Counted from the stretch's first letter, positions 1 to 64,000 are shown. The stretch: 64,000 nucleotides of DNA from Saprospiraceae bacterium (GCA_017985675.1 JAGNXB010000001.1:490743-554742), one strand, 5' to 3'. The notes: generated from the letters alone by a model not told the origin. A program made the numbers and translations.

Positions 1-2
1 TA

Positions 3-845
3 ATCAGGAAACATTCCAAAGCATTGATTTCTTTGAGAACGCACAATGTAGAGCATGAAATCTGGAAAAGGATGGCCGAAAACCACAAACCAGGGCTCAA
101 AAGATGGTACTTGGGGCATTTAGCTCAAAAGTTAGAGTTATACGAGAGACACCAACTGCAGCTCGTTGATATATTAATCACCATGACACAGCGTGATTTA
201 AGCTATTTCCAAAAGATGGGATATCGTGGTAAAAGCATTGTTGCGCCAATTGGCATGGATGTTCAACAATATCAGCAATCTACCAAAGAGCGACTAAATG
301 ACGCTGAAGGCATTTGTTTCATTGGATCGTTAGATTGGATGCCTAATTTGGAAGGGTTGAATTGGTTTCTTGAATCCGTATGGCCATTGGTAAGAACAAT
401 TCACCCCAATGCAAGGCTTAAGATAGCCGGTAGAAATACTCCTTCTAGCTATAAAAAGAAATCCATACCTGGTGTTGAATTCCTAGGCGAAGTGCGTAGT
501 GCTATTAAATTCATCAACGACCATCAGATTTTAATTGTACCCTTACTTTCAGGTAGTGGTATGCGGGTCAAAATTCTTGAAGGACTCTTTTTGGGCAAAA
601 CAGTAATTACTACGACAATAGGAATGGAAGGCATTGAGGCCCGGCAGGGTGAAGAGATTCTACTAGCTGATAAAGCCGAAGATTTTGCCCAATGCATATC
701 GCTCTGTTTAAAGGATCCTGATTTTGCTAACCGAATTGGAAAACAGGCTGCAATTTTTGCCTCCAACCATTTTGACAATCGCAAGATTGCACTACATGTT
801 CTCCAAAAATATGCGCAATCACGCTTAGAACTCATGCCAAAATAG
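3..845 (+). CDS. Glycosyltransferase family 4, C-terminal part (gene starts before the window)
   Basis: The reading frame is open from the first bases of the window, and a THNVEHE motif lies near the left edge. This motif normally sits inside the first Rossmann domain of GT4/GT-B glycosyltransferases, so the true start lies upstream; the internal TTG at 24 is not a believable start. The C-terminal half shows the nucleotide-sugar site pattern GSGMRVKILEGLFLG followed by GMEGIE, where the Glu would bind the donor. The protein is probably cytoplasmic or membrane-associated and transfers a sugar to an envelope polysaccharide or lipid carrier. A second glycosyltransferase begins 25 bases later on the same strand, which suggests a polysaccharide locus extending to the left. 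Donor and acceptor cannot be told from the sequence. Confidence 0.85.
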   Translation: MRKHSKALISLRTHNVEHEIWKRMAENHKPGLKRWYLGHLAQKLELYERHQLQLVDILITMTQRDLSYFQKMGYRGKSIVAPIGMDVQQYQQSTKERLNDAEGICFIGSLDWMPNLEGLNWFLESVWPLVRTIHPNARLKIAGRNTPSSYKKKSIPGVEFLGEVRSAIKFINDHQILIVPLLSGSGMRVKILEGLFLGKTVITTTIGMEGIEARQGEEILLADKAEDFAQCISLCLKDPDFANRIGKQAAIFASNHFDNRKIALHVLQKYAQSRLELMPK

Positions 846-870
846 TGGCATTGGGTACATTTATCCCTGA

Positions 871-2055
871 ATGAAGATCTTGGTAATAGCGCCTCGTTTT
901 CCCTGGCCATTAGAAAAGGGGGACAAACTGCGACTGTATCAACAGATACGTTATCTGGCTATACACCATGATGTCACCGTTTTTACTTTGACTCATTCAA
1001 AGGTTTCTCCATCAGATGAAGCTGAATTAAAAAAAATATGCCCATCCTATATCATACACCAACTTCCCTTTTGGAAACTACCTTTCAATCTTGTTTGGGG
1101 TCTGGTCAAAGGATTGCCTTTATCTGTATCTTATTTTACGAATTGGAATGCCGTCCAAGCATTTTGGAAAATACACAAAGAGATTAAACCAGATTTGGTC
1201 TATGGTCAACTTGCTCGAATTGGGGAATACTTAAAAGCTGTAGAAGGCGTCAAAGTCATTGATGTCATGGATGCCTTTGCTAGTATTGCCCTACAAAAAG
1301 CTAAATTGTCGAGTTTGATCGTCAAGCCCTTATACTTATTCGAAGCATGGCTTTTGGGTCGATATGAACAAACTATACCAGGATTCACAAGCCAACAAAT
1401 ATTCATAAGCGAACGAGATCGCCAATTGGTTGATCCTGGACATAATTGGCCAGCTATTATCGTTCCCAATGGCATTGATTTGGATTATTTTACACCGACC
1501 AGTGAAAAGCAACCCAGCTATGACGTTTTATTTGTGGGGAACCTGGGGTATTTCCCGAATGTGCAAGCTGTCAAGCTATTAATCAAGGAAATAATGCCAC
1601 TTGTTTGGAAAAAATTTCCCAATGCAAAGGTCCTTATAGCAGGTGCCAGGCCATCCGCCGGAATTTTAGCTTTTGAGAACGAAAAAATTACAATTCAGGG
1701 TTGGCTGCCGGATATTCGGGAGGCTTATACTTTAGCAAAGATTTTTGTGGCACCTCTTTTTCAAGGGGCTGGCATGCAAAATAAAATTTTGGAAGCAATG
1801 GCAATGAAACTTCCAGTAGTGACTAGTAGGCATGTCAATAAAGCTATATCCGCAACGGAAAATGTGGAGGTACTAATAGGTAATTCACCGTTTGAGGTGG
1901 CGGATCAAATTCTGAAACTACTGCAGGATCAGGATTTCAGAGACCAAATTGCCCTTGCAGGGCATATCTTTGTCCATAATAACTATAGCTGGTCAGAAAG
2001 TGTTGACCTACTCTTAGAAAATGGCTTTAAACCCACCTTGTACAATGATGAGTAA
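871..2055 (+). CDS. Glycosyltransferase, GT4 type (similar to EpsH1/PEP-CTERM-associated sugar transferases)
   Basis: A 394-residue GT-B fold protein. The N-terminal motif [16 protein letters not shown] is typical of the sugar transferase family found in exopolysaccharide loci (TIGR03087-like). The C-terminal domain has the donor-site pattern [14 protein letters not shown] followed by PVVTS. It starts at an ATG 25 bases after the preceding glycosyltransferase, and its end overlaps the likely start of ribB by 8 bases, so all three may be co-transcribed. The role is transfer of a sugar from an activated donor during surface glycan assembly. The family is clear; the specific linkage is not. Confidence 0.85.
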
Positions 2056-3187
2056 TACCACGAAGATGATCCAACTGAACTCGATTGAGGATGCATTAGA
2101 TGCCTTCAAATCCGGACAGGTTATAATAGTTGTTGATGACGAAGACAGAGAAAATGAAGGTGACTTTATTTGTGCTGCAGAAACAGTGACTCCGGAAATC
2201 ATAAATTTCATGGCCACCCATGGTCGTGGGTTGATATGTGCTCCGATTGATGAACATCGGGCTGATGAATTGGGGCTGGATTTAATGGTAAACCGAAATA
2301 CGGCATTACATGAAACAGCTTTTACTGTTTCGGTTGATCTGATCGGGCATGGATGTTCTACAGGCATATCAGCCTATGACAGGGCTACGGGCATACGAGC
2401 ATTAACTAACCCGGCATTCACGGGCGATGATTTTGCACGTCCGGGGCACATCTTTCCGCTTCGAGCTAAAACAGGAGGTGTGCTTCGAAGGACGGGTCAT
2501 ACAGAAGCTGCCATTGATTTAGCAAGGCTAAGCGGATTTTTTCCAGCAGGTGTGTTGGTTGAAATACTGAACGAGGATGGTACAATGGCTAGATTGCCCC
2601 AATTGATTGCTATCGCAGAAAAGTTTAGTTTGAAGATTATTTCTATCGCTGATCTTGTAGCATACCGTCTTGAAAGAGAGAAACTCATATTGCGTGAATA
2701 TACAACAACCCACCTCTCCCCTATCGGTATGCTCACCTTTACCGCATACTCTCAGATCACCACAGGCGATTTACATCTAGCCATTCGGTATGGCCATTGG
2801 GAAGATAATGATATAGTGCCAGTAAGAGTACAATCTGCACTTTCCTACGCAGAAATTAACCAAATTCTGGATCCTTCTCAATCAGATATATTCAACTATA
2901 TCCTGGAAATCTTTCGAAAGCAGGATAAAGGTCTCTTAGTCATCATGCACCACCAGGACAAGCAGCTTAATCTTATCGAAAAGCTGCAGCAGTTAAGCGG
3001 CCTGGATGCTTCTTTGACGAATAAAATGGATCGACGGGATTATGGCGTTGGCGCACAGATCATTCGCGATCAGAGGATTACACGACTAGCCTTGTTAAGT
3101 GATTCTCCAATTAAGCGAATTGGACTAGAAGGATACGGCTTGGAAATGGTAAGTTTCATTCCTATAAAACAAGAAACAAACAACTAA
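2048..3187 (+). CDS. ribB: 3,4-dihydroxy-2-butanone 4-phosphate synthase with degenerate GTP cyclohydrolase II-like domain
   Basis: Residues about 15-205 form a complete RibB domain: the acidic [11 protein letters not shown] motif, [16 protein letters not shown] and [10 protein letters not shown] are all present. It converts ribulose 5-phosphate to 3,4-dihydroxy-2-butanone 4-phosphate in riboflavin synthesis. The remaining about 165 residues align in layout with GTP cyclohydrolase II but lack the three zinc-binding cysteines and the usual RVHSEC region; where that should be, the protein reads RVQSALSY. The C-terminal half therefore probably has no cyclohydrolase activity, a pattern known in Bacteroidota RibB proteins. 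The start is uncertain: ATG codons lie at 2021, 2045, 2048 and 2066. I chose 2048 for its small overlap with the upstream gene. Confidence 0.9.
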
Positions 3188-3223
3188 ACAATCCCTCTAA
3201 ATAGCCAAATTTTCGGGTCTTTT

Positions 3224-4285
3224 TTAAAAGGTGGGACACTGCACTACGTTGTCTTCAAATTCACCAACGAAACCCAGACTAATTTCAAATGCTCCCCGTC
3301 GGTAACCCAAGTTATTGATTTCTGAAATCCCGAGATCATAACTCATTCCTAGCAGCATTCCTACATATTCGATACCTACAAACAACGTCGCTGATTCCGC
3401 AACGACCGAACGTTGTACATCTCCTACAATTCGCGCCCATCCCCCGGTATGAAGTGCAACTCCTGAATAATCATTGGTAAGAAAACGAACATTTGCACCG
3501 GTATTTATCTCCCGGTGTGGCCCTTGTTGTAAATAATGAAGCCTGGGCGAGAGATAGCTATTTCCACCCATGGGAATAACCATCGACCCATGTATTTGGT
3601 ATCTCCTGTACAATTTACTCGTTCCACCTTGATCTTCCGGAAAAAAAGATAGTCCTGGCTCTGTGAGATGGTGCATGGCTGCACCAATTTGAAATAACGC
3701 ATTTCGACGATACACCCAACTATAATTCACACCTGCTGCCAGATCGCCAAAAGTGATATTATTCCCTGGCAGCGCTTCAGCCGTAGGAAAAGTGTATCCG
3801 TCCTTTTGATTGAATTGGTCCTGAAAACTTAGATTGTTAAAGTTGATGTTTCGCTGTGCAATGCCACCTTGGAAAGCTGCACTTAAATATTGTGTGTTTT
3901 TGAAATTCAATGCTTTATGATAGGCTGCACTGATATTGATCTCATTGGATGTAAAGTCAAAATTCCTTACTTCATCCTTGTAGAAGATTAATCCAACACC
4001 AAAGGCGTCTTGGTATTGACTAGCTTGGGGCACCCTGAATCTAAAATCTAATGCTGTAGAAATAGTTGTAAATGGACGCTCCAACGCAGCCCGCCATTGG
4101 TCTCGGTATATACCTGCAATGCGAAATCGACCACTAAAAGCACCCGTCAAGGCAGGGTTCATTGTTAATGGCGAAGCATAAAATTGTGAAAAGTGCCTGT
4201 CTTGACCAACACTTGTCGATGGCATTCCTAATATCAGCGTGATAATACACACAAATAGACAAGATGGATAGACTTTAAATATCAT
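3224..4285 (-). CDS. PorP/SprF family outer-membrane protein (type IX secretion/gliding associated)
   Basis: 353 residues with an N-terminal signal peptide (hydrophobic residues 9-20, cleavage near SVGQD). The mature start DRHFSQFYASPLTMNPALTG is the hallmark of the PorP/SprF family, followed by beta-rich sequence with repeated GxxY and aromatic-ended strands expected of an outer-membrane barrel. SprF is needed for secretion of the SprB adhesin in Flavobacterium, and PorP for gingipain secretion. Many paralogues sit next to the large type B cargo they help to export, but here none is adjacent; the nearest large cargo gene begins at 7439 on the other strand. A good promoter candidate lies directly upstream. 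Confidence 0.9.
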   Translation of the reverse strand: MIFKVYPSCLFVCIITLILGMPSTSVGQDRHFSQFYASPLTMNPALTGAFSGRFRIAGIYRDQWRAALERPFTTISTALDFRFRVPQASQYQDAFGVGLIFYKDEVRNFDFTSNEINISAAYHKALNFKNTQYLSAAFQGGIAQRNINFNNLSFQDQFNQKDGYTFPTAEALPGNNITFGDLAAGVNYSWVYRRNALFQIGAAMHHLTEPGLSFFPEDQGGTSKLYRRYQIHGSMVIPMGGNSYLSPRLHYLQQGPHREINTGANVRFLTNDYSGVALHTGGWARIVGDVQRSVVAESATLFVGIEYVGMLLGMSYDLGISEINNLGYRRGAFEISLGFVGEFEDNVVQCPTF

Positions 4286-4289
4286 GTTG

Positions 4290-4321
4290 CAAAGTTACGT
4301 CATATCAACGAGCAAGTTCAA
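4290..4321 (-). promoter_or_regulatory. Candidate promoter of the PorP/SprF gene, overlapping a dyad
   Basis: On the minus strand a perfect Bacteroidota -7 box TAACTTTG (4297-4290) is preceded, 21 bases upstream, by TTG (4321-4319). Only four bases (CAAC) separate the -7 box from the ATG, so a transcript starting the usual distance downstream would begin at or just inside the start codon (leaderless or nearly so). A perfect 7-base inverted repeat, AGTTCAA and TTGAACT, occupies 4315-4340 and covers the -33 element. The promoter is inferred from consensus only. Confidence 0.45.
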
Positions 4322-4379
4322 CTATTGGTATGCTTGAACTGTTGTTTATGGTATTCCAAATAAAGAAAACAGGGCTAAT

Positions 4380-5816
4380 TTACACTATCCACCTCTCTGT
4401 ATTTATTTGCGGCAAGGGATAATCAACACCCAAAACAAGGCCATATTTTTGTTGGTCAATGTCATTCATCCCATCCGGACAATGAACAATTGATGATGGC
4501 AAATGAGCTAATTGAGGTAACCATCGACGGACATAAAGACCTTCAGGATCGTATCTTTTAGATTGGGTGAGAATATTGAAATACCTATCCTCCCTGGGGT
4601 CATTGCCTACACCAGCGATATAATTCCAGTTTCCCCAATTACTACACGGATCATAATCGATCAGTTTAGATTCAAAATACTCGGCTCCCATTTGCCAGTT
4701 TATCTCCAAATCCTTTACTAAAAAACTCGCTACTAGTTGACGTCCTCTGTTAGACATGAACCCGGTTTGGTTTAATTCATTCATGTTTGCATCAATCATG
4801 GGAATCCCTGTCAATCCTGTCGCCCAGCTTTTAAATAGCTCTAAATCATCCTTCAGTATCTTGTTTGGCTTACCTTTGAGTCCTCCTTTCAGGAATAGCG
4901 CATTCCCATACTTTTTTCCATTTAATCTGAAATAATCACGCCATAGCAGCTCAAGATAAAAGGCGTAAGTGTGTTCACTGGCTCCATGTTCTGACTCAAA
5001 GCATTTTAGCTCATGGTAAATACGCTTTGGAGACAAACACCCTTGGGCAAGCCACGGAGAAAATCTTGAAGAGTAATCCGACCCTAATAAGTCATTCCGA
5101 GTGTGTTTATAGTGACTAAGCCCATCCGTTTGCCAAAAGAAATAGTTAAGCCGCTCTAAAGCTTTATCCTCGCCTCCTTTGAATAGCTGATTTTCTATAT
5201 CAATATGGGCGCTGTCCGTGTTATTTATACCCAGATCAGGTAATTTGCCTGGATCAACGGGCTCGGATATCCAGGGAATATGTTGAGGTGTAGGTAATGG
5301 TGTTCGAATAGGCACTATTCTGTCCACTTCTTTTTTATATTGTGTAAATGTTTCAGGCGTATGGTAAATCGGGAATGGCAGGTCCTGCGTATAATAGAGC
5401 ATCTTTCCTCTATTGTACCGAATCTCCAATCCGATAGTCCAAAGCTTTTTTTCAAGGGTCTCCTGTACATTGACTTCTTCAGCAGTCCGTTCCCGATTAC
5501 AACAGATCCAGCTAACTTTCAGATGGCGTGCCAATTCAAATAACTCCTCCTCTGGTTTTCCGATTCGAATGATAAGGTTTGAGCCTTTGTCTTGTAGATT
5601 TTTCTTAAGGTTCAAAACGGATTGCATTATGAAAAGCCGCCGATGATGATCTATTTTTGGAAAGCCATACCTGGTTTTTCCGCCATACAATCGTTCGTCA
5701 AAAACATAGACTGGAATCACTTTTTCAGCATGATTGAGTGCATCCCAAAGCGCTTCGTTATCATGTAAACGAAGATCTTGCCTGAACCACAATAATGCTC
5801 TGGATTCCATAGTCAT
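4380..5816 (-). CDS. DASH-family cryptochrome/photolyase-like flavoprotein
   Basis: About 478 residues. The N-terminal photolyase domain begins LLWFRQDLRLHDNEAL, and the C-terminal FAD-binding domain contains GLTGIPMIDANMNELNQTG, MSNRGRQLVASFL and the ending SKRYDPEGLYVRRWLPQL, all typical of DASH cryptochromes. These bind FAD and an antenna cofactor and repair UV-induced pyrimidine dimers, preferentially in single-stranded DNA, or act as blue-light sensors. The longest frame starts with TTG at 5834, but two ATGs (5816 and 5810) fit the family's N-terminus better. It lies 94 bases upstream of the PorP/SprF gene, which appears to have its own promoter. Confidence 0.92.
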   Translation of the reverse strand: MTMESRALLWFRQDLRLHDNEALWDALNHAEKVIPVYVFDERLYGGKTRYGFPKIDHHRRLFIMQSVLNLKKNLQDKGSNLIIRIGKPEEELFELARHLKVSWICCNRERTAEEVNVQETLEKKLWTIGLEIRYNRGKMLYYTQDLPFPIYHTPETFTQYKKEVDRIVPIRTPLPTPQHIPWISEPVDPGKLPDLGINNTDSAHIDIENQLFKGGEDKALERLNYFFWQTDGLSHYKHTRNDLLGSDYSSRFSPWLAQGCLSPKRIYHELKCFESEHGASEHTYAFYLELLWRDYFRLNGKKYGNALFLKGGLKGKPNKILKDDLELFKSWATGLTGIPMIDANMNELNQTGFMSNRGRQLVASFLVKDLEINWQMGAEYFESKLIDYDPCSNWGNWNYIAGVGNDPREDRYFNILTQSKRYDPEGLYVRRWLPQLAHLPSSIVHCPDGMNDIDQQKYGLVLGVDYPLPQINTERWIV

Positions 5817-5940
5817 CGTTTGCGCTTTTAACAAGATTATATACCATGTGGTTGTATCTAACCGCTAAATACCTAACGAATAGCTGATTAAAACAGGATT
5901 TCTTTCGACTTGATCTTTTAGTCGCTTCTGGCATTTCTAC

Positions 5941-5948
5941 TACCTTTG
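5941..5948 (+). promoter_or_regulatory. Candidate -7 promoter element (TACCTTTG)
   Basis: A perfect match to the Bacteroidota -7 consensus TAnnTTTG lies 20 bases before the ATG at 5969, in the divergent space between the cryptochrome and the lipoprotein-Sco-cytochrome group. No TTG is found at the expected -33 distance; TAG is the nearest match. The call rests on the -7 box and its position. Confidence 0.4.
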
Positions 5949-5968
5949 TATGGTAAACAATATAGCAA

Positions 5969-6361
5969 ATGAATACTTTGGCTAGTTGGCTGTCAATCCT
6001 CTTTCTTTTAGGATTTACATCTTGTTCAGGAGGGAAAGATATTGAAGCGATGGACCGGGAGATTATGGTTCTTCATGATGAAGTGATGCCACTAATGGTG
6101 GACATGAAAAAGAAACGCACGCTCTTGGAAGAGAAAAGTATGGGAATCGACTCTACCCAAATGGCCACATTTAGAGATGCAATTCGAGATCTTAAGATTG
6201 CAGAAGATGGCATGTGGGATTGGATGAATCAATATAAAAAACCAGAGATCCCATCTGATGAGGCACTTAAATACCTGGAAAATCAAAAGGAAACCATACA
6301 ACAAGTAAGCGAGTCTATGAAAAAATCACTTTCACATGCTGAAGATCTACTCAAAGAATGA
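5969..6361 (+). CDS. Small lipoprotein with helical/coiled-coil body, unknown function
   Basis: 130 residues. The signal sequence ends in the lipobox-like FTSC, which predicts lipidation at about Cys 19. The rest is charged and helical with a DREIMVLHDEVMPLMVDM segment; similar Bacteroidota proteins are often loosely labelled viral A-type inclusion proteins, a name without functional meaning. Its stop codon overlaps the start of the Sco-like gene (ATGA), so translation is probably coupled and it may take part in the same copper/cytochrome maturation process. No catalytic motif is visible. Confidence 0.75.
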   Translation: MNTLASWLSILFLLGFTSCSGGKDIEAMDREIMVLHDEVMPLMVDMKKKRTLLEEKSMGIDSTQMATFRDAIRDLKIAEDGMWDWMNQYKKPEIPSDEALKYLENQKETIQQVSESMKKSLSHAEDLLKE

Positions 6362-6975
6362 AAAGTATCCTACTCATTATATTGGCACCTTTCCTTGTTT
6401 TAACAGCTTGCAATCAGCAAGAAGGTTGTCAAACACTTCCTGTATTAGGAAATAAGGACATTATGGACGGTGATACCATCTTCCACACCATCCCGGATTT
6501 TGTATTTGTCAATCAGGACAGCATCCTTATAACGCCTGAAACGTTTAAGGCGGGGATATATGTCGCTGATTTTTTCTTTATCTCTTGTCCAACCATTTGT
6601 CCCAAAGTTAAAAAAGAGATGTTGCGCATTCATGACCGATTTAAAACCGAGCCCCGATTCAAACTATTGTCTCATACCATTGATATTAAACATGATACAA
6701 TACCTCGATTAAAATCCTTTAGTAAGAGCATGGGTGTAGAAACAACAAAATGGCATTTCGTGACCGGCGATGAAGAAGCAATTTACGGCATAGCCGATGC
6801 CTATTTTTCCATAGCAATCAAAGATGGGAATGCACCTGGTGGATTTGACCATAGTGGCCGTATCATTTTGGTGGATTCGGAACGAAAAGTTCGCTCCTTC
6901 TGTGATGGCACAGATCCAGCGGCAGTAGATCAGTTTATGTTAGACATAGAATGCCTGCTGAATGAGGAACCCTAG
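6358..6975 (+). CDS. SCO1/SenC-family copper chaperone lipoprotein
   Basis: 205 residues with a lipoprotein signal (VLTAC). The thioredoxin-like fold carries the Sco copper site: CPTIC (CxxxC) after the FFFISC strand, and the partner histidine in GGFDHSG. Sco proteins deliver or reduce copper for the CuA site of haem-copper oxidases, or of other copper enzymes, on the outer face of the inner membrane. The gene overlaps the upstream lipoprotein by 4 bases and the downstream cytochrome by 14 bases, indicating one operon. No oxidase subunit lies in the window, so the client enzyme is encoded elsewhere. Confidence 0.92.
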   Translation: MKSILLIILAPFLVLTACNQQEGCQTLPVLGNKDIMDGDTIFHTIPDFVFVNQDSILITPETFKAGIYVADFFFISCPTICPKVKKEMLRIHDRFKTEPRFKLLSHTIDIKHDTIPRLKSFSKSMGVETTKWHFVTGDEEAIYGIADAYFSIAIKDGNAPGGFDHSGRIILVDSERKVRSFCDGTDPAAVDQFMLDIECLLNEEP

Positions 6976-7345
6976 TTTCCTCGCTGCGTTTTTATTCCTT
7001 GTAGGGTGTTTGTCGCCCTACCCTCAAGGAAAGCTGTTGTACAAATCACAATGTGCATCATGTCATATGGAAGATGGCACCGGACTTGCTGGCGTGATTC
7101 CACCTTTAAAAGAAGCAGATTATCTTACCCTCTACCCCACAAGATTACCCTGTATCATTAAATTTGGCATAGCTGGACCTCTTGAAGTGAACGGAAAGAT
7201 CTATAATCAACCAATGGCAGCTAATAAAAATTTAAGTGAAGTGGAAATTGCCAACATTTTAAATTATATCCAGTCAGAATGGGGCGATAAATCCATATTT
7301 TACTCGCCAGAGAAGATTCGCAACCTCCTTGACACTTGCATTTGA
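6962..7345 (+). CDS. Monohaem c-type cytochrome, lipoprotein-like
   Basis: 127 residues: a short signal with a possible lipobox (LVGC), one haem c attachment motif CASCH near residue 25, and a plausible axial methionine in NQPMAANKNLSEVEI. The closing helix (EIANILNYIQSEWG) matches class I cytochromes c. It is translationally coupled to the Sco-like gene and probably transfers electrons in the periplasm. An extra cysteine at TRLPC and one near the C-terminus could form a disulfide. The specific partner is unknown. Confidence 0.88.
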   Translation: MRNPSFLAAFLFLVGCLSPYPQGKLLYKSQCASCHMEDGTGLAGVIPPLKEADYLTLYPTRLPCIIKFGIAGPLEVNGKIYNQPMAANKNLSEVEIANILNYIQSEWGDKSIFYSPEKIRNLLDTCI

Positions 7346-7438
7346 ATCAGTTGTAAACGCTTTGTCATATCTTGATAACTTTAATAGCCTCCAGGGATAA
7401 TAAAAGTCATTATCTTAGTCGCTTGCAAACTACTACCA

Positions 7439-10400
7439 ATGAAACTTTGGATACCTGTACTGTTCCTTTTTACTGCTTTCTCAGCGCTCTCCCAACCTGC
7501 AAATGATGATTGTTTAACTGCAATTGATCTGGGTAAAGCACCCTATTGTGAGGACACTTATTTTTCAAATATAGGTGCTACACCATCCGATATTGGACCG
7601 AATAACATCCCCCCATGCTGGGATGCAGGAACAGTTCAACGTGATGTTTGGGTATCATTTATTGCAAGCGATACCATTTTGGACTATTCCATCTCAATTA
7701 TAGGCGAAAGTGATGGCACTTCCAATCCTTTGACCAATCCACAGGTCGCCGTATATCGAGGTGACTGTGCGCCTGGTTCGTTGTTCTTTTTTGGCTGCTA
7801 TAAAGCTAATAATACAGGAGACAATATCCTGAAATTCAGTCTTTCCGGATTGACCCCAAGTGCTGTTTATTGGTTACGCATCTCTGATTTTCCAGAGGTG
7901 AACACAACAAATGCCGGAACATTCAAGCTTTGTATTGAAAAAAAGTCGCCTATTACTAATATTATTGAAGGATTTTCAAAGGATTGTGATGGCTTAGTTG
8001 TTGACTCAGGTGGAGAAGATGGCAATTATGGCCCAAACGAGACCTACACATTTACAATTTGCCCGGAATTTCCTTCAGCTTGCATTGATCTCAATTTCAT
8101 CTATTACAATCTTGATTTTAATCAAGACATCATAACAGTGTATGACGGACCTGATGTAAACAGTCCGCAAGTGGGTACGATTGTTGGCGGTTTTGGCTTA
8201 TTCCAAGAATCATGGGGTGGAGTTTGTAAGCGATTTACCGCTACAAGTGGTTGTATCACCATACGATTTACTTCCAATGGAACAGAGGAATTTGAAGGAT
8301 TTTTAGCGGAGTGGAAATGTTCGCCTGTTCCTTGTAAAACCTATACCCAGCCTTTAGTTCAAAGCTCATTTACTGAGAATGAGGTTCTCCTGAATCTTAC
8401 AAGTACCCAGGCGATAGTTACATATGATACCCTTATCTGCGCAGATGGTGCCAGCGGTTTGTTTTTTAATGGGGATCAAACTGACCTTGGGCTAAACAAA
8501 GGCATTATTCTCACAACAGGAAATGCATTACTCTCTTTAGGCCCTAACAATCAAACTTCTGCTGGGATTGGCAACGGAAAACCAGGAGATTCGGATCTAG
8601 ATATTCTTTCCACATTATCAGGCAATTCGCTCCCTTCTTATGATGCTTGCATTCTGGAATTAGATGTCTATGCCAATACCAATGAAATTTCATTTGAATA
8701 CATTTTTGGTTCAGAAGAATATCCGGAGTTTGTAGGAGACGATTTCAATGATATTTTTGCTTTTCTGATTTCCGGTCCTGGCATTACAGGTATTCCCCAG
8801 ATCAATAACCAGGACAATATGGCCATTCTACCTAGTGGTGCACCTGTAGAGATTAATAGTGTAAACTATCAAGACAATTGGCAGTACTATAGAAATAACA
8901 ACAACAGCACTAGCATCCAATATGACGGGTTAACTTCTGATTCGTTGGGTAAGAAAAAAAGTCTAACCGCTAGGTACGATGTTACACCATGTAATACTTA
9001 TCATTTAAAACTGGCTATTGCGGATAGAGGTGACAGCTCCTACGATTCCGGTGTTTTCATTTCCGAGATTAAAGGTGGCGCACCGGCTATTGGTATGAAT
9101 TTCAAAAATGGTGTTGACTACCTAGTTGAAGACTGTACCAATAATCCGGATGAACTTGTTATTACTTTGAATAGCCCACTAGAAAATCCCATATCCTATA
9201 ATGTTGCTATTGGTGGATCTGCTACGCTAGGTGTAGATTATGCGTTATCTTTGCCTTCCATTGTTACCTTTCAACCTGGAGAAACTACTTTAAGTTTTCC
9301 AATTATTCCTTTGAGTGACAATGTAGCTGAAGGTGATGAAACCATTACAATAACCTTAAGCAATGATTTTGGCTGTGGGTCTGTCATATTTGCTGTTTTC
9401 ACCATTATTATTCGCGATGAGCTAAAAATCACTGTAAATGGTGGTCAGGATACTACTTTCTTTTGTCCTGGAACAAGTGTTGCGCTGAATGCAACAGGAG
9501 CTCTAGATTTCTTTTGGGAACCTGTTTCCATTTTTAATGATCCCACAGCAGCCAGTACTTTGGCAACTCCTCCAATGAGTATGTGGATTAAGGTTACCGG
9601 TCAACTAGGTATTTGTACCGCAGTAGATTCGGTCTACTTATTAGAAGTGAATCCTCAAATAGAAATTCAAAACAGCTCACCACAAAATATTTGTCAAGGT
9701 GATCTGGTAACCCTCGTCGCAAACAACAACTTAAATGGTCAGGGATCAATTACCTGGAGCCCCACTTTTGGACTGAATCCCTCCAATAAGGCTATTGTAA
9801 ATGCCAGTCCAACATTCAGTACATTTTATGTCGTCACGGCAAACCTAACCGGTTGCGAGGCAAAGGATACGATACTCTTCAACGTCGATCCGTTTAACTT
9901 TCCATTAGTGATACCCGACGTAACAATTTGTGAAGGGACAAGTATAAAATTGGCCAACGACATTCTATTTACTTCAACTACATACACCTGGACGCCAGCT
10001 GAAACACTTGATGATAGTTTAGTTTCCGGTCCAATTGCCACGCCATCCGTTACCACCACCTACAAATTGGTAGCAACAAGTCAATCAGGTTTCTGCTCAT
10101 ATTCCGTACAAACTGAGGTAACTGTGTTACCGGCAGACGTGTCCATAGTTCAACCAGATACTGTTTACTTATGTCTTGGTGATAGCATTATATTGAATGC
10201 TAACTTTACTCCAGGGGGTATACTCACTTGGCTTCCAGCGGATTCGACTAAACTAATCCAATCGGGCAATGCAGCCCTGGCATATGGAAATACTGCTTTC
10301 TGGGCCTACTCACAAATGTCTACCGGACCATGTACGGTCATTGATTCGATTTGGGTTCAGGTCGATTCGCTACCTGAGTTGACAATAACCAAATTCGTTG

Positions 10401-11860
10401 ACCGACCAATTTATTGTGAAGGAGAGATCATCACCTTTATTTCCCAAAGTTACCTCAACCAAGACTACCCAGATATCGAACATCTTTGGGCTCCTAACAA
10501 TAGTGCTTTCCTCACAGCTGACAGTAACCTCAACATTGTTTTGACTGCCAGGGAGTCCTTCACATACATAAGGCAGACAACAAACAATGCCTGTGTTGAA
10601 AACCAGGAAGTATCAATAGAAGTGATTCCTTTAGGGCTTATGCTTTCTGCAGATGTTATTACGCTTTGTCCGGGTGAAACAATGCAAGTTGAAATTCTGA
10701 ACGATAGTATAGAGAATATTATGTGGACGCCTCCTAATGGTTTAAGTTGCACAGAATGTCCTGATCCTATCATAACAGGCTCTACGACAACTTTCTATCA
10801 AGTCATGGGCGAAGAAAAGGGCTGCAACAAACAAGGCGGTGTAGCTGTGAATGTACCAGTACCTGTGCTTAATCTGCCACAATCACTAGTATTATGTCAA
10901 GGGGAATCGGGCAATTTGAATCCAGGTGCCGGACCAACAACCACTTATTTCTGGACCAGCTCAGATCCACTTTTCGGGACATCCACAGATCCGAACCCAA
11001 CTGTAACACCAATGTCCAATGCAATCTATTATGTTACAGCAACCCTTGATGGGTGCGAGCGTACTGGAGAGGTTCCTGTTGCACTAATCGTCCCCCCAAC
11101 CGTAACTATAGCTGCACCAAGCAATGCGATTTGTTTTGGTGAATCTGTTCTTTTAACAGCTACTGGTCTTCCAGTTGGAGGGGACTATCTTTGGTCACCA
11201 AACCAGGAAACAAGTCCAACTATCACAGTTAATCCTCCAGTTACTAGTCAGTATTCAGTAATTTATACCACGCCGAATGATTGTTTTGCTGATACAGCAA
11301 TCTTCCAGGTTACAGTGGATGTTCCCCTTGATATCGAACTGCTGATTTCACCAGATCAAGATACATTTGTTTTGGGGACACCACTTACAGTCACTGCCAA
11401 TATAATGCCTGTACCTCCTGCAGGATCTGTATATGTATGGAAAATAAATGGCAATGTAGCATCTGGCACGAATGGAAATGTTTTGGAAACAACTGCATCC
11501 GGCCCGCCTTTTGAAATAACAGTAGAAATTACAACTCCTGCAGGTTGTGAAAATATCGGTTCTGAAACATACACTGTAACTATTCCGTCCTATAAATTGG
11601 CTAATCTTTTCACACCAAATAACGACGATACAAATGATTACTTTACGATTCTGCTTGATCCCGGGTTAACCATAACTGACTTCAAAGTATTTTCCAGATG
11701 GGGCAAAATGGTATATGACAATGATAACCCAGCAGAGGGTTGGGATGGCAAATTTGATGGGCAGGAACTGCCATCAGATGTGTATGCCTACCTCATAACA
11801 CTTCGATTTGATGATGGATCGCTAATAACATTAAGAGGCGATGTCACCCTCGTTCGTTAA
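7439..11860 (+). CDS. Giant T9SS-exported surface protein: CUB, choice-of-anchor L, Calx-beta, PKD/Ig-like repeats, type B sorting domain
   Basis: 1473 residues with a signal peptide (cleavage near ALSQ). Domains in order: a cysteine-containing N-terminal module (about 20-165), a CUB-like domain (about 175-295, VYDGPD motif), a choice-of-anchor L region (about 330-550, FGSEEYPEF), a Calx-beta domain (about 565-655), a long series of about 90-residue PKD/Ig-like modules each with a CxG-type start, and a gliding motility-associated C-terminal domain (about 1389-1473; LFTPNNDDTNDYF and FSRWGKMVYDN). That last domain directs export through the type IX system and surface attachment. The likely role is adhesion, to a surface or polymer. 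It sits between a cytochrome gene and a haem-binding protein gene on the same strand but is probably a separate unit, with 93 bases before it. Confidence 0.9.
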   Translation: MKLWIPVLFLFTAFSALSQPANDDCLTAIDLGKAPYCEDTYFSNIGATPSDIGPNNIPPCWDAGTVQRDVWVSFIASDTILDYSISIIGESDGTSNPLTNPQVAVYRGDCAPGSLFFFGCYKANNTGDNILKFSLSGLTPSAVYWLRISDFPEVNTTNAGTFKLCIEKKSPITNIIEGFSKDCDGLVVDSGGEDGNYGPNETYTFTICPEFPSACIDLNFIYYNLDFNQDIITVYDGPDVNSPQVGTIVGGFGLFQESWGGVCKRFTATSGCITIRFTSNGTEEFEGFLAEWKCSPVPCKTYTQPLVQSSFTENEVLLNLTSTQAIVTYDTLICADGASGLFFNGDQTDLGLNKGIILTTGNALLSLGPNNQTSAGIGNGKPGDSDLDILSTLSGNSLPSYDACILELDVYANTNEISFEYIFGSEEYPEFVGDDFNDIFAFLISGPGITGIPQINNQDNMAILPSGAPVEINSVNYQDNWQYYRNNNNSTSIQYDGLTSDSLGKKKSLTARYDVTPCNTYHLKLAIADRGDSSYDSGVFISEIKGGAPAIGMNFKNGVDYLVEDCTNNPDELVITLNSPLENPISYNVAIGGSATLGVDYALSLPSIVTFQPGETTLSFPIIPLSDNVAEGDETITITLSNDFGCGSVIFAVFTIIIRDELKITVNGGQDTTFFCPGTSVALNATGALDFFWEPVSIFNDPTAASTLATPPMSMWIKVTGQLGICTAVDSVYLLEVNPQIEIQNSSPQNICQGDLVTLVANNNLNGQGSITWSPTFGLNPSNKAIVNASPTFSTFYVVTANLTGCEAKDTILFNVDPFNFPLVIPDVTICEGTSIKLANDILFTSTTYTWTPAETLDDSLVSGPIATPSVTTTYKLVATSQSGFCSYSVQTEVTVLPADVSIVQPDTVYLCLGDSIILNANFTPGGILTWLPADSTKLIQSGNAALAYGNTAFWAYSQMSTGPCTVIDSIWVQVDSLPELTITKFVDRPIYCEGEIITFISQSYLNQDYPDIEHLWAPNNSAFLTADSNLNIVLTARESFTYIRQTTNNACVENQEVSIEVIPLGLMLSADVITLCPGETMQVEILNDSIENIMWTPPNGLSCTECPDPIITGSTTTFYQVMGEEKGCNKQGGVAVNVPVPVLNLPQSLVLCQGESGNLNPGAGPTTTYFWTSSDPLFGTSTDPNPTVTPMSNAIYYVTATLDGCERTGEVPVALIVPPTVTIAAPSNAICFGESVLLTATGLPVGGDYLWSPNQETSPTITVNPPVTSQYSVIYTTPNDCFADTAIFQVTVDVPLDIELLISPDQDTFVLGTPLTVTANIMPVPPAGSVYVWKINGNVASGTNGNVLETTASGPPFEITVEITTPAGCENIGSETYTVTIPSYKLANLFTPNNDDTNDYFTILLDPGLTITDFKVFSRWGKMVYDNDNPAEGWDGKFDGQELPSDVYAYLITLRFDDGSLITLRGDVTLVR

Positions 11861-11912
11861 TACTTTGGAGCAAAGGTTAAACGGGAATTGGAACAATTGA
11901 ATTGTTAAAGAA

Positions 11913-12356
11913 ATGGTAAAAAAATCGCTTTTAGCACTGGCTATTATACTCTTAGCATTACAGTTTTACAGGCCAGACATAACTGTGCCTGCTAATGTTG
12001 AATCTGGAAGCGATATTTTATCTGTCCATCCCAACGCCCCAAAACAACTTAAAGCGGCTTGTTACGATTGTCATTCGTACGAAAGTATACTGCCTTGGTA
12101 TGCACAATTTAATCCACCGGGTATTTTAGTTCGGAATCACATTCGTGATGGTCGAAAACACTTAAATTTTTCCACCTTTCAATCTTTAAGTTTGGAAAAA
12201 AGAGTGCACAAATTGGAAGAGTGCATAGAAGAGGTGGAAAAAGAAAACATGCCTGTCAATAATTATACATGGCTACACCCTGAAGCGAAACTATCTCCTG
12301 AAGAACGCGAGGAATTAGTGACCTGGTTTAGGCAAATATTAGCAATCCAGAAGTAA
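11913..12356 (+). CDS. Haem-binding domain protein (Haem_bd type)
   Basis: 147 residues with an N-terminal membrane anchor or signal (residues 4-19). CYDCHSYES carries a CxxCH covalent haem motif inside the layout of the Haem_bd family, followed by the LPWYAQFNPPG segment typical of it and a charged helical C-terminus. It is probably a periplasmic, membrane-tethered haem protein. Related genes often lie near cytochromes and Sco proteins; here it is separated from that group by the 4.4 kb surface-protein gene. Substrate or redox partner is unknown. Confidence 0.85.
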   Translation: MVKKSLLALAIILLALQFYRPDITVPANVESGSDILSVHPNAPKQLKAACYDCHSYESILPWYAQFNPPGILVRNHIRDGRKHLNFSTFQSLSLEKRVHKLEECIEEVEKENMPVNNYTWLHPEAKLSPEEREELVTWFRQILAIQK

Positions 12357-12778
12357 ATATTTTGTTCAAATGTTGGCCATTAACCCTCAATACATTGAAT
12401 TGCTGCATTATTTTTCCATATCCAACATTGCAAGTGAAAGACCTGATAGGGCTAACTAATCAAAAATTTTAACTGGTGAATCACATTATCATAGATAAAC
12501 TGAATTACTTATTAGATCAGACCAATAGATTGCCATTCTATAAATATTCTGATCCAAAGCGATAGTCCTGGAGCTAATGAGGAAACGTGTTTTGATTTGT
12601 CGCAGCACCTTGTTTTCAGCCTAATAAAGTAGGTAAATACAAGTTAGACTTATGCATAATAAGTCCGTAAAGTCTACTCCCTCTAGCCACAAATAACTAA
12701 GTAGCAACAAAAAGAGGACACCAGATTACATAGATACCTATGCAATCACGGTAAGAAGGACCAATATAACCAAATTTA
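12357..12778. other. Intergenic region, 422 bases, no gene seen
   Basis: This is the longest non-coding stretch. It lies between two convergent genes, is AT-rich and has stops in all frames. I see no tRNA, no clear terminator hairpin and no repeat shared with elsewhere in the window. The only structure noted is a perfect 7-base dyad with a 5-base loop (GACTTAT, GCATA, ATAAGTC) at 12647-12665, which may be chance. Confidence 0.6.
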
Positions 12779-14566
12779 TCAAGGTTGAATGATCATCGTT
12801 TGTGAAAGTTGGCCGGATATTGTGCGTAAACGAATTAGATAAACACCCGAAGGATAAGCGTTAGCATTAAAAAAATATTTACGCTCACCACCAGAAACTG
12901 CACCCTCATAAACTGGAAATACCCTACCCCATGTATCCATTAGTTCGATAGTCACTGGTCCGGTATAGGATGCAAATTGCACAGGGATACATGTTATAGC
13001 CGAAGCAGGGTTAGGAAATGCTGACTCCCATGAGACTAAACTTTTTAAAGATAAATCTACGCTGGAAGGACCTTCTGCCATTTTAAAAGTCCAATAGCCC
13101 CAAGGTGCAGTAATGGGTCTACGTAATGTCTTTGCATTAGCTGCTGTTGCTTCGATATAATAGAAGACCTCAGCTTGAGGTTCAAGAAACGGAATGACAC
13201 CCGTCCAAAAATCAGTGCCCGGAGATTGAACCATATTTGAAGCAATATATCCAACTAACGTATCGGTAGAGTAATAAAGGATAGCCTCATCAATGCCTTC
13301 CCTGTGTTGGATCAAGGCATCAACAGTTGCTCCCTGTTCATTCAAGATTGTCCCGTCAATCGGAAAATGTACTATGCGCAAAGGATCATTCACTCCAACT
13401 TCTTTGGTTATGCAATGTAGTGCACCACTTGATGGAATTATGGCATTGCAATCTATCCCGACTATATGATAACCAGGCATAGCTTCTCTATAGATACGCA
13501 AAGCCGTGGAGTCATATTTCAGATCGTACGTAGGTACTATGATGGTTTTGTTCGCAATCAGTGAATTAGTATATGTCCTGTATTGCCCTCCAGTATTAGG
13601 AAATTTTCCAGTGGCATCAGGTGGCATTGGGATGCGAATAACTCTGAAAGGTGTGCCAGCTGAGGTTGTGAAGTTGTTTAATACATACTGGAGATTAGCT
13701 TCAATTTGAGGCCCATCTGCCACCCCTGTAGGGTATTCTCCAACCAAAAGGGTTTGTTCATCAAGCATTTTCATATGCATGTCAATATGATGAATTCCAT
13801 CAAAGGGAAGATTTTCCATTTTGACGTATGGCGCAATCCCCATATACGTGTTCATCAGATTGTCAATTGCAGCCTCATCATGATTACTTGTACCGTAGGT
13901 ATTATTTGGACCATTTTCTTCCAAAACGAGATTAGAAGAAAAACCTCTGCCTAGACCATCACTCATAAAATTCCCGCCAGTATGTACCAGATCATTAGGA
14001 GCGACTGAGGTTGAAATAACAGGTAATCCCATAGCAGTTCCTACGGCGATGGGTACTTTGTCATCATTTGGGCGCGGTCTGTTATATATCCAGTCCACTA
14101 AAAACAAGGAGTCAATATCATTCAGGTAAACCGGATTTGGACCATAATCCCTTACCCAAATAGAATTGAAAGGGGTCACTAGAAAAGAGACATTTTCAGT
14201 CCAATCAACACCTTTTCCATTTAGATAATTTTTTACAGTCGTTTCATTGTTACAGACTATAATTACATTACATTCCTTTTGAAGGTTACGAACAATTTCT
14301 GCAAGAATAGCTTGAAAACTGGTCCAAGTGATCACTACTGATTGGATTTCCTCCCACTCGGCCATAGTGCGAAATGATGCCCCCCTAACTGAAGATAATG
14401 GAATACTATAAGAAGAAACATCTGGCGCTTTATAATTTGGAAGGAGTAGTTTTTCTTCTTCTGTCAAACCGCGTGGTAACTCATACTTGCTTTCCTGGGC
14501 ATGAGAAGAGCTCATTGAGGTAACAATTAACAATATTGCAAGGACTAGTTGAACTCGAAATTGCAT
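12779..14566 (-). CDS. Secreted peptidylarginine deiminase-like enzyme (PPAD type) with T9SS type A sorting domain
   Basis: 595 residues: signal peptide (about 1-23), a PAD_porph guanidine-modifying domain (about 60-395), an Ig-like domain (about 400-490) and a T9SS type A sorting domain (last about 75). This is the order found in Porphyromonas gingivalis PPAD. All PPAD catalytic positions have counterparts: Asp140 (VRDYGPN), His260 and Asp262 (HHIDMH), Asn334 (YTNSL) and the nucleophile Cys385 (GALHC). The two arginines that bind the substrate carboxylate in PPAD are present as Arg163 and Arg165 (YNRPRPNDD), as is HTGGNFMSDG. These points favour deimination of C-terminal arginine in peptides over agmatine hydrolysis. 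The gene lies 3 bases downstream of a TonB-dependent receptor gene. The alternative is a secreted agmatine deiminase relative. Confidence 0.88.
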   Translation of the reverse strand: MQFRVQLVLAILLIVTSMSSSHAQESKYELPRGLTEEEKLLLPNYKAPDVSSYSIPLSSVRGASFRTMAEWEEIQSVVITWTSFQAILAEIVRNLQKECNVIIVCNNETTVKNYLNGKGVDWTENVSFLVTPFNSIWVRDYGPNPVYLNDIDSLFLVDWIYNRPRPNDDKVPIAVGTAMGLPVISTSVAPNDLVHTGGNFMSDGLGRGFSSNLVLEENGPNNTYGTSNHDEAAIDNLMNTYMGIAPYVKMENLPFDGIHHIDMHMKMLDEQTLLVGEYPTGVADGPQIEANLQYVLNNFTTSAGTPFRVIRIPMPPDATGKFPNTGGQYRTYTNSLIANKTIIVPTYDLKYDSTALRIYREAMPGYHIVGIDCNAIIPSSGALHCITKEVGVNDPLRIVHFPIDGTILNEQGATVDALIQHREGIDEAILYYSTDTLVGYIASNMVQSPGTDFWTGVIPFLEPQAEVFYYIEATAANAKTLRRPITAPWGYWTFKMAEGPSSVDLSLKSLVSWESAFPNPASAITCIPVQFASYTGPVTIELMDTWGRVFPVYEGAVSGGERKYFFNANAYPSGVYLIRLRTISGQLSQTMIIQP

Positions 14567-14569
14567 AGT

Positions 14570-16852
14570 TTAGAATTTTAAGTTGAGACCAATACTTGGT
14601 ATAGTTGGCAATTGATCCACGCGCGTGTATTCTACGCGGTCAAAGAAAAATATGTTATTCCGGTTGTATAGATTAGTCACACTGGCAATAGCCTCTAGAT
14701 GACTAAACTTAGTGAATTTCCATGTTTTTTTCAAAGAAATGTCCATGCGGTGATAACTAGGTAATCGACCTGCATTTCGTTTGCCATCATATAGGATTCC
14801 CAGTTCGCCATTTTCTGTGAGGATGTCGGAATTTATGCCATCCGAAAGATTGTAATTCGTGTAAAAACCCTGGGTCAAAGTGAATGGAAATCCACTGCCA
14901 AAATTCCATCGAATAGCACTTTCCCAAGATTTTTCCTTCCCAAATGCATAGGTGATCAACGCATTTACATTGTGCCTGCGATCGAATATAGGTGGATATA
15001 CCTGCTCCCCATCATCCCGAGTTACTTTCGCCAGAGAATAAGTTCCCCAAAAAGTGAAACTGTTTACTGTATAATTTATAGAAAAATCTATTCCGTATGC
15101 ATCACCAGTTTCTGCCTGATAATTTGGATCTGAGGGAACCAGTTTGTTCCTGTTTAGGGATACGAGCTGTGTGAATCGTTTAAAGTAGGGCTCTATATTT
15201 ATGGTTATCTGTTTGCTAAGATCCAATTCTACACCACTAATAATGTGATAGGCCTTTTGGAGACGATGGTCCGATGGTACAGCGCTCCCTGGTTTGTTAA
15301 AAGCTTCATCGGGACCAGAAAGGAAGCCGACAAACAGGTTTACCACATCTAGTTCATTTACAGAGCTAATAAGGTTTTGACTATAAAAACCTCCAGCTAA
15401 TTTGAAACGAATCGCATCTGTCAAACTATACTTCAGACCCAGACGGGGCTCAAGTTCCACATCATTGAGGGAGGAATAATAGATGAAACGAAAGGAGGGT
15501 TCAAAAATCAGGTTTCCCCACTTTTGTTTGTACTTAAAAAACCCGGCAATATCAGTGTTGAAGCTCTCCTGTTGGATTTTGTTATCGAGAAAGTTGGTGA
15601 AAGCAAAATCTGTATTGAACCCATGGATATCAAAACCGTACTTGATCTCATTGTTTAAGCCAAAAAAGGTAAAATCCAATGCAATATTAAAAGCGGATAC
15701 CCGGCTATTTCTTGGCTTTTCGTCAGATTGTTGAAGTCTGATTTTATAATCTGTCAAGCTTATTTGGGCTCCAATGACGGCATTGGAGTTACCTGGTACC
15801 ACTGAAAGCCGCATCCCACCGCCCCGGTTTTGCCAATCTAATTTTGCAGCATTACCATAATCGACATAGTCTTCAAAATTAAAACCGAACAAGCTGATTC
15901 GGCTGGCGCTACCTGCCATAAATGTCACTTTGCCATACAGGTCAGAATAAGTAAACGGTAAACCTATACTATCATTACCTGCATTAGGATAAAGGAATTT
16001 ACTTGTTTGATCGAGGTATCCTCTTTTACCTGTGATAAGAAATGAAGCGCTTGTAGGACTATCTTCTTTTAATTTTTTCAAAGGCCCTTCAAGCAAAATA
16101 TTGGTTTGAAAAGGATTGACACCAACTGTGCCTCCAAACCGCTTCATATTGCCTTCACGCGTAGTGATATCTACAATTGCACTAACACGACCACCATATT
16201 CAGCAGAAAACCCGCCAGTCATTACATCAATATTTCTGACCGCCTCTGTCTCAAAAACCGAGAATAGACCAATGGAGTGGAAAGGATTATAAATCGTCAT
16301 TCCATCTAACAATATTTTATTCTGAACGGGAGAACCACCACGAATGTATAATTGCCCTCCCTGATCACCTGTAAAAACTATGCCTGGTAAAACTGGAAGG
16401 TACTGAGCGATATCCGATGCACCCCCAGTAGACGGCAGCGATTTAATTTGTTTAGGTGTCACCATCATTTTTGATACCTGTACCTCAGTACGAGAAGCTT
16501 CCCGTGCACCGGATACATCAATTGTCGCCAATTGGATACTGGATTCTTTTAAAAGAATTCGCTTTGAGAGTATCTCACCCTTTTTTAACGTTACTGTCAG
16601 CTCCAATGAATCATAGCCGAGATAAGAAACTTGAAGGGTGTATGATCCGGCATCAAGCCCGGTAATAGCGAAGATGCCATCAAGATCAGTATTTACACCT
16701 ACATCAGTACCCTTTAGCCGCAGCGTGGCAAAAGAAATTGGATCTCCTGAACCCTCATCAAGTAATGTCCCACGAATTACACCATTTTGTGCAGAGGCAA
16801 AGAAAGGGGCAAATAGACATATAAAGAGTACCCCTCTAAGAATATTTAGCAT
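14570..16852 (-). CDS. TonB-dependent receptor with carboxypeptidase-like N-terminal domain
   Basis: 760 residues. A signal peptide (cleavage near ASAQ) precedes a CarboxypepD_reg-like beta domain (about 24-110, with GTLLDEGSGDPISFATL), then a plug domain with LYIRGGSPVQNKILLDG and the barrel-start signature GGFSAEYGGRVSAIVDI, then a barrel ending in an aromatic-rich strand with terminal Phe. It is an outer-membrane active transporter energised by TonB/ExbB/ExbD. At 760 residues it is short for SusC-type importers, and no SusD-like gene is adjacent. Only 3 bases separate its stop from the PPAD-like gene, so the two are almost certainly co-transcribed. The substrate is unknown; a peptide, amino acid or siderophore is possible. 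Confidence 0.92.
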   Translation of the reverse strand: MLNILRGVLFICLFAPFFASAQNGVIRGTLLDEGSGDPISFATLRLKGTDVGVNTDLDGIFAITGLDAGSYTLQVSYLGYDSLELTVTLKKGEILSKRILLKESSIQLATIDVSGAREASRTEVQVSKMMVTPKQIKSLPSTGGASDIAQYLPVLPGIVFTGDQGGQLYIRGGSPVQNKILLDGMTIYNPFHSIGLFSVFETEAVRNIDVMTGGFSAEYGGRVSAIVDITTREGNMKRFGGTVGVNPFQTNILLEGPLKKLKEDSPTSASFLITGKRGYLDQTSKFLYPNAGNDSIGLPFTYSDLYGKVTFMAGSASRISLFGFNFEDYVDYGNAAKLDWQNRGGGMRLSVVPGNSNAVIGAQISLTDYKIRLQQSDEKPRNSRVSAFNIALDFTFFGLNNEIKYGFDIHGFNTDFAFTNFLDNKIQQESFNTDIAGFFKYKQKWGNLIFEPSFRFIYYSSLNDVELEPRLGLKYSLTDAIRFKLAGGFYSQNLISSVNELDVVNLFVGFLSGPDEAFNKPGSAVPSDHRLQKAYHIISGVELDLSKQITINIEPYFKRFTQLVSLNRNKLVPSDPNYQAETGDAYGIDFSINYTVNSFTFWGTYSLAKVTRDDGEQVYPPIFDRRHNVNALITYAFGKEKSWESAIRWNFGSGFPFTLTQGFYTNYNLSDGINSDILTENGELGILYDGKRNAGRLPSYHRMDISLKKTWKFTKFSHLEAIASVTNLYNRNNIFFFDRVEYTRVDQLPTIPSIGLNLKF

Positions 16853-16958
16853 AATCAGTAACTTCTAGATAATGTGCAAAGTTCGGAAATATTGGCCGGA
16901 TATCAAGCGCTTGGTGGCCTTCACTTTGAGTTAATTCGCAATTAGACAACTCACGACA

Positions 16959-18449
16959 TTAGTTATCATTTTCATTTGAATCAAGATCACCCAAAGCGCC
17001 CGCAAGATCGTCTCTAAAATGGGCACTTTGGCCAATCAGTTCTTTACTAATAACTTGAAATTCAGCCAGTCCGTGCAAAACTAACTCTAAATATGCATTC
17101 AATTCGGAAACATCGTCAAACTTCGATTGTACGACAGTTTTCAGACCGGAGACTTGATTTAATTTAGATATGTATACTGCTTCAGATTCATTTGAGAGGA
17201 AAGAAATCTCATTCCCACCCGCAAACCATGCTGTTATATCGCCAAAAGGATTTTTATCCTTGGTTGACCTCTTTTGCTCTGGATTGGGAAAATATCGGAG
17301 GAAAACAGTTTTTACTGCATCATGTATCAAGGTCAGGGCTACCTGGTAAGCCCCCTCCTGTTCTCCTTCGTATACCAGTTCCACTTTTCCAGTGATTGCA
17401 GGTACAATTGCCCAAAAGTCATTCAAGCGTGCTACCCCTTTTGATTCTTTATTAAGGATCATCCTACGTTCTACAGCACTAACCAGGTTTTCATAAGCGG
17501 AAATATTTAATCGTGCGGAGACACCACTTTTCTGATCGACAAAATCGCTTTCACGTGCTTCAAAGGCCACTTGGTCAAGGATCTCATGAATGATTGAAGG
17601 CACATGAATAGCTTCCATTTGTTCGAAAGCCAATCGCGCTTCCTGACGTGTAATACGTTGACTGACCGCCGTATCAGTCGGATAGTGTGTTAATATCTGG
17701 GAGTCAATTCTGTCTTTCAGCGGGGTGATTATACTACCTCTATTTGTGTAATCTTCAGGATTTGCCGTAAAGACAAATTCAATATCAAGATGTAATCGCT
17801 TTTTGAAACCTCGAATTTGGATATCCCCTTCCTGTAAAATATTAAACAATGCCACTTGAATGCGAGGTTGTAAATCCGGTAATTCATTTATGACAAATAT
17901 GCCTCGATGCGCACGTGGTACAAGGCCAAAGTGGATGACCTGTTCGTCTGAATAAGACAGTTTTAGGTTGGCTGCTTTTATCGGGTCAACATCGCCAATA
18001 AGATCAGCGATGCTGACGTCGGGTGTAGCGAGTTTTTCAACATAACGATCATCCCGATGCAACCATCCTATGGGTGTATTGTCGCCCATCTTTGCAATGA
18101 GCTCCTTAGAACTAACTGTAATAGGGTTCATGGGGTCTTCAGGCAATTCGGAGGAATGAAGGATAGGTATCCATTCATCAAGTAGCCGAACTAACAGCCG
18201 GGCAATTTTAGTTTTAGCTTGCCCTCGTAATCCAAGGAGCAATATATGATGGCGAGAAAGGATTGCACGTTCTATATCTGGTATGACCGTTTCTTCAAAC
18301 CCATAAATGCCTTTGAAAACGGAAACACCATGATTAAGTGCCTGAAGTAAATTCATCCGAAGTTCGGTCTTTACTGATCTGGGCTCATATCCGCTTGCTC
18401 TCAGTTGGCCCAGTGTTGTGATGGCTGGTGGGTTTGTATTTTGCTCCAT
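16959..18449 (-). CDS. MoxR/magnesium chelatase-like AAA+ ATPase
   Basis: 496 residues. The P-loop is GLRGQAKT (residues 73-80). The Walker B strand ends in INEL instead of the usual DE pair, with a family-typical continuation (PDLQPRIQVALFNILQEGD), and the sensor region has TANPEDYTNRG. This matches the group annotated as magnesium chelatase or sigma-54-interacting proteins, which are chaperone-like ATPases that work with a VWA-domain partner on a metal- or protein-remodelling task. The expected partner type is encoded at 60556-61653, some 42 kb away rather than next door. The client is unknown. Confidence 0.85.
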   Translation of the reverse strand: MEQNTNPPAITTLGQLRASGYEPRSVKTELRMNLLQALNHGVSVFKGIYGFEETVIPDIERAILSRHHILLLGLRGQAKTKIARLLVRLLDEWIPILHSSELPEDPMNPITVSSKELIAKMGDNTPIGWLHRDDRYVEKLATPDVSIADLIGDVDPIKAANLKLSYSDEQVIHFGLVPRAHRGIFVINELPDLQPRIQVALFNILQEGDIQIRGFKKRLHLDIEFVFTANPEDYTNRGSIITPLKDRIDSQILTHYPTDTAVSQRITRQEARLAFEQMEAIHVPSIIHEILDQVAFEARESDFVDQKSGVSARLNISAYENLVSAVERRMILNKESKGVARLNDFWAIVPAITGKVELVYEGEQEGAYQVALTLIHDAVKTVFLRYFPNPEQKRSTKDKNPFGDITAWFAGGNEISFLSNESEAVYISKLNQVSGLKTVVQSKFDDVSELNAYLELVLHGLAEFQVISKELIGQSAHFRDDLAGALGDLDSNENDN

Positions 18450-18539
18450 GGTCTACTAAACATAGACAAGGAGATTAGGTTTGAGCCAGGTTCTTTTTAT
18501 TCACTCGGGATGATTCCGTTAAAAGGCCTGAAGAATTTG

Positions 18540-18547
18540 TAGTTTTG
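18540..18547 (+). promoter_or_regulatory. Candidate -7 promoter element of ffh (TAGTTTTG)
   Basis: A perfect TAnnTTTG match 28 bases before the ffh start, in the divergent interval with the MoxR-like gene. GTT, rather than TTG, stands about 19 bases upstream. Inferred from consensus and location only. Confidence 0.4.
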
Positions 18548-18575
18548 CGCTTTCCATTAAAATTGTAACGAACCC

Positions 18576-19928
18576 ATGTTTGAAAATCTGTCAGACAAAC
18601 TAGAACTTGCACTTAAAGGTATTAAAGGTGAGGGTCGATTAACGGAAATTAACATCGCTGAGTCCGTCAAGGAAATTAGGCGTGCACTTGTCGCTGCAGA
18701 TGTTAACTATAAGATAGCCAAAGAATTTACTGATAAGATTAAAGACAAAGCTTTAGGCACAGAAAACGTCCTCAAAGCAGTGAAGCCCGGTGAATTAATG
18801 GTCAAAATCGTCATGGACGAATTGATTGACTTAATGGGCGGACAATCTGTTGGTATCAATATAAAAGGTTCACCTGCAGTCATTTTAATATCAGGATTGC
18901 AGGGAAGTGGAAAGACGACTTTTTCGGGAAAACTGGCCTACTACCTTAAAACCAAACGGGGAAAACACCCTTTGCTTGTAGCTTGTGATGTATACCGCCC
19001 AGCGGCAATAACCCAATTGCAGGTACTAGGTGAACAGATCAATGTCCCTGTTTTTGCTGATATTGAAGATAAGGATCCGGTAGGAATTGCACGTAGGGCT
19101 ATTGCCGAAGCCAAGCGAACTGGAAAGGACGTTGTGATCATTGATACAGCAGGTCGCCTGGCTGTTGATGAAGAAATGATGAACGAAATCGAACGTGTCA
19201 AAGCGGCTATTGAGCCTTCAGAGACACTGTTTGTTGTAGATGCAATGACTGGTCAGGACGCTGTAAACACAGCCCAGACCTTCAATGAACGGATCAATTT
19301 CGATGGCGTCGTGTTGACGAAAATGGATGGCGATACCCGTGGTGGTGCATCGCTTTCCATTAAATATACTGTTGGTAAGCCTATCAAATTCGTCAGCATG
19401 GGCGAAAAGATGGATACCCTCGATGTATTTTTCCCTGATAGGATGGCACAGCGTATCCTTGGCATGGGCGACATAGTCACCTTGGTAGAAAAAGCACAGG
19501 AGCAATTTGATGAAGAAGAAGCTAAACGGTTAGAAAAGAAAATCAAAAAAAACAAATTTGATTTTAATGATTTTCTCAGTCAGATCGCTCAGATTCGTAA
19601 AATGGGAGATATTAAATCATTGATGAATATGATCCCGGGCATGTCGAAAATGACACGAAATCTGGATATCGATGATAAAGCTTTTAACAAGGTTGAAGCA
19701 ATCATATTCTCGATGACGCCTAAGGAAAGAGGCAATCCTGAGATCTTAGACATGAGTCGCAAAATGCGCATCGCAAAAGGATGTGGTATGAAGATTCATG
19801 ATGTCAATCAATTCATCAAACAATTTGATGAAATGCGAAAATTCATGCACACCATGAGCAAAGGCAACAACATGCAACGTTTGATGGGGCCCGGAGGGCC
19901 ATTAAAAGGTGGTATGCCACCTCGTTAA
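18576..19928 (+). CDS. ffh: Signal recognition particle protein Ffh
   Basis: 450 residues, the usual length. Order: N domain (about 1-90), G domain with GLQGSGKTTFSGKL (G1), DVYRPAAITQL and DTAGRL, and GDTRGGASLS, then a methionine-rich M domain from about residue 330 (MNMIPGMSKM, GCGMKIHDVNQF). It binds 4.5S RNA and signal sequences emerging from the ribosome and, with FtsY, delivers them to the Sec translocon. It is monocistronic, between divergent moxR-like and convergent mutS genes. Confidence 0.97.
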   Translation: MFENLSDKLELALKGIKGEGRLTEINIAESVKEIRRALVAADVNYKIAKEFTDKIKDKALGTENVLKAVKPGELMVKIVMDELIDLMGGQSVGINIKGSPAVILISGLQGSGKTTFSGKLAYYLKTKRGKHPLLVACDVYRPAAITQLQVLGEQINVPVFADIEDKDPVGIARRAIAEAKRTGKDVVIIDTAGRLAVDEEMMNEIERVKAAIEPSETLFVVDAMTGQDAVNTAQTFNERINFDGVVLTKMDGDTRGGASLSIKYTVGKPIKFVSMGEKMDTLDVFFPDRMAQRILGMGDIVTLVEKAQEQFDEEEAKRLEKKIKKNKFDFNDFLSQIAQIRKMGDIKSLMNMIPGMSKMTRNLDIDDKAFNKVEAIIFSMTPKERGNPEILDMSRKMRIAKGCGMKIHDVNQFIKQFDEMRKFMHTMSKGNNMQRLMGPGGPLKGGMPPR

Positions 19929-19980
19929 GTTTTCTCCTCCATTCCTCTTCATAATACTTTTTTGTCGAAATAGCTTGTAA

Positions 19981-22611
19981 TTAGCCCTCTGCTTGCAATT
20001 TATGTTTTAATTCCTGGAGTTTTAACATACACTCAATAGGTGTCATTTGATTCAATTCCAAATCTGAAAGTGCCTTTCGAATATCTTGCATTGTGGGGTC
20101 AACAGTATCAAAAAAGCTTAACTGCACGGATTTTGACTGTGTGATGGTATGTCCATCATGCTGCTTACCTTCATTTTTTGCTTCAAGATGATGAAGTATC
20201 TCCGTTGCTCGTTGAACAATAGAAACGGGCATGCCTGCCATCTGTGCTACATGTATACCAAAGCTATGTTCGATACCCCCTGGTAGAAGTTTGCGCAAAA
20301 AAAGCACTTTATTACCCGATTCCTTAGTTGCAACATGAAAATTTCTGATCCTTGGAAATTCTTCGGTCAAAGAATTTAATTCATGGTAATGAGTAGCAAA
20401 AAGTGATTTAGGTCTTGCTTTGCCATTCTCGTGTAAGTATTCTGCAATGGCCCAAGCAATGGAGATGCCATCATAAGTGGCCGTTCCACGTCCGATTTCA
20501 TCTAACAAAATCAGGCTGCGATCAGATATATTATTCATGATGGAAGCGGTCTCATTCATCTCTACCATGAATGTTGATTCGCCAGATGATATACTGTCAG
20601 AGGCCCCTACTCGAGTAAATATTTTATCAATAAGTCCAAGTTTGGCTGAAGCGGCGGGAACAAAACTACCCATTTGGGCCATGAGACAAATAAGAGCTGT
20701 TTGACGCAATAAGGCTGACTTACCTGCCATATTAGGACCTGTAATCATTAATATCTGGTGATCATCAGGGTTGAGATAAATATCGTTGGGGATATAAAAC
20801 TCACCAGGAGGCATTTGCGCTTCAATGACTGGATGTCTGCCATCCTTGATAAAGATTCCGTAGTCTTCATCAATTTCAGGACAAACGTAATTTCTTCGGG
20901 TAGCTAGTCTTGCAAAACCTAACAAAACATCAAGACGAGCCAAAACACTGGCATTTTGTTGAATCGGCTCCAGAAATTCATGCACATACTGGATTAGAGC
21001 TTCATAAAGTGCCAGCTCCTGGCTTGCCGCTTTTTCTTCTGCTCCGAGTATTCGTTCCTCCAATTTTTTTAATTCGTCAGTGACATAGCGTTCTGAGTTA
21101 CTGGTTGACTGTTTCCTCACCCAATGGGCAGGAATCATATTTAGGTTTTTATATTTATTAGTTACCTCAAGGTAGTAACCAAAAACACTGTTGTAGCCCA
21201 CTTTCAAATTGGCAATTCCTGTCTGTTGCGCCTCAGCTACTTGTAACTCCACCAATATTTCCTTGCTATTCCGTATGATATATCGGTGTTCGTCCAGCAA
21301 ATCATCAAGACCATCACAAATTACATCCCCTTTTAAAATGGTAGCAGGTGGATCTGTTTGGATAGTTTGACGAATCTTTTGAGCCAAATTTTCACAGGGT
21401 TCTAATTGTTGACAAATGGACTGACATGCGTGCAAGTTTACTTTATGGAGGAGTTCCTTAATACGTTGTGTTAGCTCTAACGCCCGGGCTAGTTGATTAA
21501 ATTCTCTGGGGCTTATCTTGCCCACTACAGCTCTTGCAAGTAACCGTTCCAAATCACCAATCTCCTTTAAAAAACCTGTCAGTCGATCAGCCAGATCCTG
21601 ATCATGTTGGAACATATGTATAAGGCTCTGTCTGGCTTTAATACGATTAATGTCAAGAAGGGGCATCTGGATCCAATGCCGCATCAACCGCGCTCCCATG
21701 GCTGTCACACTATCATCAAGAACCTGAAGCAAACTTTTGCCTTGTGGAAAAGGTGAATGGACAAGCTCCAAATTCCTAACAGTAAATTGATCCAACCAAA
21801 CATGGTTCTCCTGATGAATTCTGCTGATCGTGCGAATATGTGCAAGCCGGTCATTTTCAGTACTGGAAAGATAATGCAAAATTGCTCCAGCTGCTATTTG
21901 GCCATACACAAGCTCGTGAAGACCAAAACCTTTCAACGAAGTAACAGAAAACTGACGAAGTAATTTTTCCTGTGCGTATTCATCTGTAAACACCCATTCT
22001 TCCAAATTATAAGTGTTAAATCTTGTGCCAAATTGTTGATGAAAGAGCTGTTCCTGACTCTTTGGAATGAGCACTTCCTTGGGCTGATACTGTTGCATAA
22101 GCTTGGAGAGATGAGCCCGGGTGGACTCAACAGCCAAAAATTCGCCAGTTGAAATGTCGACAAACGCTGTACCGATCTTGTCTTGTTTTCCAGCAAAGAC
22201 TGCAGCCAGGTAGTTATTTGTCCGTTGGTCCAGTAATTTGTCATCAGTGGTTACACCAGGTGTAATAACTTCTGTAACACCTCTGCGAACAATTTTTTTA
22301 TCCTTACTCGGCTTTTCCAATTGCTCGCAAACGGCCACTCTCAAGCCCGCTCTGACCAATTTGGGCATATACACATCCATCGCATGGTACGGGAACCCGG
22401 CAAGTTCAATATCCGAACCGCCATTATTGCGTCGTGTAAGCACTATCCCGGTTGCTTCAGCTGTCTTAATGGCATCTTCACCAAACGTTTCATAAAAATC
22501 GCCAACCCGAAATAACAAGATTGCATCCCTGTATTTAGCTTTTAGCCGGAGATATTGTTGCATCAGCGGCGTTTCTTTAGTCTGACCTGGTGTCAATTGG
22601 GATTTACTCAA
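19981..22611 (-). CDS. mutS: DNA mismatch repair protein MutS
   Basis: 876 residues. The mismatch-recognition motif is in FRVGDFYETFG, near residue 35. Connector, lever and clamp regions follow, and the ATPase has Walker A GPNMAGKS, DEIGRGTATYDG and the ATHYHEL switch. It recognises mispairs and recruits MutL. No in-frame ATG precedes the conserved N-terminus; the only candidate initiation codon before ETPLMQQY is TTG at 22611, so a TTG start is likely. The ATG at 22563 would remove residues normally present in the family. Transcribed alone, converging on ffh. Confidence 0.96.
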   Translation of the reverse strand: MSKSQLTPGQTKETPLMQQYLRLKAKYRDAILLFRVGDFYETFGEDAIKTAEATGIVLTRRNNGGSDIELAGFPYHAMDVYMPKLVRAGLRVAVCEQLEKPSKDKKIVRRGVTEVITPGVTTDDKLLDQRTNNYLAAVFAGKQDKIGTAFVDISTGEFLAVESTRAHLSKLMQQYQPKEVLIPKSQEQLFHQQFGTRFNTYNLEEWVFTDEYAQEKLLRQFSVTSLKGFGLHELVYGQIAAGAILHYLSSTENDRLAHIRTISRIHQENHVWLDQFTVRNLELVHSPFPQGKSLLQVLDDSVTAMGARLMRHWIQMPLLDINRIKARQSLIHMFQHDQDLADRLTGFLKEIGDLERLLARAVVGKISPREFNQLARALELTQRIKELLHKVNLHACQSICQQLEPCENLAQKIRQTIQTDPPATILKGDVICDGLDDLLDEHRYIIRNSKEILVELQVAEAQQTGIANLKVGYNSVFGYYLEVTNKYKNLNMIPAHWVRKQSTSNSERYVTDELKKLEERILGAEEKAASQELALYEALIQYVHEFLEPIQQNASVLARLDVLLGFARLATRRNYVCPEIDEDYGIFIKDGRHPVIEAQMPPGEFYIPNDIYLNPDDHQILMITGPNMAGKSALLRQTALICLMAQMGSFVPAASAKLGLIDKIFTRVGASDSISSGESTFMVEMNETASIMNNISDRSLILLDEIGRGTATYDGISIAWAIAEYLHENGKARPKSLFATHYHELNSLTEEFPRIRNFHVATKESGNKVLFLRKLLPGGIEHSFGIHVAQMAGMPVSIVQRATEILHHLEAKNEGKQHDGHTITQSKSVQLSFFDTVDPTMQDIRKALSDLELNQMTPIECMLKLQELKHKLQAEG

Positions 22612-22828
22612 TGGGCGATCTTTATTTGTTAGGAAAGGCGGTGTTGGACTGCGAAGTTAATAGCACTGCTTGGAATCCGTAATTCGTATGAAAGTTTTCA
22701 ACTAAGTTTTCAAAATTACCTCATTTTACAAAAAGCTCTGCCAAGCACTTCTAATCAATTTCATTTTTAATAGCCTGGATCACGCAAGATTTGATCTTAA
22801 AGCCTTCCGACAAAAAGGTTAAAACGTT

Positions 22829-22836
22829 TACCTTTG
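22829..22836 (+). promoter_or_regulatory. Candidate -7 promoter element (TACCTTTG)
   Basis: A perfect TAnnTTTG match 16 bases before the ATG at 22853. At the expected -33 position the sequence is TTC rather than TTG. It lies in the 241-base divergent interval between mutS and the TerB-like gene, where nothing else was identified. Confidence 0.4.
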
Positions 22837-22852
22837 ATGCAAACTTAGCTAC

Positions 22853-23338
22853 ATGAATAAAACATTATTTGAGCAATTAAACGAATCAGATATCGCCCTT
22901 CTCTTAGGGGCATTGCCACGTATTGCCATCCTGGTTGGCAGTGCAGATGGTGATTTTGATCAAAATGAAAGAGATTGGGCCAAAAAGCTTGTTCAAATAC
23001 GTGCTTTTAAACATCCAGAGGTCTTAGAAGGACTTTATGAAAATTTGGAAACAGATTTCGAGACGACTTTAAACACATTGACAGATAGTTATCCTACTGA
23101 GTTAACTGCACTACAGGAGCAAATTACGGCTGAGCTCCTGCCAATAAACGGTATCCTTGAAAAGTTGGATATTTCCACGGCTAATGTCTTATACGATTCG
23201 CTTAAGTCTTTTGCATGGCACATTTCCCGATCCTCCGGGGGGTTTTTAGGCATTGGGGCAATCAGTAAAGAGGAGGAAAAATGGGTTTCTTTGCCGATGA
23301 TCTCTCCCCCACCACCTATTTCAGACGAAGAAGAATAA
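22853..23338 (+). CDS. TerB-like helical protein, unknown function
   Basis: 161 residues, no signal peptide. SADGDFDQNERDWAKKL resembles the metal-binding ADGxxxxxE motif of the tellurite-resistance TerB fold, and GGFLGIGAISKEEEKWV near the C-terminus matches the second conserved segment of TerB-like proteins. The role is unknown; TerB-family proteins are linked to metal-dependent stress responses at the membrane. It ends 5 bases before the M1 peptidase start and probably shares its transcript, though a functional link is not obvious. Confidence 0.7.
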   Translation: MNKTLFEQLNESDIALLLGALPRIAILVGSADGDFDQNERDWAKKLVQIRAFKHPEVLEGLYENLETDFETTLNTLTDSYPTELTALQEQITAELLPINGILEKLDISTANVLYDSLKSFAWHISRSSGGFLGIGAISKEEEKWVSLPMISPPPPISDEEE

Positions 23339-23343
23339 ACTCA

Positions 23344-25776
23344 ATGGTAATGATCGAAATGTTATCCAGACGGTGTACCCTATTTTTGATTACTTGGTTG
23401 ATAGTTATTGCTTCAGCTACAGCTCAGCCTTACGGTTGTCATCTTCATGATCATGAAATGCGTGTGGAAGAGCCGGATCCAATCAATATGGCCATTACCC
23501 GAGCATCTATCGCACGAAGTGACAGTGTCAATATTTTGCATTATGACATTCATTTGGATGTCACGGATTTTGGTGGTGTACTAAAGGGAGTGACAACAGT
23601 AATGTTAACACCCAAGATAGACAATATCGACACTCTTCTTTTTGACTTGGCTAAATTGAAAGTTGATTCTGTCCTTTTTCAAGGCCAACTTTTGACATTC
23701 GATCATCAAGACCCATATTTGTTTGTTTATCTGCCAAACGCATACAATCCGAATGATACGCTTGCCATTACCGTGCATTACGGGGGTAAGCCACTAAGGG
23801 ATCCGATATGGGGCGGATTTTATTTTGAGGGGGGGTACGCCTATAATCTCGGGATTGGCATTTCCAGTAATCCACCCAATTTTGGAAGAGTATGGTATCC
23901 TTGTTTTGATAATTTTGTTGAAAGAGCGACGTATGATATCCATGTACTCAGTTCAGCAGGACGAAAAGGCTACGCAATTGGCGATTTCGTAAGTGAAACA
24001 GTGGTTGGACAGGATAGTTTTTGGCGGCATTATCGAATGGAACAACTGCTGCCCACCTACCTAACTAATGTTGCCGTTTCGAATTACGTGGCGCACAGGG
24101 ATACACATACTGGTATATATGGGGATGTCCCTATCGAGTTATTGGGACGACCAAACAACATTAATGAGATGATATCGGGTTTTGCTCGATTAGGGGATGC
24201 TATTGATGCGATAGAACATTGGTATGGCCCCTATCCATGGTCCAGAGTCGGCTATGTTCTTACAACAGCAGGAGCAATGGAACATCCAACGAATGTAGCA
24301 TTTCCTGAAAGCTCGCTAAACAATGGAAATGGTAATGTACCCTTAATGACTCACGAATTGGGTCACCATTGGTGGGGAAACATTACCACATTGCGAGAAC
24401 CTACCGATATGTGGATTAAAGAAGGTAATGCAGAGTATTGTGCACACCTCCTTGATGAATGGTCTGATGGGCGAGAAGCATTTGTAAATACGGTTAAGAG
24501 TAACCATGAAGTAGTCCTTACTACTGTGCATCAGGAGGACGGCGACTTTCTGCCCCTTTCCGGGATCCCCTTTGCCAATATTTACGGCAGACATACTTAC
24601 TTAAAAGGCGCTTCTGTCCTGCATAATTTACGTGGCTACCTTGGTGATAGTCTTTTTCGGACAGGCCAGATGGCTATTTTAAATGATTTTGCTTATAATG
24701 CAATCGATGCGGAGACATACCGGGATCACCTCACTCAGGTTACAGGCATAGATGCAGGTCCATTTTTTGATGCTTGGATTTTTAACCCGGGCTTTTCATC
24801 CTTCAAAATACATTCATGGCAGAGTACTCCAGTTCCAGAAGGTCAGCATGTTCAATTTACCCTTAAACAGGGCATCAGGGCCACTACTTCTTATCATGTT
24901 AATGTCCCGATAGAAGTCAGTTTTTACAGTTCGGACTGGCAAGTATATTATACAACTGTCCAGGCCGGAGATCTCTTCAGTGTTCATTCCGTCATTGTCC
25001 CCTTCGAACCAGTACATATTGCCTTGAATGAGCGGTACCTATTAAATCAGGCTCGGTTGGATTACCAGCGGATACTCACTTCCACGGGTAATAACATCTA
25101 TCCTTTTGTTAAATTTCGGGTTAATGTTCAAAATATATCAGACAGCGCTCTGGTCCGCATCGACCATCATTGGATTGCACCCGATCCAGTCATCGACCAA
25201 CCTCAATTAAAGATCTCAAGTACAAATTTCTGGGTTGTTTCCGGATTATTCCCGCTGGGGTTTAAAGCACAGGGCAGGTTGTATTATGATGCTCAGGCTT
25301 CCAATGCATTTTTGGATTCTGATCTTGCTGGTGTGAATGAGGATAGTTTGCTGCTCCTATTTAGACCCAATGCAACTGCCGTTTGGCAAAAGTACCCCAG
25401 TTATAACCTGTTAAAGTTTGTCCCTACTGATGGTAAAGGTGAAATATTAATAAACGATCTCCAACCAGGGGAATATGCATTAGGCCGGGGCCAATTTCAG
25501 GAAGTGTCTAGTATTCCAGAATTAAATGAGGAAACTTTAAAATTATTTCCAAACCCTTCTTCTGGCACCCTATTTCTAGAATGGACTTCTTCCCAATCTA
25601 TGCCACAAACAATAATATGGTATGATATGATGGGGCGGGTCATTTTCAAGGAGGATCTATCTGATAATATTGGCATTCATTCACTCCGTGTGCCCGATGT
25701 TTATCCGGGCATTTATCCCATCCAAATCGTCACTACTAAAAACAATAGTATATATAAATTAATGACAATCAATTAG
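23344..25776 (+). CDS. Secreted M1-family metallopeptidase with T9SS type A sorting domain
   Basis: 810 residues from the ATG at 23344; the longer frame from 23281 would run through the TerB-like gene and bury the signal peptide. A signal peptide (cleavage near ATAQ) precedes an M1 N-terminal beta domain, the exopeptidase-type motif GAMEHPTN, and the zinc site HELGHH (His337, Glu338, His341) with the third ligand Glu360 exactly 18 residues later. After the catalytic region comes a beta-rich section and a final about 75-residue type A sorting domain starting LKLFPNPSSGTLFLEW. It should be exported by T9SS and cleave peptides, probably as an aminopeptidase, at or beyond the cell surface. Confidence 0.92.
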   Translation: MVMIEMLSRRCTLFLITWLIVIASATAQPYGCHLHDHEMRVEEPDPINMAITRASIARSDSVNILHYDIHLDVTDFGGVLKGVTTVMLTPKIDNIDTLLFDLAKLKVDSVLFQGQLLTFDHQDPYLFVYLPNAYNPNDTLAITVHYGGKPLRDPIWGGFYFEGGYAYNLGIGISSNPPNFGRVWYPCFDNFVERATYDIHVLSSAGRKGYAIGDFVSETVVGQDSFWRHYRMEQLLPTYLTNVAVSNYVAHRDTHTGIYGDVPIELLGRPNNINEMISGFARLGDAIDAIEHWYGPYPWSRVGYVLTTAGAMEHPTNVAFPESSLNNGNGNVPLMTHELGHHWWGNITTLREPTDMWIKEGNAEYCAHLLDEWSDGREAFVNTVKSNHEVVLTTVHQEDGDFLPLSGIPFANIYGRHTYLKGASVLHNLRGYLGDSLFRTGQMAILNDFAYNAIDAETYRDHLTQVTGIDAGPFFDAWIFNPGFSSFKIHSWQSTPVPEGQHVQFTLKQGIRATTSYHVNVPIEVSFYSSDWQVYYTTVQAGDLFSVHSVIVPFEPVHIALNERYLLNQARLDYQRILTSTGNNIYPFVKFRVNVQNISDSALVRIDHHWIAPDPVIDQPQLKISSTNFWVVSGLFPLGFKAQGRLYYDAQASNAFLDSDLAGVNEDSLLLLFRPNATAVWQKYPSYNLLKFVPTDGKGEILINDLQPGEYALGRGQFQEVSSIPELNEETLKLFPNPSSGTLFLEWTSSQSMPQTIIWYDMMGRVIFKEDLSDNIGIHSLRVPDVYPGIYPIQIVTTKNNSIYKLMTIN

Positions 25777-25862
25777 TTTATATACCGAAGCTATGAACAT
25801 TTTTAATTTTTTCCCCATACAGGCAGGATTTTTGCTGTTATGAATCTTTAAATACCACTTGC

Positions 25863-27197
25863 ATGAAACGCTATTTTGCCGGAATGCTTCTTTCCTTAAT
25901 TGTATTCTCAGCCTGTCAGAAGGATTCTACATCTGACGTTTTGGACGAACGTCTTGAAACCGTCCTGGATCAGGCAGCCCAAGGCATGGGAAAATCTTTC
26001 TTTCAACTTCCTGAATCAGATGATTTTGCCAATATCCCTCAGGATCCTAAAAACCCTTTAACAACTGCAAAAGTACAATTGGGCAAATTGCTGTTTCATG
26101 AAACAGCATTGGGAATTGAACCACATAATAATATTGCCTTCCAAACTTATTCTTGCGCATCCTGTCATTTTGCATCAGCAGGTTTTCAAGCATGTAAAAA
26201 CCAGGGCATTGGGGAAGGCGGAACCGGATTTGGTATAAATGGCGAAGCACGCAACATCAGCCTACTCTTTGATGTAGAAGATCTGGATGTCCAACCTATT
26301 CGTACGCCTTCGGCATTAAATATTGGTTTTCAAACGAATATTTTGTGGAATGGGCAATTTGGCGCTACCCATCTAAATGAGGGAACTGAATCATCGTGGG
26401 AATATGGCACACCCAAAGTGACCAATCTCCTGGGTTATGAGGGGACAGAGACCCAGGCTATAGCAGGTCTTACGGTTCATCGACAAAATTTGAATAAGGC
26501 TTGGGCTGACCAATTGGGATACACTATGTTGTTTCAAGATGCATTTCCAGGTGTACCAGACGATTCACTTTTTACTAAAGAGTATGCAGGCTTAGCTATA
26601 GCAGCTTATGAAAGAACATTGCTTGCTACAAAAGCTCCTTTCCAGTTATGGCTAAAGGGTCATTACAATGCTATGAGTGATAAAGAAAAAAGAGGCGCTA
26701 TCGTTTTTTTCAAGGACGCCAATTGTAATAGCTGCCATACAGGTCCAGCACTAAATAGTATGGCATTTTATGGATTGGGAATGAAGGATTTGTGGCAAAC
26801 AGGGGCATTTAAAACGAATCCTCAAAACACTGAAAATCTGGGAAGAGGAGGTTTCACCAAACGCCCGGAGGATAATTACCACTTCAAAGTACCCCAGTTA
26901 TACAATTTAAAGGATAGCCCACATTATGGACACGGTGCGAGTTTCAACTCCTTGCGGCAGGTGGTGGAATATAAAAATCGGGCGATAAAAGAGAATCCAA
27001 CAGTCTCTGATGCCCAACTCTCTTCTTTATTTGTTCCACAACATCTAACTGCAGCACAAATAGATGACCTCACCGCGTTTCTTACTTTTGGTCTCAGAGA
27101 CCCACAATTACATCGCTATCAACCAATTCATGTGCTTTCAGGCTCGTGTATCCCTAATAATGATCCAACCTCAAAGGTGGATTTAGGCTGCCAGTAG
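25863..27197 (+). CDS. Di-haem cytochrome c peroxidase / MauG-family lipoprotein
   Basis: 444 residues with a lipoprotein signal (FSACQK). Two haem c sites are visible, CASCH near residue 98 and CNSCH near residue 287, spaced as in bacterial di-haem peroxidases, with PQLYNLKDSPHYGHGASFNSL typical of the second domain. It reduces hydrogen peroxide in the periplasm or, in the MauG branch, oxidises a protein substrate. It lies between the peptidase gene and a TonB-dependent receptor gene on the same strand, with gaps of 86 and 84 bases, so it may be independently transcribed. Confidence 0.92.
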   Translation: MKRYFAGMLLSLIVFSACQKDSTSDVLDERLETVLDQAAQGMGKSFFQLPESDDFANIPQDPKNPLTTAKVQLGKLLFHETALGIEPHNNIAFQTYSCASCHFASAGFQACKNQGIGEGGTGFGINGEARNISLLFDVEDLDVQPIRTPSALNIGFQTNILWNGQFGATHLNEGTESSWEYGTPKVTNLLGYEGTETQAIAGLTVHRQNLNKAWADQLGYTMLFQDAFPGVPDDSLFTKEYAGLAIAAYERTLLATKAPFQLWLKGHYNAMSDKEKRGAIVFFKDANCNSCHTGPALNSMAFYGLGMKDLWQTGAFKTNPQNTENLGRGGFTKRPEDNYHFKVPQLYNLKDSPHYGHGASFNSLRQVVEYKNRAIKENPTVSDAQLSSLFVPQHLTAAQIDDLTAFLTFGLRDPQLHRYQPIHVLSGSCIPNNDPTSKVDLGCQ

Positions 27198-27281
27198 TAA
27201 AATTCTGAAACAACAATTAAATACCAGGAAAAGGAAAGATAGTTTATCTTGTTGCGTACTTTTATCTTAAGATAATTTGGT

Positions 27282-30209
27282 ATGCAATTGAAAAACTACG
27301 TCTTAGCTTTTGGTTTCTTAGGGCTATTCCATACAATACACGCCCAATTCTCGGTTTCTGGCTCTGTTCGTGGGGCCGCCGATGGTGAGGTATTAATAGG
27401 TGCCAGCGTTGTTGAAAAAGGAACAACGAATGGAGTCACCACTGATTTTGATGGCAACTTTAAGTTTGATGTGGCCCAATTCCCAGCTATTTTGGAGATC
27501 AATTATTTGGGTTTTGAATCACTGGAGGTACCAGTAGAAAAATCCACGCGCGAACTAAAGGTAGTCTTGCAGGAAGCGGGCATAACCCTAGAGTCTGTTC
27601 AAGTGCGCGGCCATCGGATCTCAGACAAACAAAAGGAGAGCGCACTTACAGTGGAATCACTGGACCTCTTAGCTATCAAAGAAACACCTTCGGATAACTT
27701 CTACGATGGACTTGGAGCATTGAAGGGTGTAGACCTGACGGCAGCAAGCCTGGGATTTAAAGTCATTAACATGCGTGGCTTTAATAGCACCAGCCCAGTC
27801 AGATCACTTCAAATCATTGATGGTGTAGACAATCAGGCACCAGGACTGAATTTTTCATTGGGTAATTTTTTGGGATCGAGTGAGTTAGATGTCAAAAGGG
27901 TTGAACTAATCGCAGGTGCAAGTGGTCCTTTTTTTGGACCCAACGCTTTTAATGGCGTCATAAGCATGGAAACAAAAAGTCCATTTTTCTTTGAAGGGCT
28001 TAGTGCTCAGGTCAAAGCTGGAGAAAGACAACTATTTGAATCCGCAATTCGGTGGGCACAAGTTTTTAAAAATCGTGAGGGGGATCCTGTAGTAGGTTAT
28101 AAGCTAAACTTTTTTTATCTCAGGGCTTATGATTGGGAAGCCGATAATTATGAACCCGTAAATGGCACTGATTATGATTTGAGTAATCCTGGAGGCTATG
28201 ATGCAGTAAATGTATATGGTGATGAATATAAGGCATTCATGGACTATTCAGGTGCTAGCCCATGGGATATTACCTATCCTTTAGGTGGTTTTTTTAGAAA
28301 AGGTTACAAGGAAAGTGATTTAGTCGACTACAATACAAGAAATATTAAAGCGAACGCGGCAGTGCACATTCGTCTGATCCCCTCGCAGGATTTCAATTCA
28401 CCTGAGTTAATTCTCTCCAGCAGTTTTGGATCTGGCACAACAGTTTACCAGGGCGATAACCGATTTAGCCTAAAAAACATCCTCTTTTTACAAAATCGGA
28501 TTGAGCTACAGAAGAAAGATAAGTATTTCCTTAGACTATATGCAACCCAAGAGGATGCAGGCGATTCCTATGATCCATATTTTACTGCATTAAAACTCCA
28601 GGAATCCGCTAAATCAGATATTGAATTTAGAGATGATTACCGCAATTATTGGACGAGTATTGGCAAGTTTTCCACCAGGATGACCAACCAGTTAGGTTAT
28701 CCGAAGCTTATTTCCACTTTTGATCCTCAAACTGGACAAGTTGTAAGCACTTTTGATTATAATGCTGCAAATCAATGGTTTATTAATTATGCTGATTCAT
28801 TATCTGAATGGCATATGTTAGCTCAGGCCTTTGCAAACTTAAAATCAAATCTTCCCAATGTTCAGTCTGAGGATTTTTTTGAGCCGGGATCGGCTAGGTT
28901 TAAGGCTGAATTTGACCGGATCAGATCAACTAAGTCGGGCGACCAGGGTGGCACCTTGTTTTTTGACAAATCTGCATTGTATCATGCTCATGGTCAATAT
29001 CAAATAGAACCTTTTTGGTTTGACAAAATAACTGTTGGCGCTAACTATCGATTGTACCGTCCTTATTCAGAAGGCACTATCTTTAACGATACGCTGGTAG
29101 AAGAAAAAAATGACCAGGGCGAGATCCTAAGAAGTTACTACAATAGAATTACTAATCAGGAGGTGGGATTCTACGGCGGTGTTGAAAAAAAATTCATGGA
29201 CAGCAAGCTTCATACTTCGCTTACACTGCGAGCTGATAAAAATCAAAATTTTAACTGGCTGTTTACTCCTGCTGTTTCAGCTGTTTATAACCCTGCAAGG
29301 GACAATTACCTTCGTTTATCTTTCAGTTCAGCTATTAGGAATCCAACACTTACTGATCAATATCTACGTCTAAATGTTGGCCCTGCGCTTTTAGTCGGTA
29401 ATCTAAATGGCTTTGATAGCTTAATTACATTGGAATCATTTAGAAACGCCATCGATAATCCTACAGCCGTTCAGGTTGACTCATTTGTATATTTCAACGC
29501 ACCCCCGATTCGTCCGGAACGAGTGAAAACATTTGAAATCGGATACCGGACGACGCTTTTCGAAAAGTTCTACATTGATGCTGGATATTATTTTAACATA
29601 TATGACGATTTTATTGGGTATAATATTGGCCTGACAGTCCCAGTAACAAACAGCCAGGTCAATCTAAGTCAACTGCAAGTTTATCGGGTTTCGGCTAATT
29701 CCCAAAATCAAGTTTTAACACATGGATTCAATATCGGCCTAAACTATTATTTTCATTCCAACTATATGGTTAGCGGAAACTATAGTTGGAATCGATTATT
29801 GAAAACCGATCCCAATGATCCTATTATACCCGCCTTTAATACCCCTGAGAACAAGTTTAATCTCAGCTTTTCTGCCAGGGATTTAAAACTAAGTCGGAAC
29901 TACCGGACCGGCTACAGTATCAATTATAAATGGGTGCAGGGATTCCTTTTCGAAGGATCCCCCCAATTCACTGGTTTCATCCCATCCTATGATATGATGG
30001 ATGTTCAATGGAATATTTCCTACCCTAGGTGGGGTACAACGCTTAAGGTTGGTGCTTCCAATCTGTTTGGATTCACTCCCTTATCGCGACCAAATCCTGA
30101 TGGCGATTCTATAGTTGCCAGAATGTTTGGCAATCAGAATTTTCAAACGTATGGAGGACCACGGATAGGCCGATTAGCGTATATTTCGTTTCTTTACGAT
30201 CTTAAATAA
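27282..30209 (+). CDS. TonB-dependent receptor
   Basis: 975 residues: signal peptide (cleavage near IHAQ), a CarboxypepD_reg-like domain (about 24-105, GVTTDFDGNFKFDV), a plug domain with MRGFNSTSPVRSLQIIDGVDNQ and FFGPNAFNGVISMETKSP, and a large barrel ending in LAYISFLYDLK. It is an outer-membrane importer energised by the TonB system. The end of the gene is 36 bases from a T9SS-exported hydrolase-like gene, with a terminator only after the latter, so the two form a receptor-plus-secreted-protein pair. No SusD homologue is present and the substrate cannot be read from the sequence. Confidence 0.92.
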   Translation: MQLKNYVLAFGFLGLFHTIHAQFSVSGSVRGAADGEVLIGASVVEKGTTNGVTTDFDGNFKFDVAQFPAILEINYLGFESLEVPVEKSTRELKVVLQEAGITLESVQVRGHRISDKQKESALTVESLDLLAIKETPSDNFYDGLGALKGVDLTAASLGFKVINMRGFNSTSPVRSLQIIDGVDNQAPGLNFSLGNFLGSSELDVKRVELIAGASGPFFGPNAFNGVISMETKSPFFFEGLSAQVKAGERQLFESAIRWAQVFKNREGDPVVGYKLNFFYLRAYDWEADNYEPVNGTDYDLSNPGGYDAVNVYGDEYKAFMDYSGASPWDITYPLGGFFRKGYKESDLVDYNTRNIKANAAVHIRLIPSQDFNSPELILSSSFGSGTTVYQGDNRFSLKNILFLQNRIELQKKDKYFLRLYATQEDAGDSYDPYFTALKLQESAKSDIEFRDDYRNYWTSIGKFSTRMTNQLGYPKLISTFDPQTGQVVSTFDYNAANQWFINYADSLSEWHMLAQAFANLKSNLPNVQSEDFFEPGSARFKAEFDRIRSTKSGDQGGTLFFDKSALYHAHGQYQIEPFWFDKITVGANYRLYRPYSEGTIFNDTLVEEKNDQGEILRSYYNRITNQEVGFYGGVEKKFMDSKLHTSLTLRADKNQNFNWLFTPAVSAVYNPARDNYLRLSFSSAIRNPTLTDQYLRLNVGPALLVGNLNGFDSLITLESFRNAIDNPTAVQVDSFVYFNAPPIRPERVKTFEIGYRTTLFEKFYIDAGYYFNIYDDFIGYNIGLTVPVTNSQVNLSQLQVYRVSANSQNQVLTHGFNIGLNYYFHSNYMVSGNYSWNRLLKTDPNDPIIPAFNTPENKFNLSFSARDLKLSRNYRTGYSINYKWVQGFLFEGSPQFTGFIPSYDMMDVQWNISYPRWGTTLKVGASNLFGFTPLSRPNPDGDSIVARMFGNQNFQTYGGPRIGRLAYISFLYDLK

Positions 30210-30245
30210 TTCTTCTCAATTCATTTTAAACCAAAATTCCAAATC

Positions 30246-31835
30246 ATGAAGCGTCTTTACCCTTTAGTTTTTTTATTGCTTACGTCGTGGATTGTTTCCG
30301 CACAGACCCGATACCTCGATGAGGTATTTACCGATGTATCTGTACAACCAGGTATTACTTATGGCGTAAATGCAACAGTACTGTATTACAGCGCATTTGG
30401 TCAAGCTATTCCCGAAGCATTAAAACTTGATCTTTATGAACCTGTTGGTGATACAGAAACTGCACGTCCTTTAGTTTTGTATTTTCATACCGGCAACTTT
30501 TTACCTTTCAGAGATCCGGCTAATCCTTCCACCCTAGGTTTTAATGGATCTTGCGGTGGTGAACGGACCGATTCTGCAGCAGTAGAAATATGTACACGCC
30601 TTGCAAAAATGGGCTATGTCGTAGCCTCTGTTGATTACAGACTAGGGTGGAATCCACTTGCTGCAACTGATGTTGCTCGTCGTTTTGGAATTATCAATGC
30701 CGCTTACCGTGGTGTACAGGATGCACGTACTGCCATTCGTTTTTTCCGCAAATCAGTAGCAGAGCTAAGTAATCCATACAATGTTGATACGGATAAAATA
30801 GTGGTTTGGGGACAAGGCACCGGAGGTTATTTAACCTTAACGATGGGTACATTGGATAATTATCTAAAAATCCCACTAGCATCCAATGGTAAATTCATTT
30901 ATGACCATGATGCTAATCCAGCTACAAACCCTATTCCAATGGTTATTGAAGGAATAAATGGTGATATTTATGGAACTTCAGTAGGGATAAACCCTGCTGA
31001 TGGTGACACGTTGTGTTATCCTAATCACGTTGGATATGATTCTGAATATGCCCTTGCAGTGAATACAGGAGGTGCTACAGCAGATACAGCTTGGGCAGCA
31101 CCTGGACAATCGCCATTAATTTCTTATGCTGTTCCAACTGATAACTTTGCCCCTTATGGCGAAGGTATTGTTAATGTACCGGGTACTAATCTTCAAGTTA
31201 TACTGGCTCAGGGTAGTTACCTGCTTCAGAAATTACACGAGGAATATGGTAATCAAGATGCAATGGTGAATGCTGGTGTTTCTTTCGCTTTAGAGGCAGA
31301 ACAAGCTGCTGCTTTTGCTGCATCACCTGCCGAGTTCCAGGAGCCTTACGCAGGGCTATATCCTTTCAATATGCCCGACAAACCAGGTAGCCCTGGCATT
31401 CCTACTACCGTGTCGCCTTGGGAATGGACGAGTTTTGCCGGTGTAAACCCTGCAGATCCTTGCCTTCAAGATGGTGATTTTGCTCGTAACTATATTGATA
31501 CTATTGTGCAATTTTATGCTCCCAGGGCTTGTTTTGTACTTGAGTTCAATGAGTGTATCGAAAAAATCACTGGTATCAATATTATATCAGAAAGTGCTGT
31601 CGGTCTTAAGGTATATCCTAATCCTGGATATGAAGTGATCTACATCGAAACACAAAGTGGTTCTCCAATTCGGGAGGTATTACTTTATGATGAAATGGGA
31701 CGTCTGCACAAAGTTATTCCAGGCCTCAATTCCAATGTTGTTTCAGTGGAGCGCGGAAACTTACCGACCGGTCGTTATATCAGCTTAATTCGTTTTGATG
31801 AAGGTTCAGTCGTGCAAAAACTGATCTTCAAATAA
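30246..31835 (+). CDS. T9SS-exported alpha/beta-hydrolase-like protein lacking the nucleophile serine
   Basis: 529 residues: signal peptide (cleavage near VSAQ), a carboxylesterase/lipase-like alpha/beta-hydrolase region (about 40-420) and a C-terminal type A sorting domain (from about 455, LKVYPNPGYEVIYIE). The fold is recognisable from LDLYEP, PLVLYFHTGNF, GYVVASVDYRLGWNP and VQDARTAIRFFR. At the nucleophile elbow, where esterases have GxSxG, it reads WGQGTGG: position 191 is glycine. The protein may therefore be a non-catalytic binding protein or use another residue. It is co-directional with the preceding TonB-dependent receptor and is followed by a strong terminator. Confidence 0.8.
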   Translation: MKRLYPLVFLLLTSWIVSAQTRYLDEVFTDVSVQPGITYGVNATVLYYSAFGQAIPEALKLDLYEPVGDTETARPLVLYFHTGNFLPFRDPANPSTLGFNGSCGGERTDSAAVEICTRLAKMGYVVASVDYRLGWNPLAATDVARRFGIINAAYRGVQDARTAIRFFRKSVAELSNPYNVDTDKIVVWGQGTGGYLTLTMGTLDNYLKIPLASNGKFIYDHDANPATNPIPMVIEGINGDIYGTSVGINPADGDTLCYPNHVGYDSEYALAVNTGGATADTAWAAPGQSPLISYAVPTDNFAPYGEGIVNVPGTNLQVILAQGSYLLQKLHEEYGNQDAMVNAGVSFALEAEQAAAFAASPAEFQEPYAGLYPFNMPDKPGSPGIPTTVSPWEWTSFAGVNPADPCLQDGDFARNYIDTIVQFYAPRACFVLEFNECIEKITGINIISESAVGLKVYPNPGYEVIYIETQSGSPIREVLLYDEMGRLHKVIPGLNSNVVSVERGNLPTGRYISLIRFDEGSVVQKLIFK

Positions 31836-31860
31836 GGAATAATCTAATAAGTCTATCACA

Positions 31861-31895
31861 AAGGTGGTCAGAATGATTTCTGGCCACCTTTTTTT
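31861..31895 (+). terminator. Rho-independent terminator after the receptor/hydrolase-like pair
   Basis: A 13-base-pair stem (AAGGTGGTCAGAA pairing with TTCTGGCCACCTT, one G-T wobble) with a short loop is followed at once by a run of T. It lies 25 bases beyond the stop codon. Read from the other strand it has no comparable T tract. Confidence 0.9.
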
Positions 31896-31955
31896 GTGAC
31901 CTTCTAAAGATTATTATAGAAAAATGGGCATTCCCACTTCAAAACAGCCTGGAAT

Positions 31956-32462
31956 TCAGAGGTAAAGATCTACCAATCCATCCGGCAAATTCATAAAAAT
32001 AATTCGTTTTTTCATATCCATAGAAAGAATCAAATCTTGATGTAATGGGATGAGAATCTCCTTTTTGTCTTGTTCAATTACCGCTGTTAATTGGGTGGGC
32101 AGCTCTATTATATCTACTATGGGACCATACTTGATTTGAGTATGCTGATCCTCTACAAAAAAACCTATCCATTCTTCAAATGGGTTTTTGTCTTCAATCT
32201 TAGCCAATTCTTCTGAATAAGCCATCGCAACTGGCAATCCCCTTAAACCTTCTACCGCCGTGCGATCAGGCAAGCCTTCCAGACCAATGACTACCCCACC
32301 CGCTTCTCTGACTGATCGGATGAGATATGGAAGTCCACGAACTAAGACATACACCCCTTCATCCAGAAAATCAAGGTAAGCGTCATTTGTTGGGATGACA
32401 TGAATCTCGCCTTTCAGTCCATGGGGTTTACCCAATTTGCCTATTTGTATGGGTTCAGGCAT
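31956..32462 (-). CDS. rimM: 16S rRNA processing/ribosome maturation factor RimM
   Basis: 168 residues. The N-terminal beta-barrel has IGKLGKPHGLKGEIHV, the signature of RimM, and the PRC-like barrel follows from about residue 95 with EEWIGFFVED and EILIPLHQDLI. RimM binds ribosomal protein S19 and assists maturation of the 30S head. In many bacteria it lies beside rpsP and trmD; here it follows a lipoprotein gene by 7 bases in an apparent mnmA-lipoprotein-rimM operon. Confidence 0.93.
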   Translation of the reverse strand: MPEPIQIGKLGKPHGLKGEIHVIPTNDAYLDFLDEGVYVLVRGLPYLIRSVREAGGVVIGLEGLPDRTAVEGLRGLPVAMAYSEELAKIEDKNPFEEWIGFFVEDQHTQIKYGPIVDIIELPTQLTAVIEQDKKEILIPLHQDLILSMDMKKRIIFMNLPDGLVDLYL

Positions 32463-32469
32463 TGTTCAA

Positions 32470-33228
32470 TTATTGATAAGATATAAGATGTTGCTCCAGG
32501 ATATATCCTTTCTCCGCCTTCAAAGACCATGGAATACCCTCACAAGCAGCAGGATTACCATTACATTGTGTATCAAGTATTTCCATTTTCCGATAAACCA
32601 ATCCAACACCACGCTGATAAAATTCAACACTTAAGCGGCGTTCCAACAGATTTTCACTATCTGCCTGTCTAATGGAAAGTACGTCTGTCCAATGTTTGTT
32701 ATCTACCATCAGCGAATCACCTTTGCCCAAAACTAAAAAGGCCCAGCCTTTGAACGGTTGCATTAATTCACCTGCAATGGGTATTCTGATCAAGGGATCA
32801 AAAAATGCCGTTCCATCCCAAGTCAAGCCGGAATAAATTGGATGAAGTGCTTTAATTAGGATTAGATTGTCTTCATTCCACAATAGCTTATCCACCTGAG
32901 GGGTGACTGTAAATGTTTTAGAATAAATCCAGCCTTGTACTGAGTCGCGACTCGAATAACGTTCCATCACCCATGCTAAACCGGTAGGGGTACTAAAGGT
33001 ATCCGTTACAGTTTCTCTTATATAAGCTTTTATGGTATCGATCGGTTGATTACTGCCGATGGGGTCATAAATAATTGAATCGACTTCCCAAAGCCAGGAT
33101 TTATGTAAAGCGAATGGAAAAAAATCAGATCCATTTTCCACATCTGTTGGTTCGATTAAAGTGTCCGGACGACAAGAAAAGAACAACATTATGCTTATTA
33201 CAGAAAGGATTAAAGATTTTCTAAACAT
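32470..33228 (-). CDS. Lipoprotein of unknown function
   Basis: 252 residues from the ATG at 33228, which overlaps the mnmA stop by 8 bases; the frame reaches 33252 but the signal peptide starts at the later ATG. The lipobox is LFFSC (about Cys 19). The mature part is beta-rich with many Trp and Tyr (FFPFALHKSWLWEVDSI, TWDGTAFFDP), a pattern seen in envelope lipoproteins of Bacteroidota. No catalytic motif is seen. Its place between mnmA and rimM is probably a matter of shared transcription. Confidence 0.75.
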   Translation of the reverse strand: MFRKSLILSVISIMLFFSCRPDTLIEPTDVENGSDFFPFALHKSWLWEVDSIIYDPIGSNQPIDTIKAYIRETVTDTFSTPTGLAWVMERYSSRDSVQGWIYSKTFTVTPQVDKLLWNEDNLILIKALHPIYSGLTWDGTAFFDPLIRIPIAGELMQPFKGWAFLVLGKGDSLMVDNKHWTDVLSIRQADSENLLERRLSVEFYQRGVGLVYRKMEILDTQCNGNPAACEGIPWSLKAEKGYILEQHLISYQ

Positions 33229-34336
33229 GGTCGTCACGTCTTTTGCTTCCATAGATTATTCCCCCTCCTACTACATCTGCGTCTTCGTAAAATACGGCAG
33301 ACTGTCCTGGAGCTACACCTCTGACATTGGCATGAAAGGATACTTCTACCTGGTCTTCCGATTTCTGGGTGACTTCACTTAAAGCTCCGGGATCATTATA
33401 CCTAATCTGGGTCACAACTTCTCTTGGAGTAAATAAATTATCATATTTCATCAAATTTATGCCACCAACATGGATACTGTTCCTAATCAAGGCATCTAAT
33501 TCCCCTAAAACTACCGTGTTGGTATCTGGACGAATCTCGGTTACAAACATTGGCTTTCCGAAGGCAGTGCCTAATCCCTTCCGCTGACCAATAGTATAAA
33601 ATGGATATCCTTCATGTGTACCAATGACATTGCCCATCTGATCCACAAATGATCCGCCTTGAACGGCTTTTTCAAGACCGTCTACACGCCGTTTTAAAAA
33701 GCCTCTATAATCGTTATCCGGCACAAAGCAGATTTCATAACTTTCAGCCTTCTTGGATAGCTCTGTAAATCCCCAGTCAGCAGCCATCTGCCGCACTTCG
33801 GGTTTACGATAGGGGCCCAGAGGAAATTGGCTTCTGGACAGACATGCCTGGGACAAACCCCACAATACATAACTTTGGTCCTTATTTAGATCTATCGCTT
33901 TCCGTACAAATAATCGATCGCCTTGTTGGCCGGTCCTGGCATAATGTCCGGTAGCAATAAAGGCACAATCCAACGCGTCAGCACGTTTTAGTAATGCACT
34001 CCATTTGATGTGGGTATTACATAAAACGCATGGATTAGGTGTCCTACCAGCGAGATACTCATCTACAAAATTATCAATAACATAATCCCCAAATTCCTCA
34101 CGGATATCCACAATAAAATGATGAAAACCCATCTTAACAGCAACTAAACGGGCATCATTAATGGAGTCAAGGCTACAGCATCCCGTTTCTTTCCGGCTAC
34201 CGCCCGATGATGCATAGTCCCATGTTTTCATGGTGATTCCGATTACCTCATATCCCTCTTCATGCAACATCATTGCAGTAACGGTGGAATCTATACCCCC
34301 ACTCATAGCTACCAGCACTCGACCGTGTTTACTCAT
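33221..34336 (-). CDS. mnmA: tRNA-specific 2-thiouridylase MnmA
   Basis: 371 residues. The PP-loop AMSGGIDSTVTA near the N-terminus adenylates the wobble uridine. The two catalytic cysteines are in TPNPCVLCN and SYEICFVPD, and GQRKGLG lies in the central domain. It installs the 2-thio group on U34 of tRNA-Lys, Glu and Gln. It is the first gene of an operon with a lipoprotein and rimM, with a candidate promoter just upstream. Confidence 0.96.
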   Translation of the reverse strand: MSKHGRVLVAMSGGIDSTVTAMMLHEEGYEVIGITMKTWDYASSGGSRKETGCCSLDSINDARLVAVKMGFHHFIVDIREEFGDYVIDNFVDEYLAGRTPNPCVLCNTHIKWSALLKRADALDCAFIATGHYARTGQQGDRLFVRKAIDLNKDQSYVLWGLSQACLSRSQFPLGPYRKPEVRQMAADWGFTELSKKAESYEICFVPDNDYRGFLKRRVDGLEKAVQGGSFVDQMGNVIGTHEGYPFYTIGQRKGLGTAFGKPMFVTEIRPDTNTVVLGELDALIRNSIHVGGINLMKYDNLFTPREVVTQIRYNDPGALSEVTQKSEDQVEVSFHANVRGVAPGQSAVFYEDADVVGGGIIYGSKRRDDHV

Positions 34337-34353
34337 ACGTTTTTAAGATAGTG

Positions 34354-34381
34354 CAAAGGTACATAGCCCGGTAAACATCAA
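34354..34381 (-). promoter_or_regulatory. Candidate mnmA promoter (TTG-N17-TACCTTTG)
   Basis: On the minus strand a perfect -7 box TACCTTTG (34361-34354) lies 17 bases from an upstream TTG (34381-34379), and the ATG follows 17 bases after the -7 box. The spacing is slightly short of the usual 19-21. Confidence 0.45.
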
Positions 34382-34440
34382 GTCATACATCAATGTTGCA
34401 GGAGCCTAATCTAAGCTTGGGGTTTGGTTTAGGGGCAAGT

Positions 34441-34490
34441 TAAAAATTCACATTAAATTTAATTTAAATTAAAATTATATTTAATATGAT
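34441..34490. other. Extremely AT-rich tract upstream of the Tudor-like gene
   Basis: Only 3 of 50 bases are G or C. The tract contains overlapping near-palindromes of AAATTTAATTTAAATT type and sits 36 bases before the ATG at 34527, between divergent mnmA and the Tudor-like gene. It could act as an UP element or a site for a nucleoid protein. No -7 box of good quality was found between it and the gene. Confidence 0.4.
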
Positions 34491-34526
34491 TGGAACGGAT
34501 TTTGCCCTATGCTAAAAAAAAGGACA

Positions 34527-35060
34527 ATGAACAATAATGAAAACTTACTGGGTATAGGTAGTCGGGTCAATCACCCAGCCTATGGTCAAGGTGTCGTCAC
34601 CAGGCTTCACCTTGTAGCCTATGATGTATGTTTTATTCAATATGGCGTCAAACAAGTGGGTAAAGAATATAATGCTTGGGAAATTATAGACCACATCCCT
34701 GCTGAAGAATCGGTTACGTTCAATGAGGCAGAACGCTCGTTGATGAAAATTCTCAAGACATGGGGTGAAATTTCAGAAATCGTAAAGCTAGGTGACAAAT
34801 GGCTAAATGGTACACTTATACTTCGTCCGGGCGAACAAGGACTTAAGGACAAAGAAATGCCCATCGAAGACTTTTTTCACAAGATTGTCATGACTCGTGA
34901 TCGCCTAAGGGTAATGGAGCAACGGATAAATAGTAGCGCATTGAAAGATGAGGAAAAGGTTAATCTACAGCAATATATAACAAAAATTTATGGATCGCTG
35001 ACTTCCTTTAATATCCTGTTCAAGCAGAAGGAAGATCATTTTGTTGGAGAAAAATCATAA
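34527..35060 (+). CDS. Conserved small protein with UvrD/PcrA-like C-terminal Tudor motif
   Basis: 177 residues from the ATG at 34527 (the longer frame starts at 34509 with a lysine-rich addition). No signal peptide. Residues about 7-50 (IGSRVNHPAYGQGVVTRL, FIQYG) resemble the Tudor-like domain at the end of UvrD/PcrA helicases (GDRVxHxxFGxGxV), which contacts RNA polymerase. The rest is helical and charged, with a KDEEKVNLQQYITKIYGSL segment. I do not recognise the whole protein. It is followed 41 bases later by a TlpA-like gene, which may be independent. Confidence 0.7.
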   Translation: MNNNENLLGIGSRVNHPAYGQGVVTRLHLVAYDVCFIQYGVKQVGKEYNAWEIIDHIPAEESVTFNEAERSLMKILKTWGEISEIVKLGDKWLNGTLILRPGEQGLKDKEMPIEDFFHKIVMTRDRLRVMEQRINSSALKDEEKVNLQQYITKIYGSLTSFNILFKQKEDHFVGEKS

Positions 35061-35101
35061 CGAATCTTATAAGTAGATGTTACTTTGAGGAAAACTGATT
35101 C

Positions 35102-36427
35102 ATGCGCACATTTCCATTACTCTTCAGCTTATTTTTACTTTCACAAACTTCCTGCCTGGTGATTGAAGAACCTCATGCTAAATTGGCTCCAGGACTATGG
35201 CGGGGTGTGTTAAAGCTTGATCAAGCCCAATCATCAAGGCTTGGAGGCAGTGGTGAGCAACAAAAAAAATCAGCGGTAACCTTTGAGGAGGTTACATCTG
35301 GAGAATTGCCATTTCATTTTGAAGTCAATTACACCTCCACAGACAGTTTTAAAATTGTCATCATTAACGGTACGGAACGGATTATCTTAGAGGATATACA
35401 TTACGGGTTGGACCGTAGGACTGCTAAGGATACATTGGTAGTCCATTTTCCTTTGATGGACAGTTACCTTGAGGCTGTTTGTGAATCTGGCGTAATGCAA
35501 GGGTATTGGGTCGTAAATTATAAGGAGAACTATCGGGTGCCGTTTGAAGCTCGTTTTGGTGAAGCGCATCGGTTTACACCTTTGACTAAACAACCAAAAT
35601 TAGATCTTACAGGTAACTGGGCAGTACAATTTGAACCTGGCACAAAGGATGCCTATCCGGCCATAGCTGAATTTAAGCAGACCAAAAATCATCTTTCCGG
35701 GACGTTTAGAACCGAGACTGGAGACTTTAGATTCCTTGAAGGGAGCATCCAGGCTAATAAAATATACCTATCCAGTTTTGACGGGGCACACGCATACCTT
35801 TTTGAAGGAAAAATTCAGGAAGATTATACCATCAATGGCATTTTTCGCTCCGGGTCACACTACTTAGGTTACTGGGAAGGAAAAAAAGATGATACCTATT
35901 CGTTAGCCAATCCAGATAGCCTAACCATACCCACTAATCAGGATGAAACAGTTGTTTTCAGTTTTCCGGATATCAACGGGCAGCTACTTAGTACATCTGA
36001 CTCAGCTTACCATGGTAAGCCAATGATTATTCAAATATTGGGTACCTGGTGTCCAAATTGTTTGGATGAGTCCTTGTTCCTTAAACAGTATATCGAATCC
36101 AATCCTTCGAGCGAAGTAGCCGTCGTTGGAATAGCATTTGAGCGGTATCGTGACTCAGAAAAAGCACAAACACATATTAAACGCTATGCTATGAAGTTGG
36201 ATTTGCCATATAAGTTGGTCTTAGGAGGATATTTTGATAAAAAAGAAGCGGGGTCACATTTGCCTTTTCTTAAAGATATAAAGGCCTACCCTACAATGAT
36301 TTTCCTAAATAAAGACCATAAAATTGTCCGAATTCATACCGGTTTTGATGGCCCTGCAACTTCGAAATACCAGCAATTCACCAGTGAATTCAATAACTTT
36401 GTACACCTCCTGAGTGCCTCGCAATAG
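35102..36427 (+). CDS. TlpA-like thiol-disulfide lipoprotein
   Basis: 441 residues with a lipoprotein signal (QTSC). The N-terminal about 270 residues form a beta-rich module of the type found in Bacteroidota TlpA proteins. The C-terminal thioredoxin fold (about 285-435) has the redox pair WCPNC, followed by LKQYIESNPSSEVAVVGIAF and the cis-Pro region AYPTMIFLNKD. It probably works in the periplasm or on the membrane as a disulfide reductase, supplying reduced cysteines, for example for cytochrome c maturation. It ends 18 bases before the TIR-like/TPR/SDR gene and is likely co-transcribed with it. Confidence 0.88.
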   Translation: MRTFPLLFSLFLLSQTSCLVIEEPHAKLAPGLWRGVLKLDQAQSSRLGGSGEQQKKSAVTFEEVTSGELPFHFEVNYTSTDSFKIVIINGTERIILEDIHYGLDRRTAKDTLVVHFPLMDSYLEAVCESGVMQGYWVVNYKENYRVPFEARFGEAHRFTPLTKQPKLDLTGNWAVQFEPGTKDAYPAIAEFKQTKNHLSGTFRTETGDFRFLEGSIQANKIYLSSFDGAHAYLFEGKIQEDYTINGIFRSGSHYLGYWEGKKDDTYSLANPDSLTIPTNQDETVVFSFPDINGQLLSTSDSAYHGKPMIIQILGTWCPNCLDESLFLKQYIESNPSSEVAVVGIAFERYRDSEKAQTHIKRYAMKLDLPYKLVLGGYFDKKEAGSHLPFLKDIKAYPTMIFLNKDHKIVRIHTGFDGPATSKYQQFTSEFNNFVHLLSASQ

Positions 36428-36445
36428 CTGGCAACCAGGAAATAG

Positions 36446-38839
36446 ATGACCATGAACAATCAACATTTCTTAGTTTTATTTCACCAGGTCAATTATTCCC
36501 TGGCAGCCACCCTTACTAGGGATCTGGTACATGCCGGATTTACCTTTTCTTTGGTCTGTGATGATGACCTGGCTGAGGATGAAACTTTTGCTGACAGACT
36601 ACAGTCAATCAGTCAACCACTTTTATTGATGGTGAGTGACAACTTTTTAAAGACGCCCGCTTGTGTCTATCAACTTCTTACTGCACTTAAGGCGAAAAAT
36701 GAAACCTCCATCCAAATAATTGTACTAACAGAGGGTATGACACAAGAGGGACAATCTCCTGTTCCAACCCGACTAGATAGAGTAGGACAAATATTACAAT
36801 ATATTAATTATTGGCAGGATAAGTACCTTAATTTGCGTAAGTTACAAGCTGATTCTTCAAGTAATACTACCGTAACAGAAACAGAATTAAAATGGACTCG
36901 TAAGGTTGCATTTGAAATAGGCGACCTCATTGAATATTTTCGTGAACACAATTCATATTCCTGGGAAGCCTTTTCCGCGAATCAATTTGAACTTTTCTTC
37001 CGTAAAAGCGGGAATATAAGTTTACATCAAACGTACAAGGATACCTTTCCTTATCCGGATGATGACCACGTAATTGAGGAAAGAATCACGGAGGAAATGG
37101 CCAAGTTCACAAATAAAGATAATCCATTGGTTGACGCTACCCGCGACGATCGTGAGATACCTGAGCTCGATGGCAATTCACTTAACCTGAATAATGGTTC
37201 ATACTCCCCTACTCCTGAAAAGGACTTACTTTCAAAGTTGATAGCCTACAAAAACGGGCTTGAAATGGAGGAGTTCTCAGAATCAAGATCGACCCATGAT
37301 GAAAAGCCTGCTTCAAACGATCGCTTCGACGACGATGATTTTGAAGATAATGAAGTGGATTTGAAACCGGGTGGTGAGATTGTACTTTTACCTACAAGAG
37401 ATGCTGTAGGGCTGCGCCGAATCCTTCAGAATGATCCGGATAATATCCTGGTAAGATTAGAATTAGCAACTATTTTATCTCAGGATGAAGCCGCCTTTAA
37501 CGAAACTACTGGTCATCTTGAGGAGGTTTTAAGACTTGATCCTAACAACGCAAAAGCCTTTTTTCTGTTGGGCCAATTATCTCAGGACTACAAAGAATTG
37601 AAACTGGCTAAACGCTACTATGAAAAGGCTTTGGAAAATGATCCCGAATATGGCCAGGCTCATTTCGCGTTGGCTCAACTCATTACTGAAGAACTTGGCG
37701 TTACGGAAGCAGTAGTCGATCACTTAAACAAAGCGAGAAAATGGCTTCCGGAGCGATCCGACATTTGGCTATCTTATGGTTTAGCGTTGGCAGAAAGTGA
37801 AAACCCTAAAAAAGCCATCAAAGTCTTAAAAAAAGCGCTGAAACTAAGTCCTGAAAATGAACTCATAAAATCCAAATTAGCAGAACTCTATTTCCAAACA
37901 GGCAACCGGATTAAAGCGATACGTTATTACAAGGAAGGTTCATCCGATTCTTTGGTTGAAGATCGGCATGAACATATTGCTTCAGAATCAGCTCAGATCA
38001 CTGAAGAATTAGCAACGCTCATCGAAAGCGAGACCCCTACATCACCGGCTGTAGTGAAACCAGCAACTATACTGACTGTACTTATAACGGGCGCCACATC
38101 AGGGATTGGAAGGGCTACTGCACGATTGTTTGCTTCAAAAGGTCATAGGCTCATTCTTACCGGTCGTAGAGAAGATCGACTATCGGCATTGCAGGCAGAG
38201 TTGGAGCAAATGTATCATGCCACGATATTTCCTATCACATTTGATATTCGTCAAGAAGCCGTTGCCAGGCAATTAATAAAGGCATTACCTATAGAGTGGT
38301 CTTCGATCGATATACTAATCAATAATGCTGGTTTGGCGAAAGGATTAGCACCGATTCAAGAAGGCAAGGTCTCCGATTGGGATACAATGATAGACACAAA
38401 TATCAAAGGCTTGCTGTATATCACCCGTGCTGTTACACCTGGAATGGTAGAAAGAAATAAGGGTCATATTATTAACATTTGTTCTACTGCCGGCAAAGAA
38501 ACATATCCGAACGGGAATGTATACTGTGCAACTAAATTCGCAGTGGATGCTTTGACAAAAAGCATTAGACAGGATCTCGTTGCTTATAATATTCGGGTAG
38601 GACAAGTAAGTCCTGGCCATGTTGAAGATACTGAATTTGCATTGAACCGTTTTGATGGCGACAAGGATCGAGCTAGCATCTACAATGATTTTAATCCACT
38701 AAAGGCAAGTGATGTTGCTGAAGCGATCTACTACATGATCAATCAGCCGCCACATGTAAATATTCAAGATATCGTGTTGACAGGTACTCAACAAGCAAGC
38801 TCCACACTCATTCATCGGAATGGAAGAATTTTTGATTAG
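36446..38839 (+). CDS. Three-part fusion: TIR-like domain, TPR repeats, short-chain dehydrogenase
   Basis: 797 residues. (1) Residues about 5-115 look like a TIR fold: alternating strands and helices with LLLMVSDNFLKTPACVYQL, where TIR proteins have SxxFxxSxWCxxEL; the catalytic Glu position of TIR NADases is Gln76. (2) A helical section and an acidic linker follow (about 120-315). (3) TPR repeats occupy about 321-500 (AKAFFLLGQLSQDY, YYEKALENDPEYGQA). (4) A complete classical SDR runs from about 541 to the end: TGATSGIG, NNAG, Ser680 and the YxxxK pair Tyr693/Lys697. The SDR should be an active NAD(P)-dependent oxidoreductase; TIR and TPR parts suggest assembly or signalling. The frame is unbroken, so the fusion is not a sequencing artefact on its face. 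There is no signal peptide. Confidence 0.85.
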   Translation: MTMNNQHFLVLFHQVNYSLAATLTRDLVHAGFTFSLVCDDDLAEDETFADRLQSISQPLLLMVSDNFLKTPACVYQLLTALKAKNETSIQIIVLTEGMTQEGQSPVPTRLDRVGQILQYINYWQDKYLNLRKLQADSSSNTTVTETELKWTRKVAFEIGDLIEYFREHNSYSWEAFSANQFELFFRKSGNISLHQTYKDTFPYPDDDHVIEERITEEMAKFTNKDNPLVDATRDDREIPELDGNSLNLNNGSYSPTPEKDLLSKLIAYKNGLEMEEFSESRSTHDEKPASNDRFDDDDFEDNEVDLKPGGEIVLLPTRDAVGLRRILQNDPDNILVRLELATILSQDEAAFNETTGHLEEVLRLDPNNAKAFFLLGQLSQDYKELKLAKRYYEKALENDPEYGQAHFALAQLITEELGVTEAVVDHLNKARKWLPERSDIWLSYGLALAESENPKKAIKVLKKALKLSPENELIKSKLAELYFQTGNRIKAIRYYKEGSSDSLVEDRHEHIASESAQITEELATLIESETPTSPAVVKPATILTVLITGATSGIGRATARLFASKGHRLILTGRREDRLSALQAELEQMYHATIFPITFDIRQEAVARQLIKALPIEWSSIDILINNAGLAKGLAPIQEGKVSDWDTMIDTNIKGLLYITRAVTPGMVERNKGHIINICSTAGKETYPNGNVYCATKFAVDALTKSIRQDLVAYNIRVGQVSPGHVEDTEFALNRFDGDKDRASIYNDFNPLKASDVAEAIYYMINQPPHVNIQDIVLTGTQQASSTLIHRNGRIFD

Positions 38840-38870
38840 TCTTTTTCTTCCCTACCTCATTCTCAATCTG

Positions 38871-40175
38871 TTACAAAACCTCCGCAACGACAAATATACT
38901 CCCACATACAAGGATAAGGTCTTGTGTGGAGGCTCGCCTTTTTGCCGCATTTAATGCATTTTTTACGGTTGTATATGGACTTCCAATCATACCCAAAGGG
39001 TCACACAAATCTCGTAATGCTTTAGCATCCAAACCCCTGGGTACATTAGCTTTAGCAAAATAGTAGGTAGCTTCAGTGGGAAAAAGTGGTAATACACCAT
39101 TCAGATCCTTATCCTGTACCACACCAAATACAATATGAATTTTCTCAAATGACTTTTGACCCAACGCTTTAAAAAGCATTGCCAGACCATCTTTGTTGTG
39201 TGCGCTGTCACAGAGAATCATAGGTTCCAATCCAATAATGGTCCATCGTCCAATAAAATTGGTCAGGGAACGCACATTCATCAATGCAAAATTTTGTTTC
39301 TGAATATCATTTTTAAGGATAGAATTTTCATATAACACATCAATCGCCGCCAAAAAAGTGATCAAGTTTTTGGACTGATAGGGCCCTGCCAAATCACTTT
39401 GAATTCTATAGGATAAACCATTCTTAGAAACAGTTAAATTTGATTGGTCCCAATCATGGGCTTCATGAACGAATTGATAATGGTCCTCAGCAAAGCGAAT
39501 GGGTGCATTGCGTTGCATTGCTATACCTTCAAATACAGACCTTGTTTCCGCTAATGCTTCTCCAATCACTACCGGTACTGAATTTTTAATGATGCCTGCC
39601 TTTTCAGTGGCGATTTCGCTCAATGTGTGACCGAGTATGTCCAAGTGGTCAAAACCTATATTGGTAATGAGCGAGAGTATAGGATGAATCACATTTGTTG
39701 AATCCAATCTTCCACCAAGACCTGTTTCAATAATGGCAAAATCAATGTCCTCTTTTGCAAAATACCAGAACGCCATCGCAACCGTCAATTCAAAAAAAGA
39801 AGGTTCAATCTGTTCTATTAAATGTCTTTTTGTTTGAATGAACTCAACTACATCCTTTCTCCGAATATACGTGTTGCCTATCTTAATCCTTTCCCTAAAG
39901 TCCTTGTAATGCGGAGAGGTATACAATCCTGTCTTATAGCCATGCGATACAAATAAAGCACCCAGCATATGGGTAAGACTCCCTTTCCCATTAGTTCCTG
40001 CGATATGAATACTTTGAAACTGGTTTTGTGGATTACCCAATGCCGCAAGTAAGGCTTGAGTATTTGTAAGATCCTTTTTATAAGCTTTTGCCCCAATTCG
40101 CTGAAACATAGGTAGCCGGGCATACATGTACTCCAGCGTCTCCTTGTAAGTAAAATGCGCTGTGGACTTTGCCAA
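38871..40175 (-). CDS. folC: Bifunctional folylpolyglutamate synthase/dihydrofolate synthase
   Basis: 434 residues, Mur-ligase fold. The P-loop is HIAGTNGKGSLTHML; ETGLGGRLDSTN, THE-type NIGFDHLDILG and CDSAHNKDG follow in the order of FolC. It adds glutamate to dihydropteroate and to folates in the cytoplasm. No ATG precedes the conserved N-terminus; the available start is TTG at 40175. It lies 40 bases downstream of the TonB-like gene on the same strand, so it may read through from the TonB cluster. Confidence 0.94.
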   Translation of the reverse strand: MAKSTAHFTYKETLEYMYARLPMFQRIGAKAYKKDLTNTQALLAALGNPQNQFQSIHIAGTNGKGSLTHMLGALFVSHGYKTGLYTSPHYKDFRERIKIGNTYIRRKDVVEFIQTKRHLIEQIEPSFFELTVAMAFWYFAKEDIDFAIIETGLGGRLDSTNVIHPILSLITNIGFDHLDILGHTLSEIATEKAGIIKNSVPVVIGEALAETRSVFEGIAMQRNAPIRFAEDHYQFVHEAHDWDQSNLTVSKNGLSYRIQSDLAGPYQSKNLITFLAAIDVLYENSILKNDIQKQNFALMNVRSLTNFIGRWTIIGLEPMILCDSAHNKDGLAMLFKALGQKSFEKIHIVFGVVQDKDLNGVLPLFPTEATYYFAKANVPRGLDAKALRDLCDPLGMIGSPYTTVKNALNAAKRRASTQDLILVCGSIFVVAEVL

Positions 40176-40215
40176 AGATGGATACTTGGATATGATGAAA
40201 TAGTAAAAAATACGA

Positions 40216-41082
40216 CTACTTGACCTTAAAATCGTAGGTTATGGTTCCGCATTGTTCGTCAAGTTGAGAATCTGTAAACAGGTAGGCTTTTGCATTGCGT
40301 TTGGCTAATTCTATAAGTTGTGGGTCAGAAGTTGTGGAGCCTCTTTGTGTATAATCCGCTCTGACCACATTTCCTCGACGATCTACACATACATACACCA
40401 CAACCCGACCGGTCTTCTGAGACTTATCTGTAATGTCAGTAGCCTTTCGGACGCCCCTATTACTCAGACCATCACCAACAACGCCTGTTCCTTTACTCAT
40501 CCCATCGAGCTTTTTAGCATCGGGATCTCCTTTGGGGTCACCTTGATTCCCGGGTTTTCCGGTTTCGCCTTTTCCCTTTCCCCCAAAAAAATCACCATAT
40601 TGTTTTTTAGTTTTGTCGTATTCCGCCTTTTTTTGAGCTTCTGCTGCTGCAGCCTTCTGCGCTGCTTCTTCGGCAGCTTTCTTTCTGGCGTCTTCAGCCG
40701 CTTGCTGCTGTTGTTGCTGAATTTTGACTTTCGTCTCAGCTTCCTGACGCTGCTTTTTTAATTTAGTTTCTGCATCATCTGCCGTTATAATTTTTGTTTG
40801 TGATGGCGTTGTACGCGGTGTTGATTCACGCTCAGGCTGTGCAGCGGGTGCTGAAGGCTGTACTTCGGGATCTTCTTGTTGGACATCAGGCCTATCTTCA
40901 CCCTCTCCCACATCAAGCTCCCCGAAACTAATCAATACCCCCTCTTGTCCGGGAGGAGGTTCCGGATACTGCAAAAAAGGCAAAAGAGCAAGTAAAATGA
41001 TTACAGCATGGGCAATGAAACTGATTATCATTCCACGACGGCGGTTGGATTGTTCTTCCGGAGTGATGTCGATCGGTTTCAT
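40216..41082 (-). CDS. TonB/TolA-like energy transducer
   Basis: 288 residues. One N-terminal membrane segment (about 17-38) is followed by a Pro/Glu/Gln-rich stretch, a long Ala-Lys-Glu-Gln helix (about 105-170) as in TolA, a Gly-rich linker, and a small C-terminal TonB-like domain (GRVVVYVCVDRRGNVVRADY). It spans the periplasm and passes proton-motive energy from ExbB/ExbD to outer-membrane receptors or, as in Tol, to envelope constriction. The long Ala-rich helix leans toward TolA. It is the last gene of the ExbB-ExbD-ExbD set, 145 bases after the second ExbD. Confidence 0.85.
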   Translation of the reverse strand: MKPIDITPEEQSNRRRGMIISFIAHAVIILLALLPFLQYPEPPPGQEGVLISFGELDVGEGEDRPDVQQEDPEVQPSAPAAQPERESTPRTTPSQTKIITADDAETKLKKQRQEAETKVKIQQQQQQAAEDARKKAAEEAAQKAAAAEAQKKAEYDKTKKQYGDFFGGKGKGETGKPGNQGDPKGDPDAKKLDGMSKGTGVVGDGLSNRGVRKATDITDKSQKTGRVVVYVCVDRRGNVVRADYTQRGSTTSDPQLIELAKRNAKAYLFTDSQLDEQCGTITYDFKVK

Positions 41083-41227
41083 AAGATTTATTTAAACGCA
41101 AGTAGAACTAGAAAGCATAAAAATCTAGAGCTTCAACATTTCAATTATTCAAACTCGGTTATACTTCTTGTAACGTAAACCTTGGCATTCCCGGTCTATA
41201 TAAGCTACAAATAAATAAAGGATTGGT

Positions 41228-41626
41228 TCAATCCCCACTAGCCAGAATCGCATTTGCGTCATAACGTAAGGCAATGTCCATCACTACAACAACGTGTTCT
41301 ACGGGGGTCTTTTTATCCGGAGAAAGGAGGATTGAAAATCCTTTGCCCTTCCGTCTGGCCAAAGAGGCCATTTCTCGTTCCAATCCCGGTGTGTCCATTT
41401 TGCGTCCAGAAAAGTAAAAAGTCCCTTCCTGATCGATGACAATATCAGGTAAATCATCTTTTGAAGTAGCGGGTGCATTTGATTTACCTGGTAACTTTAG
41501 GTTCAGGGCATTCGGAGCTACAATATTTGATGTAAGCATAAAAAACAGCAACAAGAGGAAAATGATATCCGTCATGGAGGACATACTAAACTCACTACTC
41601 GTGCGACTTTTGCGTTTTAAGGACAT
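41228..41626 (-). CDS. ExbD/TolR-family protein (second copy)
   Basis: 132 residues with one N-terminal membrane helix preceded by the SMTDIIFLLLLFFML motif, whose Asp is the proton-pathway residue of ExbD/TolR. The periplasmic domain has VIDQEGTFYFSG and a VEHVVVVMDIA helix. It is a stator part of the proton-driven motor with ExbB/TolQ. It follows the first ExbD by 3 bases. The two copies are similar in plan but clearly diverged, and may form a mixed stator. Confidence 0.93.
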   Translation of the reverse strand: MSLKRKSRTSSEFSMSSMTDIIFLLLLFFMLTSNIVAPNALNLKLPGKSNAPATSKDDLPDIVIDQEGTFYFSGRKMDTPGLEREMASLARRKGKGFSILLSPDKKTPVEHVVVVMDIALRYDANAILASGD

Positions 41627-41629
41627 AAC

Positions 41630-42043
41630 TTAGTCATTTCTGCGTTTGGCAATGGGTTGTGTCGCAAGAATAGCCTTAAGCTTAAGCTCACTAGCTACCG
41701 AGAGTACTTTCATTACATAATTGAAGGGAACCCCTTTTTCGGCAATGATTGTAATAGTGGTTTTGTCGGGATCATTGATTCGGGTGGTCACCTCATTTAT
41801 TGAGCCTTTTAATCCTGAATCCTTAACCTCCCTTCCATTTACGTAATAAACACCTTCTTTACGGATAGATACACTGAGTGAACTTGGTGCAACGGTTTTG
41901 TTGTTTGATTCAGGTAATTCTAACTTCTTGACATTGACAAAGGTGGCCGTCAACATAAAAAAGACCAGTAACAGAAAGATAATATCTGTTAGCGAAGACA
42001 TGCTGAATTCTGCCTGAGCCTTACTCCTTTTTTTTAATCCCAT
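41630..42043 (-). CDS. ExbD/TolR-family protein (first copy)
   Basis: 137 residues with the same layout as its neighbour: SLTDIIFLLLVFFMLTATF with the conserved membrane Asp, then a periplasmic domain (SVSIRKEGVYYVNGREV) and NYVMKVLSVASEL. It forms the proton channel with ExbB. It lies 6 bases after exbB and 3 bases before the second exbD copy, a tight operon. Confidence 0.93.
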   Translation of the reverse strand: MGLKKRSKAQAEFSMSSLTDIIFLLLVFFMLTATFVNVKKLELPESNNKTVAPSSLSVSIRKEGVYYVNGREVKDSGLKGSINEVTTRINDPDKTTITIIAEKGVPFNYVMKVLSVASELKLKAILATQPIAKRRND

Positions 42044-42049
42044 AGCTGA

Positions 42050-42733
42050 TCAGGAAGGTTCCTGTAGTAGATCCATAAATTCCATTGTGGAGCGCTCCAT
42101 CTTAAAGATGACTTTTTCCACAGAGGCAACCAAAAGGTTATATCCAATCAAGGCAAAGAGACCGACTACAAGTCCAAACGCTGTTGTAATCAAAGCCTGG
42201 TAAATCCCGCCTGCGAGGGCATCGGGTGTAACATTTTGTTCTGCTGCCATTTGATAAAAAGCAATGATCATCCCGGTAACAGTCCCGAGAAATCCTAACA
42301 TAGGTGCCGCACCAGCAATACTTGCCAAAGTTGAAAGATTTTTCTCCAATTTGAACACCTCTAGGTTACCGACATTTTCAATAGCAGCATCGATGTCGCG
42401 CAAGGGCTTACCTATTCTCATGAGACCTTTTTCAACCATGCGGCTGATTGGGGAATCTGTGGCGGCACAAAGTGACTGAGCAGCTTTGATGTTGCCTGAG
42501 GAAACACTCATTCGAATGTTATTCATAAAGTTCTCATCAATCTTACCTGCTTTTGAAATGCTGGAGTACCGTTCTATAAAAATGAAAACGGCAATGAAAG
42601 ACATTATGACCTGAAGACCTACAATGGCAACGCCAATAGGCCCTCCTGAAAACAAAATGTCAGCAAAACTCTGAGATTTGACTTCAGGCTGTTCAAGCTC
42701 AGCTTGTAATAAAAAGAAAAGAGGAAGCAACAT
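42050..42733 (-). CDS. ExbB/TolQ/MotA-family proton channel protein
   Basis: About 227 residues from the ATG at 42733. The frame reaches TTG at 42844, but that adds an uncharacteristic 37 residues and would leave only 44 bases for two divergent promoters. Three membrane segments are visible (about 32-54, 135-155 and 170-195), with the family's GTVTGMIIAFYQMA and ALITTAFGLVVGLFALIGYN. With the two ExbD copies it makes the inner-membrane motor that drives the TonB/TolA-like protein encoded downstream. It would energise the two TonB-dependent receptors seen here, unless the set is really Tol-type. Confidence 0.92.
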   Translation of the reverse strand: MLLPLFFLLQAELEQPEVKSQSFADILFSGGPIGVAIVGLQVIMSFIAVFIFIERYSSISKAGKIDENFMNNIRMSVSSGNIKAAQSLCAATDSPISRMVEKGLMRIGKPLRDIDAAIENVGNLEVFKLEKNLSTLASIAGAAPMLGFLGTVTGMIIAFYQMAAEQNVTPDALAGGIYQALITTAFGLVVGLFALIGYNLLVASVEKVIFKMERSTMEFMDLLQEPS

Positions 42734-42827
42734 AGGATGTGATTTGGATTCTTTGAACGATTTATAAAGCGCCAAATTATGAACACATCTAGGATTTTTC
42801 AGCATCTTGCACATAACTTCCTGAAAG

Positions 42828-42858
42828 TTGTCCAATTTATTCAAAATATGTACTTTCG
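42828..42858 (+). promoter_or_regulatory. Candidate promoter of the fadN-type gene
   Basis: TTG at 42828-42830, 20 bases of spacing, then TACTTTCG at 42851-42858, a 7 of 8 match to TAnnTTTG, ending 30 bases before the ATG. Consensus-based inference. Confidence 0.4.
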
Positions 42859-42888
42859 TGCCAGCGAATATTCGCTAAATTTATCGTC

Positions 42889-45279
42889 ATGAGAAGAATT
42901 CGTAAAGTAGCAGTATTGGGTGCCGGAATCATGGGCTCGGGCATTGCATGCCACCTCGCTAATGCCGGCCTTGAGGTTATATTACTAGACTTACCAACCC
43001 CAGGGTTGGACGAAAAAGAATCAAAAAGTCCTAATGCGCGGAACAGGCAAGTCAATCAACTTTTGTTACAAACGATTAAAAGTAAGCCATCTCCTCTTTT
43101 CAAAGCCGCTTACTCAAATCGTATCACAACAGGGAATTTTGAGGATGATCTTGATGCCATCGCTTCCTGTGACTGGATCATTGAAGTCATTGTGGAACGT
43201 TTAGACATTAAAACAAAACTTTTTGATCGCGTTGAAAAATTTCGGAAACCAGGTACCCTCATCACCAGCAATACCTCAGGCATTCCAATTCATTTAATGA
43301 TTCAGAACAGAACTGATGATTTCAAGAGGCACTTTTGCGGAACACATTTTTTTAATCCACCACGGTACTTGAGATTATTGGAAATAATTCCCACTGGCGA
43401 GACAAGCCAGGGTGTTATTGATTTTTTACTTTACTTTGGAGAAGTCTTTTTGGGCAAAAAAACAGTCCTGGCGAAAGATACACCTGCATTTATTGCCAAT
43501 CGAATTGGTGTTTATGCCATGGCAAACATTTATCAGTTGGCAGAAGAACTAAATTTATCTATTGAAACTGTTGACAAACTTACGGGGCCGGCCATTGGCA
43601 GACCAAAGACAGGGACCTTCAGACTAGGCGATCTTGTTGGTCATGACACGGCAGCGCATGTTATAAACGGTATCAGGGATCATTGTCCTTTGGATGAAAA
43701 GGCTGCCTCCTTTAAAATCCCTGCCTATTTACAACATTTGCTTGATCAGGGATTTTTAGGGAACAAAAGCGGGCAAGGTTTTTATAAAAATACGGGTAAA
43801 AAGGATGAAAAAGGCCGAACAATATACCACACGTTAAACCTAAAAACCCTTGAATATGAAGCAGGGACAAAGGATGTTGTTCCTAGTCTGGACACAACTA
43901 AACCTTTTGAGGAACTGAACAAACGTATCCGGCTATTTTTCCAATTAGAAGATGCCGGGGCTCAGCTCATAAAAAGATCCTTGCTGGGGCTTTTTGCATA
44001 TGCCTCCAATAGGATTCCTGAAATAGCTGAACTCCCCTACCCCATTGATGATGCCCTAAAGGCAGGATTTGCCTGGGAAGTTGGCCCTTTTGAGTATTGG
44101 GACATAATAGGGGTAGCAGAGGGAGCTCGAATGGCGCGTGAAGCAGGAGAAGTCCTTCCCGATTGGATAGAAGTAATGATACATAATAGTCACAATTCGT
44201 TTTATAAAATTGAAAACGGGTCTAAACGGTGCTATTCCCCCGTTCAAAAAGGTTATGTTCCGATTCCCGGACAAGAGTTAACCATTCACCTGGATTATTT
44301 GCGCCCGCAGGAGCCCGTATATAAAAATGATGAAATCGTTCTTCATGATATTGGCGATGGTGTGCTCTGTCTCGAGTTTCGAAGTAAGATGAACGCTATA
44401 GGTGAAGGTATTTTACGTGGTTTGAATGAATCCATTAGAATAGCGGAAGAAGGCAACTGGAAAGGCCTGGTCATTGGTAATCATGCTCAAAATTTTACGG
44501 TGGGAGCCAACTTGATGATGATTGCCATGTTGGCTTATCAGCAGGAATGGGACGAACTGAATATGGCCGTGAATTTATTCCAACAGACAACAATGCGTTG
44601 CCGGTATTCCGCCATTCCTGTTGTGGCAGCTACCCAGGGATATGTTTTTGGTGGCGGATGTGAGACGATCATGCACTGTGACGCAACTATCATAGCTGCT
44701 GAGAGCTATATTGGCTTGGTAGAGGTGGGTGTAGGTCTTATTCCAGGCGGGGGAGGGACAAAGGAATTTGCAGTAAGAATATCTGATGCTTACAGGCCTG
44801 GTGATGTAGAAGTGAATATCCTCATCGATCATTTCAAAACTATTGCAACTGCAGCTGTTGCGACCTCCGCATATGAAGCCTATGATTTAGGTTATTTGCA
44901 ACGGCATAAAGACAGCGTTGTATTGAATGCGGAACATAATATTCGCAAAGCAAAAGAAAAGGTACTTGTATTAACTGAACAATACGTCCAACCTATTCCC
45001 AGAAAAGATATTAGTGTCCTGGGCAAACCAGGAATTGCCGTCTTATACACCGCTGCCAATGAACTCAAACTGGGTAAATGGGCAAGTGAACATGATATAA
45101 ACATTGCCCAAAAAGTAGCCTGGGTACTTTGTGGGGGCGATCTAAGTGGACGACAACAGGTCTCTGAACAATATTTGTTAGATATCGAACGAGAGGCTTT
45201 CCTAAGCTTGTGCGGAGAACAAAAAACATTGGAAAGGATCCAGCACATGTTACAAACAGGCAAACCGTTGCGCAATTAA
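42889..45279 (+). CDS. fadN: 3-hydroxyacyl-CoA dehydrogenase/enoyl-CoA hydratase (FadN type)
   Basis: 796 residues. The NAD-binding dehydrogenase comes first (VLGAGIMGSGIACHLANAG at the N-terminus, then CGTHFFNPPRYLRLLEI), and the enoyl-CoA hydratase part is C-terminal (about 485-720, FTVGANL, GYVFGGGCETIMHCD and GLIPGGGGTKEF). This order matches FadN and is the reverse of FadB. It carries out the hydration and 3-hydroxyacyl oxidation steps of fatty-acid beta-oxidation in the cytoplasm. The thiolase gene follows after 49 bases. The acyl-CoA dehydrogenase that usually accompanies this pair is not next to them in this window. Confidence 0.94.
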   Translation: MRRIRKVAVLGAGIMGSGIACHLANAGLEVILLDLPTPGLDEKESKSPNARNRQVNQLLLQTIKSKPSPLFKAAYSNRITTGNFEDDLDAIASCDWIIEVIVERLDIKTKLFDRVEKFRKPGTLITSNTSGIPIHLMIQNRTDDFKRHFCGTHFFNPPRYLRLLEIIPTGETSQGVIDFLLYFGEVFLGKKTVLAKDTPAFIANRIGVYAMANIYQLAEELNLSIETVDKLTGPAIGRPKTGTFRLGDLVGHDTAAHVINGIRDHCPLDEKAASFKIPAYLQHLLDQGFLGNKSGQGFYKNTGKKDEKGRTIYHTLNLKTLEYEAGTKDVVPSLDTTKPFEELNKRIRLFFQLEDAGAQLIKRSLLGLFAYASNRIPEIAELPYPIDDALKAGFAWEVGPFEYWDIIGVAEGARMAREAGEVLPDWIEVMIHNSHNSFYKIENGSKRCYSPVQKGYVPIPGQELTIHLDYLRPQEPVYKNDEIVLHDIGDGVLCLEFRSKMNAIGEGILRGLNESIRIAEEGNWKGLVIGNHAQNFTVGANLMMIAMLAYQQEWDELNMAVNLFQQTTMRCRYSAIPVVAATQGYVFGGGCETIMHCDATIIAAESYIGLVEVGVGLIPGGGGTKEFAVRISDAYRPGDVEVNILIDHFKTIATAAVATSAYEAYDLGYLQRHKDSVVLNAEHNIRKAKEKVLVLTEQYVQPIPRKDISVLGKPGIAVLYTAANELKLGKWASEHDINIAQKVAWVLCGGDLSGRQQVSEQYLLDIEREAFLSLCGEQKTLERIQHMLQTGKPLRN

Positions 45280-45328
45280 ACACCTTTAGGAATTAAAGTT
45301 CTTTCACTAACAAATCCAAGATTGAGAT

Positions 45329-46501
45329 ATGGACGCATATATAGTCAAAGCATACCGGACAGCCGTAGGCAAAGCAGGCAGAGGTTTTTTTAAAAACTAC
45401 CGGTCTGATGAATTGGCAGCAGCTGTCATTAGAAAACTGGTCGAAGACACGGAAGGCTTAACACCGTCCATGGTTGATGATATCCTCGTGGGCTGTGCCA
45501 ACCCAGAAGGAGAACAAGGTCTACAAACTGGGCGTCAAATCGCATTACTGGCTCTGGGTAAAGAAGTACCAGGGATAACAATTAATCGGTATTGTGCCTC
45601 CGGGCTTGAAACGATCTCGATTGCTGTGGCAAAAATTCGTGCTGGAATGGGCTCCTGTTACATAGCAGGTGGTGCCGAAAGTATGAGCATGATCCCAATG
45701 ACGGGGTATAAACTAGCCCCGAATTACAACGTCGCAAAAAACACACCTGATTATGTCGTCAGTATGGGACTAACCGCTGAAGCGGTAGCAAAAAAATATG
45801 GCGTGTCGCGCGAGGACTGTGATCTCTTCTCATTGCGATCCCACCAACTCGCGGCTGCTGCAATTGATTCAGGCAAGTTTGACGAGGAAATTATCCCTAT
45901 TGATGTTACTGAAGTTTGGGTGGAGAAGGACAAACGGAAAGAACGCACTTTCACTGCCAAAGTCGATGAAGGTGTCAGAAGGGATACAACTATAGAGGGC
46001 CTATCCAGCTTAAAACCTGCGTTTGCCAAGGATGGCGTAGCAACAGCGGGCAACTCTTCCCAAACATCCGATGGTGCAGCATTCACCCTTGTCATGTCGG
46101 AGGATTTGGTCAAATCACTTGGCTTGACACCAATAGCCAGATTGGTTAGTTGCTCCGTAGCCGGCGTTGATCCTTTATACATGGGGATTGGTCCATGCGC
46201 AGCCATACCAAAAGCCCTCAAACAAGCTAATCTTTCGTTAAATGATATTGAACTGATTGAATTAAATGAAGCATTTGCCGTTCAAGCTTTAGCTGTTATG
46301 CGCGAATTAAATATCGACCAATCTATTGTCAACGTAAATGGTGGAGCTATTGCATTGGGACATCCTCTTGGTTGCACAGGAGCCAAATTGAGCACTCAGC
46401 TTATAAACGAATTGCGTAGACGTCAGGGCAAATATGGTATTGTCACAGCATGTGTAGGCGGCGGCCAAGGTATAGCCGGCGTATACGAATTCCTAAATTA
46501 A
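45329..46501 (+). CDS. fadA: Acetyl-CoA C-acyltransferase (thiolase)
   Basis: 390 residues. The nucleophile Cys is in [12 protein letters not shown], the His in [21 protein letters not shown] and the second Cys in [12 protein letters not shown], all as in degradative thiolases. It cleaves 3-ketoacyl-CoA to acetyl-CoA and a shortened acyl-CoA. It is the second gene of the beta-oxidation pair. The family also includes biosynthetic acetoacetyl-CoA thiolases, but the neighbour favours degradation. Confidence 0.94.
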
Positions 46502-46543
46502 GGTCAATCAAATAAAGTATTGCCTGTGGCCAGCATCCAAATC

Positions 46544-47752
46544 CTATACTTTCCTTCGTGCTTGTTCCTTTGAAATTAATTCTAACTCCCGGGACATTTC
46601 ACCTGTAACCGAAGTGTTTTCCTGAGCTCGTCGTATAAGGTAAGGAATGACTTCTTCAACTCGTCCATAGGGCACATACTTGGCCACATTGTAACCAGAT
46701 GCGGCCAGATTAAAGGTAATATTATCGCTCATGCCATAAAGCTGGGAGAAATTCAAGTGAGGATGATTTCTATTAATTTTTAACTCATCAATCCATTGAG
46801 CCATAAGTTGATTGCTTTCCGCATTGTGAGAGGCATTGCAAGAACCGATCCGTTCATAATTTTCGATTAGAAACCGTAATGCCTTGTTATATGCATCATC
46901 AGTGGACTGTTTGTCCGGGTAAATCGGTGAAGCATAACCCTTTTGTTTTGCCCTTTCACGCTCCTTTTCCATGTAAGCACCCCTGACGATTTTAGCCCCC
47001 AGCATCCAGCCTTCAGCAGCTGCCTCTGTTGCGTTTTGCATGAGAAATTTTAGCCGATCATGTCGATACATTTGGTAGGTGTTGTAAATAACTACCCGTT
47101 CCTTGTTGTATCGTCTCATCATAGCATTGACCATATGGTCTATTGGGTCTTGAATCCATGATTCTTCGGCATCAAAAAACACAGAAACCCCTTTTTCAAA
47201 TGCGGTGTAAGCTATTGCCTCGACACGCTTGATAACTGAACGATAGTTTTCTTCTTCAACATCGTTTAGGGCATCGCCACGCTGCACTTTTTCCAGGAGT
47301 GCATTACTAGCCAGTCCGGAAATCTTGGTACTAACTACTGGCACATTAGGGTGGTCTGCTGCAAATTCGATTGCACGCAAATTTTCTCTTAACGTCCGAT
47401 TAAGGTCTTCCTCGGATTCTCTTGCTTCCACGCCATAATCAAGAATGGTAAGTGTCTGGAGCTTCGCCAGTTTTTGAATTGTAGGTATGGTATTGAGCAA
47501 ACTGGACCCACCTACAAACTGACGAAAAATAGTACGCTCTACGATCATCCGGGCAAATGGAAAATTCCATTTGACGGTCCAAAGGCCTATAGGAGCACCG
47601 ACTTTAACCAGGAAGGGTTTGTTCATCAATCGAAACAACCATGATGATGAAGAAATTTCCTTATTGGTCAGGTGGGAAAAAGCAATTTGTGTGTCCTGAA
47701 AATCAGGCATTTCAGGAAGGGTTGATGTTAATAATTCAGTATTGGTTTTCAT
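46544..47752 (-). CDS. Proline dehydrogenase
   Basis: 402 residues from the ATG at 47752, which overlaps the aroE end by 17 bases; the frame extends to 47830 without a credible start. It has the FAD-binding PRODH barrel: LTILDYGVEARES, STKISGLAS, FFDAEESWIQDP, WMLGAKIVRGAYMEKER and the C-terminal SYN-type segment with VIPYLIRRAQENTSV, a strongly diagnostic proline dehydrogenase ending. It oxidises proline to pyrroline-5-carboxylate at the membrane. It is monofunctional, with no P5C dehydrogenase domain. Confidence 0.93.
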   Translation of the reverse strand: MKTNTELLTSTLPEMPDFQDTQIAFSHLTNKEISSSSWLFRLMNKPFLVKVGAPIGLWTVKWNFPFARMIVERTIFRQFVGGSSLLNTIPTIQKLAKLQTLTILDYGVEARESEEDLNRTLRENLRAIEFAADHPNVPVVSTKISGLASNALLEKVQRGDALNDVEEENYRSVIKRVEAIAYTAFEKGVSVFFDAEESWIQDPIDHMVNAMMRRYNKERVVIYNTYQMYRHDRLKFLMQNATEAAAEGWMLGAKIVRGAYMEKERERAKQKGYASPIYPDKQSTDDAYNKALRFLIENYERIGSCNASHNAESNQLMAQWIDELKINRNHPHLNFSQLYGMSDNITFNLAASGYNVAKYVPYGRVEEVIPYLIRRAQENTSVTGEMSRELELISKEQARRKV

Positions 47753-48491
47753 TCGGATTGGTCCAGATTTGCCATGATTTTTCGGCCTGAAGGTACAACA
47801 TCTCCAAACCATTACATGTAGATGCTCCACGTTTTTTCCCTTCGCGGAGGAAGATGGTTTCTTCCGGATTATAGATCAAATCAACTAATATATGTCGATC
47901 GTTTATCGCATCATAAGGAATGTGAGGGAAGGTATCTACATGAGGGTACATACCTAAAGGAGTGGTCTGGATAATCAGGTTATGGTCGCTCATAATAGGC
48001 TTGGTAAGATCGGCGTAGGTAAACTGACCGTGGCTATAAGAACGTGAAACACTGCTCCAGTGAATGCCCAACTTGGATAACACAAAACATACCGCCTTTG
48101 AAGCCCCACCGGTACCTAATACAAGCGCTCTTTGCACTCTGCCAATATCTTTCAAGCCCGTCAACACTTCATAAAATGAATTAATATCGGTATTGTAGCC
48201 TATAAGCCCGCGGTCGGAAATACTAACTGTATTGACAGCGCCAACAGTAAACGCATCATGATGAATATGATCCAGATATGGCAGGATACTTTGTTTATGG
48301 GGAATGGTGACATTAAAACCCACCAGATGGCTACATTCTTTTAAAAATGAGGGCAACAAGGCAATAGACGGTAACGGAAACAAATCATAGGTCCAGTCAC
48401 ACAAACCTTCAAGTTCAAATTTATTACGGAAAAAGGATGGCGAGAAAGAGTGCTCGATTGGAAATCCTATCAAACCCAATCTTTTTTTCAT
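47736..48491 (-). CDS. aroE: Shikimate dehydrogenase
   Basis: 251 residues from the ATG at 48491, whose first four bases overlap the stop of the DUF368 gene (ATGA). The N-terminal GLIGFPIEHSFSPSFF carries the shikimate-binding Ser pair, NVTIPHKQSILPYLD the catalytic Lys, and VLGTGGASKAVCFVL the NADP loop; YNTDINSF supplies the Asp. It reduces 3-dehydroshikimate in aromatic amino-acid synthesis. It is translationally coupled to the upstream transporter gene. Confidence 0.95.
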   Translation of the reverse strand: MKKRLGLIGFPIEHSFSPSFFRNKFELEGLCDWTYDLFPLPSIALLPSFLKECSHLVGFNVTIPHKQSILPYLDHIHHDAFTVGAVNTVSISDRGLIGYNTDINSFYEVLTGLKDIGRVQRALVLGTGGASKAVCFVLSKLGIHWSSVSRSYSHGQFTYADLTKPIMSDHNLIIQTTPLGMYPHVDTFPHIPYDAINDRHILVDLIYNPEETIFLREGKKRGASTCNGLEMLYLQAEKSWQIWTNPNENQY

Positions 48492-49435
48492 AACCCAGAA
48501 GTATCCTCTGCTTTTGGAGAAAGCTTGCCCAAAAGCCAGACCAACATAAATCCAGCTAATGCGCAAAGTATGACTGTTAGAATTTGTGGATCACCGGCAT
48601 AAGAAGTTGGCAAAATGCTGCGCTCAACTAAAGGCACCTCTTCACCCTGCGAATTGAGCCTGAAAGATTCTACAATTTTCCAGGGCCACAGCCTGTTTAA
48701 TGATCCTAACATGAAGCCGGTCAGAATGGCAAGTGCTAAATTGCGAAAGTGTTGGAAAACCCAAGTTAGTGCTCGTGCAGCTCCTGCGAGTCCAATCAAA
48801 CAGCCCAATGCAAAAGTACCGACAACAATCAAATGCTCTAGTTGAAATGATCGCAACACTTCTTTTACGTTACTAATGATGAATGTGTACATTCCCATCA
48901 ATAGCAGTAAAAAGCTACCCGATATCCCCGGTAACAACATTGCAGAAATGGCAATGATACCCGAAATAAATACAAACCATAAATCCTCAATTCCAGAGGC
49001 TGGGCTAATGACAGTGACACTAAAAGCAATTATCGTCGCGACCAGGAAACCTATCCATTCCTTAAGATACCATGTATCAGAACTTTTTGCCACCCAGGCC
49101 GCAGATGCAATGATTAGTCCAAAGAAAAAAGACCAAATCGCCTTGGGCTCATGTTCGATTAACCAGGATATACCAAAAACACCGATGACTAAACCCACCG
49201 CCATTCCAAATAATAAGGCAACCAAAAAGGATCCATGTATTTCCTGCCATACCTTGGCTAAGCCTTCGTCCCTGAAAGTTTTAAATAACCTGGGATGAAA
49301 TGCTTTTATGCTAATGAGCAGTTCTTCATAGATTCCTGTAATAAAGGCAATGGTTCCCCCTGATACGCCAGGGACAACTTCTGCCATACCCATGGCCAAC
49401 CCCCGTATTGAGATATTTATCCACTTGTTATCCAT
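48488..49435 (-). CDS. DUF368 membrane protein (PopT-type undecaprenyl-phosphate transporter)
   Basis: 315 residues with about eight membrane segments. The family signature GMAEVVPGVSGGTIAFITGIYEEL is at the N-terminus, and an internal repeat of it, AMLLPGISGSFLLLLMGMY, lies near the middle. DUF368 proteins have been shown to act in recycling undecaprenyl phosphate across the cytoplasmic membrane for cell-wall and surface glycan synthesis. It begins the DUF368-aroE-proline dehydrogenase run. The link with aroE is probably only co-transcription. Confidence 0.9.
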   Translation of the reverse strand: MDNKWINISIRGLAMGMAEVVPGVSGGTIAFITGIYEELLISIKAFHPRLFKTFRDEGLAKVWQEIHGSFLVALLFGMAVGLVIGVFGISWLIEHEPKAIWSFFFGLIIASAAWVAKSSDTWYLKEWIGFLVATIIAFSVTVISPASGIEDLWFVFISGIIAISAMLLPGISGSFLLLLMGMYTFIISNVKEVLRSFQLEHLIVVGTFALGCLIGLAGAARALTWVFQHFRNLALAILTGFMLGSLNRLWPWKIVESFRLNSQGEEVPLVERSILPTSYAGDPQILTVILCALAGFMLVWLLGKLSPKAEDTSGL

Positions 49436-49565
49436 GGCACAAAAGTACTTTACATCACGACTAATAATGATTTTTTAGACGCGTTCTGAATAAAAAAGAT
49501 GATACCCGCACCAGGGATCTTCATTAGTGATTAAAGTCCCTTTGAGCCTATTTAAATGTCTCTAA

Positions 49566-50747
49566 TTAATTATCATGCGGTCTGCCAAATGGCTGTACAG
49601 CAGGAGTACTGTTTTCTTCAGGTACGGCGGGTTTCATTGGCTCCTCCACCTCCCACAACGAAGGCTGCCCAGCATCAACCCATGCCGTGTACCACGCACT
49701 GCCAATCGTATGGATTGCTGATTTGAATCGCTCTTCAACCATTCCATCCATTGCGGTGGCATAGGCTTTTGCAAACCCTGGACAATAGCTAAGCATGTTC
49801 AACGCATTACGATCTTCAAAACACATAACCTGGTCTTCAGGCATATTCTTTCTTACCTCAGCTTCTAGGTTCAGTACTTTGCCAACCAGATTAAAACTTT
49901 CTCGTACTATTTTCCACACATTAGCTTTAAAATCAGGGATATAAACTGCTGATCCTGTTACCAATTCCCATTCTTCGTAAAAAAGCTCTGGAATCCTGCT
50001 CTCCCAGAATCCATGTATACCTTGTTGGCCTGTGAGTTGCCCATTGTAGTTTCGGGTCGTATGCAACGGCACATGGGCATCGCCAATATAATGGCCTATA
50101 TCTGCTGCTAGTTTCATGACGAGAGACACATCCTTGGCTAAAAAAGCATTCGTGAGCCGTCTTTGCATGATAACAAGCCAATATGGAAGAATGCCATGAA
50201 TTGAAAATTGATCCTCAATGATGAGAGATTGCCAGTCTGGATGTTTACCACAGGTATTGACAAAATGCTTAAAGGCATTCGGATCGGCAATCCAGACCTC
50301 TTCATAGGGCTCCGCAGCCATTAAAGTGTCCAACAACCCTTGAACGTCAGATTTTTTCCATCCGCATGGATCATCCTGTCCTGTTTTAAATTCGCCTAGA
50401 TCATCATTAAGAAGCAGGGTTGTCGTATCACCAGACTTTTGAATAACTTTAATAAGGAGCTGGTTTCGTATTTCCGCGTGCAAATCATCTGACAAATCAC
50501 ACCCTAAAGTTGCTTCATGGTGATCAAGGTCAATATAATGCCGTTTGTATTCTTGAGGTAATGCATATCGCCGTTTGTCTGCATCAACACTATGTTCTTC
50601 CAGATAAGCAATGTGTTTTTTAAAAAACTGGTTTAGTGGTGGTGGCATAATATAGACAGCGTGCCGGTTAATTTGTCGATGACCAAAGAAACCCCAGTTT
50701 GGGGGGCAATTTAAACAAAGACATATATGTATTAGCCAGAATAACAT
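49566..50747 (-). CDS. S1/P1 nuclease or zinc-dependent phospholipase C-like secreted protein
   Basis: 393 residues. A short signal (about 1-17) would leave Trp18 as mature residue 1, followed by GFFGH. This matches the WGxxGH start of S1/P1 nucleases, where the N-terminal Trp and the His bind zinc. Further ligands fit: YIDLDHH, and HYIGDAHVPLH in the HxxxDxHxPLH pattern, then GIHGFWES. Members cleave single-stranded nucleic acids or phospholipids; which applies here is open. The start ATG lies 9 bases after the DUF4340 gene stop, so it appears to be the last gene of the gld operon. Confidence 0.8.
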   Translation of the reverse strand: MLFWLIHICLCLNCPPNWGFFGHRQINRHAVYIMPPPLNQFFKKHIAYLEEHSVDADKRRYALPQEYKRHYIDLDHHEATLGCDLSDDLHAEIRNQLLIKVIQKSGDTTTLLLNDDLGEFKTGQDDPCGWKKSDVQGLLDTLMAAEPYEEVWIADPNAFKHFVNTCGKHPDWQSLIIEDQFSIHGILPYWLVIMQRRLTNAFLAKDVSLVMKLAADIGHYIGDAHVPLHTTRNYNGQLTGQQGIHGFWESRIPELFYEEWELVTGSAVYIPDFKANVWKIVRESFNLVGKVLNLEAEVRKNMPEDQVMCFEDRNALNMLSYCPGFAKAYATAMDGMVEERFKSAIHTIGSAWYTAWVDAGQPSLWEVEEPMKPAVPEENSTPAVQPFGRPHDN

Positions 50748-50756
50748 AACAGTTAT

Positions 50757-51764
50757 TTATCTAAAAAAGAGGTTGTAAGTGGCAAAGAGCTTTAAAAAGG
50801 GTTCGTTTTGTGCCATCATCAAGTCGCCCCAATTTGAGCTTACATGGTAACGTTCAATGGGTAACAATTTACCTTCTCTGTCGGTCATTACATTTCCTTT
50901 CCGATCAGAAGTTAACATAGGATGAAACGCGACAATCAAGGTGGCCGTATCTTGCGTTTCTAATGTAATTATACAAAAAGGTAATTGATTGGCAAGAGAG
51001 TCTCTATCCGGATGGTCATTCATAAAGCCTTCTACTTTTAGCTTTTTGATATCACTAAGATAGGTTCGAATGATGTCTTCATCCAATTTTCCTGGATTTC
51101 GAGCTGTCAAATCATAAAAAGGCTCAACATTATATCCCGCCTCTGTTTGAGTAATCGTAAATGATTTTTCTCGCTGCTTAGGATATTCCAAAGAGTACCG
51201 AACAATTTCCTGATCGCCCAGAGGAAATAGATTTCGGGCTTTCCAATCTTTTTCATCTAGAAAAAATCGAACTGCAACAGATCCATGGAAGTATTTCATA
51301 GAAACAACAAAGGGTTGATTGGAACCCTCCATCATACAAAAAGTACCTGTACCATCTGGAGTTACACCGCCAACATAGTAGGTCTTTAAAGTCTTTCCTT
51401 TATTGTCGTAAATATCAACTCGTTTACCAAGAGAGGCCAGACTTTTAATAATATTGGGAACCATCGATGCCGGGGGTATGAATTTAACCTCCAATTGACT
51501 AACCGTCTCCAGCATTTCTTTCATAATCCTTGGTTCGGCACGAAAGCGGCTGTTTACTAGCCAATGGTTGGGCTGTCTTTCGAGTTGGAGTCTGCCACCC
51601 TTACGGTCTTGAACCACAATCTTTGCGATTATGCTGGTATCTTCTATGGCAAATGCACCTTCGTAATCTGAAAGGGTAGAGCCTTTTTGACCATTTTGGT
51701 AAAACCACCAGGATAAAGCAACCAATACGGTTAAGGCCAGTAACAACAAGAGATTACGCTTCAT
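50757..51764 (-). CDS. DUF4340 protein of the GldG-linked ABC system
   Basis: 335 residues. An N-terminal membrane anchor (about 4-21) is followed by a beta-rich periplasmic region with repeated modules (FAIEDTSIIAKIVVQDRKGG, YLSDIKKLKVEGF), the pattern of DUF4340. Such proteins are regularly encoded immediately after GldG-type ABC auxiliary genes and are thought to form part of that envelope complex. It overlaps gldG by 4 bases (ATGA). The function is not established. Confidence 0.85.
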   Translation of the reverse strand: MKRNLLLLLALTVLVALSWWFYQNGQKGSTLSDYEGAFAIEDTSIIAKIVVQDRKGGRLQLERQPNHWLVNSRFRAEPRIMKEMLETVSQLEVKFIPPASMVPNIIKSLASLGKRVDIYDNKGKTLKTYYVGGVTPDGTGTFCMMEGSNQPFVVSMKYFHGSVAVRFFLDEKDWKARNLFPLGDQEIVRYSLEYPKQREKSFTITQTEAGYNVEPFYDLTARNPGKLDEDIIRTYLSDIKKLKVEGFMNDHPDRDSLANQLPFCIITLETQDTATLIVAFHPMLTSDRKGNVMTDREGKLLPIERYHVSSNWGDLMMAQNEPFLKLFATYNLFFR

Positions 51765-53479
51765 AGCTTTTCAATTTTTACAGCATAACGATGACGTCTC
51801 CAAAAATGGAAAACCAAACCAGTCATCAGTAAAAAGACTAATGGTCCAAGTAAATTAATGAGTTGCCATGATAATTTCTCTTTTTCAACCCTTACTTTAT
51901 CCAATAACCTCAATTTGACGTCCCTGGACCGGGCTTCTATCAATCCATTTTTATCCAAAAGGTACTCTATCATGTTCAACATTAGTTCTTTATTGGCATA
52001 CTGCCTGCGATCATAAATGTTATATCCCAGGGGCTTGGCCTCCTGAGACTCTGCATTGTAGGGATTGCGCATCAGGTCCCCATCCGATGCAATAATCATT
52101 GCTGAAGGTTCACTTAAAGCCTTAAATGTTCCACCCAAAGCACTGATTGAATCAAGGAAAGCTTGGGGCACGCGGTTTTCATAGTTTGAAGGAAACTGCC
52201 CCTCCAACAAAACAGCTAAGGTCTGATTGCCTTTATTAAATTTTTCAGGGTCAGCTTCATATCGAAGAATATCAAAATTTAACTGAACTGGTGGAAATTG
52301 AAGCCGTGAATAATCCGATGACGTCAGCAGGATTGACTTGGATATATCGGTCTTAGTTTTAATCGTGTCAATCGATGCAGGAAAATCAAACTGAATCCTG
52401 TTCAAATTCTTGACAATTGGATGGTTGGATCTGGAGATTACAGCTGGGTGATAGTACCAAGGCAATAGATCATATTGAGGATTGCCGCCAACAATACCAA
52501 CCTGCATTGGGATGCCACTGCACTCCATGTCCAACACAAGGTTCTTTTGGATCCTGGCACCATATTTAAACAACAAGTCATCCAGGTTCAAATCATATTC
52601 TAATGGAAAGTATGCTGGCCGACTACGCATACTATCCAGATTTACATTTAAAGCATCAAGGAGCCACATCAACTTCCCCCCTTGCATTACAAACTGGTCA
52701 ATCTTGAACTTATCAGGTTCACTAAAAGGCCCTTGTGGTTTTGCAACGACTAAAAGATCGACAGCTGGGTTAATTCGGAATACACTATCCAGATCAAGGA
52801 ACGAAAAGCTGTAATATGGTCTAATCTCCCTCCTTAAGTCAGCCGTTTGCTCCGGACTAAGTTCACCATGACCTTTCAGAAAAACAATATTTGGTTTTTC
52901 TTCGCGAATTAATCGCTGAATGGCACTTGCTAACTTATATTCTAATAAGGAAATGCTATTATTTAAGATGATTTCAGGTGAAACACCAGGCATTTCGGAT
53001 TCAAGAAGATTGACGGCTACACTTCGGCCAGCGTAGGAGAATATTACATAAGGATAGATGAGCTTTTCAACTGTTTCACCACTTTCTTTGATTCTTAAAT
53101 TCGTTGGAAACACTCCTTGTTCACCCAGATCCTTTCGCAAGGCTTGAATTTGTTCGGCTGATCCAACATTTGGATCCTTGAAAGCATAATCAATCAATCC
53201 CGCTTTGCCCCGAAAATCATCCAACAACTCCTTAGTAGAACGTTGGAGCCTTTTGAAACCTGCAGGAAAACTCCCTCCTAGAAGGACTTCAGCATACACG
53301 GGTCCATCGATTTCTTCAAGTAATTTGACGGTCGATGTAGTTAAGGTGTACCGTTGGTCTTCTGTGAGATCGATAGTGAAATAAAGATATTGGGAAACAA
53401 TGTTTACAGCTAAGAGAATTCCCAACACCAGGATAAGTGAGAATCTCCGATTCCAGGACAAAAAAGTTTTGTTCATCAT
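51761..53479 (-). CDS. gldG: Gliding-associated ABC transporter auxiliary protein GldG
   Basis: 572 residues. Membrane helices lie at both ends (about 12-32 and 540-560), with a large periplasmic ABC_transp_aux region between them: FTIDLTEDQRYTLTTSTVKLL near the N-terminus and FLKGHGELSPEQTADL, LLVVAKPQGPFSEPDKFKID further on. With GldA and GldF it forms an ABC transporter first linked to gliding motility in Flavobacterium. It starts 3 bases after gldF and overlaps the DUF4340 gene. Confidence 0.92.
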   Translation of the reverse strand: MMNKTFLSWNRRFSLILVLGILLAVNIVSQYLYFTIDLTEDQRYTLTTSTVKLLEEIDGPVYAEVLLGGSFPAGFKRLQRSTKELLDDFRGKAGLIDYAFKDPNVGSAEQIQALRKDLGEQGVFPTNLRIKESGETVEKLIYPYVIFSYAGRSVAVNLLESEMPGVSPEIILNNSISLLEYKLASAIQRLIREEKPNIVFLKGHGELSPEQTADLRREIRPYYSFSFLDLDSVFRINPAVDLLVVAKPQGPFSEPDKFKIDQFVMQGGKLMWLLDALNVNLDSMRSRPAYFPLEYDLNLDDLLFKYGARIQKNLVLDMECSGIPMQVGIVGGNPQYDLLPWYYHPAVISRSNHPIVKNLNRIQFDFPASIDTIKTKTDISKSILLTSSDYSRLQFPPVQLNFDILRYEADPEKFNKGNQTLAVLLEGQFPSNYENRVPQAFLDSISALGGTFKALSEPSAMIIASDGDLMRNPYNAESQEAKPLGYNIYDRRQYANKELMLNMIEYLLDKNGLIEARSRDVKLRLLDKVRVEKEKLSWQLINLLGPLVFLLMTGLVFHFWRRHRYAVKIEKL

Positions 53480-53482
53480 GGC

Positions 53483-54214
53483 TCAGCCTTTTTTACGTTG
53501 GATGACATATCCGGTTAGCATCAAAAATGCAATGATGATAGACAGATAATAAATAACATCTCGACTATCTACTACTCCTCTACTTATGGATAAATAATGA
53601 TAATTTATGCCAAGCTGCTGGATCAGATCATCTACCCTTCCTACAAACAATGGCACCTTGCTTATGTATAAAAATCCCCAAAAAAGCAGGAAACATAACA
53701 ATGCCCCTAGCAAAAAGGCCACAATCTGATTAGCTGTCAATGCGGAACTAAATAGCCCTATGGCCACAAAAACACCACCCAATAAAAACAATCCTAAATA
53801 TGATCCCAATGTTGCACCAAAATCCACGTTACCAACGGGAGAGCCTAAAATATGTACAGTATACCAATACAAAACCGTTGGCAAGAGAGCGAGAATGACC
53901 AATGTCCATGAAGCCAAAAACTTTCCACCGACAATTTGGGCCAAGGACACCGGTTTGGTTACCAATAGTTCATATGTGCCCGTTTGCCATTCCTCTGCAA
54001 AAGCGCGCATTGTGACCGCCGGGATTAAAAATAGAAATACGAACGGCGCTAACTCAAAAAAAGAATCCAGACTCGCATATCCATATTCAAGGATGCTGTA
54101 ATCAGGAAAAACCCATGTCATTAAACCTAGCATTAGAAAAAAGACGCCCAGTGCCATGTATCCAATGAGCGATGAAAAAAATGACCTAATTTCCTTAATA
54201 TAAACGATATACAT
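53483..54214 (-). CDS. gldF: ABC transporter permease GldF
   Basis: 243 residues from the ATG at 54214 (the frame reaches TTG at 54220, which is less likely). It has six membrane segments. The N-terminal MYIVYIKEIRSFFSSLIGYM matches GldF, and FAEEWQTGTYELLVTKPVS is the ABC-2 permease loop that contacts the ATPase. It is the membrane channel of the GldAFG transporter. It follows an unknown secreted-protein gene by 2 bases. Confidence 0.92.
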   Translation of the reverse strand: MYIVYIKEIRSFFSSLIGYMALGVFFLMLGLMTWVFPDYSILEYGYASLDSFFELAPFVFLFLIPAVTMRAFAEEWQTGTYELLVTKPVSLAQIVGGKFLASWTLVILALLPTVLYWYTVHILGSPVGNVDFGATLGSYLGLFLLGGVFVAIGLFSSALTANQIVAFLLGALLCFLLFWGFLYISKVPLFVGRVDDLIQQLGINYHYLSISRGVVDSRDVIYYLSIIIAFLMLTGYVIQRKKG

Positions 54215-54216
54215 AT

Positions 54217-54840
54217 TCAATTATTCTTTGATTCAACGGTTTCGATAGGATGAATTTGATTGAACAAACGGACTCCCTGGATCATGTCTTGCTCTCTGGT
54301 TACACCTTCATTTTCAAAGCCAGTCCATTCGTAGTATGATTGTCTATCCAATTGCCGGATACCACCATCGGATGGTCGCCACATAAACCATTGCAAGTAA
54401 CTATGTTGATTGGGAATCCGTCCTTCCATGTAAGGCCTTCCACTAACTGGATTGTAGACTTTCATAGGCAACCATTCGGTTATGACTAAATGCTGTTTAT
54501 AGAGGCATAGAGACCCGATATCAACTAGTTTGGCTAAATAAAGAATGGCCGAATCACTTCGATTAGGATCATGGATGTAACAATCCCCTTGCACGCAAAC
54601 CACTTTAGGAAGTGGCGCGATTTGTTTTGCATTTTCCTTCAAAACAAAACGGCCATAATCATCCTCATTACTGACAAACCAATCCTGCACATAATCTTCT
54701 ATCCGGGCCTCAGGTTTTCCTAGTAAAAATGAAGCGCCATCAGTATAAATGCCGTCGGGGTATGACACAGTCATACGTTTTTGAGCAAAACATGACATTA
54801 CACCATTACATAATAACAGGCTAAGCAGAAGTTTTATCAC
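54217..54840 (-). CDS. Unknown secreted protein within the gld operon
   Basis: 207 residues from a GTG start at 54840 that overlaps the gldA stop by 4 bases. A signal peptide (about 1-19, ending SCFAQ) predicts export; a Cys at the end of the signal could instead mark a lipoprotein. The mature part is beta-rich with paired Trp/Tyr clusters (HSYLQWFMWRPSDGG, SYYEWTGFENEG) and no motif I recognise. It interrupts the usual gldA-gldF neighbourhood while keeping tight translational spacing on both sides, so it is an integral part of this operon. Confidence 0.75.
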   Translation of the reverse strand: MIKLLLSLLLCNGVMSCFAQKRMTVSYPDGIYTDGASFLLGKPEARIEDYVQDWFVSNEDDYGRFVLKENAKQIAPLPKVVCVQGDCYIHDPNRSDSAILYLAKLVDIGSLCLYKQHLVITEWLPMKVYNPVSGRPYMEGRIPNQHSYLQWFMWRPSDGGIRQLDRQSYYEWTGFENEGVTREQDMIQGVRLFNQIHPIETVESKNN

Positions 54841-55754
54841 TTTTTGTCCTTGGTTAATTCTTTAAAAACTTCCTCGACACCTCTTGCTTCCAAACGGAGT
54901 TCTGTTAACACTAACCCTGCTTTCACAGCAGTTTGAAATACTTCAGAACGAACATCTTTATCACCTTTTACAACAATCCGAAACAACTTGCCCTCCTCCT
55001 GCACATTGCACTGGAGCACACCCGGAATTTTCCGGAAGGCTAACCCATCATTGGCTATGGTCGTCCTAACAATAAGCTGTTGAGAACCACTCAATTGTTG
55101 CTCCAATTCCTCAACTGGTCCATTGGCAACTATTTTTCCTCTATGGATGATGACGACCCTATCACATAGTGCTGCAACTTCTTGCATGATGTGGGTAGAA
55201 AAAATAATAGTCTTATTCTGACCGAGGGTTTTAATCAAATTCCGAATTTCATTTAACTGATTGGGGTCCAAACCTGCAGTAGGTTCATCCAATATCAATA
55301 CTTCCGGATCATGGATAAGTGCTTGCGCCAGGCCAACACGTTGCCGAAATCCTTTTGACAACTGACCTATTTTTTTATGTTGCTCCCGACTTAGACCAAT
55401 CATACCAATCATATCCTGAACTCGGCTTCTAATAGCAGTAAGCTTATAAAATCGAGCCACCCACTCCAGATATTCACGAATGTACATATCAAGATATAGT
55501 GGATTATGTTCAGGGAGGTAGCCTATTTGTTTTCGGCAGGCTTCCGCCTCTGCTACGACATCAAGCCCTTGTATACTTGCTTTTCCACTGTCAGGCTCCA
55601 AATAACCTGTCAGCAACTTCATTGTGGTTGACTTACCAGCACCATTTGGGCCCAGGAAACCCAATATTTCCTTGTCTTTGGCCTCAAAGGAAATGGCATC
55701 AACCGCTCGTTGGGAACCGTACAATTTCGTGAGCGCATCTACCACAATAGCCAT
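54837..55754 (-). CDS. gldA: ABC transporter ATP-binding protein GldA
   Basis: 305 residues. Walker A GPNGAGKST, the signature LSKGFRQRVGLAQALIHDP, Walker B EVLILDEPTAGLDP and the H-loop STHIMQEV are all intact. A C-terminal extension (about 220-305) is typical of GldA-like ATPases. It hydrolyses ATP to drive GldF/GldG. It is the first gene of a six-gene minus-strand operon (gldA, unknown, gldF, gldG, DUF4340, S1/P1-like). Confidence 0.92.
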   Translation of the reverse strand: MAIVVDALTKLYGSQRAVDAISFEAKDKEILGFLGPNGAGKSTTMKLLTGYLEPDSGKASIQGLDVVAEAEACRKQIGYLPEHNPLYLDMYIREYLEWVARFYKLTAIRSRVQDMIGMIGLSREQHKKIGQLSKGFRQRVGLAQALIHDPEVLILDEPTAGLDPNQLNEIRNLIKTLGQNKTIIFSTHIMQEVAALCDRVVIIHRGKIVANGPVEELEQQLSGSQQLIVRTTIANDGLAFRKIPGVLQCNVQEEGKLFRIVVKGDKDVRSEVFQTAVKAGLVLTELRLEARGVEEVFKELTKDKK

Positions 55755-56064
55755 AATCTGATGAATTCAATTAAACATTAAAGGTACTTAATCCTGATGG
55801 CGTCAGGTATCCCAACTGTACGGATTATCTTTTCGCCATCCAAAGTAAGTCGGTCAGGATGGATTTGAGGGATCTTTGTGCTGATTTGTCGCAAGGTGAC
55901 AAATATGCCATTTTACTAAAAAGTAAAAAGACATCAATGGATTCATTGCCTCGTAACGCAAGCATTTCGAATAGTATCAAATACCACAGCATACAAAACA
56001 CTAACAAAACAGGCTGCATTTCGTAGGAAACGCAGCCTGTAAGTTTTAAAGGAACCTCTTTAGA
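55755..56064. promoter_or_regulatory. 310-base region: gldA promoter candidate, dyad and FKBP terminator
   Basis: On the minus strand TACCTTTA (55786-55779), a 7 of 8 match to the -7 consensus, lies 24 bases before the gldA ATG. A 5-base dyad (CCTGA, TGGCG, TCAGG) follows at 55793-55807, about where a -33 region would be, and could be an operator. The far end holds the terminator described at 56004-56040. A 64-codon frame at 55825-56019 runs into that terminator and is not credible. Confidence 0.4.
56004..56040 (-). terminator. Rho-independent terminator after the FKBP gene
   Basis: On the minus strand ACAGGCTGCGTTT pairs with AAATGCAGCCTGT (one mismatched or wobble position) around a 6-base loop and is followed by TTTTG. 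It lies 24 bases after the FKBP stop and closes the GNAT-dipeptidase-FKBP unit. Confidence 0.85.
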
Positions 56065-56736
56065 TCAGTTGATCTGCAATAATTCCACTTCAAAAATGAG
56101 TGGCGTAAATGGTTTGATTTTGGCACCAGCTCCTCTTGATCCATAGGCCAGATCGGAAGGTACGTAAAGACGCCATTTGTCGCCAATTTTCATTAGTTGT
56201 AACGCTTCGGTCCAACCAGCAATAACGCCATTCACTGGGAATGATGCTGGCTCGCCTCTTTCAACGGAACTATCAAAAACCTCCCCATTCAAAAGGGTGC
56301 CGTGGTAATGTGTCGTCACTTTATCGGTCAATTTTGGACTTGCACCACTACCTGTTTTGAGTACTTCGTATTGTAGGCCACTTGGAAGCGCTACAATTCC
56401 AGGTTTTTTAGCATTTTCTTTGAAAAAAACTTCTGATTGAGCGACGGCTTCTCCAAACTTACTTTTTTCCTTATTTTCCATATAGGATTGGACAATCTGA
56501 TTTGCAGTGGCTACATCCACTTTAGGGGTACTCTTGTTTATGACTGCAGCGACGCCTTCTGATAAGGCCTGCGGGTCAATATTCTCAAATCCCTGGCTTT
56601 GAAGGTTACTACCAACAAGTACACCAAGACTGTAACTTAATGAATCCATTTTTTGTGCAATTAGCGAGTTTGAAGGAAACCAGAGGCATCCCATCAAAAC
56701 GATCAGGGATAACATGGCGAGTTTAGAAATTTTCAT
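56065..56736 (-). CDS. FKBP-type peptidyl-prolyl isomerase (FkpA/Mip type)
   Basis: 223 residues: signal peptide (cleavage near SLIAQ), a helical dimerisation domain (about 30-110, SYSLGVLVGSNLQSQG) and the FKBP domain (about 115-223, VTTHYHGTLLNGEVFDSS, FPVNGVIAGWTEALQLM, YGSRGAGAKIKP). It assists folding of envelope proteins in the periplasm. Its start overlaps the dipeptidase stop by 4 bases (ATGA). Confidence 0.95.
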   Translation of the reverse strand: MKISKLAMLSLIVLMGCLWFPSNSLIAQKMDSLSYSLGVLVGSNLQSQGFENIDPQALSEGVAAVINKSTPKVDVATANQIVQSYMENKEKSKFGEAVAQSEVFFKENAKKPGIVALPSGLQYEVLKTGSGASPKLTDKVTTHYHGTLLNGEVFDSSVERGEPASFPVNGVIAGWTEALQLMKIGDKWRLYVPSDLAYGSRGAGAKIKPFTPLIFEVELLQIN

Positions 56737-58124
56737 GATTTTTTTAATTCTGCATAACGGTGATAAAAATAAGGTATTGTTTCAACGCCCTTATAAAAGT
56801 TAAACAATCCAAAATGTTCATTTGGAGAGTGTATAGCATCACTATTCAGGCCAAAACCGAGGAGTACGGTTTTTGCTTTAAGCACCTCTTCGAAAAGGGC
56901 TACAATTGGAATAGAACCTCCACTTCTTAATGGAATAGGCGCTTTGCCAAAAGTCTGATTCATAGCCCATTCTGCCGCCTTGTATTCCATTGAATCGGTA
57001 GGTGTAACGGCTGGCTGACCACCATGATGCGGGGTCACTTTGACCTTGACGGAAGCTGGGGCAATATGTTCAAAATATTTTTTAAAAAGCTTGGTAATTT
57101 TGACCGGGTCCTGATTGGGAACCAACCGCATACTAATCTTAGCTGAAGCTTTTGAAGGTAATACGGTTTTGGCCCCCTCTCCAATATATCCACCCCAAAT
57201 CCCATTAACATCGAGTGCTGGTCGGATACTGGTACGCTCAAGTGTGGTAAAACCTTTTTCACCAACGAGATCTTTGACACTCAGTTGTTTTTTGTAAAGC
57301 TTTTCATCATACGGTGCTTTATTCATTTCCTTGCGCTCATCGCGCTTAACCTCTTCAACATCATCATAAAATCCGGGGATAGTAATCCTCCTTTTTTTGT
57401 CATGTAAAGATGAAATCATATCGCAGAGTATATTGACAGGATTGGCAACAGCACCACCATAAACTCCCGAATGCAAGTCCCTGTCCGGACCAGTTACTTC
57501 TACTTCGAGGTAAGAAAGGCCACGTAAACCTGTTGTGATTGAAGGTGTTTTGTTATCTAATATGGATGTGTCTGAGACAAGAATCATGTCACATTCCAAC
57601 ATTTTTTTGTTGTCTTTACAGAATTTGCCCAAGTGGACAGATCCAACTTCTTCCTCACCTTCAATCATAAATTTAACGTTACAAGGTAGCTCCTTGCTCT
57701 TCACCATGGCTTCAAAGGCCTTGATGTGCATAAACATTTGCCCTTTATCATCGCTGGATCCTCTTGCAAAAATTGCACCCATGGGATGGGCTTTCGTTTT
57801 TTTGATGACTGGTTCAAACGGGGGGGACTCCCAAAGGTTTAAAGGATCCGGCGGTTGGACATCATAGTGGCCATAAACCAAGATGATTGGTAATTTTTTA
57901 TCGTGTAGATATTCACCATATACGATTGGATGGCCGTCTGTTTGAAAAACAGTCACCTTTGGCACTCCTGCCTGCTTCAAGTGAGCTGCAACAGATTCCG
58001 CTGTGACACTTACCTCTTTTTTAAATTTAGGATCTGCACTAATGGACGGAATGCGCAGTAGATCAAGCAATTCAGCCAAAAAACGATCCTGATTTTCTTT
58101 AATATAAATCTGGGTATTCTTCAT
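56733..58124 (-). CDS. M20-family dipeptidase
   Basis: 463 residues from the ATG at 58124; the frame continues to 58193, but that would overlap the GNAT gene and has no family similarity. Zinc-site motifs: VYGHYDVQPP, the catalytic Glu pair in EGEEEVGS, DTSILDN, and the late His in SDAIHSPNEHFGL. A lid/dimer domain runs from about 190 to 355 (DLHSGVYGGAVANP). No signal peptide, so a cytoplasmic dipeptidase of the ArgE/DapE/CNDP2-like group is expected. It is coupled to the FKBP gene. Confidence 0.93.
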   Translation of the reverse strand: MKNTQIYIKENQDRFLAELLDLLRIPSISADPKFKKEVSVTAESVAAHLKQAGVPKVTVFQTDGHPIVYGEYLHDKKLPIILVYGHYDVQPPDPLNLWESPPFEPVIKKTKAHPMGAIFARGSSDDKGQMFMHIKAFEAMVKSKELPCNVKFMIEGEEEVGSVHLGKFCKDNKKMLECDMILVSDTSILDNKTPSITTGLRGLSYLEVEVTGPDRDLHSGVYGGAVANPVNILCDMISSLHDKKRRITIPGFYDDVEEVKRDERKEMNKAPYDEKLYKKQLSVKDLVGEKGFTTLERTSIRPALDVNGIWGGYIGEGAKTVLPSKASAKISMRLVPNQDPVKITKLFKKYFEHIAPASVKVKVTPHHGGQPAVTPTDSMEYKAAEWAMNQTFGKAPIPLRSGGSIPIVALFEEVLKAKTVLLGFGLNSDAIHSPNEHFGLFNFYKGVETIPYFYHRYAELKKS

Positions 58125-58161
58125 AGGAAAATAATAAATGCCGCCAAATATAATGCAAATG

Positions 58162-58707
58162 TTAAAACAACGGTCCCATAAGATCCACTTCACCAGATGG
58201 CCAGGTAAACGTACTTGTGGATTTGACCATCAGCCCGGAAGGAGGGTTGCGTTGGAAGAGGCCAAGGCTATTACCATCCATAAACGCTAACCATTTGCAA
58301 CGGGTATCGATCAATTGAAAACCAGCTTTTTCATAAAACTCAGGTGATGATGCCATCGTCATCAAAAAAGGAATGGCATTTTTTTGGGCTAACAATTCAA
58401 CTTGTCCAATGAGTGAATTAGCTATCCGGGTGCCTGACCAGTCCTGATCCGTGCAAAGATCCGCCAATCCGTATATTGAAAGTGATTGACCACCTACACG
58501 AATAGCCCGAATAATACCAGCCAAGTGTCCAGTCAACTGTTGATTATACCAATGCAACAACCTAAAGTGGGGCGGTTGCGGATAAAAAATCCTGTCTTTT
58601 GGATAAGCCGGAAAGCTGGCAATTAACAATTGAGATATGGCCTCCCGGTTTGAATCAGACAATGAAAATTCAGGAATTAATTCAATTTTTTTTGATTCCT
58701 CCTTCAT
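58162..58707 (-). CDS. GNAT-family N-acetyltransferase
   Basis: 181 residues. LTGHLAGIIRAIRVGGQSLSIYGLADLCTD forms the central strands, DWSGTRIANSLIGQVELLA is a diverged acetyl-CoA loop, and FYEKAGFQLIDT is the usual strand-helix near the C-terminus. The loop lacks the standard Q/RxxGxG/A, so CoA binding may be atypical. Substrate unknown. It is the first gene of the run leading to the dipeptidase and FKBP, 37 bases ahead of the former. Confidence 0.75.
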   Translation of the reverse strand: MKEESKKIELIPEFSLSDSNREAISQLLIASFPAYPKDRIFYPQPPHFRLLHWYNQQLTGHLAGIIRAIRVGGQSLSIYGLADLCTDQDWSGTRIANSLIGQVELLAQKNAIPFLMTMASSPEFYEKAGFQLIDTRCKWLAFMDGNSLGLFQRNPPSGLMVKSTSTFTWPSGEVDLMGPLF

Positions 58708-58828
58708 ATTCTTCCTAAGTTCACCTTGGTCACAAAGTTACAGCCTTATAACGTTTGATCTGTCTTATTTGCTGTATCGCATTCCAGAACAAATTAATTT
58801 GATTCCTCTTTGCCTCAATTATCTTTAC

Positions 58829-59455
58829 ATGAGTATAATTGCGAACGTAATGGAAAAGTTTACTAGCAAAACAGTCCTTGGTCTTCAACTCCCTACTGAT
58901 CCAAGATGGGTTGATCTTACAACCATAAGCCTTGAAGATATACTTACAGATCATGCCTACTGCGAATTAAAAGCGGCAACAGCTTGCATCTCCCTCATTC
59001 AACGCTTTCCGGACAAACAACAGATGGTAGAGGAACTTGCACCGATCGTCACTGAAGAATGGGGCCATTTTAGACTTGTCCTTCAGGAGATGGCCAAAAG
59101 GGATTTGGTGTTAGGGCAGCAGCGAAAAGATGAATATGTCAATAAATTATTGGCATTCCAACAAAAAGGTGGGAGTGGAACTCATCAACTCATAGAAAAG
59201 TTGCTTACCTGTGCCCTAATTGAAGCCAGAAGTTGTGAACGATTCAGACTGCTTTCGCTCCACATACCAGAAGTACCACTTCGATCATTTTACAGAAAGT
59301 TCATGATTGCTGAGGCCGGACATTACCGGCTTTTTTTGGATCTGGCTAAATTGTACGGAGATCCTACTATAGTTGATAGGCGATGGAAAGACTACCTAGA
59401 ATATGAAGCTTCAATGATTGCAACGCTTTCACTTAGAGGCGACCGAATCCACTAG
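58829..59455 (+). CDS. miaE: tRNA hydroxylase MiaE
   Basis: 208 residues from the ATG at 58829 (58850 is the alternative; the longer frame to 58637 runs antisense to the GNAT gene). It has the di-iron ferritin-like four-helix fold: AYCELKAA, EEWGHFRLVL (ExxH), IEARSCERFRLL and AEAGHYRLFLDLA (ExxH). It hydroxylates the isopentenyl group of ms2i6A37 in tRNA with O2. It stands alone between divergent and convergent neighbours. Confidence 0.93.
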   Translation: MSIIANVMEKFTSKTVLGLQLPTDPRWVDLTTISLEDILTDHAYCELKAATACISLIQRFPDKQQMVEELAPIVTEEWGHFRLVLQEMAKRDLVLGQQRKDEYVNKLLAFQQKGGSGTHQLIEKLLTCALIEARSCERFRLLSLHIPEVPLRSFYRKFMIAEAGHYRLFLDLAKLYGDPTIVDRRWKDYLEYEASMIATLSLRGDRIH

Positions 59456-59550
59456 TGTCGGTTCACCCTCCATCACATTCAACAAAAAAAAAATACCAAC
59501 TAGGCTTCCCGGGAAAACTAAACCTTCGAAACAACATTTATTTGATGCCA

Positions 59551-60489
59551 TTATCGTCGTTCTTTACCAAAAAGATCCCGGTCTCGTCTCCCATCAAGAA
59601 CAGGAAAGTCAACAGGTGCCTCATCCATTGTTTTGTTAAACACTTTTTCAACATGGATCCATTGGCCTTTTTTAAGTTTGAAACCCTCGTAGGTGCCATC
59701 AGGTATATAACGAAGCCCCGTCCCCTTGCGGTCGTCTGAAAAGGGCATTAAATGGTCAAAAAGGATCATTTCCAGGTGCTCATCATAGTTTAGAACGATT
59801 TTAGACGCTGCCGCATACTCTAAAAGTAGGCGATTTTTTTTCTGAACAATTGCCCCGGTTGTATCCAAGTAGTGAAAAACAGGTGCCCCAAACTGTGGCC
59901 TCAGTTGCTCATCAAAATAAACAACATCAATGAGCTTCCGATTTGCTTGAGCACTAAAACTATCAAATCCAAAGAGCAACCAGTATTTTTCACCCTCACT
60001 TCTAAAGGGAAAAATACGATAATACAAAGCGCCATACCATTCATCCGTGCCGCTGGTATGGCTTTCAGGATGCAAAATTGTGGGAGAGCGATTGATGAGC
60101 GGATAAACTTTGGATTCCTTTCCATTCATCTGAAGGTAACCGAAGTGTTGAAATCGCCCCTTATCAACAAACAGTTGCCAAGTAAAAATCCTGAATGCAT
60201 TGTCCGGTGCCAATTGCACAGAAATTTCTGAAATTCGATCAAATGGAAAGTCCCAGGAATCTCTATTGGCCAATGCTTTCTCTACAAAAAATTTGACGCT
60301 CTGGGAAGCTTCCACCCGTTCAGACATGGCATCAGATGAATGCATTATCGTTGCATAATGACGAATGGAATCTTCCAATGCCAAAAGTGTTGGGTGAAGA
60401 TTGTGGTCGGATGACAATGATGACAATCCACGTTTTGGAACAACACACCCACCATATATGAAAAGGATAAGTACTAAAAAGAATCTCAT
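59551..60489 (-). CDS. Lipoprotein of unknown function, conserved type
   Basis: 312 residues from the ATG at 60489, which gives a proper lipoprotein signal (IYGGC, about Cys 14). The mature part is mixed helical then beta, with FPFDRISEISVQLAPDNAFRIFTWQLF and YYRIFPFRSEGEKYWLLFGFDS; these are recognisable in unannotated Bacteroidota envelope proteins. The C-terminal segment is basic (GRRDRDLFGKERR). It follows the VWA-protein gene by 66 bases and may be on its transcript. Function unknown. Confidence 0.75.
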   Translation of the reverse strand: MRFFLVLILFIYGGCVVPKRGLSSLSSDHNLHPTLLALEDSIRHYATIMHSSDAMSERVEASQSVKFFVEKALANRDSWDFPFDRISEISVQLAPDNAFRIFTWQLFVDKGRFQHFGYLQMNGKESKVYPLINRSPTILHPESHTSGTDEWYGALYYRIFPFRSEGEKYWLLFGFDSFSAQANRKLIDVVYFDEQLRPQFGAPVFHYLDTTGAIVQKKNRLLLEYAAASKIVLNYDEHLEMILFDHLMPFSDDRKGTGLRYIPDGTYEGFKLKKGQWIHVEKVFNKTMDEAPVDFPVLDGRRDRDLFGKERR

Positions 60490-60555
60490 GTTGAACGGAA
60501 TTACTTTATCAGGACGAACTAACAAACGCTTTATAAGCGTCAAAGCGTGTGTCTC

Positions 60556-61653
60556 TTATTGTCTTCGTCCTTTGTTTTCTTTGTAATCCTTAAAAACAAA
60601 TGCACCCAAACCATCCAGATTGGCATAAAAAGCTTTCCCCGCATTGGCCTTTGTGAACTGTTCCACAAATCGTATGAGATAAGGATCATTAGCTATCATA
60701 AACGTAGTGATAGGGATGCGAACCTTTCGGGCTGCCATGGCAAGATTAAGGGTTCGGCGAATTATCTGCCTATCCAAACCAAAGCTATTTTGATAATACT
60801 TGTTACCCTTTTTAATACAAGTGGGTTTGCCGTCCGTAATCATAAAAATCTGTTTATTGGGATTACGACGTTTTCTAAGGATGTCCATAGCGAGTTCCAA
60901 ACCTGCAACGGTGTTGGTGTGATATGGTCCTACCTCTAGGTATGGCAGTTCCTTTATCGTCACTTGCCAGGCATCATTCCCAAAAACAATAATATCCAAG
61001 GTATCCTTCGGATATCTGGTAGTAATCAATTCAGCCAATGCCATCGCTACCTTTTTAGCTGGTGTGATCCGGTCTTCACCATATAGAATCATGGAATGTG
61101 AAATATCAATCATGAGGACAGTACTGGTCTGAGCCTGAAAGCTGGTCTCATGCACTTCCAGATCCTCCTGGATCAATTGAAAATTATCTACACCAAATCG
61201 AATTTGGGCATTCCGCAAAGATGCTGTTGCAGCTATATTTTCCAGGGCGTCGCCATATTCAAATGGTCTTGTTTCAGGCTGACGTTCATCCCCAGCACCA
61301 TGAAACCGGGTATCGTGTTTTCCAGGGCTAGCCTTATTCAAATCTTTAAAAATGTCCTTGAGAGCATTTCTCCTTAGATGCATTTCCATTTTTGCACTTG
61401 GAATGACGCCTGGTCCCTTTCCTTCATTAACTTTCAAAAACCCTTTATCCAATAAATCCTGAATAAAGTCAGCCATTCCGTATTCAGGTGAAGTAATACC
61501 ATGTCTATTGTCTATTTCATTCATCCAACTTAATGCTTCTGTTACATCTCCTGATGTATACAGGAGGACTTCCTGGAAAAGCTTCAGCAACTTTTGGAAT
61601 GGATCGCCATCTGAAGCGTGAGGTATGAATTTGGTAAAAAGCCAGCCGCGCAT
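60556..61653 (-). CDS. VWA-domain protein, likely partner of a MoxR-like ATPase
   Basis: 365 residues from the ATG at 61653 (the frame reaches TTG at 61671, inside the previous gene). A helical N-terminal half is followed by a von Willebrand A domain (about 175-350) with a complete metal site: Asp183, Ser185 and Ser187 (DISHS), a Thr in HTNTVAGL and the Asp in ITDGKP. It resembles BchD/CoxE-type proteins that work with AAA+ ATPases. The matching ATPase type is at 16959-18449. The start lies 2 bases after the peroxiredoxin-like gene, so they are co-transcribed. Confidence 0.87.
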   Translation of the reverse strand: MRGWLFTKFIPHASDGDPFQKLLKLFQEVLLYTSGDVTEALSWMNEIDNRHGITSPEYGMADFIQDLLDKGFLKVNEGKGPGVIPSAKMEMHLRRNALKDIFKDLNKASPGKHDTRFHGAGDERQPETRPFEYGDALENIAATASLRNAQIRFGVDNFQLIQEDLEVHETSFQAQTSTVLMIDISHSMILYGEDRITPAKKVAMALAELITTRYPKDTLDIIVFGNDAWQVTIKELPYLEVGPYHTNTVAGLELAMDILRKRRNPNKQIFMITDGKPTCIKKGNKYYQNSFGLDRQIIRRTLNLAMAARKVRIPITTFMIANDPYLIRFVEQFTKANAGKAFYANLDGLGAFVFKDYKENKGRRQ

Positions 61654-61655
61654 GA

Positions 61656-62195
61656 TCAGTTGATAATACAACAGGAGATTAATTCGTCATAATCTGGGCG
61701 ATCAGAGGCGAATCGGTGAATAAACTTATCTCTAACGATGCCATTCTGTACTAAAAAAATACCCGGCATTTGGAACCCGTCCCCAAATTGCCTTCCTAAA
61801 CTCCGGCCGTGAACAAGACCAGCTTGCACACCTCTAATCATAACCTGAAGTCCAAAAAGCTGCGAAAATGTACCTTTCCCCAGACCCATGGCAGCATAAA
61901 ACCGACAATGTTCATCAGACACATATTCCGGGTCATCAATATTATATTTAGCAAAATAGGAATCCGCATCCCGACTATCTGCCATATGTACAAAAAGGAG
62001 ATGAACGCCTTCCTTTTCATAAGCCTCCTTTTTAAGAGATAGGTCATGCAGCGCTTCCCTACAAAATGTACAACCAAAATGCCTTAAAAAAACAAGTAAG
62101 ATTGGGCCAACCATCGAAGCATCCTCAACAGACCGATGTTTGTTTGTCCGCATTTGCGCGAGAATCGGGAGCGTTGATAGACCATCAGCCGTCAT
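61656..62195 (-). CDS. Peroxiredoxin-like protein, AhpC-TSA_2/PRXL2 type
   Basis: 179 residues from the ATG at 62195. Thioredoxin fold with FLRHFGCTFCREAL (CxxC near residue 45), the signature of the AhpC-TSA_2 family, then GVHLLFVHMADSRDAD and MPGIFLVQNGIV. No signal peptide, so cytoplasmic. It probably acts in thiol redox chemistry; peroxidase activity in this branch is not well established. Its stop is 2 bases before the VWA gene start. Confidence 0.85.
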   Translation of the reverse strand: MTADGLSTLPILAQMRTNKHRSVEDASMVGPILLVFLRHFGCTFCREALHDLSLKKEAYEKEGVHLLFVHMADSRDADSYFAKYNIDDPEYVSDEHCRFYAAMGLGKGTFSQLFGLQVMIRGVQAGLVHGRSLGRQFGDGFQMPGIFLVQNGIVRDKFIHRFASDRPDYDELISCCIIN

Positions 62196-62300
62196 AATTA
62201 TGCTTTGGAAGGTAAACAGCAATACCACAAAGAGGTTTATGCCAAGACGACATTATCCAGAAACATTGAATCATTAAACAAACTGATGGATGGGGAGTGT

Positions 62301-62825
62301 TTACTCCACCATATTGTTAAAATAGTTTTTTATTTCTTCAGCTTGTTGTGGTTTGGCACGCCCGCTCAGCATAAGACGTATCTCCCTTCTGGTTTGTGCA
62401 TCAGCAAACATTTTTTCTTCTTCAGCTGTCAAAGGCAAAACAGGCGGAACTGGGACAGGTTTTTGGCGTTGGTCATCTAACGCCACAAAAGTATAATAGG
62501 CATGATTACACCTTTTTGTGTTCCCTCCCTTAATGTCTGTTGAAAATACTTCAACATAAATTTCCATACTCGTGGAAAAGGAACGTGTAACAGATGCCAC
62601 CATAGTTACAACTTCACCCATATGAATGGGACGTGTAAATGAAACATGGTCCACGGAAGCAGTGACCACATAACACGCACTGTGTTTGCCTGCGCATATA
62701 CCTGCTGCAATGTCCATCCAACGCAACAGATTACCACCCATCAGATTTCCCAATGGATTTGTATCATTTGGCATGACCATTTGGGTCATCGTTGTTTTGG
62801 AGTCAGAAACTTTTTTTGGTGTCAT
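62301..62825 (-). CDS. Acyl-CoA thioesterase, hotdog fold
   Basis: 174 residues from the ATG at 62825; a GTG at 62843 would touch the previous stop. The signature NDTNPLGNLMGGNLLRWMDIAAG holds the catalytic Asn/Asp pair of the YciA/BACH group, followed by SVDHVSFTRPIHMGEVVTM. It hydrolyses acyl-CoA in the cytoplasm. Preferred chain length is not readable. It follows the 136-residue unknown gene by 17 bases. Confidence 0.92.
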   Translation of the reverse strand: MTPKKVSDSKTTMTQMVMPNDTNPLGNLMGGNLLRWMDIAAGICAGKHSACYVVTASVDHVSFTRPIHMGEVVTMVASVTRSFSTSMEIYVEVFSTDIKGGNTKRCNHAYYTFVALDDQRQKPVPVPPVLPLTAEEEKMFADAQTRREIRLMLSGRAKPQQAEEIKNYFNNMVE

Positions 62826-62842
62826 AAGGGTAGATTCGGTCA

Positions 62843-63253
62843 CTAAACGATCATTACCCCTTGCTTGTTCAATACAGGCACCAATGTTAAATAAGCCGGA
62901 TCAAGACTGCCTTCGACAAACAGAAATTTTCGATCAAACATATAACCTCCCAGTGAAAAACTGATCCAAAACTCATTGGTCAACGACACAAGTTCAGGTT
63001 GAATGATCTCCAGCAAAACTGCCTCCTTTGGACCAATTTGCGTGTAGTAGTATCTCAATGTTGAGGATCGACGCTCATTGTCGTCCGTTTGACTATAACC
63101 TTTCGTAGTAATCAAAACGTCGTTGACAGGTTCATCTTTTAGATTGATAAGGTAACAGTCCCAAGACCAAGGCTGGTCAGAGATTTCCGGTTCAACTGGA
63201 ACCATTGCAACTGAAAAATCGGTCATTTTTAGATTGCGCAAATCCTTTAACAT
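62843..63253 (-). CDS. Unknown conserved small protein after lipB
   Basis: 136 residues (or 127 from the ATG at 63226). No signal peptide. Mostly beta: PWSWDCYLINLKDEPVNDVLI, LRYYYTQIGPKEAVLLEI, ISFSLGGYMFDRKFLFVEGSL, suggesting a small beta-sandwich. Its start overlaps the lipB end by 7 bases, so translation is coupled. I do not recognise a family with known function. Confidence 0.75.
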   Translation of the reverse strand: MLKDLRNLKMTDFSVAMVPVEPEISDQPWSWDCYLINLKDEPVNDVLITTKGYSQTDDNERRSSTLRYYYTQIGPKEAVLLEIIQPELVSLTNEFWISFSLGGYMFDRKFLFVEGSLDPAYLTLVPVLNKQGVMIV

Positions 63254-63987
63254 ATCAATTTATTGTCTGATAACGTCATGCATCCAAATACTTCTCCAAA
63301 ATGTCTAACCACTGCATCCTTAACTTCATCTAAGTCCAAAAGGGCATTTAATTCACGTTGTAGAGATGTCACCTCCTTATCGTTATCCTTTATACCACAG
63401 GGTATAATATGCTGAAAATGAGCTAAATTTGTATTTACATTAAACGCAAAGCCATGTAGAGTGACCCATCTGCTAATGTGAACGCCAATCGCACATATCT
63501 TCCGTGTTTGTCGCCCATTCGAAGCACCTAACCATACACCTGTATAACCCGGAACCCGGATACCACTAAGCCCATAGTCTTTCAAAACCAAAATGATGAC
63601 TTCTTCCAACTCGCGGACATAACGGTGAACATCACAATAAAATGCTTCTAGATCTAAAATGGGATAACCCACAATCTGGCCAGGACCATGATACGTAATA
63701 TCTCCACCACGATTGATTTTGAAATATTCAAATCCAGTTTCTTCCCGATCCTCGGCACTGATTTTAAGATTGTCTTCACTTCCAGATTTTCCCAGGGTAA
63801 ATACAGGCATATGCTCACAAAGGAGGAATCGATGAATGGCGTTAGATTGGACAGATTCATCTTTAGACACTTGTCGCTTGCGTTCGATGAGTCCTTGGTG
63901 TATATGTGTTTGTAATTCCCAGGCTTTGGCAAAAGGAACTAGTCCAAGGTCTGTTACCAAAACTTCTGGTTGTAGGATATTCTTCAT
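63247..63987 (-). CDS. lipB: Octanoyltransferase LipB
   Basis: 246 residues from the ATG at 63987 (a TTG lies directly before it). RGGDITYHGPGQIVGYPILDL is the LipB signature; the catalytic Lys is in RKICAIGVHISRW and the catalytic Cys in IIPCGI. It moves octanoyl from acyl carrier protein to lipoyl domains, the first step of lipoate synthesis. A lipA gene is not seen here. It lies at the right edge and appears complete, 13 bases from the window end. Confidence 0.95.
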   Translation of the reverse strand: MKNILQPEVLVTDLGLVPFAKAWELQTHIHQGLIERKRQVSKDESVQSNAIHRFLLCEHMPVFTLGKSGSEDNLKISAEDREETGFEYFKINRGGDITYHGPGQIVGYPILDLEAFYCDVHRYVRELEEVIILVLKDYGLSGIRVPGYTGVWLGASNGRQTRKICAIGVHISRWVTLHGFAFNVNTNLAHFQHIIPCGIKDNDKEVTSLQRELNALLDLDEVKDAVVRHFGEVFGCMTLSDNKLIC

Positions 63988-64000
63988 CAATTCAATGGCA

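Follow-up and report, generated by a model that had tools for sequence, protein, structure and literature searches.

A Saprospiraceae genome, of which a stretch of 64,000 nucleotides (the window) was analysed, encodes what is quite probably a secreted peptidyl-arginine deiminase related to the Porphyromonas enzyme PPAD, with a specificity that is predicted to be looser than that of PPAD, next to a TonB-dependent receptor which would have a general function of its own. The features on which this reading is based are the following, in the order of the coding strand.

16959..18449 (-): MoxR-type AAA ATPase, syntenic, upstream of the receptor (profile match)
14570..16852 (-): TonB-dependent receptor, 760 aa, CarboxypepD_reg_2 and Plug domains, directly upstream of the deiminase (profile matches)
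12779..14566 (-): PPAD-like deiminase gene, 595 aa (PF04371, match to PPAD 5ak7, AlphaFold2 model)
14498..14566 (-): putative signal peptide, residues 1-23, MQFRVQLVLAILLIVTSMSSSHA (by eye from the sequence)
13361..14371 (-): catalytic deiminase domain, residues 66-402 (Pfam and PPAD alignments)
14060..14086 (-): YNRPRPNDD motif, residues 161-169, including Arg163 and Arg165 (PPAD alignment)
13778..13810 (-): Michaelis-loop segment LPFDGIHHIDM, residues 253-263, with His260 and Asp262 (alignment)
13412..13414 (-): codon of the nucleophile Cys385, equivalent to PPAD Cys351 (alignment)
13076..13360 (-): Ig-like domain, residues ~403-497, as in PPAD (PPAD alignment and model)
12785..13018 (-): T9SS type A sorting domain, residues 517-594 (TIGR04183)

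The deiminase shows the same succession of signal peptide, deiminase domain, Ig-like domain and T9SS tail as PPAD (5ak7, 4ytb, 4ytg), and profiles, fold and tree agree with the initial annotation of this DNA in assigning it to the secreted type of PPAD-like deiminase with full PPAD architecture. The PF04371 (PAD_porph) profile covers residues 67-389 (1.6e-40; 139.7 bits, cut-off 25) and is matched in 57/57 aligned relatives. Among the sequences in the PDB, PPAD (5ak7) is the top match (2.5e-35), followed by Chlorobium 1xkn (5.9e-24), with the agmatine deiminases behind PPAD. An AlphaFold2 model, built from 57 rows of the protein's own clade, has a pLDDT of 91.5, with low values at residues 23-25. 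Superposition on PPAD was carried out as a fold search of the PDB with this model, which returns PPAD first (E 9.5e-39, TM 0.85 normalised to PPAD, 27% identity), the match spanning 442-465 columns against a PPAD chain of 417-419 residues; further matches are 1xkn and agmatine deiminases (~1e-26 to 1e-20). The order of an Ig-like domain followed by a T9SS type A domain, as first annotated, is borne out by profile, alignment and model together: the phmmer alignment with PPAD extends to residue 481, into the IgSF domain, the Ig-like region is beta-rich in the model, and the T9SS tail, which is present in 53/57 relatives, exceeds the TIGR04183 cut-off of 23 with 29.3 bits, and with 24.7 bits falls slightly short of the cut-off of 27 of Pfam PF18962.

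To place the deiminase among its homologs, trees of 66 rows (main) and 90 rows (second) were calculated. In the 66-row tree PPAD clusters with other secreted deiminases of Bacteroidota (L061 and L165-L168) with a support of 100/99, and this group joins a further group, which includes the second paralog of the same Saprospiraceae genome (L064), at 100/100. The deiminase itself lies outside the PPAD clade proper, in a sister clade supported at 96/79, or at 98/95 when the first-branching row is left out. L061 and L165-L168 share the NRPR motif with the deiminase, and the two that were scanned, L061 and L166, also have a T9SS tail, but unlike the deiminase they are on the PPAD side of the tree.

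It is very improbable that the protein is a secreted agmatine or free-arginine deiminase mislabelled as PPAD, despite common membership of one superfamily and a weak match to the agmatine deiminase equivalog TIGR03380 (56.1 bits against a cut-off of 381.8). Agmatine deiminases (AguA; 2jer, 3hvm, 6b10) share with the deiminase the PF04371 domain, the guanidine-modifying propeller fold and the catalytic residues. They are, however, cytosolic single-domain proteins, whereas the deiminase has a putative signal peptide, an Ig-like domain and a T9SS domain. In addition, they lack the Arg152/Arg154 pair of PPAD, having mostly Ala and Phe/Tyr at these positions, and have Asp at position 239, all of which differ from the deiminase. 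In the 66-row tree the cytosolic agmatine deiminases are split from the PPAD-like sequences at 100/100, with the deiminase outside their clade. A gene for an AguB-like carbon-nitrogen hydrolase, a frequent neighbour of agmatine deiminases, is found at most three genes away in 7/11 of the most distant loci versus 2/112 in the clade of the deiminase; it is missing at the present locus, and no AguB scores above the cut-off in the same genome, which contains two PF04371 genes only, both unlike the short cytosolic size. An identity as agmatine deiminase was rejected on the basis of tree, residues and model cut-offs.

The sister clade is apparently large and unstudied. In the named genome collection at least 559 stretches encode members, and the best 80 of these are from Saprospiraceae, Flavobacteriales, Ignavibacteria, Chlorobiales and Calditrichota, together with single MAGs labelled Deltaproteobacteria and Thermoanaerobaculia, the taxon names being titles of MAG records, for which binning errors are possible. 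In a phylum-wide sample the clade occurs in 21/395 genomes (E < 1e-130). PPAD has been called unique among microbes (PMC4487231), and a later survey briefly describes pPAD-type genes as more widespread (PMC8826395); a search of the open-access literature found no paper on Saprospiraceae deiminases like this one.

The active site of the deiminase closely resembles that of PPAD, and the assignment of its catalytic residues has good support. Residues Asp140, His260, Asp262, Asn334 and Cys385 align with PPAD Asp130, His236, Asp238, Asn297 and Cys351, Arg163 and Arg165 align with Arg152 and Arg154, Trp127 and Gly182 are likewise shared, and the YNRPRPNDD motif is identical. Counted over 112 non-redundant clade members in PPAD numbering (PMC4487231), the equivalents of Trp127, Asp130, Arg154, Gly182, His236, Asp238, Asn297 and Cys351 are present in 112/112 and that of Arg152 in 111/112. 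The five catalytic positions and the two arginines had thus all been named correctly at the outset, and their presence in 111-112 of the 112 relatives indicates that the pattern is not due to chance. By analogy with PPAD, Cys385 would act as the nucleophile, assisted by Asn334, and His260 as the acid/base, while Asp140 and Asp262 would hold the guanidinium group. Arg163 and Arg165 would hold the substrate arginine by its backbone carbonyl or carboxylate, and such a contact with the backbone would point to peptidyl-arginine as the substrate, rather than agmatine.

Against this conserved background, several PPAD residues are replaced: Tyr233 by Gly257, the gatekeeper Cys239 by Met263, Trp240 by His and Arg352 by Ile386. 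The replacements of Tyr233, Cys239 and Arg352 are absent from the initial annotation. Met at position 239 is found in 112/112 and Ile at position 352 in 110/112 of the clade. A tyrosine at position 233 occurs in 0/112 members, which have Gly (54), Val (14), Ala (12), Glu (8), Leu (7), Gln (7) or other residues at what is the variable site of an otherwise nearly fixed loop, LP[YF]DxIHHIDMH. The pattern used for recruiting the public loci covers this loop, with any residue allowed at position 233, and the remaining rows were obtained from whole-genome searches without that pattern, so that the absence of Tyr is not an effect of selection. Among the relatives that cluster with PPAD, L061 retains both Tyr233 and LHCR, and L165-L168 have Ala at position 233. 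At position 231 an aromatic residue (Tyr, Phe or Trp) is present in 111/112 clade members, the equivalent in the deiminase being Phe255. As the PPAD mutants C239A and C239S retain ~8% activity (PMC4487231), the replacement of the gatekeeper by Met suggests that the rate or the substrate may differ from PPAD.

These replacements bear on the question whether the deiminase acts on C-terminal or on internal arginines. In PPAD the C-terminal carboxylate of the substrate is held by Arg152, Arg154 and Tyr233, a residue beyond the arginine would clash with Tyr233 and Arg152, and Arg152 is indispensable for activity (PMC4487231). Human PAD4, an endo-deiminase, has Arg372 and Arg374 as the equivalents of Arg152 and Arg154, and Ser468 as the equivalent of Tyr233 (PMC4487231). 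The PPAD mutants R152A and R154A, in turn, show lowered activity but are still specific for C-terminal arginine (PMC4893104). The reading of Arg163 and Arg165 as proof of a specificity for C-terminal arginine is therefore not upheld: the endo-deiminase PAD4 shares both residues, the mutants remain exo-specific, and Tyr233 is gone throughout the clade. The two arginines support a peptidyl-arginine substrate and leave the choice between exo and endo undecided. Because Tyr233 is missing, the deiminase is probably less strict than PPAD with respect to the residues that follow the arginine.

A secreted bacterial endo-deiminase, which would citrullinate internal arginines of proteins with no need for a protease, is on this evidence conceivable but somewhat unlikely. 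The deiminase and PAD4 have in common the catalytic residues, the arginine pair and a small residue at the Tyr233 site (PMC4487231), and the free variation of position 233 within a largely fixed loop is compatible with this reading, as is the lack of a close Rgp-like protease in most carriers of the deiminase. PAD4 is, however, calcium-dependent with other extra domains, and it is a weak match to the model (4e-8, TM ~0.38), of which the overall fold is PPAD-like; moreover, PPAD mutants without Arg152 or Arg154 gained no endo activity (PMC4893104). The conserved aromatic residue at position 231 is a further reason for caution, since Phe255 could stand in for Tyr233 and close the exit.

The opposite reading, a strict PPAD-like exo-deiminase acting on C-terminal arginines produced by a gingipain-R-like protease of the same organism, is tentative, with a probability somewhat short of even. 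It agrees with the conservation of Arg163 and Arg165, and the exo-specificity of the R152A and R154A mutants suggests that further features of the pocket enforce it (PMC4893104), but Tyr233, which in PPAD is both a steric stop and the third residue to bind the carboxylate, is missing in 112/112 members. A candidate for the protease is available. As the initial annotation had stated, no arginine-specific partner was identified in the window; elsewhere in the genome, however, one of three C25 peptidases (G000:C5, P0003) has a gingipain prodomain and matches RgpB far better than Kgp (3.6e-55 versus 2.3e-15). In the alignment it keeps RgpB Glu152, Asp163, Thr209, His211, Val242, Cys244, Trp284 and Met288, which we take to be the catalytic residues and the arginine-binding S1 site, with a predicted S1 pocket of the Arg type. 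The M1 peptidase at 23281 was set aside as arginine-specific partner, its family not being Arg-specific and the C25 peptidase being the better candidate. Close copies of G000:C5 occur in 5/61 relatives, all 5 with the deiminase (hypergeometric P 0.011; 0.026 without the genome itself), and in 7/395 genomes of the phylum, 4/7 with the deiminase (P 2e-4; 0.002 without the genome itself), P values which ignore shared ancestry. The protease may cooperate with the deiminase in this genome. It is lacking, on the other hand, in 21/26 deiminase genomes, including four congeners with the same receptor/deiminase gene pair, which indicates that it is not required.

The deiminase gene starts 3 bases after the stop of the receptor gene, on the same strand, and this gap and the gene coordinates are exactly as initially annotated. 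Because of the close spacing the two genes are likely to be co-transcribed; a scan of the region for promoters and terminators gave no more matches than shuffled sequences and so has no bearing on this. In 13 sampled species the pair is found with the receptor immediately upstream on the same strand, at a gap of 0-174 bases, and the paired genes are kept together at ~50% protein identity. In 9/13 pairs the MoxR ATPase also lies upstream, two or three genes away from the deiminase. In the deiminase tree 12/13 adjacent genes come together in a group of 16 with loose support, whereas in the receptor tree adjacency is scattered, a distribution that is best explained by an old arrangement which, as we infer, was kept in some lineages and lost elsewhere.

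Adjacency had led to the proposal of a dedicated peptide-arginine uptake system, in which peptides modified by the deiminase would yield a product for import by the adjoining receptor. Such a system could account for the 3-base gap, the recurrence of the pair and the grouping of adjacent genes in the deiminase tree, but a survey of Saprospirales genomes, together with the scattered adjacency in the receptor tree, makes it quite improbable. The receptor ortholog is present as a single copy in 48/61 of these genomes, 23/48 of which do not have a deiminase of the clade, so that the two do not regularly co-occur. Where both genes are present (25 genomes) they are adjacent in 8, five of which belong to one genus, and apart in 17. 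No receptor adjacency is seen among the deiminase loci from outside Saprospirales. As the receptor gene is near-universal in Saprospirales and persists where the deiminase is missing, and as the majority of deiminase genes are unpaired, the case for the receptor as importer of the product is weak, and the receptor is probably not a dedicated partner of the deiminase.

In the preferred reading, that of a secreted PPAD-like deiminase of relaxed specificity, the enzyme would hydrolyse the guanidinium group of peptide-borne arginine to yield citrulline and ammonia, following PPAD chemistry, its probable substrates being proteins or peptides on the cell surface or beyond it, while the upstream TonB receptor, although likely on the same transcript, would serve its own general function. 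A broader proposal, which we consider unlikely, is that the uncharacterised clade of T9SS-secreted enzymes citrullinates internal arginines of extracellular proteins, in which case protein citrullination would be common in free-living Bacteroidota, Ignavibacteria and Calditrichota, and independent of an Arg-specific protease.

PPAD is studied for its link with rheumatoid arthritis. The present analysis reveals a big environmental sister clade that has the residues and the architecture of PPAD, but not the tyrosine that is thought to aid exo-specificity. If its members are active, the clade would be a natural experiment on the determinants of exo- versus endo-citrullination, and extracellular protein citrullination may be commonplace in the environment, the enzyme of the pathogen being one offshoot of it.

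Besides the secreted PF04371 deiminase, the window contains the following genes:

3224-4285: PorP/SprF-family gene
7439-11860: 1473-aa protein that may be a surface adhesin; it has Ig_7, Calx-beta and CHU_C T9SS domains
23281-25776: M1 peptidase with a T9SS tail
27282-31835: second TonB receptor (27282-30209), then, at 30246-31835, an esterase of the BD-FAE type whose T9SS tail is weak

Elsewhere in the same genome a gingipain-R-like C25 protease is encoded (G000:C5:43839-45776 and onward; loci L209 and L210), which carries a signal sequence, a gingipain-type prodomain and, by alignment, the S1 and catalytic residues of RgpB. Such proteases are rare in the relatives (5/61 genomes).

The genome also encodes a second PF04371 paralog (L064:2093-3688, on contig G000:C125), positioned close to PPAD in the tree. 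This paralog retains Cys239 and Arg352 (PPAD numbering) but has lost the R152/R154 pair, and a Pfam sorting domain was not found in it. A further group of long proteins (640-1095 aa; loci L059, L060, L062 and L169-L174) contains a GGTGHID loop and retains the equivalent of R154, but not that of R152. A Saprospiraceae PF04371 protein of genome G017 (L061:5660-7684) retains Tyr233 and the NRPR motif, as PPAD does; this environmental relative falls on PPAD's side of the tree.
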